The translations under genes were made by a program, and so were the position numbers. Shown here one piece after another: positions 1 to 64,000 of a DNA stretch of 64,000 nt. The notes under the pieces were generated by a model. The model had not been told where the DNA came from, searched no databases, and worked only from the letters and a program-made list of their open reading frames with translations. Source of the DNA: Pigmentiphaga kullae (GTDB lineage: Bacteria; Pseudomonadota; Gammaproteobacteria; Burkholderiales; Burkholderiaceae_B); contig NZ_SGXC01000003.1 of assembly GCF_004216695.1 (NCBI RefSeq), positions 186,001-250,000 of the forward strand, written 5' to 3'. How positions within the stretch are numbered: position 1 is the first letter of the stretch; the number at the start of each line of letters is the position of its first letter.

Positions 1-563
1 CCATCGCCCCGGGCACCGGCTTCCCGCCGCATCCCCATGCCGACATGGAAATCATTACCTATGTCCGGGAAGGCGCCATCACTCACCAGGACAACCTGGG
101 CAGCCGTGGCCGCACCGAGGCGGGCGACGTCCAGGTCATGAGCGCGGGCTCGGGCATCCGGCACTCGGAATACAACCTGGAGCCGGGCGTGACGCGCATC
201 TTCCAGATCTGGATCTTCCCGGACAGCCGGGGCGGCCAGCCGTCCTGGGGCGCCAAGCCGTTTCCCAAGGGCGACCGCTCGGGCCAGTTCGTCGCGCTGG
301 CCAGCGGTATGCAGGGGGACGAGGATGCCCTGCCCATTCGCGCCGATGCGCGGGTTTCCGGCGCCACGCTGAAGGCGGGCGAGACCGCGGAGTACCGCCT
401 GGGAGCCGGCCGCTACGGCTACCTGGTGCCGGCCACCGGCCGCGTGGACGTCAACGGCGTGGAGTTGCAGGCGCGGGACGGCGCCGCGATCCGGGACGAG
501 GACGTGATACGCCTGACCGCGATCGAAGATGCCGAACTCGTCCTCGTGGACGTGGCCGGCTGA
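1..563 (+). CDS. Pirin family protein (5' end outside window)
   Basis: This is the C-terminal part of a cupin-fold pirin. The reading frame is open from base 3, so the gene starts before the window; the ATG at 45 is internal. The first visible residues contain the metal-binding segment GFPPHPHADMEIITY, and about 35 residues later comes GIRHSEYN, both standard pirin landmarks around the metal site of the N-terminal cupin. About 186 residues are visible, so roughly 50-60 N-terminal residues are missing if the protein has the usual length. Bacterial pirins are described as quercetinase-like dioxygenases or as regulatory partners, and nothing here separates these. The next gene follows 36 bp downstream on the same strand and is probably co-transcribed. 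Confidence 0.93.
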   Translation, partial: IAPGTGFPPHPHADMEIITYVREGAITHQDNLGSRGRTEAGDVQVMSAGSGIRHSEYNLEPGVTRIFQIWIFPDSRGGQPSWGAKPFPKGDRSGQFVALASGMQGDEDALPIRADARVSGATLKAGETAEYRLGAGRYGYLVPATGRVDVNGVELQARDGAAIRDEDVIRLTAIEDAELVLVDVAG

Positions 564-599
564 CACATTTGCTGATCGTTTCCCCAACGGAGAACCGCC

Positions 600-1280
600 A
601 TGTCCCACTATCTCGACGTCCTGACCCCGCAGAACAGCCAGATCATCTTCATCGACCAGCAGCCGCAGATGGCCTTCGGCGTGCAGTCGATCGACCGCCA
701 GGTCCTGAAGAACAATGTCGTGGCGCTGGCCAAGGCGGCCAGGGTGTTCGATATCCCGACCACCATCACCACGGTGGAAACCGACAGCTTCTCGGGCAAC
801 ACCTATCCCGAGCTGCTGGCGGTGTTTCCGCAGAACAGGATTCTCGAACGCACTTCGATGAACTCCTGGGACGACCAGAACGTGCGCGACGCGCTGGCCG
901 CCAGTGGCCGCAAGAAGATCGTCGTGTCGGGGCTCTGGACGGAGGTCTGCAACACCACCTTCGCGCTGTGCGCGATGAAGGAGGGCGGCTACGAGATCTA
1001 CATGGTGGCCGATGCCTCGGGCGGCACGTCCCTGGATGCGCACAAGTACGCGATGGACCGCATGGTGCAGGCGGGCGCGGTGCCGGTGACCTGGCAGCAG
1101 GTCATGCTGGAATGGCAGCGCGATTGGGCTCGCAAGGAAACCTATGACGCCGTGACCGGCATCGTCAAGGAACACTCGGGGGCCTACGGCATGGGCATCG
1201 ACTATGCCATCACCCACGTGCACAATGGCGCGGAGCGCGTCCAGCACGGCGAGCGGATCGGCCCCAACCCGGCCAGGTAA
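600..1280 (+). CDS. Isochorismatase-family cysteine hydrolase (YcaC-like)
   Basis: This 226-residue protein has the YcaC/isochorismatase-like fold. Asp19 (IIFIDQQ) and Cys117 (TEVCNTT) match the family's catalytic Asp and Cys. The basic position before the NSWDD segment is Arg84, where many relatives carry Lys, so the exact chemistry is uncertain. Compared with the usual length of about 200 there is an extra C-terminal stretch after residue 195 (YGMGIDYAITHVHNG). The start at 600 follows an AGAACCGCC sequence and keeps the standard N-terminus. The substrate is unknown. Paired pirin and YcaC-like genes suggest a small stress or aromatic-detoxification operon, which is inference. Confidence 0.9.
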   Translation: MSHYLDVLTPQNSQIIFIDQQPQMAFGVQSIDRQVLKNNVVALAKAARVFDIPTTITTVETDSFSGNTYPELLAVFPQNRILERTSMNSWDDQNVRDALAASGRKKIVVSGLWTEVCNTTFALCAMKEGGYEIYMVADASGGTSLDAHKYAMDRMVQAGAVPVTWQQVMLEWQRDWARKETYDAVTGIVKEHSGAYGMGIDYAITHVHNGAERVQHGERIGPNPAR

Positions 1281-1350
1281 ACCTCCGCGCGCGTGCCGGT
1301 TACCGGCCGCGGCCAGCCCGCGCAACCATTCGATCCAGCGAGGAGCAGTC

Positions 1351-3237
1351 ATGAGCGCTTCCACCGCCGACCTTATCCTGCGGCACGGCCGCATCACCAC
1401 GCTGGACCGGGCGAACCCGTCGGCTACCGCGGCCGCCGTCAAGGACGGGCGCTTCCTGGCCGTGGGCGACGACCGCGAGGTCATGGCCCTGGCCGGGCCG
1501 GCGACCCGCGTCATCGACCTGGGCGGCCGCGGCGTGCTGCCAGGATTGATCGACAACCATACCCACGTGATACGCGGCGGGCTCAACTTCAACATGGAGC
1601 TGCGCTGGGACGGCGTGCGCTCGCTGGCCGACGCGATGGACATGCTGCGCCGGCAGGTCGCGATCACGCCGCCTCCGCAGTGGGTGCGGGTGGTGGGCGG
1701 TTTCACCGAGCACCAGTTCGCCGAGAAACGCCTGCCGACCATCGCCGAGATCAACGCGGCGGCGCCCGACACGCCGGTCTTCCTGCTGCACCTGTATGAC
1801 CGCGCGCTGCTCAACGGCGCGGCGCTGCGCGCGGTGGGCTATACCAAGGACACGCCCGAGCCGCCGGGCGGAGAGATCACGCGCGACGCCCAGGGCAATC
1901 CCACGGGGCTGCTGCTGGCCACGCCGAACGCGCAGATCCTGTACGCCACGCTGGCCAAGGGCCCCACGTTGCCGTTCGACTATCAGGTCAACTCCACGCG
2001 GCATTTCATGCGCGAGCTGAACCGGCTGGGAGTGACGGGCGTGATCGACGCCGGCGGCGGATTCCAGAACTACCCCGACGACTACGCGGTGGTCCGGAAA
2101 CTGGCCGATGACGGCCAGTTGACGGTGCGCCTGGCCTACAACCTGTTCACGCAGAAGCCCAAGCACGAGAAGGAGGATTTCCTGAACTGGACCTCCAGCG
2201 TGCGGTACAAGCAGGGCGACGACTACTTCCGCCACAACGGCGCGGGCGAGATGCTGGTGTTCTCGGCCGCCGATTTCGAGGACTTCCGCCAACCCCGCCC
2301 CGAGATGCCGCCGCAGATGGAAGGCGACCTGGAAGAGGTGGTGCGCATCCTGGCGCAGAACCGCTGGCCCTGGCGCCTGCACGCTACCTACGACGAGACC
2401 ATTTCGCGTGCGCTGGACGTGTTCGAGAAGGTCGACCGCGAGATCCCGTTGAAGGGCCTGAACTGGTTCTTCGACCATGCCGAGACCATTTCCGATCGCT
2501 CCATCGACCGTATCGCCGCGCTGGGCGGGGGGATTGCCGTGCAGCATCGCATGGCCTACCAGGGCGAGTATTTCGTCGAACGCTACGGCGCCGCCGCGGC
2601 CGAGGCCACGCCGCCCATCGCCCGCATGCTGGAGAAGGGCGTGAAGGTATCGGCGGGCACCGACGCCACGCGCGTGGCGTCCTACAACCCCTGGGTGTCG
2701 CTGGCCTGGATGATCACCGGCAAGACGGTGGGCGGGCTGTCGCTGTATCCGCGGCGCAATTGCCTGGATCGCGAGACGGCGCTGCGCATGTGGACCGAGA
2801 AGGTGGCCTGGTTCTCGAACGAGGAAGGGCGGCGGGGCAGCATCGCGCCGGGGCAGTTGGCCGACCTGATCGTGCCCGACAAGGATTTCTTCGCTTGCGC
2901 CGAGGACGAGATTTCTTTCCTGACCTCGGAGCTGACCATGGTGGGCGGCCGTATCGTCTACGGCGCGGGCGGTTTCGCCGGCCTGGACGAGAACCCGCTG
3001 CCGCCGCCCATGCCGGACTGGTCGCCGGCCCGCCTGTTCGGCGGCTATGCCGCCTGGGGCGAGCCCGAGGGCGCGGGCCGCCATTCGCTGGGCTACCGCC
3101 GGGTGGCCGCGTGCGGCTGCGCGCAAGCCTGCGGCCTGCATGGGCACGAGCATGCCCGGGCCTGGGCGTCCAGGCTGCCCGTGTCCGATGTCCGGGGTTT
3201 CTTCGGGGCGCTGGGCTGCTCCTGCTGGGCGGTCTGA
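1351..3237 (+). CDS. YtcJ-like amidohydrolase with Cys/His-rich C-terminal tail
   Basis: This 628-residue metal-dependent amidohydrolase resembles the YtcJ/AmdA group. It shows the early strand GVLPGLIDNHTHV with the HxH metal pair, a later DHAE segment and AGTDATR carrying the metal Asp, followed by the family-typical LADLIVPDKD region. The start at 1351 is chosen because AGGAG at 1341-1345 precedes it; an upstream in-frame start at 1204 would overlap the previous gene without a good ribosome site. The last 45 residues are unusual: they contain about five Cys and several His (ACGCAQACGLHGHEHA) and end in GCSCWAV. They follow the hydrolase domain directly and may bind metal. The substrate cannot be told from sequence. 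Confidence 0.9.
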   Translation: MSASTADLILRHGRITTLDRANPSATAAAVKDGRFLAVGDDREVMALAGPATRVIDLGGRGVLPGLIDNHTHVIRGGLNFNMELRWDGVRSLADAMDMLRRQVAITPPPQWVRVVGGFTEHQFAEKRLPTIAEINAAAPDTPVFLLHLYDRALLNGAALRAVGYTKDTPEPPGGEITRDAQGNPTGLLLATPNAQILYATLAKGPTLPFDYQVNSTRHFMRELNRLGVTGVIDAGGGFQNYPDDYAVVRKLADDGQLTVRLAYNLFTQKPKHEKEDFLNWTSSVRYKQGDDYFRHNGAGEMLVFSAADFEDFRQPRPEMPPQMEGDLEEVVRILAQNRWPWRLHATYDETISRALDVFEKVDREIPLKGLNWFFDHAETISDRSIDRIAALGGGIAVQHRMAYQGEYFVERYGAAAAEATPPIARMLEKGVKVSAGTDATRVASYNPWVSLAWMITGKTVGGLSLYPRRNCLDRETALRMWTEKVAWFSNEEGRRGSIAPGQLADLIVPDKDFFACAEDEISFLTSELTMVGGRIVYGAGGFAGLDENPLPPPMPDWSPARLFGGYAAWGEPEGAGRHSLGYRRVAACGCAQACGLHGHEHARAWASRLPVSDVRGFFGALGCSCWAV

Positions 3238-3249
3238 GGAGAAAGCGAC

Positions 3250-4854
3250 GTGAGCGTAGCGGTCAAGAGCACTTCCCAGGGCGGCTTCGGGCCGCTGAAG
3301 CAGAAGCTGTTCGCCGTGCTGTGGGGCGCGACGATCATCGGCAATACCGGCAGCTTCATCCGCGACGTGGCCAGCTCCTGGCTGATGACGGACCTGTCGT
3401 CCTCGCCCACGGCGGTCGCCATGGTGCAGGCCGCCGCCACGCTGCCCATCTTCCTCCTGGCCATTCCGGCCGGCGTGCTGTCCGACATCCTGGACCGGCG
3501 CAAATTCCTGATCGCGATCCAGGTACTGCTGGCCTGCGTCAGCGTCAGCCTGATGCTGCTTACGGCCTGGGGCATGCAGACCATCGGTTCGCTGGTCGCG
3601 CTGACCTTCCTGGGCGGCATCGGGGCCGCGCTGATGGGGCCTACCTGGCAGGCCATCGTGCCCGAGCTGGTGGACAGGAAGGACATCAAGAACGGCGTGG
3701 CCCTGAATTCGCTGGGCATCAATATCGCGCGCGCCATCGGTCCCGCGCTGGGCGGCTTGATCCTGGCGAGCCTGGGCGGCGCGGTCACCTATGGCGTGGA
3801 CGTCATCAGCTATGCCTTCGTGATCGCCGCGCTGCTGTGGTGGCGCCGGCCGCCCACCCCGCGCGACGAGTTGTCGGAGCAGTTCCTGGGCGCGTTCCGG
3901 GCGGGGTTGCGCTATGCGCGGGCCAGCCGCGAACTGCACGTCGTGCTGGTGCGCGCGTTCTGCTTCTTTGCGCTGGCCAGTTCGGTCTGGGCCCTGCTGC
4001 CGCTGGTGGCGCGCGGGCTGCTGGGAGGCGGGGCGGGGTTCTACGGCATTCTGCTGGGTGCCGTGGGCCTGGGCGCGATAGGCGGTGCCGTGGTCATGCC
4101 CAAGCTGCGCGACAAGCTGGACGCCGATGGCCTTTTGCTGGCCGCCGCGCTGGTGACGGCGGCCGTCATGGCCGGCCTGTCCTTCGCGCCGCCGCAGTGG
4201 TTGGCGGTGGTGGGCCTGCTGGTGCTGGGGGCGGCGTGGATCACCGCGCTGACCACATTGAACGGCACGGCGCAGGCCATCCTGCCGAACTGGGTGCGCG
4301 GCCGGTCACTGGCCGTCTACCTGACCGTGTTCAACGGCGCGATGACCGCGGGCAGCCTGGCCTGGGGCGCGGTGGCCGAATGGGTGGGAGTGCCCGCCGC
4401 CCTGCTGGCCGGGGCCGCGGGATTGGTGATCGTGGGCGCGGTGTCCCACGTGCTCAAGCTGCCCAAGGGCGAGGCCGACCTCGTGCCCTCGAACCATTGG
4501 CCCGAACCCCTGACGGCGGCGGCGGTGGAGAATGACCGGGGACCGGTGCTGATCCTGGTCGAATACCGGATCGACCCCAAGGATCGCGTGGCCTTCCTGC
4601 GCGTGCTGGAGCGCCTGTCGGCCGAACGGCGCCGCGATGGCGCCTATGCCTGGGGAGTGACCGAGGATGCGGCCGAGCCGGGGCTCATGCTGGAGTGGTT
4701 CCAGGTGGAGTCCTGGGCGGAGCACCTGCGCCAGCACAAGCGGGTCTCGAAAGCCGATGCCGATGTCCAGGAGGAGATCCTGCGCTTCCACCTGGGGCCG
4801 GAACGGCCCCAGGTGCGCCATCTCCTGGCGGTTCATAGCCGGACGGCTGCCTGA
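3250..4854 (+). CDS. MFS exporter (MFS_3/EntS-like) with fused C-terminal ferredoxin-like domain
   Basis: This 534-residue major facilitator belongs to the transmembrane secretion effector group (EntS/MFS_3). About 12 hydrophobic segments lie between residues 20 and 410, with the loop motif DILDRRKF after the second segment. The last 110 residues (from about 420) are soluble, start with VLILVEYRIDP and resemble an antibiotic-biosynthesis-monooxygenase-like alpha/beta module, as in several MFS_3 proteins. The start is GTG at 3250, 13 bases after the previous stop, with GAGGAGAAAG as ribosome site, so it is probably co-transcribed with the amidohydrolase. It probably exports a small molecule or siderophore-like compound; the substrate is unknown. 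Confidence 0.9.
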   Translation: MSVAVKSTSQGGFGPLKQKLFAVLWGATIIGNTGSFIRDVASSWLMTDLSSSPTAVAMVQAAATLPIFLLAIPAGVLSDILDRRKFLIAIQVLLACVSVSLMLLTAWGMQTIGSLVALTFLGGIGAALMGPTWQAIVPELVDRKDIKNGVALNSLGINIARAIGPALGGLILASLGGAVTYGVDVISYAFVIAALLWWRRPPTPRDELSEQFLGAFRAGLRYARASRELHVVLVRAFCFFALASSVWALLPLVARGLLGGGAGFYGILLGAVGLGAIGGAVVMPKLRDKLDADGLLLAAALVTAAVMAGLSFAPPQWLAVVGLLVLGAAWITALTTLNGTAQAILPNWVRGRSLAVYLTVFNGAMTAGSLAWGAVAEWVGVPAALLAGAAGLVIVGAVSHVLKLPKGEADLVPSNHWPEPLTAAAVENDRGPVLILVEYRIDPKDRVAFLRVLERLSAERRRDGAYAWGVTEDAAEPGLMLEWFQVESWAEHLRQHKRVSKADADVQEEILRFHLGPERPQVRHLLAVHSRTAA

Positions 4855-4860
4855 TCCGGC

Positions 4861-7356
4861 TCAACGCGCCGGTTGCAGCGTGACGCTGTCCGCCTTCAGG
4901 CTTTCGACCTTTTGCCGGCTGAAGGCCATGGGGAAGAGTTCCCCCTTGACCCACAGCGGCAGCAGGTTCTTGTAGTAGGGGCTGGAAGGGTCGGATGACT
5001 GGCCCGGCACGTTCATGGCCAGCGAGTTGTCCCAGTTGCCGACGTCGATGGCCTGCCGGTAGGACGCGCCGTGGATCTTGCGGAAGTCGGCGCCATAGGC
5101 GCCCAGGTAAACCGTCTCGATGTTGCCGCCCATCGGATAGCGCTCGGTCCCCAGCGCGGCGCGCTGGTCGGCCGGCAGCAGCGCCGCCAGCTGGTGGTCG
5201 AACTTGATGTGGAACAGGTCGCCCCACTTCCACTTGGCGGGATCGTTGCCCAACACCTCCTTCAGATTGGCGAGTCCCTCTTTCAGCGCATCGACCAGCA
5301 GCGCGTCGCGGCCCCGGACCGGGTCGGCGCCGAAGGCCGCATCGGGTTCCCTGAGCCTGTTCATCACCAGCCGCTTGTCCAGGTCGCCGAACGTGGCGCG
5401 GCTGGCGGCCGGCACGTACAGGTCCGAGACCTTGGCGACGATGACGTACTGCCAGAACTCATAGATGGTGGCGGCCGCCGAGTCGGCGGACATGCGGTGG
5501 TTCCATGCCTTGAGCCGCTGCAGCGCGTCGGCCACCTCGGCCTCGGGCGAGGACAGGCTGGAAGCCAGGCCCATCAGGTCGCGCGCCGGGATGGACAGGT
5601 CGTCGTACTGCAGCTTGACCGTGTCCTGCACGGTCAGGCCGCGCGCGCTGCCCAGGACCTCGCCGATGCGCTGCACCCGGTTGGGATCCGACCATTCGCG
5701 CGCCGACATGTCCTTGTACGCGTAGTCGTCCGGCACGTTGTATTCGTTGGCCGTGGCGTAGAACCCCTTGGCCGGGTTCAGCACGCGCGGCAGCGACGCG
5801 CCCGGCAGGATGCCGTCCCATTCGTGGCTGCCGTCGCCCGGGACCGGCAGCAGGCCCGACCATCCGGCCTTGGGCCGGATGGGAGCGAGCGCGCCGCCGA
5901 ACCAGCCGATGTTGCCCTCCACGTCGGCATACACCATGTTCTCGCCGGGGGTGTAGTGGCGGGCCATGCCGGCGGTGAATTCGTCCCAGTTGCGCGCCTG
6001 GTTCAGGCGCAGGCTGGCGAGGTAGGCGGCGGTGCCGGGAAACTCCAGGTAGGCCGCGCGCATGGCGTAGGCCTTGCCTCGGGCCGCGTCCTCGTGCAGC
6101 ACGGGGCCGTGGCGGGTGAACTTGATCGTCGCCTTCACGTCGGCCTGGCCCCGTACCTTGATCGTTTCCTCGACCAGGCGCATTTTTTCCCACTTGCCCT
6201 GGTAGCGGTATTCGTCGCGGTTGGCGGGATTGGTCTCGTAGACGTACAGGTCCTCTTCGTCGCCGAACGAGAAGATGGTCAGGCCGAAGGCGATGCGGTC
6301 GTTGTGGCCGATGGACACGCCGGGCAGCGCCGGCTCGCCCGCGCCGATGACGTTCCAGCCGGGCGAGTTCAGGTGCACCATATAGCGCAGCGAGGGCATG
6401 GACAGGGCCCGGTGCGGATCGTTGGACAGGATGGGTCTGCCCGACGCGGTGCGTGCGCCCGAGATCGTCCAGTTGTTGCTCTCGTAGCGGGCAATGCGGC
6501 GCGCGTTGGCGCGAGCCATGCCCTCGGCCGCGCTGCTGGCGGCGGGTGTCTCGTCGGGCCCCGACAAGGCCTTGGCCAGCGTGTCGCGGGCCTTCGCGCC
6601 CAGCGGACTGCCGGGGAAGTCGCTGGCCTGGAAGCGCGCGGCGGCATGGCCGAGGTTGTAGGCGTTCATGATCGAGCCATCGATCTGCGACAGGTCCACG
6701 CCGCCGGGCACCTGCAAGTCGATGGGCGGTTCGAACAGGCTGAGTTCCTGTACCTTCTTCGCGCCCATTGCCGTGACGTTGCGCGCGAGATCGACTTCGG
6801 AGCCGATGTTGCGGGTGATGCCGTACTTGCGCACCAGCACCGTTTCCGGACGCCAGTGGCCCGGTTCCGTGCCTGTGAGCCGGAATTCCAGGGGCAGCCT
6901 GGACGGATCGGCCTTCACCTGGTCGATATAGGCGTTGATGCCGGCCACGAACGAGGAAATGATGGCCTGGCTTTGCGGATGGTAGCTGGCGTATTCCTTC
7001 TCCAGGTCGCCCCGGTACAGGAACATCCGGGCCGCCCGGTCGGCCTCGACGAAGCGCGGTCCGAACTGTTCGGCCATCCTGCCTTCGCCCTGGCGCCGCC
7101 ATTGGTCCAGTTGCCACAGCCGGTCGCGCGCCGCGTTGTAGCCCTGCGCGTAGAACATGTCTTCCTGGTTCTTGGCGTAGATGTGCGATACGCCGTATTT
7201 GTCGCGGATGATCTCGACGCTTTCCTTCAGGCCGGGAAGCGTGTTGCCGCCGCCGGGCGGCGGTGCCGGATCGTCGTCTCCTCCGCCGCAAGCGGCCAAG
7301 AGCAGCGCGGCGCTGACCGAACAGGCCGTGGCGGTTCGTCTCCATGCGTGGTCCAT
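4861..7356 (-). CDS. Penicillin acylase-family Ntn hydrolase, predicted lipoprotein
   Basis: This 831-residue precursor belongs to the penicillin/aculeacin/AHL acylase family. The N-terminus is a lipoprotein signal (lipobox LAAC, Cys23) followed by a Gly/Asp/Pro-rich linker, so the enzyme should be membrane-anchored in the periplasm. Processing is expected before Ser293 in YESNNW, which would become the N-terminal nucleophile of the beta subunit. A second family landmark is ATANEYNVP. Known members cleave amides of penicillins, cyclic lipopeptides or acyl-homoserine lactones, and the sequence does not say which applies. The start at 7356 has AGGAG seven bases upstream. A 20-codon ORF with its own strong ribosome site lies 62 bases before this gene. 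Confidence 0.93.
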   Translation of the reverse strand: MDHAWRRTATACSVSAALLLAACGGGDDDPAPPPGGGNTLPGLKESVEIIRDKYGVSHIYAKNQEDMFYAQGYNAARDRLWQLDQWRRQGEGRMAEQFGPRFVEADRAARMFLYRGDLEKEYASYHPQSQAIISSFVAGINAYIDQVKADPSRLPLEFRLTGTEPGHWRPETVLVRKYGITRNIGSEVDLARNVTAMGAKKVQELSLFEPPIDLQVPGGVDLSQIDGSIMNAYNLGHAAARFQASDFPGSPLGAKARDTLAKALSGPDETPAASSAAEGMARANARRIARYESNNWTISGARTASGRPILSNDPHRALSMPSLRYMVHLNSPGWNVIGAGEPALPGVSIGHNDRIAFGLTIFSFGDEEDLYVYETNPANRDEYRYQGKWEKMRLVEETIKVRGQADVKATIKFTRHGPVLHEDAARGKAYAMRAAYLEFPGTAAYLASLRLNQARNWDEFTAGMARHYTPGENMVYADVEGNIGWFGGALAPIRPKAGWSGLLPVPGDGSHEWDGILPGASLPRVLNPAKGFYATANEYNVPDDYAYKDMSAREWSDPNRVQRIGEVLGSARGLTVQDTVKLQYDDLSIPARDLMGLASSLSSPEAEVADALQRLKAWNHRMSADSAAATIYEFWQYVIVAKVSDLYVPAASRATFGDLDKRLVMNRLREPDAAFGADPVRGRDALLVDALKEGLANLKEVLGNDPAKWKWGDLFHIKFDHQLAALLPADQRAALGTERYPMGGNIETVYLGAYGADFRKIHGASYRQAIDVGNWDNSLAMNVPGQSSDPSSPYYKNLLPLWVKGELFPMAFSRQKVESLKADSVTLQPAR

Positions 7357-7418
7357 CGATGTCTCCTGTGTAGGGATAGATATGTGCCGCGCATTGCGAG
7401 CCGGAGCACGATGGAGCG

Positions 7419-7481
7419 TTAGCAGGCGACGTTCCCAGCGGACAGGGCCGTGCCGGCCAGTCCTAAGGCATTGATTGGCAT
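7419..7481 (-). CDS. Candidate 20-residue peptide ORF upstream of the acylase
   Basis: This very short ORF begins MPINALGLAG and ends NVAC before TAA. It is worth listing because GAAGGAGAAATCCCC stands immediately before its ATG, a near-ideal ribosome site, while no other start on this strand uses it. The peptide is small and mildly hydrophobic with a C-terminal Cys. It could be a leader peptide that couples or attenuates acylase expression, or a secreted peptide. I recognise no family, and translation is inferred only from the ribosome site. Confidence 0.45.
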   Translation of the reverse strand: MPINALGLAGTALSAGNVAC

Positions 7482-7587
7482 GGGGATTTCTCCTTCGACG
7501 GGAAGGAGCGGGCGGCGCCGCTTTCCGGAATTCCGCATAAAGCGGGGTCGCGGGCTGGCGGGCCGCCGGAACGGCGGGCGCCGGTTT

Positions 7588-8556
7588 CTAGGTATGAACG
7601 GCCAGCGGCCTGCCGCGCAAGGCGCCGGGCGGCTGGCCGACCACGCGCTTGAAGGCCCGGCTGAAGGCGGCCAGCGAACCGTAGCCCAGGCGGTAGGCCA
7701 CCGTTTCGATGGGCTGGCGTTCCCGCTCTATCCACTGCACGGCAAGCTGCATGCGCAGTTCGGTCAGGTAGCGCAGCGGCGTCATGCCGGTCACGGCCAG
7801 GAAGCGTTCGGCGAAGACCGAGCGCGAACTGCCCATCTGCGCCGCCAGTTCCGCGACCGTCCATGGGCGGCCCGGATCGCGGTGCAGCGCGACGATGACC
7901 TTGCCCAGGCGGGGGTCGCGCAGGGCCTGGACCCAGCCGGTGGCGTCGCCGCATCCGCATTCGACCCAGCCGCGCACGATGAAGGCGGACACCACGTCGG
8001 CCAGCCGCGCGAGGATGCCGGCGAAACCGGCGCGCCGCGCCCGCGCCTCGCGCTCCATGGCATCGAGCATGGGCCGGATCTCGGGGTAGCGGTCGAGCAG
8101 GGTGCCGACCAGCATGACCTCGGGCATCGAGGCCACGAGCATCTGCATGCCGCCCAGGTGGAACTCCATGCAGCCGCTGAAGACCAGCGGGCCGCCGGCC
8201 GGACAGGCGGCCGGCTTGACCGCGCAGACCTGTTCGCAGATGTCGACCGATTCGAAGGCCGCGATGTCCCGGCTGGGTGTCCCGGCCGAGGACAGCAGTT
8301 CGTGCATCCCGCCATGCGGCAGCAGTACGGCATCGCCGGCGTCGAGCCGGTGCAGGGCTCCGCTCGCGGTGCGCAGCAGCAACGGGCCCCGGCCGACGAA
8401 GTGGAACTGCGCGCGCCCCGGAGCCTGGCCGAAACGCACGCCGCAGGGGGGCGCCAGTTCGATCCGCCGGTACTGGACGCCGACCAGCCGCATGCCGAGC
8501 AGCAGTTCGCTGGCGGGATCGAAGTCGGGGACGGGTTCCAGATCGGCTACATCCAT
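7588..8556 (-). CDS. AraC family transcriptional regulator with N-terminal cupin
   Basis: This 322-residue AraC/XylS-type regulator has an N-terminal cupin-like ligand domain (about residues 1-180). The C-terminal pair of helix-turn-helix motifs (last ~100 residues) contains the MGSSRSVFAERF first helix and the typical IETVAYRLGYGSLAAFSRAF second one. I place the start at the ATG at 8556, with GGAA just upstream; a TTG at 8577 would add seven residues but lacks a ribosome site. The gene is divergent from an MFS exporter across about 100 bp, the usual arrangement for a local activator of the neighbouring transporter. Confidence 0.93.
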   Translation of the reverse strand: MDVADLEPVPDFDPASELLLGMRLVGVQYRRIELAPPCGVRFGQAPGRAQFHFVGRGPLLLRTASGALHRLDAGDAVLLPHGGMHELLSSAGTPSRDIAAFESVDICEQVCAVKPAACPAGGPLVFSGCMEFHLGGMQMLVASMPEVMLVGTLLDRYPEIRPMLDAMEREARARRAGFAGILARLADVVSAFIVRGWVECGCGDATGWVQALRDPRLGKVIVALHRDPGRPWTVAELAAQMGSSRSVFAERFLAVTGMTPLRYLTELRMQLAVQWIERERQPIETVAYRLGYGSLAAFSRAFKRVVGQPPGALRGRPLAVHT

Positions 8557-8655
8557 GATTTCCGGACGATAGATCAATAAAAAAGGATTCTACGTCATAG
8601 ACAGTCCTGTTGCGTGGCCGATACGCTGCGGCTTTCGTCAATCCTGGAAGTCGTC

Positions 8656-9870
8656 ATGAGTGAATGCATTTCTCCCGGCCGCCTGGCCGCCGCGCCGGAC
8701 CGGCCCGCCTGGGGCGCGGTGTTCGGGCTGGCGCTGGGCGTGTTCGGCCTGGTCACGGCCGAGTTCCTGCCCGCCAGCCTGCTGACGCCGATGGCCTCCA
8801 GCCTGGGCGTGACAGAGGGCCTGGCGGGGCAGGCGGTGACGGCGACCTCCGCGGTCGCGCTGGTCACCAGCCTCCTGATCGCGGCGGCAACGCGCGGCAT
8901 CGACCGCAGGTGGGTGTTGATGGCGTTTTCCGTGCTGCTGATCGCCTCGAACCTGCTGGTCGCCTTCGCGCCCAGCCTGGCCGTCATCCTGTTGGGGCGG
9001 GTGCTGCTGGGCATCGCCATCGGCGGGTTCTGGACGATGTCGGCCGCGACGGCGATGCGGCTCGTGCCCGACGCCATGGTGCCGCGCGCGTTGTCCCTGA
9101 TCTTCGGCGGCGTGTCGGTCGCGACGATCGCGGCGGCGCCGCTGGGCAGCTATTTCGGCCATCTGTTCGGATGGCGCAATGTCTTCCTGCTGGCCACGTC
9201 GCTGGGCGTGGCGGCGTTGATATGGCAGGCCCTGACCTTGCCGCGCATGGCGCCCGCGGGTTCCACGCGCCTGGGCACGCTGGTCGACGTACTGCGGCGG
9301 CCGGGCGTGGCGCTGGGCATGGGGGCCTGCATCATGGTCTTCACCGGACACTTCGCCTTCTTCACCTATCTGCGGCCGTTCCTGGAGGGCGTGCCCGGCG
9401 TGGACGTCAACGGCCTGTCGGCCATGCTGCTGGGGTTCGGCGTAGCCAATTTCGTCGGCACGTCGCTTTCGGGCCTGCTGCTGCAGCGCAGCCTGCGCAT
9501 GACGCTGCTGCTGATGCCGCTGGCGATGGGCGGCATCGGCCTGGTCCTGGCCGGCATGGAGACGCTGCCCTGGGTCGCGGCCCTGCTGGTCGCGCTGTGG
9601 GGCATGGCCTTCGGCGCGGTGCCGGTGGCCTGGTCGTCCTGGTTGACGCGGGTGGTGCCCGACGAAGCCGAGAGCGGGGGCGGACTGATCGTGGCGGCCG
9701 TGCAACTGGCCATTACCGTGGGCGCGGCCGCCGGCGGCGTGGTGTTCGACGCCGGGGGCGCGCACGGCGTCTTCGCGGCCAGCGCGGTGTTGCTGCTGGG
9801 AGCGGCGCTGGTGGTGTTCAGGGGGTTCTGGCGGCGGCCGGCGCCGGCCGCCGCGCCTCTGGCCCGATAA
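8656..9870 (+). CDS. MFS transporter (DHA1, YdhP/AraJ-like)
   Basis: This 404-residue major facilitator has 12 predicted membrane helices. It opens with a helix containing GLVTAEFLPASLL, the TAEFLP-type signature of the YdhP/AraJ/NepI exporters of sugars, nucleosides or drugs. The start at 8656 follows GGAAG at 8646-8650; an upstream in-frame GTG at 8614 lacks such support. It faces the AraC gene, so AraC-dependent control is likely. The substrate is unknown. The gene is convergent with maeB, and only 25 bp separate their ends. Confidence 0.92.
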   Translation: MSECISPGRLAAAPDRPAWGAVFGLALGVFGLVTAEFLPASLLTPMASSLGVTEGLAGQAVTATSAVALVTSLLIAAATRGIDRRWVLMAFSVLLIASNLLVAFAPSLAVILLGRVLLGIAIGGFWTMSAATAMRLVPDAMVPRALSLIFGGVSVATIAAAPLGSYFGHLFGWRNVFLLATSLGVAALIWQALTLPRMAPAGSTRLGTLVDVLRRPGVALGMGACIMVFTGHFAFFTYLRPFLEGVPGVDVNGLSAMLLGFGVANFVGTSLSGLLLQRSLRMTLLLMPLAMGGIGLVLAGMETLPWVAALLVALWGMAFGAVPVAWSSWLTRVVPDEAESGGGLIVAAVQLAITVGAAAGGVVFDAGGAHGVFAASAVLLLGAALVVFRGFWRRPAPAAAPLAR

Positions 9871-9895
9871 GGGGCGCCAGGCCGCGGCCGCTACC

Positions 9896-12187
9896 CTAGC
9901 CCAGGCCGGCGTTGGCCCCGAGCACCGCGAGGGCGGTCATGTTGATGATGCGGCGGACCGTCGCGCTGGAGGTCAGGATGTGCACCGGCGCGTTCACGCC
10001 CAGCAGGAAGGGCCCCACGGCCACGTTGCCGCCGGCGGCGGTCTTGAGCAGGTTGTAGGCGATGTTGCCCGCGTCCACGTTGGGGCAGACCAGCAGGTTG
10101 GCTTCGCCCTTGAGCGTGGAGGACGGCAGGATGCGCAGCCGCAGGGCCTCGTCCAGCGCGCAGTCGCCGTGCATCTCGCCGTCCACCTCCAGGTCCGGCG
10201 CCTGTTCGCGCAGCAGGTCCAGCGCGCGGCGCATCTTGCCGCCCGAGGCCGAACTGCCCGAGCCGAAGTTCGAGCGCGACAGCAGCGCGGTCTTGGGCGC
10301 CAGGTCCAGCCGCCGCATGGCCTCGGCCGCCGCCTGCGTGTATTCGGCGATCTGCTCGGCGCTGGGATCGTCGTTGACGTGCGTGTCCACCAGCGCGATG
10401 GTCCGTTCGTTCAGCAGCAGGATGTTCATCGCCGCATAGACGCCGTGCCCGGGCCGCCGGCCGATGACCTCGTCGACGAAACGCAGGTGGTCGTGGTAGG
10501 CGCCGACGGTGCCGCAGATCATGCCGTCGGCATCGCCCAGGTGGACCATCATGGCGCCGATCAGCGTCATGCGGCGGCGCATCTCCACGCGCGCCATCTC
10601 CTTGGTGATGCCGCGGCGGCACATCTTTTCCCAATAGGTCGTCCAGTACTGGTGGAAGCGTTCGTCGAACTCGGGATTGGTCACCTCGACGTCCTGGCCC
10701 AGGCGCAGGCGCAGTCCGAACTTCTCGATGCGCGCGAGCAGCACTGCCGGGCGGCCGACCAGGATGGGCTTGGCCAGGCCTTCGTCCACGATCACCTGCA
10801 CGGCCAGCAGCACGCGCTCGTCCTCGCCTTCGGTGAACACGATGCGCGCCTTGCCGCCGTCGCGCACGAAGCGTTTGGCGTTGGCGAACAGCGGCTTCAT
10901 GAAGGCGCCGGAGCGATAGACGAACTGCTGCAACTGCTCGGCATACGCGTCCAGGTCCGCCAGCGGACGGGTCGCCACGCCGCTGGCCATCGCGGCGGCG
11001 GCCACCGCGGGTGCGATACGCACGATCAGGCGCGGATCGAAGGGCTTGGGGATCAGGTAGTCGGGACCGAAGCGCAGGTCATAGGTGCCGTAGGCGGCGG
11101 CCACCACCTCGTTCTGTTCTTCCTCGGCCAGGCCGGCGATGGCGTAGACCGCGGCCTTTTCCATCTCGCGCGTGATCGTGGAGGCGCCCACGTCCAGCGC
11201 GCCCCGGAAGATGTAGGGAAAGCACAGCACGTTGTTGACCTGGTTGGGGAAATCCGAGCGCCCGGTGGCCATGACGACGTCGTCGCGCACGGCGTGGGCC
11301 GCGTCGGGCAGGATCTCGGGCGTGGGGTTGGCCAGCGCCAGGATCAGCGGCCGGGGGGCCATGGCCGCCACCATGTCGGGCTTGAGCACGCCGCCGGCCG
11401 ACAGCCCCAGGAATACGTCCGCGCCGGCGATGACCTCGGCCAGCGCGCGGGCCGAGGTCTTCTGCGCGAAGGCGGCCTTCTGTTCGTCCATCAGCACCGT
11501 GCGTCCCTCGTACACCACGCCTTCGATGTCGGTGACCCAGATGTTCTCGCGCGGCAGGCCCAGGTCCATCATCAGTTCCAGGCAGGCCAGGGCGGCGGCG
11601 CCGGCGCCGGAGGTCACGACCTTGACCTGGGCGATGTCCTTGCCGACCACCTTCAGGCCGTTGATGAATGCGGCGCTGACGGTAATGGCGGTGCCGTGCT
11701 GGTCGTCGTGGAAGACCGGGATCGTCATGCGCTCGCGCAGCCTGCGTTCGACGGCGAAGCACTCGGGCGCCTTGATGTCCTCGAGATTGATGCCGCCGAA
11801 GGTCGGGCCCAGCGAGGCGATGATGTCCACCAGCTTGTCCGGGTCGGTCTCGTCGATCTCGATGTCGAACACGTCGATGCCGGCGAATTTCTTGAACAGT
11901 ACGGCCTTGCCTTCCATGACCGGTTTGGACGCCAGCGGGCCGATGTTGCCCAGGCCCAGCACGGCGGTGCCGTTGGAGATCACCCCCACCAGATTGCCGC
12001 GAGCGGTGTAGCGGAAGGCATTGGCCGGGTCGGCGACGATTTCCTCGCAGGCGGCGGCGACGCCCGGCGTATAGGCCAGGGCAAGGTCGCGCTGCGTGAC
12101 CAGCGGCTTGGTCGGGTAGATCGACACTTTTCCCGGAACGGGGAATTCGTGGTAATCGAGGGCGGCCTGGCGAATCGTGGTGCTCAT
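9896..12187 (-). CDS. maeB: NADP-dependent malic enzyme with phosphotransacetylase-like C-terminal domain
   Basis: This 763-residue protein is close to the length of E. coli MaeB. The N-terminal malic domain includes LAYTPGVA with catalytic Tyr39, and the NAD-binding malic domain follows to about residue 400. The rest, from about 430, is a PTA/PTB-like domain that in MaeB enzymes is catalytically inactive but regulatory, for example binding acetyl-CoA. The enzyme oxidatively decarboxylates malate to pyruvate with NADP. The start at 12187 is chosen because AGGAAG precedes it and the protein then begins [15 protein letters not shown]; an earlier ATG at 12229 adds 14 non-conserved residues. The gene is monocistronic, divergent from a LysR gene across an AT-rich gap. 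Confidence 0.97.
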
Positions 12188-12320
12188 CTTCCTGTCCTTC
12201 CGTGCCCCAGGGGCATAGGGTTGCATCAAGATCCAGCCATTCTAGGTGGCGGTTATCATTGAAATATTCTGATTACGGATGTATTCATAATATTTTGCTG
12301 ATATCTTGACGATTCCAGGC

Positions 12321-13319
12321 ATGCCGGATTCCGTGTTTCCCTCCGATGATGTCGTCCGCCGGCTGGTTTCCCGGCTGAAGATGCGTCACCTGCAACTGAT
12401 CGTGCAGGTCCACCGGCTCGGTTCCCTGACGCGGGTGGCCGAACTGATGGCGACCAGCCAGCCGGCGGTGACCAATGCCTTGTCGGAACTGGAATCCATG
12501 TTCGGTGCGCCGCTGTTCGTCCGCACGGCGCGCGGCATGGCGCCCACCGACATCGGGCGGGTCGTGGCGGGCCGGGCGCGGGCCATGCTGCAGGACCTGG
12601 GGCACCTGGTACGCGACATGGAGGCTTCCAGCGCGGGCCTGGCCGCCCGCCTGCACGTGGGGGTGACGCCCTTCGTGTCCGGACGGCTGGTGGCCGAGGC
12701 CGTCTGCGCCGTGCAGGCGGGTCCCCGGCGGCTGGCCGTGCGCATCCACGACGGCACCAGCGAGAGCCTGCTGCGCGCGCTGCGCGATCATGCGCTGGAC
12801 GTGGTCATCGCGCGGGCGAGCCCCATGCTGGACCTGCAGGGCCTGGCGTTCGAACCCCTGTATCGGCAGCAGGCCCGGCTGATCAGCAACCGGCGCCTGG
12901 CGGCGCAATTGAGCCGCACGCCGCTTTCATGGCCCCGGCTGGCCGAACTCGACTGGGTCCTGGGCGAGCCGCACACCGCGCTGCGCGAGCAGGTCGCCGG
13001 CCTGTTCATCCAGGCGGGCGTCACGCCGCCCGTGCCAATTACCGAAGGCTACTCGGCCAAGCTCATCGGCGAGATCATTGCCGCATCCGAGCGCGCGGTC
13101 TCGCTGCTGCCGGCCGACATCGCCGAAGAACTGGTGCACGTGGTGGGCGTGGCCATCGTTCCGTATTCCATCGCCTGGAACCTGCCGCCCATCGCGGCCA
13201 TCGTGCGCGGGGATAGCGGCGAGAACGAATCGCACCGGCGCTTTCTGGAGGCCGTGCGCCAGGTTTCCGGCGGCATGCGGCGGGACGCGCCGGATCCGGG
13301 CCGGCAGACCGAGTTCTGA
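12321..13319 (+). CDS. LysR family transcriptional regulator
   Basis: This regulator of about 332 residues has an N-terminal winged helix (residues 20-80; LGSLTRVAELMATSQPAVTNAL) and a LysR substrate-binding domain from about residue 100 (LHVGVTPF onward). An in-frame TTG at 12306 could add five residues, but the ATG at 12321 has AGG nearby and gives a normal length. The gene is divergent from maeB across 130 bp of AT-rich sequence, so it may control maeB or only itself; the effector is unknown. Its 3' end faces the ankyrin gene across a GC-rich hairpin. Confidence 0.93.
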   Translation: MPDSVFPSDDVVRRLVSRLKMRHLQLIVQVHRLGSLTRVAELMATSQPAVTNALSELESMFGAPLFVRTARGMAPTDIGRVVAGRARAMLQDLGHLVRDMEASSAGLAARLHVGVTPFVSGRLVAEAVCAVQAGPRRLAVRIHDGTSESLLRALRDHALDVVIARASPMLDLQGLAFEPLYRQQARLISNRRLAAQLSRTPLSWPRLAELDWVLGEPHTALREQVAGLFIQAGVTPPVPITEGYSAKLIGEIIAASERAVSLLPADIAEELVHVVGVAIVPYSIAWNLPPIAAIVRGDSGENESHRRFLEAVRQVSGGMRRDAPDPGRQTEF

Positions 13320-13341
13320 CCGGCGCGCTAGCGTGCGCCGG
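13320..13341. terminator. GC hairpin between convergent LysR and ankyrin genes
   Basis: CCGGCGC and GCGCCGG form a perfect 7-bp stem with an 8-base loop exactly between two converging genes. It overlaps the last codons of the ankyrin gene. There is no T-run on either side, so it is at best a weak bidirectional terminator. Confidence 0.35.
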
Positions 13342-14002
13342 CCTGGAGCAGGATGCGTTCGATGGCGGTGAAGCCGCGCTGGCGGGCGTGTTGCAGCGGC
13401 GTGATGCCGTTGCCGTCGGCCAGATTCACGTCGGCATGCGCGTCCACCAGCAGGCGCACGATGTCGGTGTGGCGGGCGCCGCCCGTACCCAGGATGATGG
13501 CTTCGAGCAGCGCGGTCCAGTGCAGGTTGTTGACGTGGTTCACGTCCACGCCCGCCTTGATCAGCGTGCGGACCGTCTCGACGTGGCCGCGTTCGGCGGC
13601 CGGGATCAGCGCCGTGCCGCCGTAGCGATTGGTGCTCTTCAGGTCGGCGCCGTGCGCCAGCGTCAACTGGAGGATCTCGTTGTGTCCGCGCGCGCCCGCG
13701 TACAGATAGGGGCTGTCGTTGATGCTGTCCTTGGCGTTGACGTCGGCGCCCGCTTCGATCAGGGCGCGGGCCGCGTCCACGTTGTTGCGGTGGGTGGCGA
13801 TCAGCAGCGGCGTGGCGCCCGCGGCATCGCGCGCCTCGAGGTCCGCCCCCTGGCCGATCAGGGCGCGCACCTCGGCGGCCGTGCCCCGTTCGGCGGCGGC
13901 GCGCAGCCGGCCGTCCGGGCCGGCGCCGTTCACGGGCGCCGACAGCGAGGCGAGCAGGGTCGCCGCGACCCCGAGGCGGATGGATAGGCGCTTGCACAGC
14001 AT
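13328..14002 (-). CDS. Secreted ankyrin-repeat protein
   Basis: This 224-residue protein has an N-terminal signal peptide (LGVAATLLASLSAPVNGA) and then about five ankyrin repeats. Repeat landmarks include GATPLLIATHRNN, GGTALIPAAERGH and NGITPLQHARQRG at intervals of about 33 residues. Small periplasmic ankyrin proteins are common in Bordetella and relatives and mediate protein-protein contacts; no enzymatic motif is present. The start at 14002 has AGGGAG upstream. It follows a 53-residue Cys-motif gene and the histidine kinase on the same strand and may belong to that transcript. Confidence 0.92.
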   Translation of the reverse strand: MLCKRLSIRLGVAATLLASLSAPVNGAGPDGRLRAAAERGTAAEVRALIGQGADLEARDAAGATPLLIATHRNNVDAARALIEAGADVNAKDSINDSPYLYAGARGHNEILQLTLAHGADLKSTNRYGGTALIPAAERGHVETVRTLIKAGVDVNHVNNLHWTALLEAIILGTGGARHTDIVRLLVDAHADVNLADGNGITPLQHARQRGFTAIERILLQAGAR

Positions 14003-14036
14003 GCGCGAGTCTCCCTGGAAAGGTGGAGACGTGATG

Positions 14037-14198
14037 TTAAGCCGAGATGTCCCGGTCCAGCAGTTGCAGCGGCGGGATGAACAGCGTCGCGTTGCAGCCC
14101 TGGCATCGGAAAAGCCGTCGTCCCGGGAAGAGCCGCATCCAGAAGCGCCGAGGCCGGCGCGATTTGCGTGCTTGGCACGGGCAAGGACGAAAAAGCAT
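14037..14198 (-). CDS. Small CxC/CxxC zinc-ribbon-like protein (53 residues)
   Basis: This gene is too short for a typical ORF caller but well supported. The ATG at 14198 has GAGGATT upstream with good spacing, and the protein begins MLFRPCPCQARKS. It pairs Cys6 and Cys8 with Cys32 and Cys35 (RCQGC), separated by an Arg-rich stretch (RKSRRPRRFW). That is the layout of a compact zinc ribbon, like small treble-clef or ribbon proteins in Burkholderiales whose first pair is more often CxxC. It lies between the histidine kinase and ankyrin genes on the same strand. The function is unknown; nucleic-acid binding is possible given the basic loop. Confidence 0.6.
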   Translation of the reverse strand: MLFRPCPCQARKSRRPRRFWMRLFPGRRLFRCQGCNATLFIPPLQLLDRDISA

Positions 14199-14265
14199 GG
14201 GGAATCCTCAGGGCTGTCCGGCCGCGTGCCGGATCAGCAATTAGAGGATGGGGCGGGGCCGGCGG

Positions 14266-16182
14266 CTATCCCGAGAAATGAGTAATCGCAGGCAGGCGGG
14301 CGCGCAGGCGCGTGCCGCTCGCGTCCGACTCGATCTCCAGCCGTCCGCCAAGGCGGGCGATGCGGGCCCGCATGCTGCGCAGTCCGATGCCTGCCATGGA
14401 GCGGTCGGCCAGCGCGACGTCGAATCCCGTGCCGTCGTCCTCGACGCTCAACGCCAGCGCGCCGTGGCCGGCGTCAGTCAGGGTCACGGCGATCGCGCCT
14501 GCGCGGCTGTGCTTGATTACATTGGTCAAGGCTTCCTCCAGGAAGCGGGTCAAGGCGAGCAGATGGGCCGTTTCCGGTTTCGAGGGCCAGGCCGGGGCGA
14601 TCTTCCAGGCGCATCGGACTCCCTGCTCATCGAACAGCTCGCCGAAGCGGCGGCGCAGCGGCGCGATCCAGTCGGCGGGCGAGGCCACCGTTGCCGGGAC
14701 CGCCCCGAAACTCTGGTCCAGGACCTGCCGCAGGTCGTCCCTCAGGCTTTTCAGGACCGACACGTAGTGCTGCGGCGGCAGCGCGGCGTCGCCCTTTTCC
14801 GCCATGACGATGGACCGCACCAGGGAGCTGCCCAGGCCGTCGTGCAGGTCGTGGGATATCTGCAGCCGTTCGCTCAACCGGGCATTGGCCACTTCCAGCT
14901 CGTGCTGCCGGCCCAGGGTAAGAGTGAGTTCCCGGCGGGCCTGGTCGACGTGTTCGGCCAGCTCGCGGTTGAACCGCTCCACGCGCCCGAGGGTGGTGGT
15001 GAAGCTCCAGGCCAGGACCAGGGCCATGCCTATCATCATCAGCGGGGCGGTGGCGGCCGTATAGCCATGCACGTCGTCGATGATGCGCAGGAACGCCAGC
15101 ATGTCGTGCGTGACGGCCACCAGGAAGCTCAGCATGCAGGCGGCCAGGAACAGGTGCTCGGGGCGGCGCGTGCGCAGGGCGTGCAGCTGGAACTGCACGC
15201 AGGTTCCGACGAACACGCCGGCATAGCCCACCGCCACGAGATAGAACACGATCTTGGGCTGAACCGGCCCCAGCGCCAGCAGCGCCGCGCACACCGCGCC
15301 CGTGGTGATCCAGAGCGCCTTTTCCAGGCGGGGGAAGCGCTGGTCGCCGAAGCGCCAGGCGAACATCGAGAACGCGCTGCAATAGATGGTGAAGATGAGG
15401 GTGATCCAGGTGGACCAGCCGTGCGTGGTGGCGAACGGCCAGGGCGTCGCGACGACCGAATTCAGGCCGAACAGCAGCCAGGCCAGCGATGTCAGCGCAT
15501 ACCACCCATAGGCCTGCTCGTTGCGCCGCAGGAGCCAGACCACCAGGAAGAAGCAGCCCAGCGTGATGGAAATGATCAGGTTGACCTGCGGGAAGACGCG
15601 CCGCAGCAGCCATTCCCGTTCGTAGAGCGGACGGATTTCGTCGGGCGGGCCGATGTGCACCCCACCCAACCCGGAGCTGTAGAGGTCGTAGCCCACCGCC
15701 TTGAACCACAAGGTGTTGGTGCCGGCATGCAGCGCCGAAGGCGGCAGCAGGGAATAGCGCGGCATGTTCCAGCCGCGCGACAGGGGTTCGGCCAGGCTGT
15801 CGTCCGCCCAGAGCGGATCGTCGTTGACGCTTCCCGCGCCGGCCATCGACAGGTATTCGAGGAAGGCGGCCACGGGTTGGCCGGGGCAGTGCGTCCATTG
15901 GACGCGATACCAGACCGTGCCGTCGTGGCCGGGCCAGCGCGTCGACCAGATGTCGGGCAGGGTGACGGCCTCCCAGCCCGTGGTGGGCGGCGTGTCCGGG
16001 GCTTCGTTCGCGCGGGCGGCGCTGATGGAGGAGATCGCCGGACGGCAGGCGTCCGCGCGGACCGTGTGCGCCAGGCCAAGCCAGAGCGCCAGGACTACAG
16101 CAAGCCAAGCGAGCGCGCTTCGTGGATGGCGCGCGTGCGGGACGTGACCGCCAGCTTCCGATAGATGTTCTTGATGTGGCAT
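14266..16182 (-). CDS. Membrane sensor histidine kinase (NarL-type partner, HisKA_3)
   Basis: This 638-residue kinase has a signal/first membrane helix (residues 24-40) and a periplasmic domain (about 45-200, with TLPDIWSTRW and a jelly-roll-like pattern seen in 7TMR-DISM proteins). Seven or so membrane helices follow (200-400), then a coiled coil, the phosphoacceptor segment SHDLHDGLG (His447) and a HATPase domain with EEALTNVIKHS and DDGTGFD. It should autophosphorylate and pass phosphate to the response regulator, whose gene ends 88 bp inside this one. That overlap implies translational coupling. The signal sensed is unknown, but the extracellular domain suggests a carbohydrate-like or small-molecule ligand. 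Confidence 0.94.
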   Translation of the reverse strand: MPHQEHLSEAGGHVPHARHPRSALAWLAVVLALWLGLAHTVRADACRPAISSISAARANEAPDTPPTTGWEAVTLPDIWSTRWPGHDGTVWYRVQWTHCPGQPVAAFLEYLSMAGAGSVNDDPLWADDSLAEPLSRGWNMPRYSLLPPSALHAGTNTLWFKAVGYDLYSSGLGGVHIGPPDEIRPLYEREWLLRRVFPQVNLIISITLGCFFLVVWLLRRNEQAYGWYALTSLAWLLFGLNSVVATPWPFATTHGWSTWITLIFTIYCSAFSMFAWRFGDQRFPRLEKALWITTGAVCAALLALGPVQPKIVFYLVAVGYAGVFVGTCVQFQLHALRTRRPEHLFLAACMLSFLVAVTHDMLAFLRIIDDVHGYTAATAPLMMIGMALVLAWSFTTTLGRVERFNRELAEHVDQARRELTLTLGRQHELEVANARLSERLQISHDLHDGLGSSLVRSIVMAEKGDAALPPQHYVSVLKSLRDDLRQVLDQSFGAVPATVASPADWIAPLRRRFGELFDEQGVRCAWKIAPAWPSKPETAHLLALTRFLEEALTNVIKHSRAGAIAVTLTDAGHGALALSVEDDGTGFDVALADRSMAGIGLRSMRARIARLGGRLEIESDASGTRLRARLPAITHFSG

Positions 16183-16757
16183 GCGGCGGTATGGGGGGAG
16201 ACGAACAACTGCTCGGCGATTTCGCGATTGGTGTGGCCCTGGGCGACCAGTTCGAGGATTTCCCGCTCGCGCTTGCTCAGCGGCGCTTCGGCCGGTGCCG
16301 GGGCCGGCGATGCGGGCGGGGGAAGCAGCGTCAGCAGGCGCCGGGCGACGAACGGGTCGATGGGCGCGCCGCCTCGCAGCGCGCTGCGCACGGACATCGC
16401 GATTTCCTGGTCGTCCCGTTCTTTCAGGACGTAGCCGCTGGCGCCCAGTTTCAGCGCGGCGAGAATCACGTCCTCGGTGGTGCAGGTCGAGATCACCAGG
16501 ATGCCCGCCTGGGCATCGCGCGCGTGCAGGATTTCTATCAGCTCCAGACCGCTGCCATCTGGCAGCCCCAGGTCGATCAGCGCGAACGGGAAGCGGGCAC
16601 CGCTGTCGAGGTGGAAGCGGGCTTCGGCCAGCGTGGCGCAGGCGACCAGCGCACTCGGGGAATAGCCGAGGTCGGCCAGGAGGCGCAGAATCCGCTGGCG
16701 GACCAGCGGTTCATCGTCGACGACGAGGACGGGAGCGGAAAGAGAGAGGTCGGTCAT
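16095..16757 (-). CDS. NarL/FixJ-type response regulator
   Basis: This 220-residue protein has a receiver domain (VLVVDDEP acidic pocket, phosphoacceptor Asp62 in LIDLGLPDG, Lys in YVLKERDD), a Pro/Ala linker and a LuxR-type helix-turn-helix (LSKREREILELVAQGHTN). The start at 16757 gives the normal length; the open frame continues upstream to 17189, but that part reads like non-coding sequence. No clear Shine-Dalgarno precedes the ATG. The 3' end overlaps the kinase gene by 88 bp, a cognate pair. A near-perfect inverted repeat lies about 70 bp upstream. Confidence 0.95.
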   Translation of the reverse strand: MTDLSLSAPVLVVDDEPLVRQRILRLLADLGYSPSALVACATLAEARFHLDSGARFPFALIDLGLPDGSGLELIEILHARDAQAGILVISTCTTEDVILAALKLGASGYVLKERDDQEIAMSVRSALRGGAPIDPFVARRLLTLLPPPASPAPAPAEAPLSKREREILELVAQGHTNREIAEQLFVSPHTAACHIKNIYRKLAVTSRTRAIHEARSLGLL

Positions 16758-16827
16758 GAGGGAGGCGAAGCGGAGCGCGCGCGGCCGGGCTTGCCGTCGG
16801 CCGAACCTCGCGGGCTGACGCCGCCAA

Positions 16828-16854
16828 TTGTAACACAATGTTTGTGTGTTGCAA
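16828..16854. promoter_or_regulatory. Inverted repeat upstream of the response-regulator gene
   Basis: TTGTAACACA and TGTGTTGCAA form 10-bp arms with one mismatch around a 7-bp AT-rich spacer, standing out from GC-rich surroundings. The position, 70-97 bp before the response-regulator ATG, suits an autoregulatory binding site. Its binder is unknown. Confidence 0.45.
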
Positions 16855-16887
16855 ATGCCGAGAATGAGGTATTGCTTGATGCAAAAC

Positions 16888-16928
16888 GGCCGCGCCGGCA
16901 GGTCCCGATGGAATCTGCCGGCGCGGCC
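16888..16928 (-). terminator. Rho-independent terminator of the Bug/PrpF operon
   Basis: A perfect 14-bp stem (GGCCGCGCCGGCAG and its complement) encloses a 13-base loop. On the minus strand it is followed by GTTTTGC. It lies 20 bp past the stop codon of the PrpF-like gene, exactly where a terminator is expected. Confidence 0.75.
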
Positions 16929-16948
16929 ATGCATGGACGGGCTGGGGA

Positions 16949-18046
16949 TCAGGCTTCCTGCCAGACCTCGGACGGAATCAGCACGCTGCCCTCGAACAGC
17001 CGCCGGGCCGTGCGGATCACCGCCGCGCGCCGGATGGTGGGCGTGGCGCTGACCAGGTCCACGTCGAGGTCGATGGATATCGTGCCCGACGGATGCTCGA
17101 TGCGCACCACGCCCTGCGGCGGTACGCTGTCCAGGCCGGAGAGCCGGGACGCGATGGTGCCGGGAACGGCGCAGGCCGAGGCCACGCACAAGGCGCCGGT
17201 GACGGCGTGCGCGCGGTGGCAGGAGTAGGGCACGAAGTAGCGCGACGAGATCGTGCCGCCGTGCTGCGGTTCGGCCAGCAGCCCGATCTTGGGCACGACC
17301 GATGCGCTGACGTCGCCCAGCCCCATCAATTCGCCCGCCTTGCGCCGGATGGCTTCCATCCTGGCGATCAGCGCGGTGTCGGCATCGAGCTCCTCGGCGC
17401 TTTCATGGCCGGTCTTGCCCAGTTGGGTGGCCGAGAACAGCACCATGGGCATGGCGACGTCCACGCAGCTGACTTCGATGCCGTCGATCACGTCCAGCGG
17501 CCGGCCGGTGGGCAGCAGCTTGCCGGTGATGGAGCCGATGGCGCTGCGGAAATTCAGCTTGACGGGCGCGGCGGTGCCGGGCACGCCGTCGATCGCCGCA
17601 TCGCCCGAGTAGGTCACCGAGCCGCCCGGTGTCTGCACGATGGCGTGGACTTCGGCCTGCGTGTTGACATTGAAGATGCGCACGGTCGTCTCGTCGCCCT
17701 GCGCCGGCACCAGTCCGGCGTCGATGGCGTAGGGGCCGACCGCGCCCAGGATGTTGCCGCAGTTCGGGCGCGTGTCGACCAGGCGCTCGTTCACCAGGAC
17801 CTGGGCGAACAGATAATCGACGTCTATGCCCGGGCGCTGCGAGGGGCTGATGATGGCGACCTTGCTGGTGAAGGGCGTGGCGCCGCCGATGCCGTCCACC
17901 TGGTAGGAATGGGGCGATCCCATGGCGGCCAGCAGCACTTCGTCGCGCCGCGCCGGATCGGACGGAAGGTCCGAGGCAAGAAAGAAAGGTCCGCGCGAGG
18001 TTCCGCCCCGCATCATGACGCACGGTATCTTCGTCTGCATGATCAT
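16949..18046 (-). CDS. PrpF-family isomerase (first copy)
   Basis: This 365-residue PrpF-fold protein (diaminopimelate-epimerase-like double domain) is related to 2-methylaconitate isomerase and 4-oxalomesaconate tautomerase. The N-terminal MMRGGTSRG and the NCGNILGAVGPY segment with the active-site Cys are both present, and a second conserved stretch is IEVSCVDVAMP. The start at 18046 overlaps the stop of the upstream Bug gene as ATGA, with GGTGGA before it, so translation is coupled. The transported substrate is therefore probably the one isomerised, plausibly an unsaturated tricarboxylate such as an aconitate derivative; this is inference. A clear terminator follows. Confidence 0.93.
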   Translation of the reverse strand: MIMQTKIPCVMMRGGTSRGPFFLASDLPSDPARRDEVLLAAMGSPHSYQVDGIGGATPFTSKVAIISPSQRPGIDVDYLFAQVLVNERLVDTRPNCGNILGAVGPYAIDAGLVPAQGDETTVRIFNVNTQAEVHAIVQTPGGSVTYSGDAAIDGVPGTAAPVKLNFRSAIGSITGKLLPTGRPLDVIDGIEVSCVDVAMPMVLFSATQLGKTGHESAEELDADTALIARMEAIRRKAGELMGLGDVSASVVPKIGLLAEPQHGGTISSRYFVPYSCHRAHAVTGALCVASACAVPGTIASRLSGLDSVPPQGVVRIEHPSGTISIDLDVDLVSATPTIRRAAVIRTARRLFEGSVLIPSEVWQEA

Positions 18047-19053
18047 TCCACCTGGATCTTGGCGTCGGTCACGACACGCTTCCATACCGCCAGTTCTTTC
18101 TGGATCTGCGCCATCAACTGTTCGGGCTTGCCGATGGCGGGCTCCTCGCCGTTGGCCTTGAGTTGTTCCACGGTTTCCGGCAGCGCCAGCGCGACGTTCA
18201 TTTCCTTGTTCAGCCGCTGCTGGATGTCGGCGGGCAGGCCCTTGGGGGCGATCAGCCCATACCAGACGATCACTTCATAGCCCGGCACGCCGGCCTCGGC
18301 CACCGTGGGGATGGAAGGCTCGGCCTGGATGCGCTTGGGCAGCGTCTCGGCCACGACCTTCAGCCGGCCGCTCTTCATGTAGGGAAAGGCCGCGCCGGCG
18401 GTGCTGAAGAAGAGGTCGGTCTGGCCCGCCACGGTGTCGGTCAGGGCCGGGGCCGTGCCGCGGTAGGGCACGTGGGTCATCTCGATCCCGGCGGTACGCT
18501 GGAACAGTTCCGTGGCCAGGTGGGAGATGCCGCCCTGGCCGGACGAGGCGTAGGTCAGGCCGCCTTTCCTGGTCTTGGCGAGCTGGATCAGGTCGGCCAG
18601 ACTGTTGACCGGCAGGGTGGTCGGCACCGCGATCAGGAGCGGGCCGCGCGCGATCATGCCGATGGGTGTGATGTCCTTGATCGGGTCGAACTTGATCGGA
18701 TAGAGGCTGGGATTGACCGAGTAGCTGTTGGAGATCAGCGTGAGCGTGTAGCCGTCGGGATCGGCCTTCACGCCGGCTTCCACGCCCAGCTTGCCGCCGG
18801 CGCCGGCGCGGTTTTCGATCACCACCGGCTGGCCCAGCGCGTCGCCCAGGCGTCGGCCCAGGGTGCGGGCGATGGCGTCGTTGCCGCCGCCGGGAGCGAA
18901 GGGCACGATCAGCTTGATGGGCTTGGTCGGATAGTCGGCCGCCTGCGCGGCCTGCCACGAGGTGGCGGCCAGCGTGCCCAGCAGCGCGGACAGCAGGGTG
19001 CGGCGGAAGGCCTTGAACGCCGAGCCGGCGCGAGGCGTGAGAGGGTACGTCAT
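18043..19053 (-). CDS. Bug-family periplasmic solute-binding protein (TctC), sigma-54 controlled
   Basis: This 336-residue tripartite tricarboxylate transporter receptor-type protein has a signal peptide ending AAQAADYP. The family start KLIVPFAPGGGNDAIAR follows, then VIENRAGAGGKLG and the ligand-pocket segment THVPYRGTAPAL. Bug proteins bind carboxylates in the periplasm and hand them to TctA/TctB permeases or act as sensors. No permease gene is nearby. A -24/-12 promoter with perfect consensus lies 48-63 bp upstream, and the downstream PrpF gene overlaps by 4 bp. Control by the PrpR-like activator 1.5 kb upstream is likely. Confidence 0.95.
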   Translation of the reverse strand: MTYPLTPRAGSAFKAFRRTLLSALLGTLAATSWQAAQAADYPTKPIKLIVPFAPGGGNDAIARTLGRRLGDALGQPVVIENRAGAGGKLGVEAGVKADPDGYTLTLISNSYSVNPSLYPIKFDPIKDITPIGMIARGPLLIAVPTTLPVNSLADLIQLAKTRKGGLTYASSGQGGISHLATELFQRTAGIEMTHVPYRGTAPALTDTVAGQTDLFFSTAGAAFPYMKSGRLKVVAETLPKRIQAEPSIPTVAEAGVPGYEVIVWYGLIAPKGLPADIQQRLNKEMNVALALPETVEQLKANGEEPAIGKPEQLMAQIQKELAVWKRVVTDAKIQVE

Positions 19054-19100
19054 ACAGGGTCTCCGGGGACGGTTCTTGTGTCTGGATGGAAGAACTGCCG

Positions 19101-19116
19101 AGCAAGGCGCGTGCCA
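19101..19116 (-). promoter_or_regulatory. Sigma-54 (-24/-12) promoter of the Bug/PrpF operon
   Basis: On the minus strand the bases read TGGCACGCGCCTTGCT, which matches the RpoN consensus TGGCACG-N4-TTGCW at every defined position, with the required GG-N10-GC spacing. Transcription would start near 19090, about 37 bases before the Bug ATG. Confidence 0.85.
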
Positions 19117-19217
19117 TGGGTGGCAACTGAGAGGGTGTCCAGAGCTAAGTTTTTGATTCGTATGGAATTTCTGGGCGCGGCCAGGGGGCGTGGCAACGCG
19201 CCTCGGAAGATTCGTTG

Positions 19218-19231
19218 TTTCAATAATGTAA
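19218..19231. promoter_or_regulatory. Candidate upstream activator site for the Bug/PrpF operon
   Basis: TTTCAATAATGTAA shares its first eight bases (TTTCAATA) with the perfect palindrome TTTCAATATTGAAA at 20519. It lies about 115 bp upstream of the -24/-12 element, a normal distance for an enhancer bound by an NtrC-type activator. It also lies within the AT-rich gap just after the second PrpF gene. Confidence 0.5.
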
Positions 19232-19251
19232 CGCGTTTCGCCGAAGCGCCG

Positions 19252-20397
19252 TCACCGCCCGGTGGGCGCGTAGACCTCGCCCCGCATCAGCCGGCGCGCG
19301 GTGCGCGTGACGGTCGTGCTGTCGACGCGCGGCTGCTGTCCGCCGCTGACGGCGGCGCCCACGGGCAGAGAACCCGAGGCGTGGCCGATGACGATGTCGC
19401 CGCCGTCCGCGGGGGCGCGGCCCAGTTCGGCGCCCAGGGTGCCGGGCAGGCGCACGCAGGCGGCCAGGCACATCGCGCCCGTCAGCGGCGTTGCCCGGTG
19501 CGGCTGGCCGGCCGAGAACATGCGGGCGGTGATGTCCACGTCCCGGGCTCGAAGCGAAGCGCCCGAAGGCAGAACCACGTCGGCGGGCGGCGACAGCAGG
19601 CAGACCAGCGGCAGGTTGCGCAGGCGCGTGCGCGCCTCGTCCTCGGTGGCGAGCCCCATCAGGACGGCGGCGGCCACGCGCAGTTCCTCGCATTGCCGGA
19701 CCAGATCCGGCCGCGCATCGATCTGCGCCGCCGATTCGATGCCGGCCAGGCCGAAGTCGGCGGCGCGCGCGAAGACCGTCGGGTTCGAGACGTCGATGCA
19801 CGAGACCTCGATCGTCCCCACGCCGGGGATCGTCACGGTGTCGCGCGCGGCGCCGGTGGGGAACAGCTTGCCGGTCGTGGCGCCGCCCGGGTCCAGGAAG
19901 GACAGCCGGATGGGCGAGCCGGTGCCCGCCACGCCGGGCAGCACGAAATCGCCGGCGACCGCGGCGCGGCCGTCGCTGAGCGCGAAGTCGGCCACGATGA
20001 TCTTGCCGGTGTTGGTGTTGTGGATGCGGACCGAGGCGCGGTCGCCCGATGTCCGCACCAGCCCCTCGTCCACGGCGTAGGGGCCGATGGCCGACGAGAT
20101 GTTGCCGCAGTTGCCCCGGTACTGGACCAGCGGCGCGTCGATCGCGACCTGCCCGAAGGTGTAGTCCACGTCGGCGTCGCCGCGCGTGGGCGCGCCCACC
20201 ACGGCGATCTTCGACAGCGACGAGATGCCGCCGCCCAGGCCGTCCAGTTGCCGCTTGCCGGGATCCGGGCTGCCCAGCGTGGCCAGGAAGACCTGGTCGC
20301 GCGCATCGCGGTCGGCGGGCAGGTCGCGGTCGTGGAAGACCAGGGCGCGGCTGGTGCCGCCGCGCATATAGACGGCTGGATAGGCTGCTTGGGGCAT
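19252..20397 (-). CDS. PrpF-family isomerase (second copy), sigma-54 controlled
   Basis: This second PrpF-fold protein has 381 residues and starts MPQAAYPAVYMRGGTSRA. The NCGNISSAIGPY segment with the active-site Cys and IEVSCIDVSNP are conserved. It is clearly diverged from the copy at 16949, so the two probably act on different isomers or in sequence rather than being a recent duplication. It is divergent from the PrpR-like activator gene, and its own -24/-12 promoter lies 30-45 bp upstream. GGAG precedes the ATG. It probably isomerises an unsaturated di- or tricarboxylate. Confidence 0.93.
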   Translation of the reverse strand: MPQAAYPAVYMRGGTSRALVFHDRDLPADRDARDQVFLATLGSPDPGKRQLDGLGGGISSLSKIAVVGAPTRGDADVDYTFGQVAIDAPLVQYRGNCGNISSAIGPYAVDEGLVRTSGDRASVRIHNTNTGKIIVADFALSDGRAAVAGDFVLPGVAGTGSPIRLSFLDPGGATTGKLFPTGAARDTVTIPGVGTIEVSCIDVSNPTVFARAADFGLAGIESAAQIDARPDLVRQCEELRVAAAVLMGLATEDEARTRLRNLPLVCLLSPPADVVLPSGASLRARDVDITARMFSAGQPHRATPLTGAMCLAACVRLPGTLGAELGRAPADGGDIVIGHASGSLPVGAAVSGGQQPRVDSTTVTRTARRLMRGEVYAPTGR

Positions 20398-20426
20398 CGA
20401 AGTCTCCGAATGGGATGGCTGCCCGT

Positions 20427-20442
20427 TGCAAGGCCCATGCCA
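20427..20442 (-). promoter_or_regulatory. Sigma-54 (-24/-12) promoter of the second PrpF gene
   Basis: The minus strand reads TGGCATGGGCCTTGCA: one mismatch to TGGCACG-N4-TTGCW, with exact GG-N10-GC spacing. The predicted start near 20416 leaves a leader of about 19 bases containing the GGAG ribosome site. Confidence 0.8.
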
Positions 20443-20518
20443 GCGGGGTCGCGCGATGCCGGAGCCCGGCGCGGCGCGGCAACGGCGGTGGCGTGTTTCA
20501 CCGATTCTTGTGTTTGTG

Positions 20519-20532
20519 TTTCAATATTGAAA
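20519..20532. promoter_or_regulatory. Perfect palindrome TTTCAATATTGAAA, candidate PrpR-like activator site
   Basis: This 14-bp perfect palindrome lies about 90 bp upstream of the -24/-12 element of the PrpF gene and 10 bp before the activator's own ATG, touching its AAGGAG ribosome site. A further TGTTTCA half site lies at 20494-20500. Binding here could activate the PrpF gene and repress the activator's own gene. Confidence 0.6.
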
Positions 20533-20542
20533 AGGAGTGAAC

Positions 20543-22489
20543 ATGAGCATCGCCGCATCCGATGACCGCCGGCCCCTGATCTGGGCCATCAGCGCGCACC
20601 GGCTGACCGAGGTCTTTCGCACCGTCAGCCCCGAACTCGCGGACCGGGCCGCCATCGAGATCATCGACAAGGGTTTCGACGACGCGATCGCCGAGATCGC
20701 CCGACGCAGCGAAAAGCGGGCCTGCGACGTCATCGTCGCGGCGGGCGCCCACGGCGCCTACCTGCGCCAGAACGTCAGCATTCCCGTGGCCTTCGTCAAG
20801 GTGGGCGGCTTCGATCTGATGGCCGCGATCTGCAAGGCGCGGCAGTTCTCCGACCGCATCGCCATGGTCATGCACCGGCGCGTGCCGCCGGCGTTGAACC
20901 GTTTCGCGACGCTGTTCTCCTTGCCCATGCAGATCCGCGCCTACCAGACCGCCGAGGATGCCCGGCACTGCATCCAGGAACTGGCGGCGGCCGGCGTCGA
21001 GGTGGTGGTCGGCCCCGGCCTGATCGCCAACCTGGCCGATGAAGCCGGCTTGACGGGCATCCTGGTCTATTCGCTGGATTCCGTGCGCGCCGCCTTCGAC
21101 GACGCGATCGAGATCGCCGCCGCGCAGAAGGCCGAGAAGTCGCGCCGCACGCAGCTCGATTCGGTGCTCTATCACCTGAACGACGGCGTCATCGCCGTGG
21201 ACATGGCCGGCCGCATCGTCGCCGCCAATCCCTCGGTAGACAAGCTGACCGGCCGCCGCGTGCGCGAGGCCCTGGGCCAGCCGCTGCGCCAGGTGCTGCC
21301 GGACCTGGAGCCGGGGCAGGTCATGACCCGCGGGGCGAGCGAGATCGGCACCGTGCAGGAGATGGGCGGCAAGTCGGTCGTCGTCGATCGCGTGCCGCTG
21401 CTGGACGAGGGCATGCAGACCGGCGCCATCTTCACGCTGCACGGGTCCAGCGAACTGGAGCGTGCCGTCAGCAAGCTGCGGGCGCATACGCACCGGCGCT
21501 CGCGCGTGGCCCGCTACCGGCTGGACGATGTGGTGGCCGAGTCCGCCGCCATGCGCCAGGTGATCGCGCAGTGCCGGGTCTTCGCCGAGCACAGCGACGC
21601 GGCCGTGCTGATCCACGGCGAAAGCGGCACGGGCAAGGAACTGCTGGCCCAGGGCCTGCACAACGCCAGCCGGCGGCGCCGGCATCCCTTCATCGCCATC
21701 AACTGCGGCGCCTTCACCGAGACCCTGCTGGAAAGCGAGCTGTTCGGCTATGACGAGGGCGCCTTCACGGGCGCGCGCCGGCAGGGCAAGCCCGGCCTGT
21801 TCGAGTCCGCCAACGAGGGCACGCTGTTCCTGGACGAGATCGGCGAAATGCCGCTGCCGCTACAGACGCGGCTGTTGCGCGCCTTGCAGGAGAAGGAGAT
21901 CACGCGGGTGGGCAGCGTCGACACCATCCCGGTCGACGTGCGCATCGTGGCCGCCACCCATCGCGACCTGCTGGCCATGGTCAGGGCGGGCGTTTTCCGC
22001 GAGGATCTTTACTACCGCCTGAACATCCTGCAGGTGGTGGTGCCGCCGCTGCGCGACCGGCCCGAGGACATCGAGGCGCTGGCCCGGCTGCTGCTGCCGG
22101 CGGCGCTGGGGCGCGCGGGATTGCAGGAAGCCGTGGCGCCCATGCTGGAGGCGGCGTTGCCCGTGCTGAAGGAAGGCGCATGGCGGGGCAACGTCAGGGA
22201 ACTGGAGAACGTGTCGGAACGCCTGACCATGGCCTGCCTGACCGAGGGGCGGCCGCTGTCGCGCCGCGAGGTGCGGGCCATGCTGGCCGATGCGCCGGCC
22301 CGGCGACAGGCGCCCGCGGCGCGCAGCCTGTCGGCGGTGCGTGCCAGCCAGGAGGCCGCCCACGCCCGCGCCGTGCTGGCCGAATGCGCGGGCAATCACC
22401 AGGAGGCCGCGCGGCGGCTGGGCGTCAGCCGCACCACGCTGTGGCGCAAGATCAAGGCGGCGCAAGCCCGGGAGCAGGCTAGCGGTTGA
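20543..22489 (+). CDS. PrpR-like sigma-54-dependent transcriptional activator
   Basis: This 648-residue NtrC-family activator has a PrpR_N sensor domain (about residues 10-190), a PAS domain (about 205-305) and an AAA+ domain. The AAA+ domain carries Walker A GESGTGKE (359-366), the sigma-54 contact loop GAFTGA (406-411) and Walker B LFLDE (428-432). A Fis-type helix-turn-helix closes the protein (EAARRLGVSRTTLWRK). The start at 20543 is set by AAGGAG at 20532-20537. In propionate metabolism PrpR senses 2-methylcitrate; here its neighbours are PrpF-like isomerases and a Bug protein, so a related tricarboxylate is a likely inducer. It should drive both -24/-12 promoters at 19101 and 20427. Confidence 0.95.
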   Translation: MSIAASDDRRPLIWAISAHRLTEVFRTVSPELADRAAIEIIDKGFDDAIAEIARRSEKRACDVIVAAGAHGAYLRQNVSIPVAFVKVGGFDLMAAICKARQFSDRIAMVMHRRVPPALNRFATLFSLPMQIRAYQTAEDARHCIQELAAAGVEVVVGPGLIANLADEAGLTGILVYSLDSVRAAFDDAIEIAAAQKAEKSRRTQLDSVLYHLNDGVIAVDMAGRIVAANPSVDKLTGRRVREALGQPLRQVLPDLEPGQVMTRGASEIGTVQEMGGKSVVVDRVPLLDEGMQTGAIFTLHGSSELERAVSKLRAHTHRRSRVARYRLDDVVAESAAMRQVIAQCRVFAEHSDAAVLIHGESGTGKELLAQGLHNASRRRRHPFIAINCGAFTETLLESELFGYDEGAFTGARRQGKPGLFESANEGTLFLDEIGEMPLPLQTRLLRALQEKEITRVGSVDTIPVDVRIVAATHRDLLAMVRAGVFREDLYYRLNILQVVVPPLRDRPEDIEALARLLLPAALGRAGLQEAVAPMLEAALPVLKEGAWRGNVRELENVSERLTMACLTEGRPLSRREVRAMLADAPARRQAPAARSLSAVRASQEAAHARAVLAECAGNHQEAARRLGVSRTTLWRKIKAAQAREQASG

Positions 22490-22634
22490 CGACCACGCCG
22501 GCGTCTATCGTGCCGTAGACGCTGATGCCGTTGCCGCTTTGCGCGGAGCCGGAGGGGGACCGGGGTGCGGGCGTGCAGGCCACGCAGAAGGCCGCCAGCA
22601 GCGGCCCGGTCGTCTTGAGCAGGAATCGAAGCAT
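22479..22634 (-). CDS. Small lipoprotein-like protein with porin beta-strand motif (51 residues)
   Basis: This 51-residue ORF starts MLRFLLKTTGPLLAAFC, a signal-like hydrophobic segment. A CVAC motif follows that could be an atypical lipobox (Cys20), then a Ser/Gly-rich linker and GISVYGTIDAGVVV. That end resembles the first beta strand of betaproteobacterial trimeric porins (typically VTLYGxxDAG). GGAA precedes the ATG. Its 3' end overlaps the convergent activator gene by 11 bp, and it lies 17 bp after the GGDEF-EAL gene on the same strand. It could be a true small outer-membrane lipoprotein or a porin remnant; the intact start, ribosome site and signal favour a gene. Confidence 0.5.
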   Translation of the reverse strand: MLRFLLKTTGPLLAAFCVACTPAPRSPSGSAQSGNGISVYGTIDAGVVVNR

Positions 22635-22651
22635 AGGGTTTCCAGTCCGCG

Positions 22652-25597
22652 TCAATGCAGGCCCCAGGCGGACATGCCGTCCGAGGCTCCTGGCTGGGAG
22701 CCGCCGGCGACGAAGGCCCGGACCTGTTCGTCGGTGATGAAGCTCGCGGCAGAACTGGCGCGCAGGATTTCGTCGGGCGCCATGGGCTTGGCGATGGCCC
22801 AGCCCTGTACATAGTCTACGCCCAGCTCCGCCAGCGCTTCCACCGTGGGATAGTCTTCCACCCATTCGGCGATGCTGCGCATGCCGAGGTTGCGCGCCAG
22901 CTCGACGATGGCCTCGACGATGGCGTAGTTGGCCGGATGCTCGTGCATGCGCTTGATGAACCCGCCATCGATCTTGAGCGCGTCGGCGGCGAATTCCTTC
23001 AGGTACGAGAACGATGTGTAGCCCGCGCCGAAGTCGTCGAGCGCGATCTTGGCGCCGCAGGACTTGAGCCGATCGATGAAGCGGCGGGAGTTGGCGATGT
23101 CGTGCAGGGCCACGCTTTCGGTGATCTCCATGCACAGGTATTTCACCACCGGACCGAAGCGCGACAGGATGCGGAAGGTGTCCTCGATGAAGGCCTCGTC
23201 GTTCAGCGACGCGCCGCTGAGGTTGACGCAGACGAAGCGGGTGTTGGGCAGGCGCGGCAGGTTCTCGGTCAGCCATACCAGCGTCGAGGTCAGCACCCAT
23301 TTGTCCAGTTCGCCGATGGTGCCATTGGCCTCGGCCGCCGCGATGATCTTGCCGGCGGGCACCATCGCGCCGGACGAGTCCTGCATGCGGATCAGCACTT
23401 CGAAGTCCAGCGAGGCCTCGGGCGCGCGCAGCGACATGATGGGCTGCATGACCAGCGACAGGCCGGTGGGCGTGAAGGTGCTGCCCAGTTCTTCGATCAG
23501 CCGCAGTTCCTCGGCGCGCTCCTGGAAGGCCGGCGCGTTTTCCTTGTAGATGACCAGGTGGCCGTGCTTGCCCTTCTTGGCCTCGCGACAGGCGCGGTCG
23601 GCCGCCGAGACGGCATCCTGGACGCGCATCTCGGGCGTGATCTCGATCAGGCCGATGGAGACCTTGACCTGGAACGAACGCCGGCGCAGCTGGAAGGGCA
23701 TGTCGCAGATGTCGCTGATGATGCGGCGGCACAGGTCCGTGGCCGGCAGCATGGCGGTGTCGCGCAGCACCAGGATGAACTCGTCGCCGCCGATGCGGCC
23801 GACGTGGTGGTCTTCCCCCAGCGACCACTTGACCCGCTGGCATACTTGCTTGAGTACCTCGTCGCCGGTCTGGTGGCCATACAGGTCGTTGATCAGCTTG
23901 AAGCGGTCGAGGTCCAGGTAGGCCAGGGCGATCGGGTGGGCCGGGTCGAATTGTTTCAACGACGCCTCGAGGATGTGCTCGATGCCACGGCGGTTGAGCG
24001 CGCCGGTCAGGGTGTCGTTGTTGGCGAGAAAGCGCAGCCGCTCGGTGGCCTTGCGCCGCTCGGTAATGTCCTGCAGCGAGCCTTCGATGCGGGTATGGGC
24101 CAGCGTGGCCTTGGCCAGGTACCAGCGCGGTTCCATGCCGCCTATGGGCTGGGCCTGGATTTCCGCTTCGCCGCCGCGGTCGGCGATGTCCTTGAGCCGT
24201 GCCAGCGCGCCGGGTTCGAAGTAATTCTGCCAGCGCAGTTCGTGCAGCGGTCGGCCCTCCAGGCCCAGCTTTTCCTGCATGGCGGTGTTGGCGCGCACGA
24301 ACCGGCCGTCGGGTTCCAGCGTGAACAGGCCCACGGGCGTCACTTCGTAGGCGCGTTGCAGTTCGGCCTCGGCATGTTCGCGTTCGACCCGTTCCACGCG
24401 TATCTGCTCGGCGAACGCGAAGGCGGCCACGAGGCTGGACGCCAGCGCGGCGGTGACGCTGTTGAGCGCGCCGACCAGGGCCTTGAAGTCGAAGGCCGCG
24501 GCGATGACCTCGGAGAAGGTGGAGAACAACACGATACCCAGTGCCGCCGCGTACCAGAGCGCGATGCGCGAGCGCGTGACGATGACGATGCGGGCCAGGA
24601 AGAAGATGACGACGAAGATGCCGAACGAGGCCACCACCCACATGGCGGGCAGGAAGGCGGCGAAACTCAGGAAGACGGCCAGGACCAGCAGTACCAGGCC
24701 GGCGCGCGAGCCGGCGCGCAGCAGCCAGCCGTAGCCTACCCGGCTGAGCTCGGTGCGCATGAACTGGGCGAACAGCGTGTAGGTGACGATGTAGTAGGCG
24801 GCGATGGTCAGCTTGCGGGTCATCGCCATCCAATCGACGGGAATGGTGCGTTCCAGCCACTGGGTATCGAATCCCATCGTGATGCCGCCCAGGCGCAGGT
24901 TGCCGACCAGCCAGATCGCGAACAGCAGGTAGCGGGCGTCGCGGTTGATCAGCGCCGTCATCAGCGTGAGCACCGCCAGGGTCAGCAGTCCGCCCTCGAG
25001 CACGCCCGTGGCGTGGTGGTAGGCGAGGTGGGAGAGGGCCAGCTCGGATTTGGGCCAGGCCTCGACGGTGATGCGTGCGGGGCCCGAGAAGTGGGCGCGG
25101 CACAGCAGGTCGAGGGGCCGCGCGTGCACGCCCAGGTCCAGCGCGAAACCCGACTTCACCGACTGCAGGATGCCCGACGTGCCGCCGCGCGTGGCCGCGC
25201 CCAGGGGCGCCAGGCCGGCAGCGTTCCAGCACGAGACTTCCTGCGCGTGGCGGGACGGCAGTTCCACGCTTTGCGGCGTGTTCGACGGCGGGACGGTAAA
25301 GCGGAACCAGAACGGCGTCTCGGCCAGGCGGGTGTCGTGGAAGCGGACGGCGGGCGCGGATGCGAGGGTGGCCAGCGCTTCGGAAGGGGTCTGGCCGGTC
25401 TTGTCGGCGACCACGGCGAAGGGCAGGACGCGGTTGTCGTTGGTGTCGTAGATGCTGTGTTCCAGCGTAAGCGCCACCAGCGAGAAGACGAAGATCGCCG
25501 CCGGTACGAGGTAGTACGAGAAGTTGCTTAAGAACCAGTCGATCTTGGCCGTAACCCAGGCTATGCGGGTAGAGGGTTCCGCCGAAGGGGGCTGCAT
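22652..25597 (-). CDS. Membrane-bound PAS-GGDEF-EAL protein (c-di-GMP turnover)
   Basis: This 981-residue protein has one N-terminal membrane helix (about 27-47), a periplasmic domain to about 200 and then about seven membrane helices (200-400), like 7TMR-DISM receptors. A PAS domain (about 425-545), a GGDEF domain and an EAL domain follow. The GGDEF active site RIGGDEF is intact. The EAL signature reads FEVLIR, an accepted variant, with ITESVA, DDFGAGYTSF and KIDGGFI in place, so both cyclase and phosphodiesterase chemistry are possible. The upstream acyltransferase and downstream small lipoprotein genes lie on the same strand. The ribosome site before 25597 is weak (AAGG). Confidence 0.94.
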   Translation of the reverse strand: MQPPSAEPSTRIAWVTAKIDWFLSNFSYYLVPAAIFVFSLVALTLEHSIYDTNDNRVLPFAVVADKTGQTPSEALATLASAPAVRFHDTRLAETPFWFRFTVPPSNTPQSVELPSRHAQEVSCWNAAGLAPLGAATRGGTSGILQSVKSGFALDLGVHARPLDLLCRAHFSGPARITVEAWPKSELALSHLAYHHATGVLEGGLLTLAVLTLMTALINRDARYLLFAIWLVGNLRLGGITMGFDTQWLERTIPVDWMAMTRKLTIAAYYIVTYTLFAQFMRTELSRVGYGWLLRAGSRAGLVLLVLAVFLSFAAFLPAMWVVASFGIFVVIFFLARIVIVTRSRIALWYAAALGIVLFSTFSEVIAAAFDFKALVGALNSVTAALASSLVAAFAFAEQIRVERVEREHAEAELQRAYEVTPVGLFTLEPDGRFVRANTAMQEKLGLEGRPLHELRWQNYFEPGALARLKDIADRGGEAEIQAQPIGGMEPRWYLAKATLAHTRIEGSLQDITERRKATERLRFLANNDTLTGALNRRGIEHILEASLKQFDPAHPIALAYLDLDRFKLINDLYGHQTGDEVLKQVCQRVKWSLGEDHHVGRIGGDEFILVLRDTAMLPATDLCRRIISDICDMPFQLRRRSFQVKVSIGLIEITPEMRVQDAVSAADRACREAKKGKHGHLVIYKENAPAFQERAEELRLIEELGSTFTPTGLSLVMQPIMSLRAPEASLDFEVLIRMQDSSGAMVPAGKIIAAAEANGTIGELDKWVLTSTLVWLTENLPRLPNTRFVCVNLSGASLNDEAFIEDTFRILSRFGPVVKYLCMEITESVALHDIANSRRFIDRLKSCGAKIALDDFGAGYTSFSYLKEFAADALKIDGGFIKRMHEHPANYAIVEAIVELARNLGMRSIAEWVEDYPTVEALAELGVDYVQGWAIAKPMAPDEILRASSAASFITDEQVRAFVAGGSQPGASDGMSAWGLH

Positions 25598-25675
25598 GTT
25601 CGCCTTGAGAAGGAGGGGGGGCTTGTCGTTTCGCGGGCGGCCCGCCCCCCCGGATGGGCCGCTGATCGTGCCGGA

Positions 25676-26428
25676 TCAGGCCTGCGGTTGAAGGAGGTCT
25701 TCCCGTTCCCGCGAAGCGCTGCGCAGCGCGTCAATGTTAATCAAATTCCCATCGATGCGAATGTCCGGATGATGGGTCTTGAACACAAACTGATACAAAG
25801 GGTGGCCAGCCTCGCGCCAACGCTTTTCGGCCGTCGCGATTTCGAAAGCCAGTACGCGGTGAGGGATGTTGCCCGCGTGGCGCATCGGCATGAAGCCTTG
25901 GCCGGGGAACACTTCGCGGAACATCAGCGCCTCGTACTGGCGATCGAGCGGGGACCGTCCGGCGATGACCATCCAGTCTATGCCCGCTTGCACGCAAAAA
26001 AGGAAATAGGCCTTGAAAAGAGCTGTTTTCGCGACACGGCCCATGCGCTCGCTGGAGACGCCCAGACGGGTGGCTTCGGCCAGGGCATAGCCCGAGAGCC
26101 AATCGGGCAGCGTGACCGACTGTTCCAGCCACAAGGGGCCGCACATGTTGGTCTGGACGCGCATGGTGCCCAGCGGCGCGCCGTCGAACTTGGATTCGGC
26201 CAGCAGCACGACCGAGCCTGGGTCGGTGTCGTGCAGTTCCGGTTCGCCCAGGTTGCGGGCGATTTCCGGCACGTGGCGGCCGTAGGCCGACTGACGCATG
26301 GCGATGGCTTTTTCCATGGCTTCGCCGTCCCGGGCGATGCGGATGGTGAAGGGCAGGTTCTCGGGGGTCTGCTCGGAAAGCGGCAAAAGCAGGCCGGACC
26401 GGGTGGGCAGAGCATTGTCGTAAGACAT
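25676..26428 (-). CDS. FeeM/LuxI-like N-acyltransferase (GNAT fold)
   Basis: This 250-residue protein has the outline of the N-acyl-amino-acid synthase FeeM/autoinducer-synthase group. The N-terminal half holds IAMRQSAYGRHVPE, then LAESKFDGAPLGTMRVQ, and EATRLGVSSERMG, which corresponds to the ExSR segment of LuxI-type enzymes. The C-terminal half has WMVIAGRSPLDRQYEALMFR. Such enzymes transfer an acyl group from acyl-ACP to an amino acid or similar amine. The start at 26428 is set by AAGGAAG upstream; an in-frame start at 26572 lacks support. It lies before the GGDEF-EAL gene, suggesting a shared signalling or envelope role. The assignment to this group rests on motif pattern only. Confidence 0.65.
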   Translation of the reverse strand: MSYDNALPTRSGLLLPLSEQTPENLPFTIRIARDGEAMEKAIAMRQSAYGRHVPEIARNLGEPELHDTDPGSVVLLAESKFDGAPLGTMRVQTNMCGPLWLEQSVTLPDWLSGYALAEATRLGVSSERMGRVAKTALFKAYFLFCVQAGIDWMVIAGRSPLDRQYEALMFREVFPGQGFMPMRHAGNIPHRVLAFEIATAEKRWREAGHPLYQFVFKTHHPDIRIDGNLINIDALRSASREREDLLQPQA

Positions 26429-26557
26429 TTGGACTTCCTTGTAAGAGTGAGACGGTATGGCCGTTGCGGATATCGCAGCGGTAACACCAGATTCGCACGT
26501 CTCGGCGGGAAGTTGCTTACAACTGTCGGGAAAAAGGGGGTTATGGCCCGATTTTTG

Positions 26558-26572
26558 TTGTGCACCGCACAA
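26558..26572. promoter_or_regulatory. Palindrome TTGTGCACCGCACAA
   Basis: This short inverted repeat has 6-bp perfect arms around ACC. It sits between the TauE-type gene and the acyltransferase, 130 bp upstream of the acyltransferase ATG and 10 bp past the TauE stop. It could be an operator or a weak hairpin; no T-run follows. Confidence 0.3.
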
Positions 26573-26581
26573 TAACTGGTT

Positions 26582-27334
26582 TCAGCCTCCCAGGCTGGCC
26601 CAGATCAGGCTGGCGCCGGCCAGCATCAGCAGGCCGCAGACCAGCCATTCCACGGCGCGCCGGGAAATCGGGGGCGGATGCCTTGCCTGCCACCAGGACA
26701 CGCCCGCGACCACGGGAACGGCGCAGATGCCCAGCAGCAGCGAACTCCATTCGAAATGTCCGCTGGCGGCCACCAGCACCAGACGCAGGGCGGCGCTGGC
26801 GGCGAACATCATGAACAGGCACTCGCGCACCAGGTTGCGGTCCAGGGGCTGCCGGTACAGGTGATAGACCATGGGCGGCCCCGAGGTGGAGAAAAGGCCG
26901 CCGAGCAGCCCCGACAGCACGCCGAAGAACCATAGCGCCGGCTTGCCCGAGGGCTGGGCGCGGGGAGCGGTCTGCACCAGCAGCAGGATGGCACAGCCGA
27001 TGATGGCCACGCCCAGCAGCAGGCGCAGCGTCGTGACCGCGTTGGTGCTGAGCCAGGCCAGCAGCGCGACGCCGCCCAGCACGCCCACGAGGCTGCTGGT
27101 CAGGATGGGGCGCAGCAGGGTCCAGTCGAAGGTGACGCGGTTGTAGCGCCAGTAGGCCCAGGCGTTCGCCAGGCTCAGGACGCTGGCCACGTTGGCCGCC
27201 TCGGGAATGGGCATCAGTCCGAAGGCGCCGACCATGCCGAGCAGCAGCAGGGCGAAGGCAAAGCCGGTGAGGTTCTGGCAGTAGGCCGACAGGCCCACGC
27301 AGGCGAGAAATAGCAGGAAGGTCAGTACGGTCAT
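26582..27334 (-). CDS. TauE/SafE family membrane protein (anion permease/exporter)
   Basis: This 250-residue integral membrane protein has about eight hydrophobic segments and the repeated TauE/SafE pattern. The first half contains NLTGFAFALLLLGMVG and the second SGLLGGLFSTSGPPMVYHLY, the usual pore-facing glycine-rich turns. Family members move sulfite, sulfoacetate or other organic anions across the inner membrane. It lies 53 bp upstream of the IclR gene end on the same strand and may be separate. The substrate is unknown. Confidence 0.88.
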   Translation of the reverse strand: MTVLTFLLFLACVGLSAYCQNLTGFAFALLLLGMVGAFGLMPIPEAANVASVLSLANAWAYWRYNRVTFDWTLLRPILTSSLVGVLGGVALLAWLSTNAVTTLRLLLGVAIIGCAILLLVQTAPRAQPSGKPALWFFGVLSGLLGGLFSTSGPPMVYHLYRQPLDRNLVRECLFMMFAASAALRLVLVAASGHFEWSSLLLGICAVPVVAGVSWWQARHPPPISRRAVEWLVCGLLMLAGASLIWASLGG

Positions 27335-27387
27335 GAACCCGAAATACTAACCCGAAAAAGCACGGTTTTCCGGGGAAGCGGGCGCTT

Positions 27388-28158
27388 TCAGCTCGCGCGC
27401 AGCACGGCCGAGATGCTGGCCGCGCTGCGCAGCGCGTGCTGGGCCAGCGGGGCTTCCGGATCCAGTTCTTCTTCCAGCGCCAGTCCCGCCACGATCAGCG
27501 CCGCCACTGCTTCGCCGCCACGGCCGAACACCGGGCAGGCGAGCGTTCCCACGCCCGGCCGCATTTCGCTCAGCCCGAACGACAGGCCCCGGGCCGCGCG
27601 TATCGCTTCCAGCCGGTCCGAAGCGGCTGCGTAGCGTTCCTCGCCCACGTGCGCGATGCCCCGTTCGCGCGGCCACGCGGCCAGGATGGCGCGCCCGCTC
27701 ACGCTGGCGTCCAGCGGAAAGTGGGTGCCGATGTCGGTGATGATGTTGAGCGGCACCGATGGGGCCCAGATGCGTTCGATGATGACCACCTCGTCCAGCG
27801 CCGGCACGGAGATCGAGACGATCGCCCGGCGCCTGCCCACGCCTTTCTCCTGCAACTCGATCGCGTGCGGCAGGGCGGCCCGCCGTATGCCCAGCCGGTC
27901 GTGCTGGGCCGTTCCCAGAACCAGGCACTTGGGGCCCAGCGCATAGATGCCCTCTCGCGCCTGCACCATGCCCCAGAAGGCCAGGGTACGCAGCACGCGA
28001 TGGACCGTGGTGCGGTCCAGTTCCGTGGCCTGGGCCAGTTCGAGCGCCGAGGCGCCCCGCGGCATCCGCATCAGCACATCGAGCAGGAACATGGCCCGGT
28101 CGATGACCTGGACCCGATTGCCTGGCGGCGCTGCGGAAGTGGAAGGCTGGCGGGGCAT
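27388..28158 (-). CDS. IclR family transcriptional regulator
   Basis: This 256-residue regulator has an N-terminal winged helix (residues 16-75; ALELAQATELDRTTVHRVL) and an IclR effector domain (from about 90; PLDASVSGRAILAAW). It is divergent from a Bug gene across 117 bp. That gap contains a consensus sigma-70 promoter for the Bug gene and a 17-bp palindrome just downstream of it. The same palindrome recurs at 31804 before the alcohol dehydrogenase and crotonase genes, so this protein is the best candidate repressor of the whole 27.4-32.7 kb module. The effector is probably the pathway substrate or its CoA ester. Confidence 0.93.
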   Translation of the reverse strand: MPRQPSTSAAPPGNRVQVIDRAMFLLDVLMRMPRGASALELAQATELDRTTVHRVLRTLAFWGMVQAREGIYALGPKCLVLGTAQHDRLGIRRAALPHAIELQEKGVGRRRAIVSISVPALDEVVIIERIWAPSVPLNIITDIGTHFPLDASVSGRAILAAWPRERGIAHVGEERYAAASDRLEAIRAARGLSFGLSEMRPGVGTLACPVFGRGGEAVAALIVAGLALEEELDPEAPLAQHALRSAASISAVLRAS

Positions 28159-28178
28159 GGATACGGTCGAGGGAATCG

Positions 28179-28207
28179 TTGACGTCGCGACATGGTATCG
28201 CTAATCT
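28179..28207 (+). promoter_or_regulatory. Sigma-70 promoter of the Bug gene at 28276
   Basis: TTGACG at 28179-28184 and TAATCT at 28202-28207 are separated by exactly 17 bp. Candidate operator sequences (GTGCGTATTA at 28212 and the palindrome at 28231) lie immediately downstream, in the region a repressor would block. Confidence 0.65.
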
Positions 28208-28230
28208 CGGAGTGCGTATTACAAGCTTAA

Positions 28231-28247
28231 TGTGCGTAATATGCACA
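28231..28247. promoter_or_regulatory. 17-bp palindromic operator, copy 1
   Basis: TGTGCGTAATATGCACA differs by one base from the copy at 31804. A related half, GTGCGTATTA, stands 20 bp upstream at 28212, two helical turns away. It lies between the divergent IclR and Bug genes and is probably the IclR-type binding site. Confidence 0.7.
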
Positions 28248-28275
28248 TAACCAATGATCATGAGAGGTTGTCGCC

Positions 28276-29247
28276 ATGTCGTCCCTGCGTGCTTCCTGGT
28301 TTGCGTCGTTCCTTGCGCTGGCTGCCGTTCCGGCCGTCGCGGCGGATGGCTACCCCTCCCGGCCGGTCAGGCTGATCGTGCCGTTCGCGGCCGGCGGCGC
28401 GGTGGACGCGGTCGCGCGTACCCTCGCGGCCCGCCTCGCCGAGCAGTTTTCGCAAAAGGTGGTGGTCGAGAACCGCGCCGGCGCTTCCGGCAACATCGGC
28501 GCCGACGCGGTGGTCAGGTCACCGGCCGACGGCTATACGCTGCTGTTCACGGCCTCGACCCTGGTGGTCAATCCGCTCATCATGAAGGACAAGCCACCCT
28601 TCGATCCGGCCCGGGACCTGACGCATCTCGCGCTGGTCGCCTCGGGGCCGCTCCTGTTCGTCACGCCCGCGTCCGCACCGGCCGGATCGGTCCAGGACTT
28701 CGTGGCCCAGGCCAAGGCCGCGCCCGATCGGTTCAGCTTCGCGGTGGGCGGTTTCGGCGCGGCAGGCCACCTGGACGTGGAGTCCTTCAAGCATCTGGCC
28801 GGACTGGCTGTGCCCACCGTGCTCTACAAGGGCACGGGACCGGCGCTGATCGACCTGATGGGCGGCCAGGTCAGCGGCATGATCGATCCGCTGCTGACAT
28901 CGCTGCCCCCGGTCAAGGCCGGCAAGCTCAAGGCGCTGGCCATTACCGGGAACAAGCGCAGCACGCTGGCTCCCGACGTGCCGACGTTCGCCGAGGCCGG
29001 CTACCCCGAGGTCAATTTCTCGACCTGGTATGGCTTGTGGGGACCGGCGGGACTGCCGGCCCCCGTGGTGGACAAGTTGGAAGCGGCGGTCAAGCGCTTC
29101 GTGGCCGAGCCCGACGCGCGTGCCTGGTTCGAGCGCCAGGGGCTCGAACCGTCGGGGGTGTCGGGTGCCCGTTTCCGGGCCTTCATCGACCAGGAAACGG
29201 CCAAGTCGCGCGAGATCGTGAAGCTGGCCCATATCGCCGAGCAGTGA
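28276..29247 (+). CDS. Bug-family periplasmic solute-binding protein (IclR module)
   Basis: This 323-residue TctC-type receptor has a signal peptide ending AVAADGYP, then VRLIVPFAAGGAVDAVAR, VVENRAGASGNIG and TVLYKGTGPALIDL. GAGAGG stands before the ATG. It should capture the carboxylate that the neighbouring CoA ligase activates. It differs from most other copies in the window in having ALA-rich pocket segments (GGFGAAGHLDVESFKHLAG) where others have SSGxGxxSHL, so its ligand probably differs. It is controlled by the promoter and operator directly upstream. The next gene converges on it. Confidence 0.94.
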   Translation: MSSLRASWFASFLALAAVPAVAADGYPSRPVRLIVPFAAGGAVDAVARTLAARLAEQFSQKVVVENRAGASGNIGADAVVRSPADGYTLLFTASTLVVNPLIMKDKPPFDPARDLTHLALVASGPLLFVTPASAPAGSVQDFVAQAKAAPDRFSFAVGGFGAAGHLDVESFKHLAGLAVPTVLYKGTGPALIDLMGGQVSGMIDPLLTSLPPVKAGKLKALAITGNKRSTLAPDVPTFAEAGYPEVNFSTWYGLWGPAGLPAPVVDKLEAAVKRFVAEPDARAWFERQGLEPSGVSGARFRAFIDQETAKSREIVKLAHIAEQ

Positions 29248-29262
29248 CGGGGGCCTGCGCGA

Positions 29263-30756
29263 TCAGGCTTCGTCCACGAGCAGGGCCCGCACCTTGGCCC
29301 GCTGGACCTTGCCGTAATGGGACTTGGGGATGGCCGGGGCGAAGCGGATCACGCGCGGCTTCTTGAATCCCGATAGCGACCGGCGGCAGTGTTCCATCAG
29401 CTCCTCGGCCGTGGCCGCCGCGCCCGCGTGCAGCACGACGGCGGCGCCGACGATCTCGCCCCACTCGGGGTCGGGCAGTCCGGCCGCGGCCGCTTCGGCA
29501 ACGGCGGGGTGGCTGCACAGCGCGCGTTCCACCTCGTCCGGAAGTATGGACTTGCCGCCGCTGCGTATCACTTCCTTCAGGCGGCCGGTAATGCGCAGCA
29601 CGCCCGAGGCGTCCAGGATGCCGAGGTCCCCGGTGCGGAACCAGCCGTCGCGGAAGACCCGGGCGGTCAGTTCCGGCTGCCGCCAGTAGCCGGCCGCGAC
29701 GTGGGCGCCGCGTATAAGCACTTCGCCTTCCGTGTCCGCCGGTGCGGTTTCCCCATCGCGTTCGATGCGGATCTCGCAGCCGAACAGCGGCCGGCCCACG
29801 CTGCGCACGGCCTGCGCCCGGGTCTCGGGGGCGGCCAGGACATCGGGCGGCTGATAGCAGCTCCACGATGCCTCGGTCAGCCCATACAGGATGCCGAAGC
29901 GCGGGCCGAAGGCCTCGATGGCGGCCAGGAAAGTGTCGGGCGGAATGGCGGCCGCGCCCACATCCATGCTGCGCAGCGCGCCCAGGTCGTGGTCGGCGGG
30001 CCGGGTCTCCTTCAGCAGCCGCACCAGATGGGTGGGCACCAGGGAGGTCGAGGTGGCGCGGTGGCGCGCCAGCAGCTCCAGGAAGCGCGCCGGTTCGAAG
30101 CGGCCCGCCAGCACGACCGCGCCGCCCGCGGCCAGCTGGGCCAGCACGATGATGGCGGCGATCGGCCATAGCGGCCGCATGTTGAGCATGACGTCGCCGG
30201 GATGCTGGCCGCGCGCCATGACGATGTTCTGCAGCGCGGAGGTGATGCTGCCGTGAGTGATGACGACGGCCTTGGGCGCGCCGGTGCTGCCGCCGGTGTA
30301 GTTGAGCGAGGCCATGGCGTCGGCCGCGGGCGTGGCCGCGGGCGCCTCGCGGCTGTCCGCGTCGGTTTCCAGTGGACGCAGACGCAGGCCGGGCACGCGA
30401 GCGGCCAGCTCGCGCGCGCGTTCGCCGTATTCGGCGCCATGGGCCAGCATGCCGGCCTGGGCATCGATCAGTTGCGCGGCCTGCTCGTTGGCGCTGAGCG
30501 CCGGGTCGAGCGGCACCCGGACCAGTCCGGCCGACATCGCGCCGTAGTCCCACAGCAGGTAAGCGGGCGTGTTGTCCCCAAGGATGGCAACGCGGTCGCC
30601 GTCCCCGAGCCCGTCTGCGCGCAGCGCATGGCCCAGTCCGAACACGCGCGCGGCGAACGATGGAAAGTCCAGGACGCTGCCGTCGCGCGCGTCCACGATC
30701 GCGGGCTGGCCGGGCCAGCGCTGCGCGCACCGTTGAAGCAGGGCACCGACGTTCAT
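29263..30756 (-). CDS. Acyl-CoA/AMP-dependent synthetase
   Basis: This 497-residue ANL-family adenylating enzyme has the phosphate loop YTGGSTGAPK (154-162), ILYGLTEAS, the RTGDLG hinge aspartate, GRLKEVIRSGGK and catalytic Lys483 in SHYGKVQ. It should activate a carboxylic acid to its CoA thioester through an acyl-adenylate in the cytosol. The start overlaps the stop of the alcohol dehydrogenase gene as ATGA, so the two are translationally coupled. The context (Bug, dehydrogenase, crotonase) suggests degradation of an aromatic or branched acid; the exact substrate cannot be read. Confidence 0.94.
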   Translation of the reverse strand: MNVGALLQRCAQRWPGQPAIVDARDGSVLDFPSFAARVFGLGHALRADGLGDGDRVAILGDNTPAYLLWDYGAMSAGLVRVPLDPALSANEQAAQLIDAQAGMLAHGAEYGERARELAARVPGLRLRPLETDADSREAPAATPAADAMASLNYTGGSTGAPKAVVITHGSITSALQNIVMARGQHPGDVMLNMRPLWPIAAIIVLAQLAAGGAVVLAGRFEPARFLELLARHRATSTSLVPTHLVRLLKETRPADHDLGALRSMDVGAAAIPPDTFLAAIEAFGPRFGILYGLTEASWSCYQPPDVLAAPETRAQAVRSVGRPLFGCEIRIERDGETAPADTEGEVLIRGAHVAAGYWRQPELTARVFRDGWFRTGDLGILDASGVLRITGRLKEVIRSGGKSILPDEVERALCSHPAVAEAAAAGLPDPEWGEIVGAAVVLHAGAAATAEELMEHCRRSLSGFKKPRVIRFAPAIPKSHYGKVQRAKVRALLVDEA

Positions 30757-31781
30757 AGCCAGCCCTGCATGATCACGCGGCCTTCCACCGCTTTGGTGTC
30801 GAGAAGTTCGTGCGCGCGGCGGATCTCGTTGAAGGGCAGAGTGGCGGAGATGACGGGACGGATCTGGCCGCAGGCCAGCATCGCCAGTGCCTGGCGGATG
30901 TCCTCCAGCGTGCCGCTGCCAGATCCCATGACGCGTATCCTGCGGCCGATCAGCAGTCCTGGCAGCACGTCCACCGCCTGGCCGTCGATGTTGCCGAGCA
31001 CCACCACCGTGCCGCCCTGCGCCATGCTGCGCAGGGTCTCGGGCAGGGACAGGCCCAGGTTATCGATGGCGATGTCCACGCCCTGTTTGCCCGTGAGCTG
31101 CCAGGCCTGGGCGCCGAACTTCAGGTCCGGCGCCACGATGACTTCGTCGGCTCCAAGCGATTTCAGATGCGCGGCCTTGGCCGGGCTGGAAGTGACCGCG
31201 ATGGAACGGGCGCCCAGGGCGCGCACGATCTGGATCTGGTGCATGCCCAGGCCACCGCTGGCGCCCGTGATGAGGACCGTGTCGCCGGGGCTGGTGCCGG
31301 CCAGGGTACGCAGCGCGCGCAGGCTGGTGCCGATTGGGCAGCACGACAGCGCCGCGGCTTCCCAGGGCAGGCCCCGCGGCACGGGGATGGCCATGGGCGC
31401 GGGTACGCAGACATATTCGGCGTAGCCGCCGACGGTGTCGACGGCCGGCAGGCCCAGCGCGCGGCACATGTCCTGCCGGCCGCGCAGGCAGTTGCGGCAC
31501 AGGCCGCAGAACTGGCGCTGGTAGATGACCACCGGGTCGCCCACGCGGTGCGTGATCACGCCGTCGCCCACCGCCACGACCTCGCCCGCGGTCTCGTGGC
31601 CCAGGACGACGCCGGCGCGTGCGCCGGGCAGCTTGCCCGCGCGGTGCAGGATGTCATGGTGGCAGATGCCGGCAGCCTTGACCTGCACCAGGACCTCGCC
31701 CGCTGCGGGGGAGGGAGTGGGAACCTCGCGGATTTCCAGGGTGTCGGGTGCGCCGAAGGCGGAAAGGATGACGGCTTTCAT
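30753..31781 (-). CDS. Zinc-dependent alcohol dehydrogenase
   Basis: This 342-residue medium-chain dehydrogenase has catalytic zinc ligands Cys40 and the His62/Glu63 pair (GHE), and structural zinc cysteines 92, 95, 98 and 106 (CGLCRNC...C). The nucleotide-binding motif is TGASGGLG. I choose ATG 31781; a GTG at 31796 would add five residues but lacks a ribosome site and would push the start toward the operator. It is the first gene of a two-gene operon with the CoA ligase, divergent from a crotonase gene across a region holding the 17-bp palindrome. It probably oxidises an alcohol to an aldehyde on the same route. Confidence 0.93.
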   Translation of the reverse strand: MKAVILSAFGAPDTLEIREVPTPSPAAGEVLVQVKAAGICHHDILHRAGKLPGARAGVVLGHETAGEVVAVGDGVITHRVGDPVVIYQRQFCGLCRNCLRGRQDMCRALGLPAVDTVGGYAEYVCVPAPMAIPVPRGLPWEAAALSCCPIGTSLRALRTLAGTSPGDTVLITGASGGLGMHQIQIVRALGARSIAVTSSPAKAAHLKSLGADEVIVAPDLKFGAQAWQLTGKQGVDIAIDNLGLSLPETLRSMAQGGTVVVLGNIDGQAVDVLPGLLIGRRIRVMGSGSGTLEDIRQALAMLACGQIRPVISATLPFNEIRRAHELLDTKAVEGRVIMQGWL

Positions 31782-31803
31782 GGGAGAATCGTCCACGGTT
31801 AAT

Positions 31804-31820
31804 TGTGCATAATATGCACA
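31804..31820. promoter_or_regulatory. 17-bp palindromic operator, copy 2
   Basis: TGTGCATAATATGCACA is a perfect palindrome with 7-bp arms and an AAT centre. It matches copy 1 at 28231 in 16 of 17 bases and lies 23 bp before the dehydrogenase ATG, next to a possible plus-strand promoter for the crotonase gene (TTTACT at 31826, 16 bp, TATAGT at 31848). Confidence 0.72.
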
Positions 31821-31914
31821 TAATGTTTACTATTTACACATTTGAAGTATAGTTTGCATAGCCGGCACCCACCTGTCAACGTGTCGCCGGCGCCATTCAC
31901 GGGAAGAGGCCTGC

Positions 31915-32664
31915 ATGGGTATCGACTATCGTCCGCTCGAAGGCGGCATCCACGAGATCGTCATCAACCGTCCGGAGCGCATGAACGCGCTGGACGTGCC
32001 CGCCAAGCGGGAACTGGGCCGCATCTGGCGCGACGCGGCCCAGGATCCGGCCGTGTCGGTGCTGGTGCTGCGCGGCGCGGGCGAGAAGGCCTTCTGCGCA
32101 GGTTCGGACATCAAGGAGATGCAGGCGACCGGCACCATGGTGGACACGCGGACGCTGATGGAGGCCATTCCCGGCATAGGCGTGGAACTGCACAAGCCGG
32201 TGGTGGCGGCGCTGCACGGTTTCACCATAGGCATGGGGCTGACGCTGGCCATCCATGCCGATTTCCGCATCGCCGCCGAGACGGGCAAGCTGGGATTTCC
32301 CGAGGTCCAGCACGGCATGCTCTCGGGTGTCAGTGCCGTCACCTTGCCGGGGCTGGTGGGCGAGCCGCGCGCGCTGGATCTGATGCTGACGGCCCGGCTG
32401 ATCGAACCGCGGGAAGCGTTGCGCATCGGGCTGGTGGACGAGGTCGTGTCCGACAGCCTTGCGGCCGCGATGGCGCTGGCGCGGCGCATCGCCTCGAATT
32501 CCGCGGCGGCGGTGGCGCAGACCAAGCGTCTGATCCTGTTGGAGCGCCGTCGCCGTGCGCGCGATCATGCCGCCGTCATCGACGACGCGCGGTTGGCCAT
32601 ACTCGAGTCGAAAGAGTTCGGCGACGTGGTGGCCCACAAGCCCGGCGCGGGCCGCATCCGCTAG
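31915..32664 (+). CDS. Crotonase-family enzyme (enoyl-CoA hydratase/isomerase-like)
   Basis: This 249-residue crotonase has oxyanion-hole segments AFCAGSDI and HGFTIGMGL. One catalytic Glu is present (Glu130, GFPEVQ), but the position of the other hydratase Glu is Thr110 (GMGLTLA). This argues against a plain enoyl-CoA hydratase and for an isomerase, hydrolase or other crotonase chemistry. It is divergent from the alcohol dehydrogenase across the 17-bp palindrome and so is probably co-regulated with the CoA ligase that would make its substrate. Its stop is part of a 15-bp palindrome shared with the convergent LysR gene. Confidence 0.92.
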   Translation: MGIDYRPLEGGIHEIVINRPERMNALDVPAKRELGRIWRDAAQDPAVSVLVLRGAGEKAFCAGSDIKEMQATGTMVDTRTLMEAIPGIGVELHKPVVAALHGFTIGMGLTLAIHADFRIAAETGKLGFPEVQHGMLSGVSAVTLPGLVGEPRALDLMLTARLIEPREALRIGLVDEVVSDSLAAAMALARRIASNSAAAVAQTKRLILLERRRRARDHAAVIDDARLAILESKEFGDVVAHKPGAGRIR

Positions 32665-32676
32665 GCGGCCCGCCTA
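32662..32676. repeat. 15-bp palindrome containing both convergent stop codons
   Basis: TAGGCGGCCCGCCTA is a perfect palindrome (7-bp arms, one central base) whose ends are the TAG stop codons of the crotonase (plus) and LysR (minus) genes. It may form a small hairpin at both 3' ends. Confidence 0.4.
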
Positions 32677-33600
32677 TCCGCCCACGCGCCGTCCCGCGTC
32701 CAGCAGGCCGCCGATGTCCTGGGCCGCCAGCAGTTCCACCGTTCCCTGCGCGAGCTGCGACAGCGGCCGTTCGCGCGCGGTGGCCAGGACCAGGTTGTTG
32801 CGCATGCGCGGCGAACCGATGGTGGAGATCCGGAACGGGCCGCCTTCGACGGTGCTGGCGATGGGCGCCGCGCTGCGCGGCACGATGGCATAGCCCTGTC
32901 CGCTCAGCGCGAGCTTGAGCAGGGTGTGCACGGCGTCGACCTCGGCCACGACGTTCAGCTTGATGCCGTGGGGCCGGCAGCCAGCCTCGATCACGTTGCG
33001 CACGGCGTTCGGAATGCTGGGCACCAGGACCGGGTAACGCTCCAGTTCCCGCGCCGCCAGTCGCGCCGGCAGCGGGAAGGCGGGCTTGGGGCGGCCGCAC
33101 AGCACCATGTCCTCGCGATACAGGCTGCGGTATTCCAGGCGGGGGCTGGGCGGCGGATCGAACAGCAGCGCGATCTCGATCTTGCCCAGTATCAGGTCTT
33201 CGCGCAGCGCGACGCTCAGGCCTTCGGAAACGGAAATCGACGCCTCGGGATAGCGCTTGCGGAACTGCTTGACCAGTTCCGGCGTCAGCACGTGCGCGAT
33301 GCGCGGGGGCAGGCCCACGGTCAGCCTGCCGGTGGGCTGTTCGCGCAGCGCCTGGATGTCGGCGCGGGCCTGCCGCGTCAGCTTCAGGATGGCGTTGCCG
33401 TAGGACAGCAGGCATTTGCCGGATTCGGTCAGCTCCACGCCGCGGCCGGTGCGGACCAGCAGGTGGGATTTCAGTTCGAGTTCGAGCAGGCGGATGTGGC
33501 GGCTGAGCGTGGGCTGGGAGACGCCAGCCACCAGCGCGGCGCGGGTCAGGCTGCCGAGTTCGGCCACGCGCACGAAGGATTCCAGCTGCTGCAGGTCCAT
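32674..33600 (-). CDS. LysR family transcriptional regulator
   Basis: This 308-residue regulator starts MDLQQLESFVRVAELGS, the textbook LysR N-terminus, with helix-turn-helix AALVAGVSQPTLSRHI and an effector domain from about residue 90. The open frame extends far upstream (to 35046), but that part is an antisense shadow of the next genes. It is divergent from a Bug gene across about 130 bp of AT-rich DNA (TTTATGGATATCAGATG). It probably controls the Bug, hypothetical and enolase-superfamily genes that follow on the other strand. Confidence 0.95.
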   Translation of the reverse strand: MDLQQLESFVRVAELGSLTRAALVAGVSQPTLSRHIRLLELELKSHLLVRTGRGVELTESGKCLLSYGNAILKLTRQARADIQALREQPTGRLTVGLPPRIAHVLTPELVKQFRKRYPEASISVSEGLSVALREDLILGKIEIALLFDPPPSPRLEYRSLYREDMVLCGRPKPAFPLPARLAARELERYPVLVPSIPNAVRNVIEAGCRPHGIKLNVVAEVDAVHTLLKLALSGQGYAIVPRSAAPIASTVEGGPFRISTIGSPRMRNNLVLATARERPLSQLAQGTVELLAAQDIGGLLDAGRRVGG

Positions 33601-33732
33601 GGTATTTGATTTATGGATATCAGATGTAGAAGCTATTTTATTGATGAAAATGGCGGACGTGCGCACAATGCCGCCTCTTGACGAAACGCCGCCAGCGGGA
33701 TGCCGCCAAGGCGGCATGCACGAGGAGACCCC

Positions 33733-34707
33733 ATGCACATGTCCCGCAAATTCCTGGTCCCGGCCGTTGCCCTGGCGCTGGCTTCCACGTTGGGTGCCGC
33801 GCGCGCCGAGGGCTATCCCGATCGTCCCGTGCGCATCGTGATCCCGTTCGCGCCCGGCGGCAGCAATGACATCGTCGGCCGCCTGATCGGCGAGGAACTG
33901 TCCAAGAGCCTGGGGCAGCCGTTCATCGTCGACAACCGGGGAGGCGCGGGCGGTACCATCGGCACCGAGGTGGTGGCCAAGTCCCGTCCCGACGGCTATA
34001 CGCTGCTGCTGATCTCGACCCCGCACACGGCGAATTCGACGCTGTACAAGAAACTGTCCTACGATCCGAACAAGGACTTCGCGCCCATTGCCCGGCTGGC
34101 TACCGCGCCGCTGCTGATTTCGGTCTATCCGGGCCTGCCGGTGAAGACGCTGTCGGACCTGATCGCCTATGCCAAGGCCAATCCGGGCAAGCTCAACTAC
34201 GTGTCGTCCGGCGTGGGCAGTTCGCAGCATCTGGTCAGCGAACTGTTCGAGATCCGGGCCGGCATCTCGATGACGCACGTGCCCTACAAGGGCGCCGGCG
34301 CGGCCCTGACCGACGTTGCCGCGGGCCATGCCCAGGTGTCCGTCGGTACCGTGCTGCAGGCGCTGCCGCACGTCAAGGCCAACCGCCTGCGGCCGCTGGC
34401 CGTCAGCGGTACCCAACGCCAGGCCGTGCTGCCCGAGGTGCCCACGGTCCAGGAGGCGGGCCTGGCGGGCTACGACGGCGACAACTGGTGGGGCATCCTG
34501 GCGCCGGCCGGCACGCCGCCGGCCGTCGTCGACAAGCTGAGCAAGACCATCGGCGACATCCTGGCCAAGCCGGACATGCGCCAGCGCCTGGCGGCCGAGA
34601 GCGCGTCGGTGGCTTATCTGTCGCCCGAACCCTTCGGTAAATTCATGGCCGGCGAAACGACCAAGTGGGCGGAGCTGATCAAGCGGCTCGGCATCCAGGC
34701 CGATTGA
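33733..34707 (+). CDS. Bug-family periplasmic solute-binding protein (LysR/enolase module)
   Basis: This 324-residue TctC-type receptor has a signal peptide ending GAARAEGYP, then VRIVIPFAPGGSNDIVGR, DNRGGAGGTIG, YVSSGVGSSQHLV and THVPYKGAGAAL. GAGGAG precedes ATG 33733; a further in-frame start at 33700 is less likely. Two genes follow within 35 bp and by overlap, so the ligand is probably the sugar acid or other hydroxy acid handled by the enolase-superfamily enzyme. No permease gene is present. Confidence 0.95.
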   Translation: MHMSRKFLVPAVALALASTLGAARAEGYPDRPVRIVIPFAPGGSNDIVGRLIGEELSKSLGQPFIVDNRGGAGGTIGTEVVAKSRPDGYTLLLISTPHTANSTLYKKLSYDPNKDFAPIARLATAPLLISVYPGLPVKTLSDLIAYAKANPGKLNYVSSGVGSSQHLVSELFEIRAGISMTHVPYKGAGAALTDVAAGHAQVSVGTVLQALPHVKANRLRPLAVSGTQRQAVLPEVPTVQEAGLAGYDGDNWWGILAPAGTPPAVVDKLSKTIGDILAKPDMRQRLAAESASVAYLSPEPFGKFMAGETTKWAELIKRLGIQAD

Positions 34708-34741
34708 CGCGCCCGGCAGGCCATTTCTGGAAGATGCATCT

Positions 34742-35368
34742 ATGAGTAGACCCGCCGCGGTGTTGTTGCGGTATTCCCCGGTGCCCGCCGAGCTGGCGGC
34801 CATCGAACGGCTGGCGGCCGAGGTGGTGGCCGCCCATCCGGGGTGCTTCGAGCGCGTGGACGCCAACCGCGCGCTGGACGGTTCCCATCTGTATCTGTAC
34901 TTCTGGTCCCCGCGGCCAGGCGGCGTGGAGCTGGCCGGCGACATCGCCGGGCGCGCCGGCAGGCTGCTGCCAGGCCAGGCACCGGACGTCCTGATCCTGT
35001 CGCCGGTGCAGGACCTGCCCGGTGTTTCGCAGGGCCAGCCGGCCACGCACCACTACGTGGTCGAGACCGACGTGCGCCCGGAAGTGGCCGAGGACCTGTC
35101 GAACTGGTACGGGCAGGAACACCTGCCCGGCCTGGCCGCCGTGACGGGCAACGTGCGCGCGCGCCGGCTGGTGGCGGACAATACCGATGGCAGCCAGCGG
35201 TCGCTGGCCTGTTATGACCTGACCACGCCCGCCATCCAGCAGGATCCCGCCTGGCTGGCCGTGCGCGCGACCGACTGGAGCAGCCGCGTGCGTCCGCATT
35301 TCCAGAATACCCGCCGGGTCATGTGCGAACGGATCTACGCACTCGAACCCGGCCAAGGAGCGATATGA
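34742..35368 (+). CDS. Hypothetical protein with ferredoxin-like (EthD/ABM-type) pattern
   Basis: This 208-residue soluble protein has no signal or membrane segment. Its two halves each resemble a dimeric alpha/beta-barrel module: an N-terminal strand VLLRYSPVP, then later HHYVVETDV and NWYGQEHLPGLAAVTG, the last typical of EthD-like and related small oxygenase or lyase folds. I do not recognise a specific family. It overlaps the next gene by ATGA, so it probably serves the same pathway as the enolase-superfamily enzyme. Confidence 0.8.
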   Translation: MSRPAAVLLRYSPVPAELAAIERLAAEVVAAHPGCFERVDANRALDGSHLYLYFWSPRPGGVELAGDIAGRAGRLLPGQAPDVLILSPVQDLPGVSQGQPATHHYVVETDVRPEVAEDLSNWYGQEHLPGLAAVTGNVRARRLVADNTDGSQRSLACYDLTTPAIQQDPAWLAVRATDWSSRVRPHFQNTRRVMCERIYALEPGQGAI

Positions 35369-36525
35369 CTTCCGCAATCCGACAAGACGGCGCGCCCGCC
35401 CTGGTGGACGCGCGCATCACCCGCATCGAGACCATTCCGCTGAAGGTGGAGCTGGAGCGGCCGGCCACGGGCTCGACCCTGAAGCTGACCCACCGCTGCA
35501 CCATCGTCACGCGCGTGCACACCGATACCGGCGTGGTGGGCGAGTGCTTCAACGGCAACGACGACGAACTGCAGCCGGCCATCATCCGCCTGATCCACGA
35601 CGAACTGGAACCTCTGCTCAAGGGCCGCCGCGTCGCCGCCATCGACGACGCCTGGGCCGCCACGCGGCGCGCGACCGAGCCTTTCCTGCGCGACCGCCGG
35701 GTGGCGCTGCGGGCCCAGGCCTGCGTGGACAGCGCGCTGCACGATGCCGTGGGCAAGCTGGCCGGCCTGCCGCTGCACCTCTTGTGGGGCGGCGCGCGCG
35801 AGCGCGTGCCGGTGGTCGCGCTGGGCGGATACTATCGCCAGAGCGGCGACCTGGAGGCCCTGGCCGACGAAGTGGCCGAGCTGAAGGCCTTCGGCATCCA
35901 CGGCCTGAAACTCAAGCTGGGCGGCAAGACGCCCGCCGAAGATGCCCTGCGCGCCCAGACCGTGCGCCGGGCCGGCGGCGACGGCTTCGTGCTGGCCTGC
36001 GACGCCAACCAGGGCTGGAGCCGCGAAGAGGCGCTGGAATTCGTGCGCCGGACCCGCGACCTGAACCTGGCCTGGTTCGAGGAACCTTGCCGCTGGGACA
36101 ACGACCGCGCCGACATGGCGGTGGTGCGGACGGTGGGTGGCGTGCCGGTGGCGGCGGGGCAGAGCGAACTGTCGCGCTTCGGCTGCCGCGATCTGCTGGT
36201 GGCCGGCGCCATCGACATCTGCAACTTCGACGCGAGCTGGGGCGGCGGTCCGACCGAATGGCGGCGCGTGGCGATGCTGGCTTCGGCCTTCAACGTCTCG
36301 GTCATGCAGCACCTGGAGCCGCAGATCGGCCTGATGATGTCGGCGGGCGTGGTCAATGGCCGCTATGCCGAAGTCATGCTGCCCTGGCGCGATCCGTTCT
36401 TCTACAAGCTGATCGCCAATCAGCCGGAACGGCCGTTCGTCGATGGCTACTACACGCTGCCGACCGCGCCGGGCTGGGGCATGAGCTTCGACCCCGAGTA
36501 CCTGGAGTTCGCGCGCCGCAAGTAG
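35365..36525 (+). CDS. Mandelate racemase/muconate lactonizing-family enzyme (MR subgroup)
   Basis: This 386-residue enolase-superfamily protein has Lys182 and Lys184 (LKLKLGG), metal ligands Asp213 (CDANQGW), Glu239 (FEEP) and Glu268 (GQSEL), and His316 (MQHLE). The KxK motif plus a late His is the mandelate racemase-type layout, which covers racemases and sugar-acid dehydratases; the exact substrate is unknown. The start at 35365 is set by AAGGAG and overlaps the previous stop. It is likely the key enzyme of the LysR/Bug operon upstream, acting on the carboxylate that the Bug protein binds. Confidence 0.93.
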   Translation: MTSAIRQDGAPALVDARITRIETIPLKVELERPATGSTLKLTHRCTIVTRVHTDTGVVGECFNGNDDELQPAIIRLIHDELEPLLKGRRVAAIDDAWAATRRATEPFLRDRRVALRAQACVDSALHDAVGKLAGLPLHLLWGGARERVPVVALGGYYRQSGDLEALADEVAELKAFGIHGLKLKLGGKTPAEDALRAQTVRRAGGDGFVLACDANQGWSREEALEFVRRTRDLNLAWFEEPCRWDNDRADMAVVRTVGGVPVAAGQSELSRFGCRDLLVAGAIDICNFDASWGGGPTEWRRVAMLASAFNVSVMQHLEPQIGLMMSAGVVNGRYAEVMLPWRDPFFYKLIANQPERPFVDGYYTLPTAPGWGMSFDPEYLEFARRK

Positions 36526-36537
36526 GAGGCAGCGGAT

Positions 36538-37890
36538 TCAGCGCGCCGCGAGCAGGGCCTCGACGGCGCGCGCCGCCGCCAGCAGGCGGCGGTCCTGGCC
36601 GCCCGGGGCGGCCAGCATGAGTCCGACCGGCGCCGCGCCCGGTTCGTGGCAGGGCAGCGAGATGGCGCACCCGTCCAGGAAATTGATGAAGGTCGGATTG
36701 CGCAGCACCAACAGGTTGGCGCGGCCATAGGCCTCGTCGTCGGCCAGTTCCCGCACCGTTGGCGCGATGACGGGCACCGTGGGACAGGCGATCACGTCCA
36801 GCGTCTCGAAGTGACGATTCGTGCGCCGTATCCAGTCGGCGCGGCGTGCGTGCAGCCCGGCGATGTCCTGGACGGTCATCTGCGCGCCTTTCTCGATGCG
36901 CACCTTGACGCGCGGGTCGTACAGGCCGCCATGGCGGGCCATCATGTCCCGGTGCAGCGGATAGGATTCGGCGGCGGTGTAACCGCCCTTGGCGTTGATG
37001 GCCGCCAGTTCGGAGAATTCCGCGAAGGGTGCCTCCACGATGGCCGCGCCGGCTTGCGACAGCCGTTGCAGCGCGGCCTGGAACGCCTTGCCAACGTCGC
37101 CGTCCATGCCGTCCAGCGCCAGGGTCTGCGGCACGCCGACGCGCAGGCCGGCCAGGGGCGCGTGTTCGTCCGGGTAGACCGGCTCGCCGGACAGGATGGC
37201 GTCGACAAGGGCGCAGCAATTCACGGTATGGCCGATGCCGCCTATGCTGTCCAGCGTGGTCGACAGCGGAAAGGCGCCCGTGGCGGGCACGCGGGCCGCG
37301 GTGGGCTTGAAGCCGGTCAGGCCCGTCAGCGCGGCCGGAATGCGGCACGACCCGCCGGTATCGGTGCCCAGGCCCACGGCCGCCATGCCGTCGGTGACCG
37401 AGACCGCCGCGCCCGAGGACGAGCCGCCGGGGATCCGGCCGGTCTGGCGGTCGTAGGGATTGAGCGGCGTGCCGTAGTGGGGATTGAGCCCCAGCCCCGA
37501 ATAGGCGAACTCCGTCATGTTCGTGCGGCCCATGACGACGAAGCCGGCCTCGCGCAGGCGGGCGACCGCCACGGCGTCGCGCGCGGCGGGCGGGGCATCG
37601 GCCAGCACGCGCGAGCCCGCCGTCGTGACCTGGCCTTCGATGTCGAACAAGTCCTTGATCGAGATGGGGATGCCGGCCAGGCGCCGGGTGCGCTCCCCCC
37701 GCGCGCGCGCCGCATCGACCGCGTCGGCGGCGCGCCGCGCGCCGTCGGCGTCCACCGCGACATAGACGCGCGCGCCCTGGCCGGACGGATCGGCGATGCG
37801 CGCCAGGCAGGCTTCCACCAACTCGCGGCTGGTCAGGCGGCCGGCGTCCAGTTCGGCGCTCAGGTGTTCCAGGGACATCAGGGGCGGCAT
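36538..37890 (-). CDS. Amidase signature-family hydrolase
   Basis: This 450-residue amidase has the Ser-cisSer-Lys triad: Lys79 (PISIKDLF), Ser157 (GGSSSG) and Ser181 (DTGGSCRIP). It should hydrolyse a carboxamide to acid and ammonia in the cytosol. It is the last gene of a minus-strand group with a cupin protein, a DUF2848 protein, a Bug receptor and an FAD monooxygenase. That fits uptake and breakdown of an amide-bearing, probably aromatic, compound; the substrate is inferred only in outline. Spacing to the cupin gene is 13 bp. Confidence 0.94.
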   Translation of the reverse strand: MPPLMSLEHLSAELDAGRLTSRELVEACLARIADPSGQGARVYVAVDADGARRAADAVDAARARGERTRRLAGIPISIKDLFDIEGQVTTAGSRVLADAPPAARDAVAVARLREAGFVVMGRTNMTEFAYSGLGLNPHYGTPLNPYDRQTGRIPGGSSSGAAVSVTDGMAAVGLGTDTGGSCRIPAALTGLTGFKPTAARVPATGAFPLSTTLDSIGGIGHTVNCCALVDAILSGEPVYPDEHAPLAGLRVGVPQTLALDGMDGDVGKAFQAALQRLSQAGAAIVEAPFAEFSELAAINAKGGYTAAESYPLHRDMMARHGGLYDPRVKVRIEKGAQMTVQDIAGLHARRADWIRRTNRHFETLDVIACPTVPVIAPTVRELADDEAYGRANLLVLRNPTFINFLDGCAISLPCHEPGAAPVGLMLAAPGGQDRRLLAAARAVEALLAAR

Positions 37891-37903
37891 CGCGGGGTCT
37901 CGT

Positions 37904-38290
37904 TCAGGCAGGATCGTAATAGTGTATTTCGAGGAGGAGACAGCCGCCGTTCGATTTGAACGGACCGTGCCAGGCGCCGGGCGGGCGCACCGCGTAGGTG
38001 TAGCCGGAGAAGGGCGTGCCGCCGTTGCCGTCGGCGTCGTTGCCCACCGTCAGATCGCCGGAGACCAGGAAGACTTCTTCCCAATGATCGTGGACGATGG
38101 CCTCCCGCGTGTGCAGGCCGGGCGGAAAGCGCAGGAGGCGGGTGCGGCTGCCCCGCTTGTTCAGGACGTCCAGCGCGCCGGCCAGGATCTTCTCGCGGGC
38201 GCCGGAGGCGGGATCGTAGCCTTCGGGCAATTGCCAGCCGTTCTCCATGTCCAATGTGTGGAATTCGTCATGCAGCTTGTTCACGGGCAT
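37904..38290 (-). CDS. Small cupin-domain protein
   Basis: This 128-residue protein has a single cupin domain. The metal-site pattern is HTREAIVHDHWEEVFLVSG and the second motif PPGAWHGPFKSNGG. The start at 38290 has GGAG upstream and begins MPVNKLHDEFHTL. Such proteins act as dioxygenases, isomerases or binding proteins; the conserved His/Glu positions suggest a bound metal. It lies between the DUF2848 and amidase genes in a tight operon. Confidence 0.88.
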   Translation of the reverse strand: MPVNKLHDEFHTLDMENGWQLPEGYDPASGAREKILAGALDVLNKRGSRTRLLRFPPGLHTREAIVHDHWEEVFLVSGDLTVGNDADGNGGTPFSGYTYAVRPPGAWHGPFKSNGGCLLLEIHYYDPA

Positions 38291-38315
38291 AGGGTGCTCC
38301 AGGGAGGTAGGGGAA

Positions 38316-38996
38316 TCAGCCGGCCACGGGCAGCGTCTCGGCGCGATAGCCGTGGCGCAGCGTGCGGTCCAGCACGGGGTCGTGCAGTTCGAAGTCGAAG
38401 CGGGGCGAGTGGCGGATGCCGCCGTGCGCGGGCAGCGTGCCGCAGAACATCGCGCCGCCTTCGGGCAGGGCGCCACCGCCGTCGGCGTAGCCGGCGATCA
38501 GCTCGAGCGGATGGCGCATGGCCGTCACCGGGCCTTCCTGGTAGGTCACGCGCTGGCCGTCTTCCTCGATGACGGCGCGCAGCAGCAGCCGGTCCCAGTG
38601 CGCGGCCACGTCGTCGAACAACCACCAGTCGGCGCCTATGGGTTTCTCGCACAACTGCTTGGAGATCGCCACGCCCATGGTTTCGACCTTGCGGTCGGTG
38701 TGGTCCGAGCCTATGCCCACCCACAACTGCCCGCCCGCGCGCAGCATGACGAATTCGACCTCGCCGCTGGAGTCTGTGCCGCTGACCTCGATGCGGTCGC
38801 GAGTGGTCAGGCGCGCGGCGGCGACGCGGTAGTACATGGGCGTGGCCGCCGGACGCGGGACGCCCAGGGCCTCCAGTTCGGCGATGTGTTTTTCCATGGC
38901 CTCGCGGTCGCGGCCGGTCCAGCCTGCGATGACGGCGTGCGAGATGGCGGTGTCGCGCGAGACCTTGCCCGCGCCGGTGATGAAGTTCAGGAGCAT
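38316..38996 (-). CDS. DUF2848 family protein
   Basis: This 226-residue protein matches the DUF2848 layout, with IGSDHTDRKVE in the middle and MFCGTLPAHGGIRHSPRF near the end. The C-terminal order (strand, CGTLPAxGGI, then a final LHDPVLDRTLRHGY strand) recalls fumarylacetoacetate hydrolase-type folds, which would suit a C-C bond hydrolase or decarboxylase role; that resemblance is my inference. It stands 4 bp after the Bug gene end on the same strand and is clearly part of the FAD monooxygenase/amidase operon. Confidence 0.88.
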   Translation of the reverse strand: MLLNFITGAGKVSRDTAISHAVIAGWTGRDREAMEKHIAELEALGVPRPAATPMYYRVAAARLTTRDRIEVSGTDSSGEVEFVMLRAGGQLWVGIGSDHTDRKVETMGVAISKQLCEKPIGADWWLFDDVAAHWDRLLLRAVIEEDGQRVTYQEGPVTAMRHPLELIAGYADGGGALPEGGAMFCGTLPAHGGIRHSPRFDFELHDPVLDRTLRHGYRAETLPVAG

Positions 38997-39000
38997 GGTC

Positions 39001-39963
39001 TCAGTCCAGTCGCGCGTTGGCGGCCTTGACCACCTTCTGCCAGTGGGCCGATTCCTGCGCGATGAAGGCGCGGAACTCGTCGGGCTTGTCGGCGATGATC
39101 GTCAGCCCCAGCGATTCCAGCCGGGTCGTGACGGCGGGGTCGCGCAAGGCCTTGGCGAACTCGGCGTTCAGCCGGTCGACGATGGGGCGCGGCGTGCCCG
39201 CGGGTGCGACGAAGCTGTACCAGTTGCCGGCCTGCACGTCGGGGTAGCCGGCCTCGGCCGAGGTGGGGATGTCCGGCGCCTGCGGACTGCGCTCCTTGCC
39301 GGTCAGCGCGATGGCCTTCAGGCGGCCGCTCTTGACGTACTGGAGGACGTTCGACAGGTTGTCGCACATCAGGCTGACGCGGCCGCTCAATACGTCCTGC
39401 ATGGCCGGGGCCGGTCCCTGGTAGGGCACGTGCACCAGATCCACGCCCGTGGCCGCCTTCAGCGATTCGCCGCACAGGTGACTGGTGCTGCCGTTGCCGG
39501 CCGACGCGAAGGTCAGCTCGCCGGGGCGCTTGCGCGCCAGCTCCACCAGTTCCTTCAGGTTGGACGCCGCGATGCCGGGATGAGCCACCAGCAGGTTGGG
39601 GGTGGACGCGGCGTTGATGACCGGATCGAAGTCCTTGGCCGGCGCATACGCGAGCTTGCTGTACACCCAGGGGTTGATGGCCAGCACGCCCGTCGTGGCC
39701 ATCAGCAGCGTATAGCCGTCGGCGGGCGAGGTCGCCACTTTCGCGGCGCCCAGCGAGCCGTTGGCGCCGGCGCGGTTCTCGACGACGACCGTGGCGCCCA
39801 GGGCCTTCGAGACGTGGGGCGCCAGCAGGCGGGGAATGATGTCGCTGGTGCTGCCCGGCGGAAACGGCGTCACGATGGTGATGGGGCGGCTGGGATACGG
39901 ATCGGCCCAGGCCGTGGCCGACGCCAGCGCGAGTATGGTACCTAGTGCGAATTTGCTGAACAT
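39001..39963 (-). CDS. Bug-family periplasmic solute-binding protein (amidase module)
   Basis: This 320-residue TctC-type receptor has a signal peptide ending SATAWADPYP, then [45 protein letters not shown] and VHVPYQGPAPAM. It is an operon member 4 bp before the DUF2848 gene and 49 bp after the FAD monooxygenase. The ligand is probably the aromatic or amide compound that the operon degrades. No TctA/TctB genes are present nearby. Confidence 0.95.
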   Translation of the reverse strand: MFSKFALGTILALASATAWADPYPSRPITIVTPFPPGSTSDIIPRLLAPHVSKALGATVVVENRAGANGSLGAAKVATSPADGYTLLMATTGVLAINPWVYSKLAYAPAKDFDPVINAASTPNLLVAHPGIAASNLKELVELARKRPGELTFASAGNGSTSHLCGESLKAATGVDLVHVPYQGPAPAMQDVLSGRVSLMCDNLSNVLQYVKSGRLKAIALTGKERSPQAPDIPTSAEAGYPDVQAGNWYSFVAPAGTPRPIVDRLNAEFAKALRDPAVTTRLESLGLTIIADKPDEFRAFIAQESAHWQKVVKAANARLD

Positions 39964-40012
39964 GCTGAACTCCCGATGGAGGATGGTAGGGAAGGGGAGC
40001 GCAGACCGCGGG

Positions 40013-41221
40013 TCAGGCTCCCTGGTGCATCTCCGGTCGCCGCAGGCTGCTGATCATGGACACCTTCAACAGGTATTCCCTGGCCAGCCGCCCGTCGCCG
40101 GCCGTGCGGGTCATCTCTTCGCGCCAGGTCTTCTGCCGCGCTTCGTCCCGCGTCTCCAGGTTGTTCTTGTTGGCGATGGTGATCTTGTTCACGTAGTCGA
40201 GCGCCACGGGCCGGCGTTCCGCCTCGTACCGGTCCAGCAGGGCGTCGTCGGCCTGCCCCAGGCAGACCCGGGCAAGCTTGTCGGCCAGGTTGAAAGCATC
40301 ATGTATGCCACCGTTCATGCCCATGCCGCCCAGCGGATTGTTCAAATGGGCAGCGTCGCCCGCCAGGAAGGCCCGGCCCACCCGGTAGCGCGGCGCCACG
40401 CGCTGGTGCACGGAGTAGATGGTGCGGTGCTCGATGGTGTAGCCGGCCGGGTTCGGGTGCACGCATTGCAGACGGCGCTGGATGCTGGCGTCGGACAGGA
40501 TGTCGGCGTCGGTTTCGTCGGCGCCCACCGGCAGCATCACGCGCCATAGGCCCGGCACGCGCAAGAGGAAGAACCATTGCTCGGGGTCCGCGAAGTAGCT
40601 GACCTCGGCCAGGCCGGGGATGACATCGGCGAAATCGAAGGGTGTGCTGGCGACCAGGAAACGTTCGGTCCAGGTGAAGCCTTCCAGCACCACGCCCACC
40701 AGGTCGCGCACCACGCTGCGGCCGCCGTCGGCGCCGATCAGCCAGGTACCGCGTTCCGTCGTCTCGGCGCCGTCCGCGCGCCGGACCGTAAGCGTCACGC
40801 CGTCCGCGTCCTGCTGCGCGTTCGTCACGCGCGCGTCGAAGCGGACCTCGGCATGCGGAATGCGCGCCAGGCGGTCGACCAGGAGGCCGTTCAGCTTGAA
40901 CTGCTCGCACTGGAGGCGGTAGGGATGGGCGGTCTCGCCGCCGATGGCGCCGAAGTTGAACTCGGCCACCCAGCCCTGGCGATCGCGGTATTGCATGCGC
41001 GGGGCCACCAGGCCCATGTTGATGAGTAATTTCGAAATATCGAGGCGGGCAAGCAGGTCCAGCGTCGACGGCTGGAAGGTGGAGGCGCGCAAGGTCTGGG
41101 GCAGGCTGGCCTCGGCTTCGAACACCGTCACGGGTATGCCGGCATCCGCCAGCACGTTGGCGGCCACCAGGCCCACCGGGCCGGCGCCGGCGATCAGGAC
41201 TCGTTCGTTGTTTGCGGTCAT
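40013..41221 (-). CDS. FAD-dependent monooxygenase (PHBH fold)
   Basis: This 402-residue group A flavoprotein monooxygenase has the Rossmann motif GAGPVG (12-17), the DG motif LIGADGGRSVVR and the GD motif FLAGDAAHLNNPLGGMGMNGG. It lacks the thioredoxin-like C-terminal domain of the phenol hydroxylases. It should hydroxylate an aromatic ring with NAD(P)H and oxygen. ATG 41221 gives the usual start close to the Rossmann strand; a GTG at 41251 is possible. It is divergent from a LysR gene and is the first gene of the operon down to the amidase. Confidence 0.92.
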   Translation of the reverse strand: MTANNERVLIAGAGPVGLVAANVLADAGIPVTVFEAEASLPQTLRASTFQPSTLDLLARLDISKLLINMGLVAPRMQYRDRQGWVAEFNFGAIGGETAHPYRLQCEQFKLNGLLVDRLARIPHAEVRFDARVTNAQQDADGVTLTVRRADGAETTERGTWLIGADGGRSVVRDLVGVVLEGFTWTERFLVASTPFDFADVIPGLAEVSYFADPEQWFFLLRVPGLWRVMLPVGADETDADILSDASIQRRLQCVHPNPAGYTIEHRTIYSVHQRVAPRYRVGRAFLAGDAAHLNNPLGGMGMNGGIHDAFNLADKLARVCLGQADDALLDRYEAERRPVALDYVNKITIANKNNLETRDEARQKTWREEMTRTAGDGRLAREYLLKVSMISSLRRPEMHQGA

Positions 41222-41323
41222 GGCTTGCAGGGATGTGGAGGAACGGGACACATCCTAGGAGTCTTGTCCGCGGTCCGACAAACGATTTATTCTGGACACA
41301 TCTTGAGTTTTTGGAATGATCCA

Positions 41324-42313
41324 ATGCGACGCAGGCTGCCTAGCATCGGTGCCTTGACCGCTTTCGAGGCGGCCGCCCGCCACCTCAGCATTACCCGCGC
41401 GGCGGCCGAGCTGGCGTTGACCGAAAGCGCCGTGTCGCGCCAGATCTCGCTGTTGGAGGAACAACTGGGCGTGCGGCTGTTCCACCGCATCAAGAAGCGC
41501 ATTTCCTTGACGCGCGCCGGCGCCATGTACGGCGAGCGGGTGATGCAGACCATAGAACGCATCGAACGCGACACGCAGGAGGTCATGGGGCATGAAGGCG
41601 GCGGCGTGGTGCTCGAGATCGCCGCGCTGCCCACCGTCGGGTCGCAGTGGCTGGTACCCAGGCTGGCCTCGTTCTACGACGGCCAGCCCGGCGCCACCGT
41701 GCACGTCAGCGCGCGCAGCACGCGTTTCTTCTTCAGCGAAAGCGCGCTGGACGGCGCCCTGTATTTCGGCGCGCCCGACTGGCCCGGCGCCGGCGTCGAT
41801 CACCTGTTCGACGAGGTGCTGCTGCCGGTGGGCAGTCCGGCCTTGCTGCGGGACGCCGCCGCGCCCGGTCCGCGTGACATCGTGGGTTGCCGGCTGCTGC
41901 ACCTGATGACGCGTCCCGAAGCCTGGCGCCATTGGTGCGCGGCGGCGGGGCTGTCCGACGTCAACGTCATGCGGGGGCCGCGCTTCGAAATCCAGTCCAT
42001 GTTGATCAGCGCCGCCTGCGCCGGCCTGGGCGTGGCGCTGCTCCCGCGTTTCCTGATCGGCGACCAGTTGCGGTCGGGCAAGCTCAAGGTGCTGTCGGAT
42101 CTGGCCGTGCGCAGCGAAGGCGCCTATTACTTCGCCTATCCGGTGGAAAATGCCGGCGATCCGGCGCTGGCGGTTTTTCGCGCCTGGCTGCAGGCGCAGA
42201 CCGAATCCCTCAGGAAACGGACACGGGCAGGCGATGCCGCTCCAGCCGCTCGCGGTCTATCCAGTCGTCCAGGCAGGGCGAGGGTGGCAGCGCCACGCGG
42301 CCGCGCCGGATGA
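41324..42313 (+). CDS. LysR family regulator (GcvA-like)
   Basis: This 329-residue regulator begins MRRRLPSIGALTAFEAAARH, a GcvA-type N-terminus with ITRAAAELALTESAVSRQ as helix-turn-helix. It is divergent from the FAD monooxygenase across about 100 bp and probably controls that operon. The final 35 residues (Arg/Ala-rich) lie beyond the conserved domain and overlap the convergent enolase-superfamily gene by 104 bp, as if an ancestral stop was lost. TGGAAT serves as ribosome site. The upstream open frame to 41225 is not supported. Confidence 0.93.
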   Translation: MRRRLPSIGALTAFEAAARHLSITRAAAELALTESAVSRQISLLEEQLGVRLFHRIKKRISLTRAGAMYGERVMQTIERIERDTQEVMGHEGGGVVLEIAALPTVGSQWLVPRLASFYDGQPGATVHVSARSTRFFFSESALDGALYFGAPDWPGAGVDHLFDEVLLPVGSPALLRDAAAPGPRDIVGCRLLHLMTRPEAWRHWCAAAGLSDVNVMRGPRFEIQSMLISAACAGLGVALLPRFLIGDQLRSGKLKVLSDLAVRSEGAYYFAYPVENAGDPALAVFRAWLQAQTESLRKRTRAGDAAPAARGLSSRPGRARVAAPRGRAG

Positions 42314-43316
42314 CCGGCTCGGCGGGCACGATCTGCTCGGCCAGCGTCAGGAAGAAGGTCTGCTCCGCGGCGAAGGCGCAGTCGTCGGCGGGCACGGCCG
42401 CGGCCTGCTGCAGATTGATCAGCGTCCCCAGCGCGCTTTCCGCATAGATGCCGGTGGCGACCCGGGCGCCGTACTTGCGTGCGAGCGCGCCGATGGCCAG
42501 CGTTTCGGTCATGCCTATGCGTCCGGGCTTGGCGCTGAGCGAGCGTGCGCCCCGTTCCAGGAACAGCGCCGCGTCGGCGGCGGTGGCGCAGGGGCTGTCC
42601 ACCAGAATAGGCAGAGAGGTGCCGCGCTGCAAGGCCTCGAAGTGGGCGTCCGGCCTCAGCGGGCAGGGGTCTTCGGCGGTCACGACCCCTTCGTCCTCGA
42701 GCAGGCGCAGGTAGCCCGCGGCTTCGTCCGGCGCATAGGCCGAGTTGGCGTCCACGTTGAAGACGGCGTCGTCGCCCACCGCCCGGCGTATGGCGCGCAG
42801 CGCCCGCCGGTCGACGTCCATGCCTTGTCCGCCCTTGATCTTGAACGCGCGTATGCCGTGGCGCTCGGCCGCGCCGGCGGCATCGCGCGCCATGACTTCC
42901 GGGGGCTGGCGGGTCACGGTCCAGGTCACTTCGACCTCGGGCGTGCCGCCCCAGAATTGCCATAGCGGCTGCCGGGCGCGGGCGGCGCGCAGCATCCAGC
43001 ACGCGGTTTCCAGCATGCCCTTGGCCAGGCGGTTTTCCGGCAAGGGGGCCAGCGCCTGGCGCAGCGTGGCCGGATCGGAGACGTCCAGGCCGGCGGCCGC
43101 AGGCATCACCAGGTCCCGGAAGGCCGCGGCAAGCGAGGCCGGCGACACGCCGGACCAGGTCGCCTTGACCGTGCCTTCGGCCATGCCGGCCAGGCCGTCG
43201 TCCGACTCGACGCGCAGCAGGGCGTAGACGCCCGCGTCTTCGATCGCATTGGCCCAGACCACCTGGCGGCGGTAGGCCAGGCGGTAGAAATCCAGCGACC
43301 AGCGGGCGATCTTCAT
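42210..43316 (-). CDS. Muconate cycloisomerase-type enolase-superfamily enzyme
   Basis: This 368-residue protein has Lys159 and Lys161 (FKIKGG), metal ligands Asp189 (VDANSA), Glu215 (AEDPC) and Asp240 (LVDSPC), and Lys263 (SAKPGR). A second Lys rather than His on the far side marks the muconate lactonizing-type subgroup (cycloisomerases, epimerases), unlike the mandelate racemase-type copy at 35365. It follows the Bug gene by 10 bp on the same strand. Its 3' end overlaps the convergent LysR gene by 104 bp. The substrate is unknown. Confidence 0.93.
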   Translation of the reverse strand: MKIARWSLDFYRLAYRRQVVWANAIEDAGVYALLRVESDDGLAGMAEGTVKATWSGVSPASLAAAFRDLVMPAAAGLDVSDPATLRQALAPLPENRLAKGMLETACWMLRAARARQPLWQFWGGTPEVEVTWTVTRQPPEVMARDAAGAAERHGIRAFKIKGGQGMDVDRRALRAIRRAVGDDAVFNVDANSAYAPDEAAGYLRLLEDEGVVTAEDPCPLRPDAHFEALQRGTSLPILVDSPCATAADAALFLERGARSLSAKPGRIGMTETLAIGALARKYGARVATGIYAESALGTLINLQQAAAVPADDCAFAAEQTFFLTLAEQIVPAEPVIRRGRVALPPSPCLDDWIDRERLERHRLPVSVS

Positions 43317-43326
43317 GGCGGGAAGG

Positions 43327-44310
43327 TCAGCCCATCGTGATGTTGGCTTTCTTGATCAGCTTGCGCCAGGTCTCCATCTCGCGCTCGACGTGGGTCCGGA
43401 ATTCCTCCGGCGTGGTACCCAGCATCTCGACGCCCTGGGACTTGAAGTGCTCCTTGAACTCGGGCGACTGCACGATCTTGTTCAACTCGCGGTTCAGCTT
43501 GTCGACGATGGGCTTGGGCGTGCCGGCCGGCGCGACGTAGCCCCACCAGCCCGAGGCATCGTAGCCGGGCAGGGTCTCGGCGATGGTGGGCACGTTGGGC
43601 AGCACCGACATGCGTTCCTTGCCCGTGACGGCAATCGCCTTCACGCGGCCGGGCTGCAGGTAGGCCATCGCGCCCGTGTAGGTGCTGAACGTCAATTGCA
43701 CCTGTCCGCTGGCGACGTCGTTCAGGCCCTGGGCCAGGCCCTTGTAGGGGATGTGCATCAGGTCGACGTGGGCCATGTCCTTGAGCAGTTCGCCCATCAG
43801 GTGGGCGCTGCCGCCGTTGCCGGTCGACGCGTACGAGATCTTGCCCGGCTGCGACTTGGCCAGCGCGATCAGCTCGGGGACCGTGTTGGCGGGCAGGCTG
43901 GGCGTGGCGGTCATCACGTAGGGCGAGGTTCCCACCAGGGTGATGAAGCTGAAGCTCTTGATCGAGTCGTAGGGCAGCTTGGCGACCAGGCTGGGATTGA
44001 TCGAATGGGAGGCCGCAGTCTGCAGCAGGGTGTAGCCGTCGGGTTCGGCGCGCGCGACGTATTCGGTGCCGATGACGGTGCCGCCGCCGGGTTTGTTCTC
44101 GACCACGACCGACTGCTTGAGCGCTTCGGACAGTTGCTGCGCGATGCGGCGCGCCAGCACGTCGTTGATCGCGCCGGGCGTGTAGGGAACGATGATGCGG
44201 ATCGGCCGCGAGGGGTAGTTGGCCGCGGATTCGCTTTGCGCCCACGCGGGCAGCGTTGTCGCCAAGGCAGCCGCGACGGCTCCCAGTTGAAGGGCGAAAC
44301 GGGTCTTCAT
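43327..44310 (-). CDS. Bug-family periplasmic solute-binding protein (cycloisomerase module)
   Basis: This 327-residue TctC-type receptor has a signal peptide ending LPAWAQSESAANYP, then IRIIVPYTPGAINDVLAR, VVENKPGGGTVIG, YASTGNGGSAHLMG and HIPYKGLAQGLND. It is the first gene of a pair with the cycloisomerase-type enzyme. Its upstream region has direct repeats suited to an operator, but no regulator is adjacent in the usual divergent position. The ligand is probably a mono- or dicarboxylate. Confidence 0.95.
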   Translation of the reverse strand: MKTRFALQLGAVAAALATTLPAWAQSESAANYPSRPIRIIVPYTPGAINDVLARRIAQQLSEALKQSVVVENKPGGGTVIGTEYVARAEPDGYTLLQTAASHSINPSLVAKLPYDSIKSFSFITLVGTSPYVMTATPSLPANTVPELIALAKSQPGKISYASTGNGGSAHLMGELLKDMAHVDLMHIPYKGLAQGLNDVASGQVQLTFSTYTGAMAYLQPGRVKAIAVTGKERMSVLPNVPTIAETLPGYDASGWWGYVAPAGTPKPIVDKLNRELNKIVQSPEFKEHFKSQGVEMLGTTPEEFRTHVEREMETWRKLIKKANITMG

Positions 44311-44381
44311 GCTGTCTCCTCGATGACGGCTGTCCGGGGGACTTGCCGTCCTTGCCGGGGGAAAGCCATATTGTTGCTTAA

Positions 44382-44406
44382 ATCAACTATGGATTTTATC
44401 AACTAT
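44382..44406. promoter_or_regulatory. Direct repeat ATCAACTAT x2 upstream of the Bug gene
   Basis: Two exact 9-bp copies (44382-44390 and 44398-44406) are spaced 16 bp start to start in an AT-rich stretch 70-100 bp before the Bug ATG. A TTGTTG and an AGTTG flank them. This is a likely operator or activator site; the binding protein is unknown. Confidence 0.45.
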
Positions 44407-44475
44407 ACCGTAACAAGTTGCCATTTTCAACGAAGAGGCGCTGGGGAAAACCCCGGGCGCCCCCGCTCGCATCGT

Positions 44476-45453
44476 TCATTCGTAGGACAGGGTGTCGAAC
44501 AGCGCCTGCAGGGCCGCCGGTGGCGTGCCGGCGCCCAGCGCCAGCATCAGCGCGATGCGGGCCTTGTACGGGTCCAGGCCGGCGGCCTGGGGGAAGCCGC
44601 CGGGGTCGGGGACCCCGACCCGGCCGGCCCCGGTGCGGCTGGCGCGCACGATCGCCAGGCCCCGGCCATGCGCCTCGCGCAGAAGCGGTTCGATGCGGCC
44701 GCTGACCGAGCCGTTGCCGTAGCCCGCCCAGACCAGCCCGCGCGCCCCGCCGCGCAGGGCCGCATCGACCATCGCGGCGGAAATGCCGGGATAGTCGAAC
44801 AGGATGTCCACCGGCGCGAGCGGCGTTTCCGGCGCGAAGCGGGGCGTGGTCCGGCGGGGAGGCGAGAGCCAGCCGGCGTAGCCGTCCTGGACGAAACCCA
44901 CGGGCCCGGCCTCGCCGCTGTCGAAGGCGTCCACGCGATGCGTGTGCGCCTTGCGCAGATGGCGGGCGTGATGGATCTGGCCGTTGAGGACGGCGATCAC
45001 TCCCTGCCGCGCCGCGTGTGGGCAGGCCGCCACCTGGACGGCCTGCAGCAGGTTCATGGGGCCGTCGGCGGATGTCGCGGTGGCCGGGCGCATGGCACCG
45101 GTGATGACCAGCGGCTTGGCCGGCGCCAGCGTCAGATGCAGGAACCACGCCGTTTCTTCCATGGTGTCGGTGCCGTGGGTCAGCACCACGCCATCGACCG
45201 CGGGATCCGTCAGCGCGAGCGCGGCTTCGCGTGCCAGCGCCTGCCAGAACCCGGGCAGGGCGTCCTTGCTGTCCAGCGAGAACAACTGGCGTGCATCGAC
45301 GCGCACGTCGTCCATCGGGGGAAGGGCGGCCAGCAGCGCATCGACCGGCAGGGCGCCGGCCTGGTAGCCGCTGGTGTCGCGCGGCGACGGCGCGGCGCCG
45401 GCGATGGTGCCGCCGGTGGCCAGGATGCGCACGGCGGGTATCCGGCGCGTCAT
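44476..45453 (-). CDS. L-asparaginase family amidohydrolase (cytoplasmic)
   Basis: This 325-residue asparaginase carries the catalytic Thr16 in ILATGGTIAG, the second motif LTHGTDTMEET with Thr95 and Asp96, and Lys113 before ITGAMRP. There is no signal peptide, so it is cytoplasmic, though the sequence resembles the periplasmic type II group in its motifs. It hydrolyses L-asparagine or a related amide to the acid and ammonia. It is divergent from a LysR gene across 65 bp, which probably controls it. Confidence 0.93.
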   Translation of the reverse strand: MTRRIPAVRILATGGTIAGAAPSPRDTSGYQAGALPVDALLAALPPMDDVRVDARQLFSLDSKDALPGFWQALAREAALALTDPAVDGVVLTHGTDTMEETAWFLHLTLAPAKPLVITGAMRPATATSADGPMNLLQAVQVAACPHAARQGVIAVLNGQIHHARHLRKAHTHRVDAFDSGEAGPVGFVQDGYAGWLSPPRRTTPRFAPETPLAPVDILFDYPGISAAMVDAALRGGARGLVWAGYGNGSVSGRIEPLLREAHGRGLAIVRASRTGAGRVGVPDPGGFPQAAGLDPYKARIALMLALGAGTPPAALQALFDTLSYE

Positions 45454-45518
45454 GCGGCCTCCGCGGGGTATGCTCGCGTGGGGGCGCGGCGCCGCGCCCG
45501 CCTGTCAGGACGATCCGT

Positions 45519-46532
45519 ATGCACGATGCGACACACCGCCTGCTGGCCGCGCTCAGGATGCGCCAGCTCGAACTCATCAGTACCCTGGCCGACGCCGGCA
45601 ACATGCGGGCGGCGGGCCAGCGGCTGCACCTGAGCACCGCGGCGGTCAGCAAGGGGCTGCGCGAGGTGGAGACGCTGTTCGGCACGGCCATCTTCCACCG
45701 CCTGCCGCGGGGCGTGGTCACGACCGCCGCCGGCGACCTGATCGTTCAGCGCGCGCGGGTGCTGCTGGGCGAGGTGGCCCAACTGGCGGACGAACTGGCC
45801 GCGCACGGCATGCCCGCCGACCAGGGGATACGGCTGGGCGCGCCGCCCTTCATCGCCTGGACGCTGGTGCCCCGGCTGCTGCGCGACCTGGCGGCTCGCG
45901 GCGGCCTGCCGCCCGTGCGCATCGTCGAGGGCCGCCTGGCCGACATGTGCCAGAAGCTGGAGGCCGGCGACCTGGACGTGCTGGTCACGATGAACACGCC
46001 GTCCGAGCTTGGCGGGCTGAGGCCCGACGGCTTCGTGATCGAACAGATAGGGACCGAGGAATGGACGGTGGTGTGCGCGCCGGCGCATCCGCTGGCCGCG
46101 GACCGCCGCCGGCGCCACGCGTGGCGGTCGCTGCGCGACGAGGCCTGGATACTGCCGCCGCGGCCGACCAATGCCCGCATGATGGTGGAGCAGGTCATGC
46201 TGCAGCACGGCCTGGCGCCCATCGCGCCCCGCATCGAATCGACCAACGCCATCACCAACCTGCAGCTGGCCGAACAGTCGCTGGGCGTGACGCTGGCGGC
46301 GCGCTGCGTGATCGAGGACCGCCTGCGGCGCGGGACCCTGGTGGAGATCGACATGGAGGACCTGCCCGCGCCGGTCCCCATCGCGATGGTCTATCGCTTC
46401 AGCGGCGCTCATCGCGGCGGCGTGGCTGCGCTGCGCGAGGCGGCGCAGCGGCTGCGCAGCGCAGCCACGCCGCCCGAAGCCAGTCCCAGTTCGTCCACCA
46501 GGAAGTTCTCGGCGCGGAAGTCGCGCGCGTAG
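45519..46532 (+). CDS. LysR family transcriptional regulator
   Basis: This 337-residue regulator begins MHDATHRLLAALRMRQLELI, with AAGQRLHLSTAAVSKGL as helix-turn-helix and an effector domain from about residue 95. TCAGGA before the ATG supports the start; the frame is open further upstream, but that part opposes the asparaginase gene. The last 25 residues are low-complexity (SPSSSTRKFSARKSRA) and lie inside the 124-bp overlap with the convergent opine-type dehydrogenase gene. It may regulate the divergent asparaginase, or the dehydrogenase, or both. Confidence 0.92.
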   Translation: MHDATHRLLAALRMRQLELISTLADAGNMRAAGQRLHLSTAAVSKGLREVETLFGTAIFHRLPRGVVTTAAGDLIVQRARVLLGEVAQLADELAAHGMPADQGIRLGAPPFIAWTLVPRLLRDLAARGGLPPVRIVEGRLADMCQKLEAGDLDVLVTMNTPSELGGLRPDGFVIEQIGTEEWTVVCAPAHPLAADRRRRHAWRSLRDEAWILPPRPTNARMMVEQVMLQHGLAPIAPRIESTNAITNLQLAEQSLGVTLAARCVIEDRLRRGTLVEIDMEDLPAPVPIAMVYRFSGAHRGGVAALREAAQRLRSAATPPEASPSSSTRKFSARKSRA

Positions 46533-47515
46533 GCGGCTTCCAGGAGGTCGATGCAGGCTGACAGCAGCGGCGATTCCACTCCCGCCGCCCGGGCCAGCGC
46601 TTCCTGGAACACCAGGCCGAAGGGCGCGTCCTCCAGCACGTAGCGGTGGTCCAGGCGGGCGGGGCCCGAGGGGCCCATGCCGCGCGCCTGGATGGCGGCG
46701 GCCATTTCGTGCAGCGGCCCGGCCTCGATGTGGTAGGAGCGGCTGTAGTGCTCGGCCAGCGTGGGCAGGGCAAAGCCCAGCGCCGCGGCGGTGGCCAGGC
46801 GTTCCCGGTCCAGGCCCGCGGCCAGGCGGCCGACCACCGGCGTGAAGCAGCCGAACAGCGGCCAGTCCTCGCCCCGGTCCATGCGGGTCAGGTTGGGGAT
46901 CACCTCGGCGGCGTGGGCGATGGGATTGATGTTGGCCAGCGTCGGCGCCAGCAGGTCGCCGGCGTCGACGAAGCGCTCGCCCAGCAGGGTGGCGCACAGC
47001 GCCAGGATGCGGTCGCCCGCGCCGGTCGAGGCCATGTCGATGCGATGGCGCAGCGGATTCGCGTGCAGCCGGCCGTCGGGCAGGAAGTGCGCGGTCGTGG
47101 GTGTCGTGGCCCAGCCCGCGGCATGCAGCTCGCAGCCGCGCCGCGCCGCGCGCTCGCGCAGCCAGAGCGGCGCCAGGCTGAGCGCGCCGCTGACGATGAC
47201 GGTCTGGCCGTCGCGCCACAGCGGCGCCAGCCGTCCCAGCACGTCGGCATAGGCGTTGCCCGGCAGGCAGACGATGACGGTGTCGAATCCGGCCAGACGC
47301 TCCGGCGCGGCCAGCAGTTCGATCTCCACGTCGCCGTCCAGGGCGCCGGCGCAGGCGATGCGCGCCATGCCGCCGTGGCGCTGGAGCCGGGCGGCGGTGG
47401 GAGACCACAGGAAGGGACGGTGTCCGTGACGAAGCAGATAGGCCGCGGTGGCGCAGCCGATGGGCCCGGCGCCGACGACTGCGACGTCGAGCGCGGGTTG
47501 GGAATGCGATGCCAT
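46409..47515 (-). CDS. Opine/octopine-type NAD(P) dehydrogenase
   Basis: This 368-residue dehydrogenase has an N-terminal Rossmann fold (VVGAGPIG) and a C-terminal all-helical domain with NPIAHAAE, whose His201 matches the catalytic His of octopine/nopaline dehydrogenases. Family members reversibly condense an amino acid with a keto acid. Here it is joined to a Bug gene one base upstream, so degradation of an opine-like imported compound is plausible, as in bacteria living with plants; that role is inference. The 3' end overlaps the convergent LysR gene by 124 bp. Confidence 0.85.
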   Translation of the reverse strand: MASHSQPALDVAVVGAGPIGCATAAYLLRHGHRPFLWSPTAARLQRHGGMARIACAGALDGDVEIELLAAPERLAGFDTVIVCLPGNAYADVLGRLAPLWRDGQTVIVSGALSLAPLWLRERAARRGCELHAAGWATTPTTAHFLPDGRLHANPLRHRIDMASTGAGDRILALCATLLGERFVDAGDLLAPTLANINPIAHAAEVIPNLTRMDRGEDWPLFGCFTPVVGRLAAGLDRERLATAAALGFALPTLAEHYSRSYHIEAGPLHEMAAAIQARGMGPSGPARLDHRYVLEDAPFGLVFQEALARAAGVESPLLSACIDLLEAAYARDFRAENFLVDELGLASGGVAALRSRCAASRSAATPPR

Positions 47516-47516
47516 C

Positions 47517-48494
47517 CTAGTCCAGGGAAATGTGGCGTTCGCGGATGATGCGGGCCCACTTGGCGCTTTCCGCGGCCGCAGCGCGGCGCAGTTCGTCGGG
47601 CGAGCTGTCGACGATTTCCACGCCCTGGCGGCGCAGCTTGTCGCGCAGGTCGTTGCCGGACAGGACCTTGTGCACGGCCTGGTGCAGGCGGTCGATGATC
47701 GGGCGCGGCGTACCGGCCGGCGCGAACAGCGCGAAGTTGGTGGTCGACTCGAAGCTGGGCACGCCGGATTCGCCGACGGTGGGAACGTCCGGCAGCAGCG
47801 GCGAGCGGGAGGTGCCCGTCACGGCGATGGCCTTCAGGCGGCCGGCGGCGGCGAAGGGCAGGGCCACGCCCAGGTCCAGGAAGGCCGCGTCGACTTCTCC
47901 CGCGGCCACCGCGTTGTTGGCCGGGCCGCCGCCCTTGTAGGGCACGTGCGTCATGGAAATGCCGGTCAGGCTCATGAACAGTTCGGCCGCCAGATGGCTG
48001 GTCGAGCCGTTGCCGCCCGAGGCGACGTTCAGGCGGCCGGGCTGCTTGCGGGCCAGCGCCAGCAGGTCCTTCACGCCGGTGGCTTCCAGCGTGGGGCGCA
48101 CCGCCAGGATGAGCGGGCTCGAGGCCAGCAGCGAGACCGGGGCGAGGTCGCGCTCGTGCCGGTAGGACAGCGACTTGTACAGGTGCTCGGCGATGGCGTA
48201 GGTGCTGTTGGTGGCCAGGATCAGCGTGTAGCCGTCGGCCGGGGCGGCCGCCACCTGGGCGTGGCCGATGGTGCCGTTGGCGCCGGGGCGGTTGTCCACC
48301 ACCACCTGCTGGCCGAGCTGCTGGCTCAGTTCCGTGGAAACCATGCGGGCCAGCAGGTCGGTGGCGCCGCCGGGCGACCACCCGACCACCATCTTGACGG
48401 GACGGGAGGGATAAGCGCCGGATTGCGCGTGGGCGGCCGGGACAAAGGCGACGGCCAGCGCGGTCCATAGGCTTATGGCGGGTAAGGTTTTCAT
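47517..48494 (-). CDS. Bug-family periplasmic solute-binding protein (opine dehydrogenase module)
   Basis: This 325-residue TctC-type receptor has a signal peptide ending [10 protein letters not shown], then [44 protein letters not shown] and [13 protein letters not shown]. The usual VPF at the start of the mature domain is VGW here. I choose ATG 48494; the open frame runs to 48719 without support. It ends one base before the opine-type dehydrogenase gene. The ligand may be the dehydrogenase substrate. Confidence 0.94.
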
Positions 48495-48645
48495 CGAAGG
48501 GAGTCCGGGGTGAAGGGTACGATGAGTGTATTGAGCGCCTTCCCGCCTGACGAGCGACGTCTTTTCAAGCCTCGTCAACCCAGGGTTAACGCAGCGTGGC
48601 CATCGCCCGCTTCCCCGGTGGGCGCAACCCTTGCACGAGAGCAGA

Positions 48646-49656
48646 ATGACCGCACTGTCCGTATTGGATCTGTCACCCATCTGCGCCGGCGGCACCGCCG
48701 CCGACGCCTTTCGCAACACCCTCGACCTGGCGCAGCACGCCGAGCGCTGGGGCTATCGCCGCTACTGGCTGGCCGAGCACCACAACATGCCGGGCATCGC
48801 CAGCGCCGCCACGGCCCTCGTGATTGCCCACGTGGCCGCCGGCACGACGCACATGCGGGTGGGCGCTGGCGGCGTCATGCTGCCCAACCACGCGCCGCTG
48901 GTCATCGCCGAACAGTTCGGCACGCTGGCTTCGCTGTATCCGGGCCGCATCGACCTCGGCCTGGGCCGCGCGCCCGGTTCGGACCAGGCCACCGCCCGCG
49001 CGCTGCGCCGGGGGCAGGGCGATACCGCCGACCGCTTCCCCCAGGACGTGGCCGAACTGCAGCACTATTTCCAGGCGCCCAGCCCGGGGCAGCCGGTGCA
49101 GGCCGTGCCGGGAGGCGGACTGGACGTGCCGCTGTGGCTGTTGGGGTCCAGCCTGTTCAGCGCGCAGCTGGCGGCGCAGATGGGGCTGCCCTTCGCCTTC
49201 GCCTCGCACTTCGCCCCGGGCTACCTGACGGCGGCGCTGGACCTGTATCGCACGCGCTTCCAGCCCTCCGCGGCCTTGCGGCGGCCCTATGTCATGCTGG
49301 GCATCAACGTGTTCGCCGCCGACACCCGGGACGAGGCGCGCCGCCTGTTCACCTCGCTGCAACTGCAATTCGTCAACCTGATCCGGGGCACGCCCGGCAA
49401 GCTCAATGCGCCGGTCGACAACATCGAGGAAATCTGGAGCGGTCCCGAGAAGGCGCACATCGAGCGTTCGCTGTCCTGCGCGGTGGTGGGCACGCCGGAA
49501 GACGTTGAGACCGGGCTGGACGAATTCGCGCGCCGCCACGGGGCCGACGAGCTGATGGTGACCGCGCAGGTCTACGACCACGCCGCGCGCCTGCGTTCGT
49601 TCGAGATCACCGCCGCCGCCGGCGCGCGGCTGGGGTGGCTGGAAAACGCGGCGTGA
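48646..49656 (+). CDS. Luciferase-like (LLM class) flavin-dependent monooxygenase
   Basis: This 336-residue TIM-barrel flavoprotein has [12 protein letters not shown] near residue 45 and the [13 protein letters not shown] region of the LLM group. This LuxA-like subfamily is common in proteobacteria and uses reduced FMN from a separate reductase. The start at 48646 has GAGA before it; an ATG at 48631 adds five residues. It stands alone, divergent from the Bug gene, and converges on a DOPA-dioxygenase-like gene. The substrate is unknown. Confidence 0.92.
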
Positions 49657-49662
49657 GGGAGC

Positions 49663-50028
49663 TCACTCGTCCCGTTCGGGTAGACGCTCGGCCTTCAGCG
49701 GCAGCGCCTTGCCCAGCCAGAACCCGTGGACCAGGTGATCGCGGCGGGGAAGGCCGGTGTCGGGATGCACCAGCACGTCCAGGCCGCGCCGGTTCAGCAT
49801 GAGCCAGGGCACGAGCGTGGCGAAGACGCCGGGGTCGAACAGCAACTGATACATCGCCTGCGTATGCGGGCCGACGGGCACGTCGTGCCAGCGGCCGGCG
49901 CGCAGGGGAAAGCGCGCGACGGCTTCCTCGCGCACGATAGCGGCCACGTCGCGGGTGGCGGCGGGGTCGTAGTAGACATGGGCATGGAATGCGCGAATGA
50001 TGCCGGTGTCGTAGGAGTCTGCCTGCAT
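49663..50028 (-). CDS. DOPA 4,5-dioxygenase family protein
   Basis: This 121-residue single-domain protein has the family pattern: AFHAHVYYD near the N-terminus, GPHTQAMYQLLF in the middle and LDVLVHPDTG...DH near the end, which supply His ligands for a non-haem iron. Fungal and plant homologues cleave the aromatic ring of DOPA; the bacterial ones are little known. It starts 101 bp from the divergent SDR gene and may share control with it. It ends six bases after the LLM gene. Confidence 0.88.
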   Translation of the reverse strand: MQADSYDTGIIRAFHAHVYYDPAATRDVAAIVREEAVARFPLRAGRWHDVPVGPHTQAMYQLLFDPGVFATLVPWLMLNRRGLDVLVHPDTGLPRRDHLVHGFWLGKALPLKAERLPERDE

Positions 50029-50129
50029 GGCTTCTGGCCTGGATGGCGGTGCGGACCGCGGTGGTGAACGAAAGAAGAAGGCGCGGCGCGGGCTGCGCCC
50101 TGTATGGATTCTATGTGACGGAGCGACAA

Positions 50130-50903
50130 GTGGATCTGGGATTGAAAGGAAAAGTGGCGGTGGTGACGGGCGCGACGGCCGGCATAGGCCTGGCGGCCGC
50201 GCTGAAGTTCGTGGAAGAGGGCGCCCGGGTGGCGATCTGCGCGCGCAGCGCCGACAAGCTCGCGGCCACCGTGGAGCTGTTGCGCGCCAAGGGCGGCGAT
50301 GTCTTCGGGCTGGCGACGGACATCTCCAGGCCCGAGGAAATCGAACGGTTTTTCACGGCCGTCGCGGGCCACTTCGGCCGCATCGACATCCTGGTCAACA
50401 ATGCCGGCACCTCGATGCGCGGCCCGTTCCTGAAGGTCAGCGACGCCGACTGGGATGCCGATCTCGAATTGAAGCTGTACGGGGCTATCCGCTGTTCGCG
50501 CCTGGCCGTCCAACACATGAAGAAACAAGGGGGCGGCCGTATCGTCAATATCTCCACCATAGGCGGCAAGCAGCCCGCCGCCACGTCCATGCCCACCTCG
50601 GTGTCGCGCGCGGCGGGGCTGGCCCTGACCAAGGCGTTGTCGCGCGAATTCGCGGCCGACAACATCCTGGTGAATGCCGTCTGCATCGGCAAGATCAAGG
50701 CCGGGCAGCACGAGCGGGCCGCCGCCACCAAGGGCCGCGACGCCGACGACCTGTACCGCGAATTCGCGCAGGACATCCCCCTGGGCCGGGTGGGCGAGGC
50801 CGAGGAAGCCGCCAACGTCATCGTTTTCCTGGCGTCCGGAGCGGCCAGCTACGTGACCGGTTCCAGCGTCAACCTGGACGGCGGCGCTTCGTCCGTGATG
50901 TGA
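50130..50903 (+). CDS. SDR-family oxidoreductase with replaced catalytic Tyr and Lys
   Basis: This 257-residue classical-length SDR has the cofactor motif TGATAGIG (13-20), NNAGT at 90 and Ser142 in NISTIGG. The YxxxK motif is absent: the aligned segment is MPTSVSRAAG, giving Thr156 and Arg160. The domain end with VTGSSVNLDGG is normal. So the protein probably binds NAD(P) but may not do standard carbonyl reduction. The start is the GTG at 50130, with GGAG at 50120; the upstream part of the frame is not conserved. Divergent from the DOPA-dioxygenase-like gene. Confidence 0.9.
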   Translation: MDLGLKGKVAVVTGATAGIGLAAALKFVEEGARVAICARSADKLAATVELLRAKGGDVFGLATDISRPEEIERFFTAVAGHFGRIDILVNNAGTSMRGPFLKVSDADWDADLELKLYGAIRCSRLAVQHMKKQGGGRIVNISTIGGKQPAATSMPTSVSRAAGLALTKALSREFAADNILVNAVCIGKIKAGQHERAAATKGRDADDLYREFAQDIPLGRVGEAEEAANVIVFLASGAASYVTGSSVNLDGGASSVM

Positions 50904-50934
50904 CGACGACACGGGTTCCGGCCCGTGGCGGGAC

Positions 50935-50963
50935 TTGCAATTCCCGTCCCGCGTCTATATAGT
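50935..50963 (+). promoter_or_regulatory. Sigma-70 promoter of the MarR/efflux operon
   Basis: TTGCAA (50935-50940) and TATAGT (50958-50963) are 17 bp apart. The -10 box overlaps the first bases of the palindromic operator at 50961, giving a typical repressor arrangement. Confidence 0.7.
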
Positions 50964-50981
50964 TAGTTCATCTAACTAACT
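50961..50981. promoter_or_regulatory. Perfect palindromic MarR-type operator
   Basis: AGTTAGTT and AACTAACT form perfect 8-bp arms around CATCT, overlapping the -10 box and start region of the MarR gene. MarR repressors bind such 16-22 bp palindromes, so this is the likely autoregulatory site controlling the efflux operon. Confidence 0.8.
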
Positions 50982-51019
50982 TATTGGGCGCGGCGCCCGC
51001 GCGCGTGCCCGCCAGGACC

Positions 51020-51457
51020 ATGCTGGACCTCACCGGTAACGAATCGATCGACCTGGCCGCCCAATTGCGGCCGGCCATCCTTCGGCTGAACAGGCTGCTG
51101 CGGCGCGAGACACAGGCCTTCGGCGTTTCGCCGCTCATGGTCATGCTGCTGTCGACCATCGACAAGGAACCCGGTATCGGCGTCAACGATCTCGCCAATC
51201 GCGAGAACATGCGCGCCGCCAGCATGAGCAGCCACGTCAAGCAGCTCGAGGCCGCCGGCTACATCCAGCGCGACCAGACCCTGCATACGGACAAGCGCCG
51301 CGTCGGACTGGCCGTGACCCCGGAGGGGCGCAGGCTGGTGGCCGAGGTGCGCAAGCGCCGCACCGACTGGCTGGCGGGGCGCATCGCCAAGCTCGACCCG
51401 GACGACCGCGAGGCGCTTGGCCGCGCGGCCCGGGCCCTGCAGCATCTCGGGGAGTGA
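51020..51457 (+). CDS. MarR family transcriptional repressor
   Basis: This 145-residue winged-helix regulator has the GIGVNDLANRENMRAASMSSHV helix-turn-helix and the DKRRVGLAVTPEGRR wing. ATG 51020 with AGGA before it is preferred over a TTG at 50984. The stop overlaps the first bases around the MFS gene start, so the two are one operon. It should repress itself and the efflux pump by binding the palindrome at 50961 until a phenolic or other lipophilic ligand releases it. Confidence 0.94.
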   Translation: MLDLTGNESIDLAAQLRPAILRLNRLLRRETQAFGVSPLMVMLLSTIDKEPGIGVNDLANRENMRAASMSSHVKQLEAAGYIQRDQTLHTDKRRVGLAVTPEGRRLVAEVRKRRTDWLAGRIAKLDPDDREALGRAARALQHLGE

Positions 51458-51462
51458 AAGCC

Positions 51463-52896
51463 ATGGCCTTGTCCACCAACGATCACTCCCCGTTCATGAC
51501 CCGCGTCACGCAGCGGCTCGGCCCCATGGTCGTGCCGCTCATCGTCGGCTGCGCGCTGTTCATGCAGATGCTGGATTCCACCGTCATCGCCACGGCCCTG
51601 CCGGCGATGGCGCATTCCTTCGGCGAGGATCCGGTCCGGCTCAACGTCGCGATTACCGCCTACCTGCTCAGCGCCGCCGTGTTCGTGCCCATCTGCGGCT
51701 GGGCCGCCGATCGGTTCGGCGCGCGCCAGGTATTCGCCTCGGCCATCGTGCTGTTCACCATCAGTTCCACGCTGTGCGGGCTGTCGCAGACCCTGGGCCA
51801 GATGGTGGCCGGACGGATGCTGCAAGGGTTCGCGGGCGCGATGATGGTCCCGGTGGGGCGCATCGTGCTGCTGCGCACGGTGTCCAAGTCGGAGCTGGTG
51901 CGCGCCATGTCCTTCCTCAGCATGCCGGCCTTGCTGGGGCCCATCTTCGGGCCCGCCGTGGGGGGCTTCCTGGTCGAGTACGGCTCGTGGCGCTGGATCT
52001 TCTTCATGAACCTGCCCATCGGCGTGCTGGGCGTGATCCTGGCGCTGCGCTACATCCACGATACCGAGGCGGGCCAGCCGCAGCCGCTGGACATCATCGG
52101 CTTCCTGCTGACCGCCGTCTGCCTGGGCACGCTGGTGTTCTGCTTCGAGGCCGTGGGCCACGGCGTGCTGTCCACGCCCATGGTGCTGGGGCTGCTGGTC
52201 TTGGGCGGCGTATGCGGACTGCTGTACGTCAAGCACGCGGAGCGTTCGCCGCACCCCATCCTGGATTTCCGCCTGCTGAAGATCCCTACCTTCTCCATCG
52301 CGCTGCTGGGCGGGAACCTCTGCCGGCTCGCGGTCGGCGCCGTACCCTTCCTGCTGGCCATGCAGTTGCAGGTGGCGTTCGGCATGGGCCCCTTCGCTGC
52401 GGGGATGCTGACCTTCGCCGGCGCGCTGGGCGCGCTGATCATGAAGATGAGCGCCAGCCCCATCATCAAGCGCTTCGGCTTCCGCCGCACCCTCGTGGTC
52501 AACGCCTTCCTGACCGGGGCGTCCATCATCGGCTGCGTGCTGTTCACCCCGGTCACGCCGCATGCCGTCATCATCATCGTGCTGCTGCTGGGCGGGTTCT
52601 TCCGGTCGCTGCAACTGACCGGCGTCAACTCGCTGGCCTATGCCGACATCGGCCCCGAGCAGATGGGGCGGGCCACGGGCATGGCCAGCGCGGTCCAGCA
52701 ACTGGCCATCAGCCTGGGCGTGGCCGTGGCCGCTTTCGCGCTGAAGGTCAGCATGGCCACGCGCGGCGCCACCACGCTCGACGCCTACGACGTGATTCCC
52801 GGCTTCCTCGTCATCGGCATCACGATGATGATGTCCGTGATCTTCTTCAGCCGTCTTTCCGCCAACGCCGGTTCCGCCGTCAGCGGAAAAAAATAG
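51463..52896 (+). CDS. DHA2-family drug efflux MFS transporter (EmrB/QacA-like)
   Basis: This 477-residue transporter has about 14 membrane helices. It has the DHA2 opening MLDSTVIATALPAM, the loop DRFGARQVF after helix 2, and GPIFGPAVGGFLVEYGSWRWIF. It should export drugs or toxic organics with proton exchange; no separate membrane-fusion partner is adjacent. ATG 51463 is preferred; a GTG at 51454 overlapping the MarR stop is possible. Co-transcribed with marR-type gene. A large palindrome follows its stop. Confidence 0.94.
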   Translation: MALSTNDHSPFMTRVTQRLGPMVVPLIVGCALFMQMLDSTVIATALPAMAHSFGEDPVRLNVAITAYLLSAAVFVPICGWAADRFGARQVFASAIVLFTISSTLCGLSQTLGQMVAGRMLQGFAGAMMVPVGRIVLLRTVSKSELVRAMSFLSMPALLGPIFGPAVGGFLVEYGSWRWIFFMNLPIGVLGVILALRYIHDTEAGQPQPLDIIGFLLTAVCLGTLVFCFEAVGHGVLSTPMVLGLLVLGGVCGLLYVKHAERSPHPILDFRLLKIPTFSIALLGGNLCRLAVGAVPFLLAMQLQVAFGMGPFAAGMLTFAGALGALIMKMSASPIIKRFGFRRTLVVNAFLTGASIIGCVLFTPVTPHAVIIIVLLLGGFFRSLQLTGVNSLAYADIGPEQMGRATGMASAVQQLAISLGVAVAAFALKVSMATRGATTLDAYDVIPGFLVIGITMMMSVIFFSRLSANAGSAVSGKK

Positions 52897-52900
52897 CTCC

Positions 52901-53180
52901 CCCCCCTACGCGCTGACGCGCGCCCCCCAGGGGGCGAAACCGGCGGACTGGCGGAGCCAGATCCGCGGTTTCCTGGGTCTAGAGAAAGTGTCTTGGACTG
53001 AAGCACGGTTGCTATCGCTGGCAACCAGCGATAGTACCGGTGCCGCAACCCAAGAAACGGGTACTAGACCCAGGATGCGGTGGATCCGGCTCCGCCGGTC
53101 CACCCGCATCGCCCCCTTGAGGGGGCCCGCGGAAGCGGGTAGGGGGTGGGCTTTCCTTGCGCGCGAAGCGCGTAGGGGGG
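52901..53180. repeat. 280-bp nested imperfect palindrome between convergent genes
   Basis: The whole 295-bp gap between the efflux gene and fumC is one dyad structure. Outer arms CCCCCCTACGCGC (52901-52913) and its complement (53168-53180) are perfect. Inside, GGCGGAGCCAGATCC pairs at 14 of 15 with 53086-53100 or so; CCTGGGTCTAG (52972-52982) pairs perfectly with 53064-53074; and the core CTATCGCTGG (53012-53021) pairs perfectly with 53025-53034. The inner two pairs share the axis 53023. It could be a dispersed extragenic palindrome or MITE-like element, and would act as a bidirectional terminator. Confidence 0.75.
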
Positions 53181-53191
53181 CTTCCCCCCCC

Positions 53192-54571
53192 CTACACCAT
53201 GTTTTTCGGGATGACCCACGCGTCGAACTGCTCGTTCGTCACATAGCCCAGGGCCAGCGCGGATTCGCGTAGCGACAGGTTTTCCTTGTGCGCCTTCTTG
53301 GCGATCTGGGCGGCCTTGTCGTAGCCGATGTGGGGATTGAGGGCGGTGACCAGCATGAGGGAGCGTTCCACCAGTTCGGCGATCCGGTCGCGGTTGGGTT
53401 CCAGGCCCGCCACGCAGTTCTTCTCGAAGCTTTCCATGCCGTCGGCCAGCAGGCGCACCGATTGCAGGAAGTTGTGGATCAGCATGGGCTTGAAGACGTT
53501 CAGCTCGAAGTTGCCGCTGGCGCCGCCGATGTTGATGGCGACGTCGTTGCCCAGGACCTGCGCGCCGAGCATGGTCAGGGCCTCGGACTGGGTCGGGTTG
53601 ACCTTGCCGGGCATGATGGAGCTGCCGGGCTCGTTCTCGGGGATGCTGATCTCGCCCAGTCCCGAGCGCGGGCCGCTGGCGAGCCAGCGCACGTCGTTGG
53701 CCAGCTTGATCAGGCCGGCGGCCAGGGTCTTCAAGGCGCCGTGGGAGAACAACAGGCCCTCGTGCGAGGCCAGCGCCTGGAACTTGTTGGGCGCGGACTC
53801 GAAGGGCAGGCCGGTTTCCCGGGCCAGCTCGGCGGCGACCTTCGCGCCGAACTCCGGATGGGTGTTCAGGCCGGTGCCGACGGCGGTGCCGCCTATGGCC
53901 AGTTGCAGCAGGCTGCGCTGGGCGTGGCGGATCTGTTCCTCGGCCAGCAGGAGCTGGGCTTCGTGGCCGGACAGTTCCTGCCCCAGGGTCAGGGGCGTGG
54001 CATCCTGCAGATGGGTGCGGCCGATCTTGACGATGTCGGCATAGGCCCGGGCCTTGTCGCCCAGCGTCTTGCGCAGGCGCGCCAGCGCAGGCAGCAGGCG
54101 GGCATGGATCTGCAAGGCTGCCGCCACGTGCATGGCCGTGGGGAAGACGTCGTTGGACGACTGGCCGCGGTTGACGTGGTCGTTGGGATGGACCAGCCGC
54201 GCTTCGCCCCGCTCGCCGCCCAGGAGTTCCGAGGCGCGGTTGGCCAGCACCTCGTTGACGTTCATGTTGGTCTGCGTGCCGGAGCCGGTCTGCCAGACGC
54301 TCAGGGGGAACTCGTCCGGCCAGCGGCCGGCGATGATCTCGTCGGCCGCCGCCTCGATGGCATGGGCGGTGCGGGCGTCGAGCAGGCCCAGTTCGGCGTT
54401 GACGCGGGCGGCGGCGCGCTTGACCTGGGCCAGGGCCGTGATCAGAGGCGCGGGCATCTGCTCGTGCGAGATCGCGAAGAACTGCAGCGATCGCTGGGTC
54501 TGGGCGCCCCACAAATGATCGGCGGGAACGTCGATCGGACCGAAGGTGTCCTTTTCAACACGGGTTTGCAT
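53192..54571 (-). CDS. fumC: Class II fumarate hydratase
   Basis: This 459-residue iron-independent fumarase has the signature [11 protein letters not shown], the [10 protein letters not shown] segment, [16 protein letters not shown] and [10 protein letters not shown]. It interconverts fumarate and malate in the TCA cycle as a tetramer. AAGGAG stands directly before the ATG at 54577 and six bases before the one at 54571, so I prefer 54571; the difference is two residues. It is divergent from the polyphosphate:AMP phosphotransferase gene across about 100 bp. Confidence 0.97.
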
Positions 54572-54678
54572 GTCCATCTCCTTGCCTGCCCGGCCCGGCC
54601 TGCGGGCCTGGATGATTCCAGGTTAGCAGAAGCCTTGCGCGCATCGGCTTGTGTCCCTGCAAGCGACTGTGGTAAAGG

Positions 54679-56175
54679 ATGAGCGATGCAAGAACCAGGG
54701 AGCTTTTCGTGTTCGAACGAGCCGAGCGGGACCCGTCCATGGACGAGCGGGAGTACGAGCGGCGCGAGCTCGTGCTTCGGACGGAACTGCTCCAGCAGCA
54801 GTACGAACTTCTGAAGCAGCGCGACCGCGCCGTGCTGATCGTGGTGGCGGGGGTCGACGGCGCGGGCAAGGGGTCCGCCATCAATCTGCTGAACGAGTGG
54901 ATGGACCCGCGCCACATCCGCACCCTGGCCTTCGGCGAGCCGAGCGTGGACGAGGCCCAGCGGCCGGCCATGTGGCGCTACTGGAACGCATTGCCCGCGC
55001 TGGGGCAGACGGGCATCGTCTTCGGTTCCTGGTATGCGCCCCTTTTCAAGGAGGCGGCGCGCAAGAAGCCGGACATGGACCGCATCGCGGCGATGGCCGC
55101 CGAGATCCTGCGTTTCGAGGCCATGCTGGCCAGCGAGCGGGTGCGGATGCTCAAGCTCTGGTACCACCTGTCGCGCGACGCGCAGGTGGCCCGCATCGAT
55201 GCGCAACTGGCCGATCCTGCGACGGCCTGGCGGGTGTCCGAGGCCGACCTGAAGGTGCGCAAGAAATTCGGCCGGCTGCGCGCGGCCGGCGAAATCGTGC
55301 TGGGCGCCACCGACGCGGCCTATACGCCGTGGCAGGTGGTGCCCGGTGCCGATGCACGGCTGCGCGCCGTCGAAACGGCCTCGGCCGTGTTGCAGGCGAT
55401 GCGCGGGCCGCTGCCGCGCGCGCCGCGCCGGCCGCCGCTGCAGGTCGTGCGCCATGGCGACCGGTCCGGGGCGATGCTGGAGCCCGCGCCGGGCGGCGGC
55501 AAGCTGGACGAGGTCGACTATGAAAGGCAGTTGGCCGGCTGGCAGGCCCGCCTGGCGGAGCAGGTCCGCGCCAAGCGCTTTCGCAAACGCTCGCTGGTAC
55601 TGGTGTTCGAGGGTGTGGATGCCGCCGGCAAGGGCGGCGCGATCCGGCGCGTCTCGCACGCGCTGGACGTGCGCAACTTCGACATCGTGCCGATTTCCGC
55701 GCCCAGCGACGACGAGCTGGCCCATCCGTACCTGTGGCGGTTCTGGCGGCACCTGCCGCTGCATGGCCGGGTCTGCATCTTCGACCGCTCGTGGTATGGC
55801 CGGGTGCTGGTCGAGCGGGTCGAATCGCTGATCCCGCCCGCCACCTGGCGGCGCGCCTACGACGAGATCAACGACTTCGAGGACCAGTTGCGCCGGGGTG
55901 GCGCGGTGGTGCTGAAGTTCTGGCTGTCGGTCTCGCGCGAGGAACAGTTGCGTCGCTTCAAGGAGCGCCGCGATTCTCCGTTCAAGAGCTTCAAGCTCAC
56001 GCCGGACGACTGGCGCAACCGGCGCAAGTGGGACGACTACATGTCGGCCGCGCGCGAGATGATCGCGCGCACGGATACCGCCCACGCGCCCTGGATCGTG
56101 GTGGCTGACGACGACAAGCGCACCGCGCGGGTCAAGGTCCTGGAACACATCGTGAAGGCCATGGATGAAGCCTGA
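54679..56175 (+). CDS. pap: Polyphosphate:AMP phosphotransferase (two PPK2 domains)
   Basis: This 498-residue protein is two PPK2-type kinase domains in tandem. The first has Walker A GVDGAGKGS (58-66), the second GVDAAGKGG (312-320). The second domain has the intact IFDRSWYGRVLVERVE motif, while the first reads IVFGSWYAPLF, without the Asp. This suggests that the C-terminal half is the catalytic one, as known for two-domain members. The reaction makes ADP from AMP and polyphosphate. The start at 54679 stands four bases after AAAGG. The stop overlaps the next gene by 11 bp. Confidence 0.92.
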   Translation: MSDARTRELFVFERAERDPSMDEREYERRELVLRTELLQQQYELLKQRDRAVLIVVAGVDGAGKGSAINLLNEWMDPRHIRTLAFGEPSVDEAQRPAMWRYWNALPALGQTGIVFGSWYAPLFKEAARKKPDMDRIAAMAAEILRFEAMLASERVRMLKLWYHLSRDAQVARIDAQLADPATAWRVSEADLKVRKKFGRLRAAGEIVLGATDAAYTPWQVVPGADARLRAVETASAVLQAMRGPLPRAPRRPPLQVVRHGDRSGAMLEPAPGGGKLDEVDYERQLAGWQARLAEQVRAKRFRKRSLVLVFEGVDAAGKGGAIRRVSHALDVRNFDIVPISAPSDDELAHPYLWRFWRHLPLHGRVCIFDRSWYGRVLVERVESLIPPATWRRAYDEINDFEDQLRRGGAVVLKFWLSVSREEQLRRFKERRDSPFKSFKLTPDDWRNRRKWDDYMSAAREMIARTDTAHAPWIVVADDDKRTARVKVLEHIVKAMDEA

Positions 56176-57373
56176 TCCACGCCAGCCTTCCACAGCGTGG
56201 GTGCTGGCCGTCACGCTCGCCATCCAGTCGCTGGCCTCGGCCGCGACCATCGCGCCGGCGGTGGTCGCTCCGGTGGCCACGCGCGAACTCGGCCTGCCTT
56301 CCAGCGCCATCGGTTTCTACATGGCCCTGGTCTACCTGGGCGCGATGTTCACCAGCGTGATCGGCGGCACCCTGGTCACCCGCCTGGGGGCGGTGCGCTG
56401 CAGCCAGGCGGCCCTGCTGCTGTGCGGCCTGGGCATGGGGCTGCTGTGCAGCGGCGGTCCCGCGCTTGCCGCCGTCGGCGCCCTGGTCATCGGTGCCGGG
56501 TACGGTCCCATCACGCCTTCCAGTTCCTACCTGTTGATGCGCAGCACGCCCGCCCATCGCATGTCGCTGGTGTTCTCGATCAAGCAGACCGGCGTGCCGC
56601 TGGGCGGGGTGCTGGCGGCGCTGGCCAGTCCGCAGATCGAGCACGTACTGGGCTGGCGCTGGGCGCTGGGGGTTTGCGCGGTGGCCTGCCTGTTGTGCAT
56701 GCTGGTCGCGCAAAGCGTGCGGCGCAGCCTGGACGTGCCGGGCGAGCCCGCCGCCCCGTGGCGCTGGCAGGACCTGGCGCGGCCGGTCGGACTGGTCTGG
56801 CGCACGCCCGCGCTGCGCCTCATGGCCGTGTGCTCGCTGCTGTTCTCCTTCATCCAGCTGGCGATCACGGCCTACCTGGTGACCTACCTGAACCTGTCGC
56901 TGGGATGGACGCTGATCGCGGCGGGCGTCATCCTGTCCTTGTCGCAGGTCGCGGGCGTGGCCGGGCGGATCCTGTGGGGCATCGTGGCCGACCGCTGGGC
57001 GCCGCCGCGCAAGGTCCTGGGCGGGCTGGCCCTGACGATGGCGGCAAGCTGCGTCGCCACCGCCTTCCTGCAGCCTGCCACGCCGTGGATACTGGTGGCC
57101 GCCGTCGCGGCGGTGTTCGGCGCTTCGGCCATAGGCTGGAACGGCGTGTTCCTGGCCGAGGTCGCCCGGCGCGCGCCGGCGGGACAGGCCGGCGCGGCCA
57201 CGGGCGGGACCCTGCTGTTCACCTATTTCGGCGTGCTGGCGGGCCAGCCCTTGTTCAGCTACGTGGCGTCGCTGGCGGGCCAGGCCGGCCAGCCCGGCTA
57301 TGCCTGGGCATACGGGCTGCTGGTGATTCCCGCGCTGTTCTGCGCCACCTGGCTGCTGCGCGCGCGGAGCTAG
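56165..57373 (+). CDS. MFS transporter
   Basis: This 402-residue major facilitator has 12 predicted helices. It starts within the last codons of pap (11-bp overlap), so it is translationally coupled to it. Typical features are the SSAIGFYMALVYLGAMFTS second helix and LLMRSTPAHRMSLVFSIKQTGVPLGG in the fourth to fifth helix region, as in CynX/NarK-like anion or organic-acid carriers. The substrate is unknown. Its stop overlaps the stop of the convergent peptidase by three bases. Confidence 0.9.
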   Translation: MKPDPRQPSTAWVLAVTLAIQSLASAATIAPAVVAPVATRELGLPSSAIGFYMALVYLGAMFTSVIGGTLVTRLGAVRCSQAALLLCGLGMGLLCSGGPALAAVGALVIGAGYGPITPSSSYLLMRSTPAHRMSLVFSIKQTGVPLGGVLAALASPQIEHVLGWRWALGVCAVACLLCMLVAQSVRRSLDVPGEPAAPWRWQDLARPVGLVWRTPALRLMAVCSLLFSFIQLAITAYLVTYLNLSLGWTLIAAGVILSLSQVAGVAGRILWGIVADRWAPPRKVLGGLALTMAASCVATAFLQPATPWILVAAVAAVFGASAIGWNGVFLAEVARRAPAGQAGAATGGTLLFTYFGVLAGQPLFSYVASLAGQAGQPGYAWAYGLLVIPALFCATWLLRARS

Positions 57374-58809
57374 CGAACCTGCGCGATGACGTGGGCCACC
57401 GCCGCGGTCAGCTTCTTCACGTAGGGAATGTGCAGGAACTCGTTGGGCCCGTGGGCATTGGAGCGGGGGCCCAGCACGCCGGTGATCAGAAACTGGGCCT
57501 CGGGGAATTTCTCGCCCAGCATGCCCATGAAGGGAATGGTGCCGCCTTCGCCTATCCACGCCGTGCCCTGCCCGAACGTCGATTGCGACGCCGCGTCCAG
57601 CGCGCGTTCGAGCCAGCGGGCGGTCGGCGGGGCGTTCCAGCCGCCGGCGCCGCCCTCGCTTTCGAACCTGACCCGGGCCTGGTAGGGAGGGTCCTGCTCC
57701 AGCGCGGCTTTCATCGCATGCGTGGCGCGTTCGGCGTCCACCGTGGGCGGCAGGCGCATGCTGAGCTTGAGCGAGGTCTTGGGGCGCAGCACGTTGCCGG
57801 CGGCGTCGATGGACGGCAGGCCGGCCGCACCGGTCACGGACAGGGCCGGCCGCCAGGTACGGTTCAGGATGCCTTCGACCGGGTCGGTGGTGGTGGGCTG
57901 GGAGTGGGCATGAGCGTCGGCGCCGTGCGAGCATCCCACCCAGGGAAATTGCTTCCACACCTGGTCGCCCAGGATGGCGCCGGCCGTGCGGGCCTGGGCC
58001 AGGCGTTCGTCCGGGATGCCGGCGTGGAGTTCCGGCAGCAGCACGCGCCCGGTGGCCGGGTCGTCGATCCGGTTGAGCAACTGGCGCGCGATCCGGAACG
58101 AGGACGGCACCAGGCCGCTGGCCATGCCCGAATGGACGCCTTCGTCCAGGATTTCCACCGTCAGCACGCCGCCGGTCAGTCCGCGCAGCGAGGTGGTCAC
58201 CCACAATTGCTCGTAGTTGCCGCAGCCCGAGTCCAGCCCCACGACCAGCGTGGGCGGCCCGATGCGCGGGGCGAGCAGGTCCAGGTAGGCCGGCAGGTCG
58301 TAGCTGCCGCTTTCCTCGCAAGTCTCGATCAGCCCCACGCAGCGGGGACGGGGGATGCCCTGCGCGTCCATCGCGGCCAGCGCCGCCAGGGCGGCGTAGA
58401 TGGCATAGCCGTCGTCCGCGCTGCCGCGCCCGTACAGCTTGCCGTCCTCGATCTTCGGCGTCCACGGACCCAGGTCCTGGCGCCAGCCGGTCATCTCGGG
58501 CTGCTTGTCCAGGTGGCCGTAGAACAGTACGGTGCGGTCGCCGCCCAGGCCCTGGGTGGCGGGCGCCTCGAAATACAGGCAGGGCGTGCGGCCCGGGATG
58601 GCGACGATCTCTACCTTCAGCCCGGTGACGGGCTGAGCGCGCGCCCACTTCGCGGCCGCGTCCACGACCGCGGCCAGATGACCGTGCTCGGCCCAACTGG
58701 CATCGAACATGGGCGACTTGGCGGGGATGCGCACGTAGTCGGCCAACAGGGGAATCAGTTCGTCGTCATAGCGGCGCGCCAGCACCGCGGCAAGGTCGGA
58801 CAGGTCCAT
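57370..58809 (-). CDS. M20-family dipeptidase/deacylase
   Basis: This 479-residue M20 metallopeptidase has metal ligands in YGHLDKQPEM, RGSADDGYA, TCEESGS (catalytic Glu and metal Glu) and GLDSGC, with His in HGPNEFLHIP near the end. The lid domain from about 200 to 330 is present. It should cleave dipeptides or N-acyl amino acids with two zinc ions, in the cytosol (no signal). The length matches the carnosinase/dipeptidase subgroup. The gene ends within the stop of the convergent MFS gene, so no terminator lies between them. Confidence 0.93.
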   Translation of the reverse strand: MDLSDLAAVLARRYDDELIPLLADYVRIPAKSPMFDASWAEHGHLAAVVDAAAKWARAQPVTGLKVEIVAIPGRTPCLYFEAPATQGLGGDRTVLFYGHLDKQPEMTGWRQDLGPWTPKIEDGKLYGRGSADDGYAIYAALAALAAMDAQGIPRPRCVGLIETCEESGSYDLPAYLDLLAPRIGPPTLVVGLDSGCGNYEQLWVTTSLRGLTGGVLTVEILDEGVHSGMASGLVPSSFRIARQLLNRIDDPATGRVLLPELHAGIPDERLAQARTAGAILGDQVWKQFPWVGCSHGADAHAHSQPTTTDPVEGILNRTWRPALSVTGAAGLPSIDAAGNVLRPKTSLKLSMRLPPTVDAERATHAMKAALEQDPPYQARVRFESEGGAGGWNAPPTARWLERALDAASQSTFGQGTAWIGEGGTIPFMGMLGEKFPEAQFLITGVLGPRSNAHGPNEFLHIPYVKKLTAAVAHVIAQVR

Positions 58810-59079
58810 CAGGGGCTCCCGGATCAGGCTCCAGTGTAGAACTTGTCGCCGGAGAAGGCAGCTTGCAAGATTTACATGTAATTCTTACCTGAGACCGGGC
58901 AGGGGACCATGCAAATCTTATAAGAACCTCCACGCTTACCCAGTGCAACAGCCTTTTCAAAGGGCAAGGCGGGCATGGTATGGAATGTGCTCGTCATCCA
59001 GCACGACGCCACCGCGTCGTCAGGACAGAGCCCGCCATCAGCGGGACGAGTTTTACGGGGAAAGCCAAGGAGAAGAACC
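58810..59079. other. 270-bp control region between divergent M20 and DUF1328 genes
   Basis: No gene is supported here. It contains the palindrome TTACATGTAA (58872-58881) in a moderately AT-rich stretch and AAGGAG just before the DUF1328 ATG. The first part probably holds the M20 promoter, the rest the promoter of the DUF1328/kinase operon. I see no confident -10/-35 pair. Confidence 0.5.
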
Positions 59080-59274
59080 ATGTTGCGCTGGGCTACTATC
59101 TTTTTCGTGATTCCCTTGCTGGTTGCCGTCGCGGGATTCAGCGACTTCGCGGCCAGTGCCGCGAATATCGCCGTCGTCCTGTTCCTGGTTTCGCTGGGGG
59201 CCTTTCTCGCCACCTTCTTCATCCGGACGCCCGAGGACGGGGAAGAGGGCTACGAGGGGGAATGGTCCCGCTGA
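59080..59274 (+). CDS. DUF1328 small membrane protein
   Basis: This 64-residue protein has two hydrophobic segments (FFVIPLLVAVAGFSDF and ANIAVVLFLVSLGAFLATFF), the pattern of DUF1328/YtjA-like stress membrane proteins. AAGGAG before 59080 sets the start. Its acidic C-terminal tail (EDGEEGYEGE) is encoded in the 13-bp overlap with the hybrid kinase gene, so the two should be co-translated. Such proteins are usually induced by osmotic or envelope stress, as known for relatives. Confidence 0.88.
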   Translation: MLRWATIFFVIPLLVAVAGFSDFAASAANIAVVLFLVSLGAFLATFFIRTPEDGEEGYEGEWSR

Positions 59275-61316
59275 TCGCGCAGGACAAGGAAGCCGATGAA
59301 CACGCAGCTCTTTTTTCGCGGTTGAACATGGTTGCAAGACGCGTTTCGCAGGCGGCCGCGCCGTCCGATTCCTCCTATCGCAGGTTGGCCGAGCATGCTC
59401 CCGGCGTGCTTTGGTCCGCCTCGGCGACAGGGGAGTGGCTGTATGTGAATCCGGCCTGGACCCGCCTGACGGGGCAGCCCGCCGAGCAGGCCCTGGGCTG
59501 GGGCTGGCTGGCCTGCGTGCCTGCCGACCAGCGCGACCGGGTTCGCGCCGCCGTCGTCAAGGGGGCTGCCGATGCCGCTCCGTTCGAGGTGGTGCACGGT
59601 CTGGCCACGGTCGGCGGACGGCAGGTGGATGCGCATACGCAGGCACATCCCAGCCTGCAGGCCAACCAGCAGTTCGTGGGCTTCAGCGGCACCTGCCTGC
59701 CCTTGCGCGAGTCCGCGGCGGCACGTCTGCCCGCCGACGACGAGCCCGACGGACGGCAATTGCTGGACCTGCTGCCCCATGCCGTCGTCGCCTACGACTC
59801 TTCCTTGCGGTACCTGTACGCGAACCGCGCCGCCGGGGAACTGTTCGGCATCGAACCCGCCGTCTTCGCCGGCAAGACCGCGCGGGAGCTGGGCGTGGCG
59901 CCCTACATCGCGGCGGCATACGAACAGGCGGTGGCCGATACCTTGGCCGCGAGGGCGCCGCAGAGCTTCGACTACCGTATCGATACCGGATCCTCCACGC
60001 GCCACTTCCGCGTTCGCGTGGTGGCCGACGGCGAGGGCCGGCGCGCGGTGGCGTCCACCTTCGACGTCAGCGCCTGGGTGCGGGTCCAGGTGGAGCAGGA
60101 CACGCTGCTGCTGCGCGAACAGGCGGCGCGGACCCAGGCGGAAACCGCCATCGGGATACGCGACCAGTTCCTGTCCATGGTGTCCCACGAATTGAGATCC
60201 CCGCTCAACGGCATCCAGAGTTGGGCCCACGTGCTGGAGAGCCGGGTCGACGCCGGCGTGCCCACGGTCGCGCGGGCCCTGGCGGGCATCAGGACCGGCG
60301 TGCAGCAGCAGGTTCGGCTGATCGACGAATTGCTCGACGCCACGCATGCCATGACGGGACGGCTCCAGCTCTCGATGGCGATGGAGGCGCTGGCCCCCAT
60401 CGTCGAACGCGCGATCGCACGCGCCGCCCCGAAGGCCGCCGAACGCAAGGTGAGCCTGCGGGCCGAACTGCCGCCCGGCGACGTCCGCGTCTGGGGCAGT
60501 GCCGAGCGCATCGAACAGATGGTGGGACACCTGCTGGGCAACGCCATCAAGTTCAGCCAGCCCGACAGCCAGGTCTCGGTGCGGATCGAGGCGGCGCAGG
60601 ACGAGGCGCGGATCGCCGTCGGCGATACCGGCAAGGGCATCGCTGCCGACGTCATGCCCTATCTGTTCGACCCCTTCCGCCAGCTCGACGCCTTTCGCGC
60701 CCGTCGCCCCGATGGCCTGGGACTGGGGCTGACGCTGGTGCGGCACCTGGCCGAACTCCAGGGCGGCAGGGTAGCCGCCCAGAGCGCGGGCGACGGCCAA
60801 GGCGCGGTGTTCTCGATCTACCTGCCGCTGGCCGGCGAAGGCCAGGCATCCACGCCGGTCGCGCGGCCCGAGGCGGCGGCCGTGCCGGCCGGTACCCTGA
60901 GCGATGTGCGCATCCTGCTGGTCGAAGGGCACGCCGAGGCGCGCGGCGCCCTGGCCGAATCCTTGCAACAGGCCGGAGGTGCGGTGGTCGCGTGCGAATC
61001 GGGCGCCTTGGCGCTGGAGCATTTGCGCCGCGCGGGCGCGGGCGAATTGCCTCATGTCATCGTCAGCGACATGACCCTGCCCGGCATGGACGGCAGCGAT
61101 ACGCTGGCCCGCATCCGCGAACTCGAGCGTGGGGCACCGGAGCGTTTTCCGCTGCCCACTCCCGCGGTCGCGCTGAGTTCGGCCAGCCGGTGCGAGGATC
61201 GCATCGGCGCGTTGGCCGCGGGCTTCCAGGTTTACCTCGCCAAGCCGGTGGAGTTTCCCCAATTGGTGGGATTGATACAGAACCTGGCGCGGACCGCTTC
61301 CCTGGAACGGCCCTAG
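59262..61316 (+). CDS. PAS-PAS hybrid histidine kinase with atypical receiver
   Basis: This 684-residue soluble sensor kinase has two PAS domains (about 38-150 and 165-275), HisKA with His309 (MVSHELRSPLNG), a HATPase domain (GDTGKGI, DGLGLGL) and a C-terminal receiver (from about 548). The receiver keeps Asp603 (VSDMTLPGMDG) and Lys in YLAKPVE, but the acidic pair is Glu-Gly (LLVEGHAEA) instead of Asp-Asp, so its metal binding may be impaired. No membrane helix is visible. ATG 59262 has GAGGGGG upstream and overlaps the DUF1328 gene. Confidence 0.92.
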   Translation: MVPLIAQDKEADEHAALFSRLNMVARRVSQAAAPSDSSYRRLAEHAPGVLWSASATGEWLYVNPAWTRLTGQPAEQALGWGWLACVPADQRDRVRAAVVKGAADAAPFEVVHGLATVGGRQVDAHTQAHPSLQANQQFVGFSGTCLPLRESAAARLPADDEPDGRQLLDLLPHAVVAYDSSLRYLYANRAAGELFGIEPAVFAGKTARELGVAPYIAAAYEQAVADTLAARAPQSFDYRIDTGSSTRHFRVRVVADGEGRRAVASTFDVSAWVRVQVEQDTLLLREQAARTQAETAIGIRDQFLSMVSHELRSPLNGIQSWAHVLESRVDAGVPTVARALAGIRTGVQQQVRLIDELLDATHAMTGRLQLSMAMEALAPIVERAIARAAPKAAERKVSLRAELPPGDVRVWGSAERIEQMVGHLLGNAIKFSQPDSQVSVRIEAAQDEARIAVGDTGKGIAADVMPYLFDPFRQLDAFRARRPDGLGLGLTLVRHLAELQGGRVAAQSAGDGQGAVFSIYLPLAGEGQASTPVARPEAAAVPAGTLSDVRILLVEGHAEARGALAESLQQAGGAVVACESGALALEHLRRAGAGELPHVIVSDMTLPGMDGSDTLARIRELERGAPERFPLPTPAVALSSASRCEDRIGALAAGFQVYLAKPVEFPQLVGLIQNLARTASLERP

Positions 61317-61325
61317 CGGGAGGAA

Positions 61326-61343
61326 GGCGGCCCGTGGGCCGCC
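61326..61343. terminator. GC hairpin between convergent kinase and DUF2383-like genes
   Basis: GGCGGCCC-GT-GGGCCGCC has perfect 8-bp arms in a 35-bp gap between convergent genes. The loop is only two bases and no T-run follows, so it is a weak terminator candidate. Confidence 0.35.
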
Positions 61344-61351
61344 CGCCGGGG

Positions 61352-61801
61352 CTAGGCGTGTGCGCGCATGCGGTCGCGCAGTTCCTTCACCTGGTCGTGG
61401 TTGCGCACGACACCTTCGTATTGCAGCTGAATGAGAGACAGGAGCTGCGGCGGCAGTTCCTCGCGCAGGGCCGCCTGGTAGCGGCCCTTGGCCACATCCT
61501 CGCCGCGTTCGCATTCCTCCAGGATGGCGAGATCCGTTCTTCCCGCCACCGCCGATTTCAGTCCCAGCCAGCCGCGGTGCAGCGCGCCGGCCGCGGTGCC
61601 CCCTTCTTCCGGCTCGTCGCCCAGCGCCGATACCTGCTCTTGCAACTGGGCCGCGGCCGTCGAGCAGTCGCCCGCGCGCCGGGAGAAAAGCGTCTTCAAC
61701 TCGGGATCGTGGGCGTCCTGGGCAGCTTGCCGAAAGCCGTACTCGCCGTCCTTGCAGGTCTCGACCAAGTCGTTCAGTACTGTCGTCACATCTCGGGCCA
61801 T
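61352..61801 (-). CDS. DUF2383/PA2169-family four-helix protein
   Basis: This 149-residue protein has the all-helical pattern of PA2169-type (DUF2383, ferritin-like) proteins: VLNDLVETCKDGEYGFRQAA, then TLFSRRAGDCSTAAAQLQEQV and LAILEECERGEDVAKGRYQAAL. The start at 61801 has AGGAG upstream; the frame upstream of it is not conserved. These proteins are linked to stress responses, but no activity is established. It lies 88 bp after the small 75-residue gene, with a hairpin between them. Confidence 0.85.
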   Translation of the reverse strand: MARDVTTVLNDLVETCKDGEYGFRQAAQDAHDPELKTLFSRRAGDCSTAAAQLQEQVSALGDEPEEGGTAAGALHRGWLGLKSAVAGRTDLAILEECERGEDVAKGRYQAALREELPPQLLSLIQLQYEGVVRNHDQVKELRDRMRAHA

Positions 61802-61825
61802 CTTCGTCTCCTGGGTAGTCCGATC

Positions 61826-61851
61826 GGACCGGGCCGCATCGGGCCCGGTCC
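61826..61851 (-). terminator. 10-bp stem hairpin between two stress genes
   Basis: GGACCGGGCC-GCATCG-GGCCCGGTCC is a perfect stem-loop between the 75-residue gene and the DUF2383-like gene on the minus strand. No T-run follows, so it may be an attenuator or mRNA-processing signal rather than a strong terminator. Confidence 0.4.
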
Positions 61852-61889
61852 GGGACTTCCAGCAGGAAACGGACCCGCCGGACGATCCG

Positions 61890-64000
<2,111 letters not shown>

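Follow-up and report, generated by a model that had tools for sequence, protein, structure and literature searches.

The window analysed here, a 64,000-nucleotide stretch of the Pigmentiphaga kullae genome, contains a locus in which an activator gene lies divergent to genes for a receptor and two isomerases. On the plus strand, positions 20543..22489 encode a PrpR-family sigma-54 enhancer-binding activator of 648 aa with PrpR_N, PAS, AAA+ and HTH_8 regions, as assigned by Pfam and NCBIfam models, motifs and a tree. This protein carries Walker A and Walker B as well as the predicted GAFTGA motif. The minus strand encodes F1 (19252..20397), a PrpF-family isomerase of 381 aa (PF04303), a Bug/TctC-type periplasmic receptor of 336 aa (18043..19053; PF03401) and F2 (16949..18040), a second PrpF-family isomerase (PF04303). 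Lys63 and Cys97 of F1 and Lys60 and Cys94 of F2 fall on the Lys and Cys of Shewanella PrpF, placed by alignment for F1 and by the shared SK and NCGN motifs for F2; both residues are reported to matter in the Shewanella protein in the accessible part of PMC5690661. The neighbourhood of the activator gene shows no divergent prpB, prpC or prpD, and neither an aconitase nor TctAB is found beside the locus; the genome has 7 TctA matches, with 0 at the locus, where the TctC receptor is present.

The original prediction of a PrpR-like activator is borne out by the PrpR equivalog model TIGR02329, against which the protein scores 613.8 bits (cut-off 499.2). However, this model cannot separate paralogues, since all three PrpR_N proteins of the genome pass, the other two with 635.4 and 569.2 bits. 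One of these two is encoded divergently to prpB, prpC and prpD, all three of which exceed their curated cut-offs, and this complete prp operon (prpR, prpB, prpC, prpD) is on the window's contig at a distance of about 284 kb, in agreement with the suggestion that the window locus is separate from it. The third PrpR_N gene is transcribed divergently from a gene for a family III CoA transferase, which is followed by a TctC receptor gene. The genome also holds six PrpF proteins, one of which is encoded in a PrpF-TctC-TctB-TctA row (L014:2406-6700).

Promoters and operator sites

Both -24/-12 elements that had been predicted on the minus strand, with 0 and 1 mismatch, are found in the sequence. The promoter of Bug-F2, TGGCACGCGCCTTGCT (19101..19116), has 0 mismatches and a predicted start near 19090, and that of F1, TGGCATGGGCCTTGCA (20427..20442), has 1 mismatch and a predicted start near 20416; each carries GG-N10-GC with the -24/-12 consensus. 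The number of such matches is at chance level, with 2 found against 2.04 expected in the window for up to one mismatch, and the exact form, expected 0.12 times, was held by 12 of 100 shuffles. The match count was dropped as evidence (up to two mismatches gave 29 found against 31.3 expected), and the promoters are therefore credited through their position and conservation and not through the match alone. An element with at most one mismatch is present at every activator-adjoining F1 or Bug promoter read (11 loci), and the elements occupy the same place in relatives. The two-promoter layout stands in the window, but the Bug promoter is not universal: in P. humi (L050) neither an operator site nor a -24/-12 element was found before Bug, and at L131, from which F1 is absent, there is a single promoter. 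Sigma-54 itself is present in the genome, with two Sigma54_DBD (rpoN) matches at G000:C1:1839697-1840161 and G000:C3:927654-928124.

Local alignment of the F1 and Bug promoters gives a score of 88, which none of 500 shuffles reached (shuffled maximum 84). For the only promoter at L131, the score is 63.5 against the F1 promoter (4 of 500 as high) and 56.5 against the Bug promoter (60 of 500). As the alignment is carried by functional motifs, these scores are only compatible with one window promoter being copied from the other, in either direction.

Upstream of the F1 promoter lies a perfect 14-bp palindrome, TTTCAATATTGAAA (20519..20532), a candidate activator site by its sequence and conservation. 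A degenerate copy that differs at 2 positions, TTTCAATAATGTAA (19218..19231), is the candidate upstream site of the Bug promoter. Measured from the site centre, the GG of the respective -24 element lies 84 bp away at the F1 promoter and 109 bp away at the Bug promoter. An extra half-site, TGTTTCA (20494..20500, plus strand), can be read at a distance of 23 bp from the palindrome half that it matches. The proposed paired activator sites thus hold in that both copies exist, but the pairing is loose: the F1 promoter has the full palindrome and a lone half-site, the Bug promoter a single degenerate site. The palindrome abuts the ribosome-binding region of the activator gene itself, which makes autoregulation possible.

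Chance does not account for the palindrome: when up to three mismatches are allowed, the window has 2 places where 0.12 are expected, and none of 100 shuffles held 2. With up to two mismatches, it occurs at 2 places in the 6,220,214-base genome, both at the locus, against 1 for the backwards pattern. Its core form TTTCA-N4-TGAAA (TTTCANNNNTGAAA) is found exactly twice in the 6.22 Mb genome, at the locus and between prpR and prpB, where base composition would give about 0.3-0.7 places. Two places drawn at random would both land in promoter regions of the three PrpR_N genes with a probability near 6e-9, a rough value that uses estimated region lengths. The spacer letters are ATAT at the window locus and AATA at prp. 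Since this operator form is common to the locus and the complete canonical prpBCD operon, the locus is read as a paralogous regulon.

Conservation in Pigmentiphaga and relatives

Conservation was followed in 79 loci of relatives and 151 genomes of the family, two sources that partly overlap. Activators of the window type (type I) are present in 8 of 11 Pigmentiphaga genomes (G000, G043, G073, G116, G151, G152, G153 and G154), with up to 99% identity between the window activator and those of named Pigmentiphaga. The perfect TTTCAATATTGAAA lies upstream of the divergent operon in 6 of these 8 genomes, whereas G116 has one mismatch and the type-I locus of G151 has two mismatches in the 10 core letters of the operator. 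G151 also has a perfect copy of TTTCAATATTGAAA elsewhere, which lies within a long reading frame and at a distance from its type-I activator (L135:1501-1514).

Across the 11 Pigmentiphaga genomes, TTTCA-N4-TGAAA occurs at 35 places, against 3 for the backwards control, and 14 of them are in PrpR-type divergent promoters, 6 at the window-type locus and 8 at prp. A wider regulon in the genus was considered and rejected, as the other 21 places have no PrpR-type match; when all of these were scanned, no -24/-12 element with up to one mismatch was found within 350 bp. A Bug-type gene lies within the fetched stretch at two of the 21 places (L146/L186 and L183), and reading frames were inspected around nine of them (8 loci). 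At L176:2493-2551, a pair of TTTCA-N4-TGAAA palindromes, 45 bp apart, lies between what appear by eye to be a secreted-protein gene and a LysR-like gene; the surroundings show no PrpR-type match.

Activators with at least 65% identity to that of the window were assigned to clade I and those with 54-60% to clade II. In a tree of 43 proteins, clades I and II group together (100/100), as do clade II (100/100), clade I (92/85) and the CaiB-linked paralogues (100/100), with 9 rows in no group. The canonical prpR falls outside clades I and II, and the window activator does not group with it; of the 44 proteins listed, Escherichia coli PrpR, cut to a fragment, was dropped by the length filter.

Clade I activators are divergent to operons that contain Bug, with a variable cargo: F1-Bug-F2 in most Pigmentiphaga (for G154 and G151 the fetched stretch covered the activator and F1), Bug-F2 in G116 (L131), Bug-SBP_bac_11 in two Achromobacter and Bug-SBP_bac_11-PrpF in Candidimonas. 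Clade II comprises activators from Polaromonas, a Comamonadaceae MAG, Candidimonas, and G047 and G120, which belong to the genus containing the Achromobacter genomes. All five clade II loci (L055, L084 and L128-L130) encode Bug, a large subunit of the aconitase family with a small subunit of the LeuD/DmdB family, and a PrpB-like lyase (families determined on L055). A clear upstream site is seen in 6 Pigmentiphaga genomes and in clade II, whereas that of P. humi, Achromobacter and Candidimonas is degenerate, with at least 2 core mismatches. At L052, the sole match with up to two mismatches is 10 bp from the promoter and not credible, and half-sites are visible further up.

Solute-binding-type proteins of the SBP_bac_11 or SBP_bac_3 families recur beside Bug, some of them near PrpF (L052:4058-4807, L054:4068-4862, L211:2192-2920 and L191:8207-8947). 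By eye they have no evident signal peptide, and they may be enzymes rather than receptors. No solved relative was found for the Achromobacter SBP_bac_11 protein, which might conceivably be a counterpart of the aconitate isomerase of Pseudomonas WU-0701.

Operator gap across PrpR paralogues

The gap between the half-sites was compared by counting TTTCA-Nk-TGAAA, with up to one mismatch, within about 330 bp upstream of activator genes grouped by their neighbours and the tree. The 4-bp gap is present in 7 of 11 clade I loci (absent from the two Achromobacter, Candidimonas and P. humi), 7 of 7 in clade II and 29 of 33 canonical prp loci, against 0 of 7 CaiB-linked loci. Conversely, the gap of 0 bp is found in 5 of 7 CaiB-linked loci, 1 of 7 in clade II, and in none of the 11 clade I or 33 prp loci. 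With the backwards control, no combination of group and gap had more than 1. The corresponding Fisher values, 2e-5 and 3e-5, treat the rows as independent and are overstated, the rows being related. The published Salmonella PrpR site, CGTTTCATGAAACG in the accessible part of PMC4987338, has the same TTTCA/TGAAA half-sites with k=0, in contrast to the 4 bp of the window locus. The E. coli prpR-prpB region has an exact gap of 12 bp and gaps of 1, 7 and 11 bp with one mismatch, and none of 0 or 4.

Other gaps also recur: 14 bp in 7/11 and 11 bp in 4/11 clade I loci, 11 bp in 5/7 CaiB-linked loci (4 of them exact) and, at prp, 11 bp in 6/33 and 7, 13 and 16 bp in 5/33 each. They may represent stacked half-sites, or the gap may not be the code. 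When compared with other segments of the same loci, the site is enriched in clade II (2/2), in the proteobacterial and myxococcal group (16/26 against 0.13 expected) and in clade I (3/7 against 0.07 expected), with little enrichment in Firmicutes and other distant relatives (2/39 against 1.28 expected). A tentative reading, marked down slightly because of the recurring other gaps and which we consider doubtful, is that PrpR-type activators have spread over carboxylate pathways while keeping the half-site, with the gap (4 bp for betaproteobacterial prp and the Bug-linked clades I and II, against 0 bp for the CaiB-linked clade) acting as an insulation code between paralogues of one cell and the 11- and 14-bp gaps as stacked sites; the propionate and window-locus pathways of Pigmentiphaga would then be wired together. 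Such cross-talk is testable, as canonical PrpR and the window activator share the 4-bp form.

Proposed regulon and candidate substrates

The locus has a real, partly conserved regulatory layout, a known kind of system in a new branch and with a different cargo. It could operate as a small self-contained regulon under a PrpR-family paralogue, in which the PrpR_N sensor would hold the activator inactive until a small carboxylate binds. An activator oligomer would occupy TTTCA-N4-TGAAA, some 110 bp ahead of the F1 start, as well as the weaker site that precedes the Bug start by about 135 bp, and its GAFTGA AAA+ domain would, judging by family and layout, open sigma-54 RNA polymerase at both -24/-12 promoters. 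The Bug receptor would capture an unsaturated tricarboxylate (trans-aconitate, for example, or one of its methylated relatives) and serve a membrane pair whose genes lie elsewhere, and the PrpF-family isomerases would convert the captured acid into a form usable by aconitase. The gene families, the anatomy, conservation and rarity of the sites, and the clade are observed; we infer binding, sigma-54 dependence, ligand and substrate alike. Regulation as described is likely, and the activator probably switches on the receptor and the two isomerases, perhaps for aconitate-like acids; for the whole proposal, from the PrpR paralogue and its sigma-54 promoters to the tricarboxylate receptor and isomerases, the balance tips only slightly in favour.

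Salmonella and E. coli PrpR-prpBCDE share the PrpR_N, AAA+ and HTH_8 activator, the sigma-54 promoter and the divergent layout, and differ in the cargo, which at the window locus consists of isomerases and a receptor. The Tar system of Bacillus velezensis (TarA, TarB, TarR), which serves trans-aconitate assimilation, similarly places a PrpF-superfamily isomerase and an importer under a neighbouring activator; in the accessible part of its description, sigma is unmentioned (0 occurrences), the importer is TarB and no TctC is mentioned (PMC11495376). The locus would be a plausible sigma-54-controlled counterpart to this recently described system. No recognisable paper on a PrpR paralogue controlling Bug/PrpF genes was found in titles and abstract openings, a weak search that covered few subscription papers.

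With regard to the substrate, the family contains aconitate isomerase activity, shown for TarA/TbrA (PMC11495376) and for Shewanella PrpF (PMC5690661); at the window locus such activity is suggested by homology and gene neighbourhood. Among 300 genomes of the order searched with F1, 16 have a match at the strict limit. The best two orthologues besides that of the window (64-65%, one genus) are encoded in AcnA-F1-Bug operons; the aconitase of L211 passes the AcnA model (1180.6, cut-off 945) and fails AcnD (849.2, cut-off 1419.85), and that of L210 was assigned by Pfam. As these are the nearest F1 orthologues outside the genus, they favour aconitate-type substrates. In Shinella, a 48% relative and the genes tcuA, tcuB and acnA all fall within a neighbourhood of about 8 kb. 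On the other side, the C. taiwanensis relative, with acnA about 6 kb off, passes the canonical PrpF cut-off. At L212-L215 (F1 relatives of 50-53%; 4 read of 14 such genomes), no aconitase was found within reach with the AcnA query.

Among solved structures, F1 has its best relative in 3g7k, a 3-methylitaconate isomerase of nicotinate fermentation (287.8 bits; Shewanella PrpF reaches 235.9). F1 might hence interconvert methylitaconate and dimethylmaleate as in that pathway, with the PrpR-like clade serving such chemistry on methylated C6 dicarboxylates. The gene content of all five clade II loci fits this, as do the second-best solved relative of their lyase, 2,3-dimethylmalate lyase, and a Sagittula relative of F1 (57%) that adjoins a PrpB-like lyase. 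However, the lyase has methylisocitrate lyase as its best solved relative, the window locus lacks both hydratase and lyase, no nicotinate-fermentation genes are seen beside F1, and its nearest orthologues outside the genus adjoin AcnA, so that we regard this use as rather unlikely. Weighing the AcnA-F1-Bug operons and Shinella against 3g7k and the clade II loci, aconitate-type acids rank first and methylitaconate-type acids second, and the odds of an aconitate-type substrate are roughly even.

The TIGR02329 score of the activator and the operator form before prpB would also suit an accessory part in propionate catabolism, with F1 as methylaconitate isomerase and a regulator that answers 2-methylcitrate. 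Nevertheless, acnD and prpF are described as replacing prpD in the accessible part of PMC5690661, yet the prp operon of this genome has a true prpD (879.2 bits, cut-off 458). Unlike in the Shewanella AcnD-PrpF system, which shares the family and the Lys/Cys pair, there is no AcnD at the window locus, and F1 (289.2) and F2 (210.3) fail the PrpF cut-off of TIGR02334 (440.55), which the PrpF of the TctC-TctB-TctA row passes (550.7). The activator also lies outside the prp groups of the tree, and a propionate role appears improbable.

F1 is below both curated PrpF-type cut-offs, whereas F2 passes the 4-oxalomesaconate tautomerase model NF033377 (520.2, cut-off 440), and the locus could on that basis serve aromatic-acid breakdown. 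This is very unlikely: among 9 proteins scanned, 5 of them locus neighbours, no gallate or protocatechuate 4,5-cleavage enzyme was found, the annotated Agrobacterium example adjoins ligK, the same model accepts an F2-like protein on L015 of this genome (521.5), and the best solved relative of F2, YbhH, is named only a putative isomerase, with GalD as the other nearest structure. That canonical PrpR drives or co-drives the locus promoters, as might be suggested by the form TTTCA-N4-TGAAA, whose only two exact places in the genome are at the locus and at prp, is just as improbable, given the different spacer letters and an activator divergent to its operon with its own site, as at the resolved clade I, clade II, CaiB-linked and prp loci.

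PrpR-family genes are named propionate regulators, and PrpF-family genes methylaconitate isomerases or oxalomesaconate tautomerases; the locus presents these labels outside their defining context. It also offers concrete promoters, operators and paralogues for testing how enhancer-binding paralogues stay apart or fail to do so. Elsewhere in the window, an IclR-type regulator gene is divergent to a second Bug receptor gene (27388-29247).
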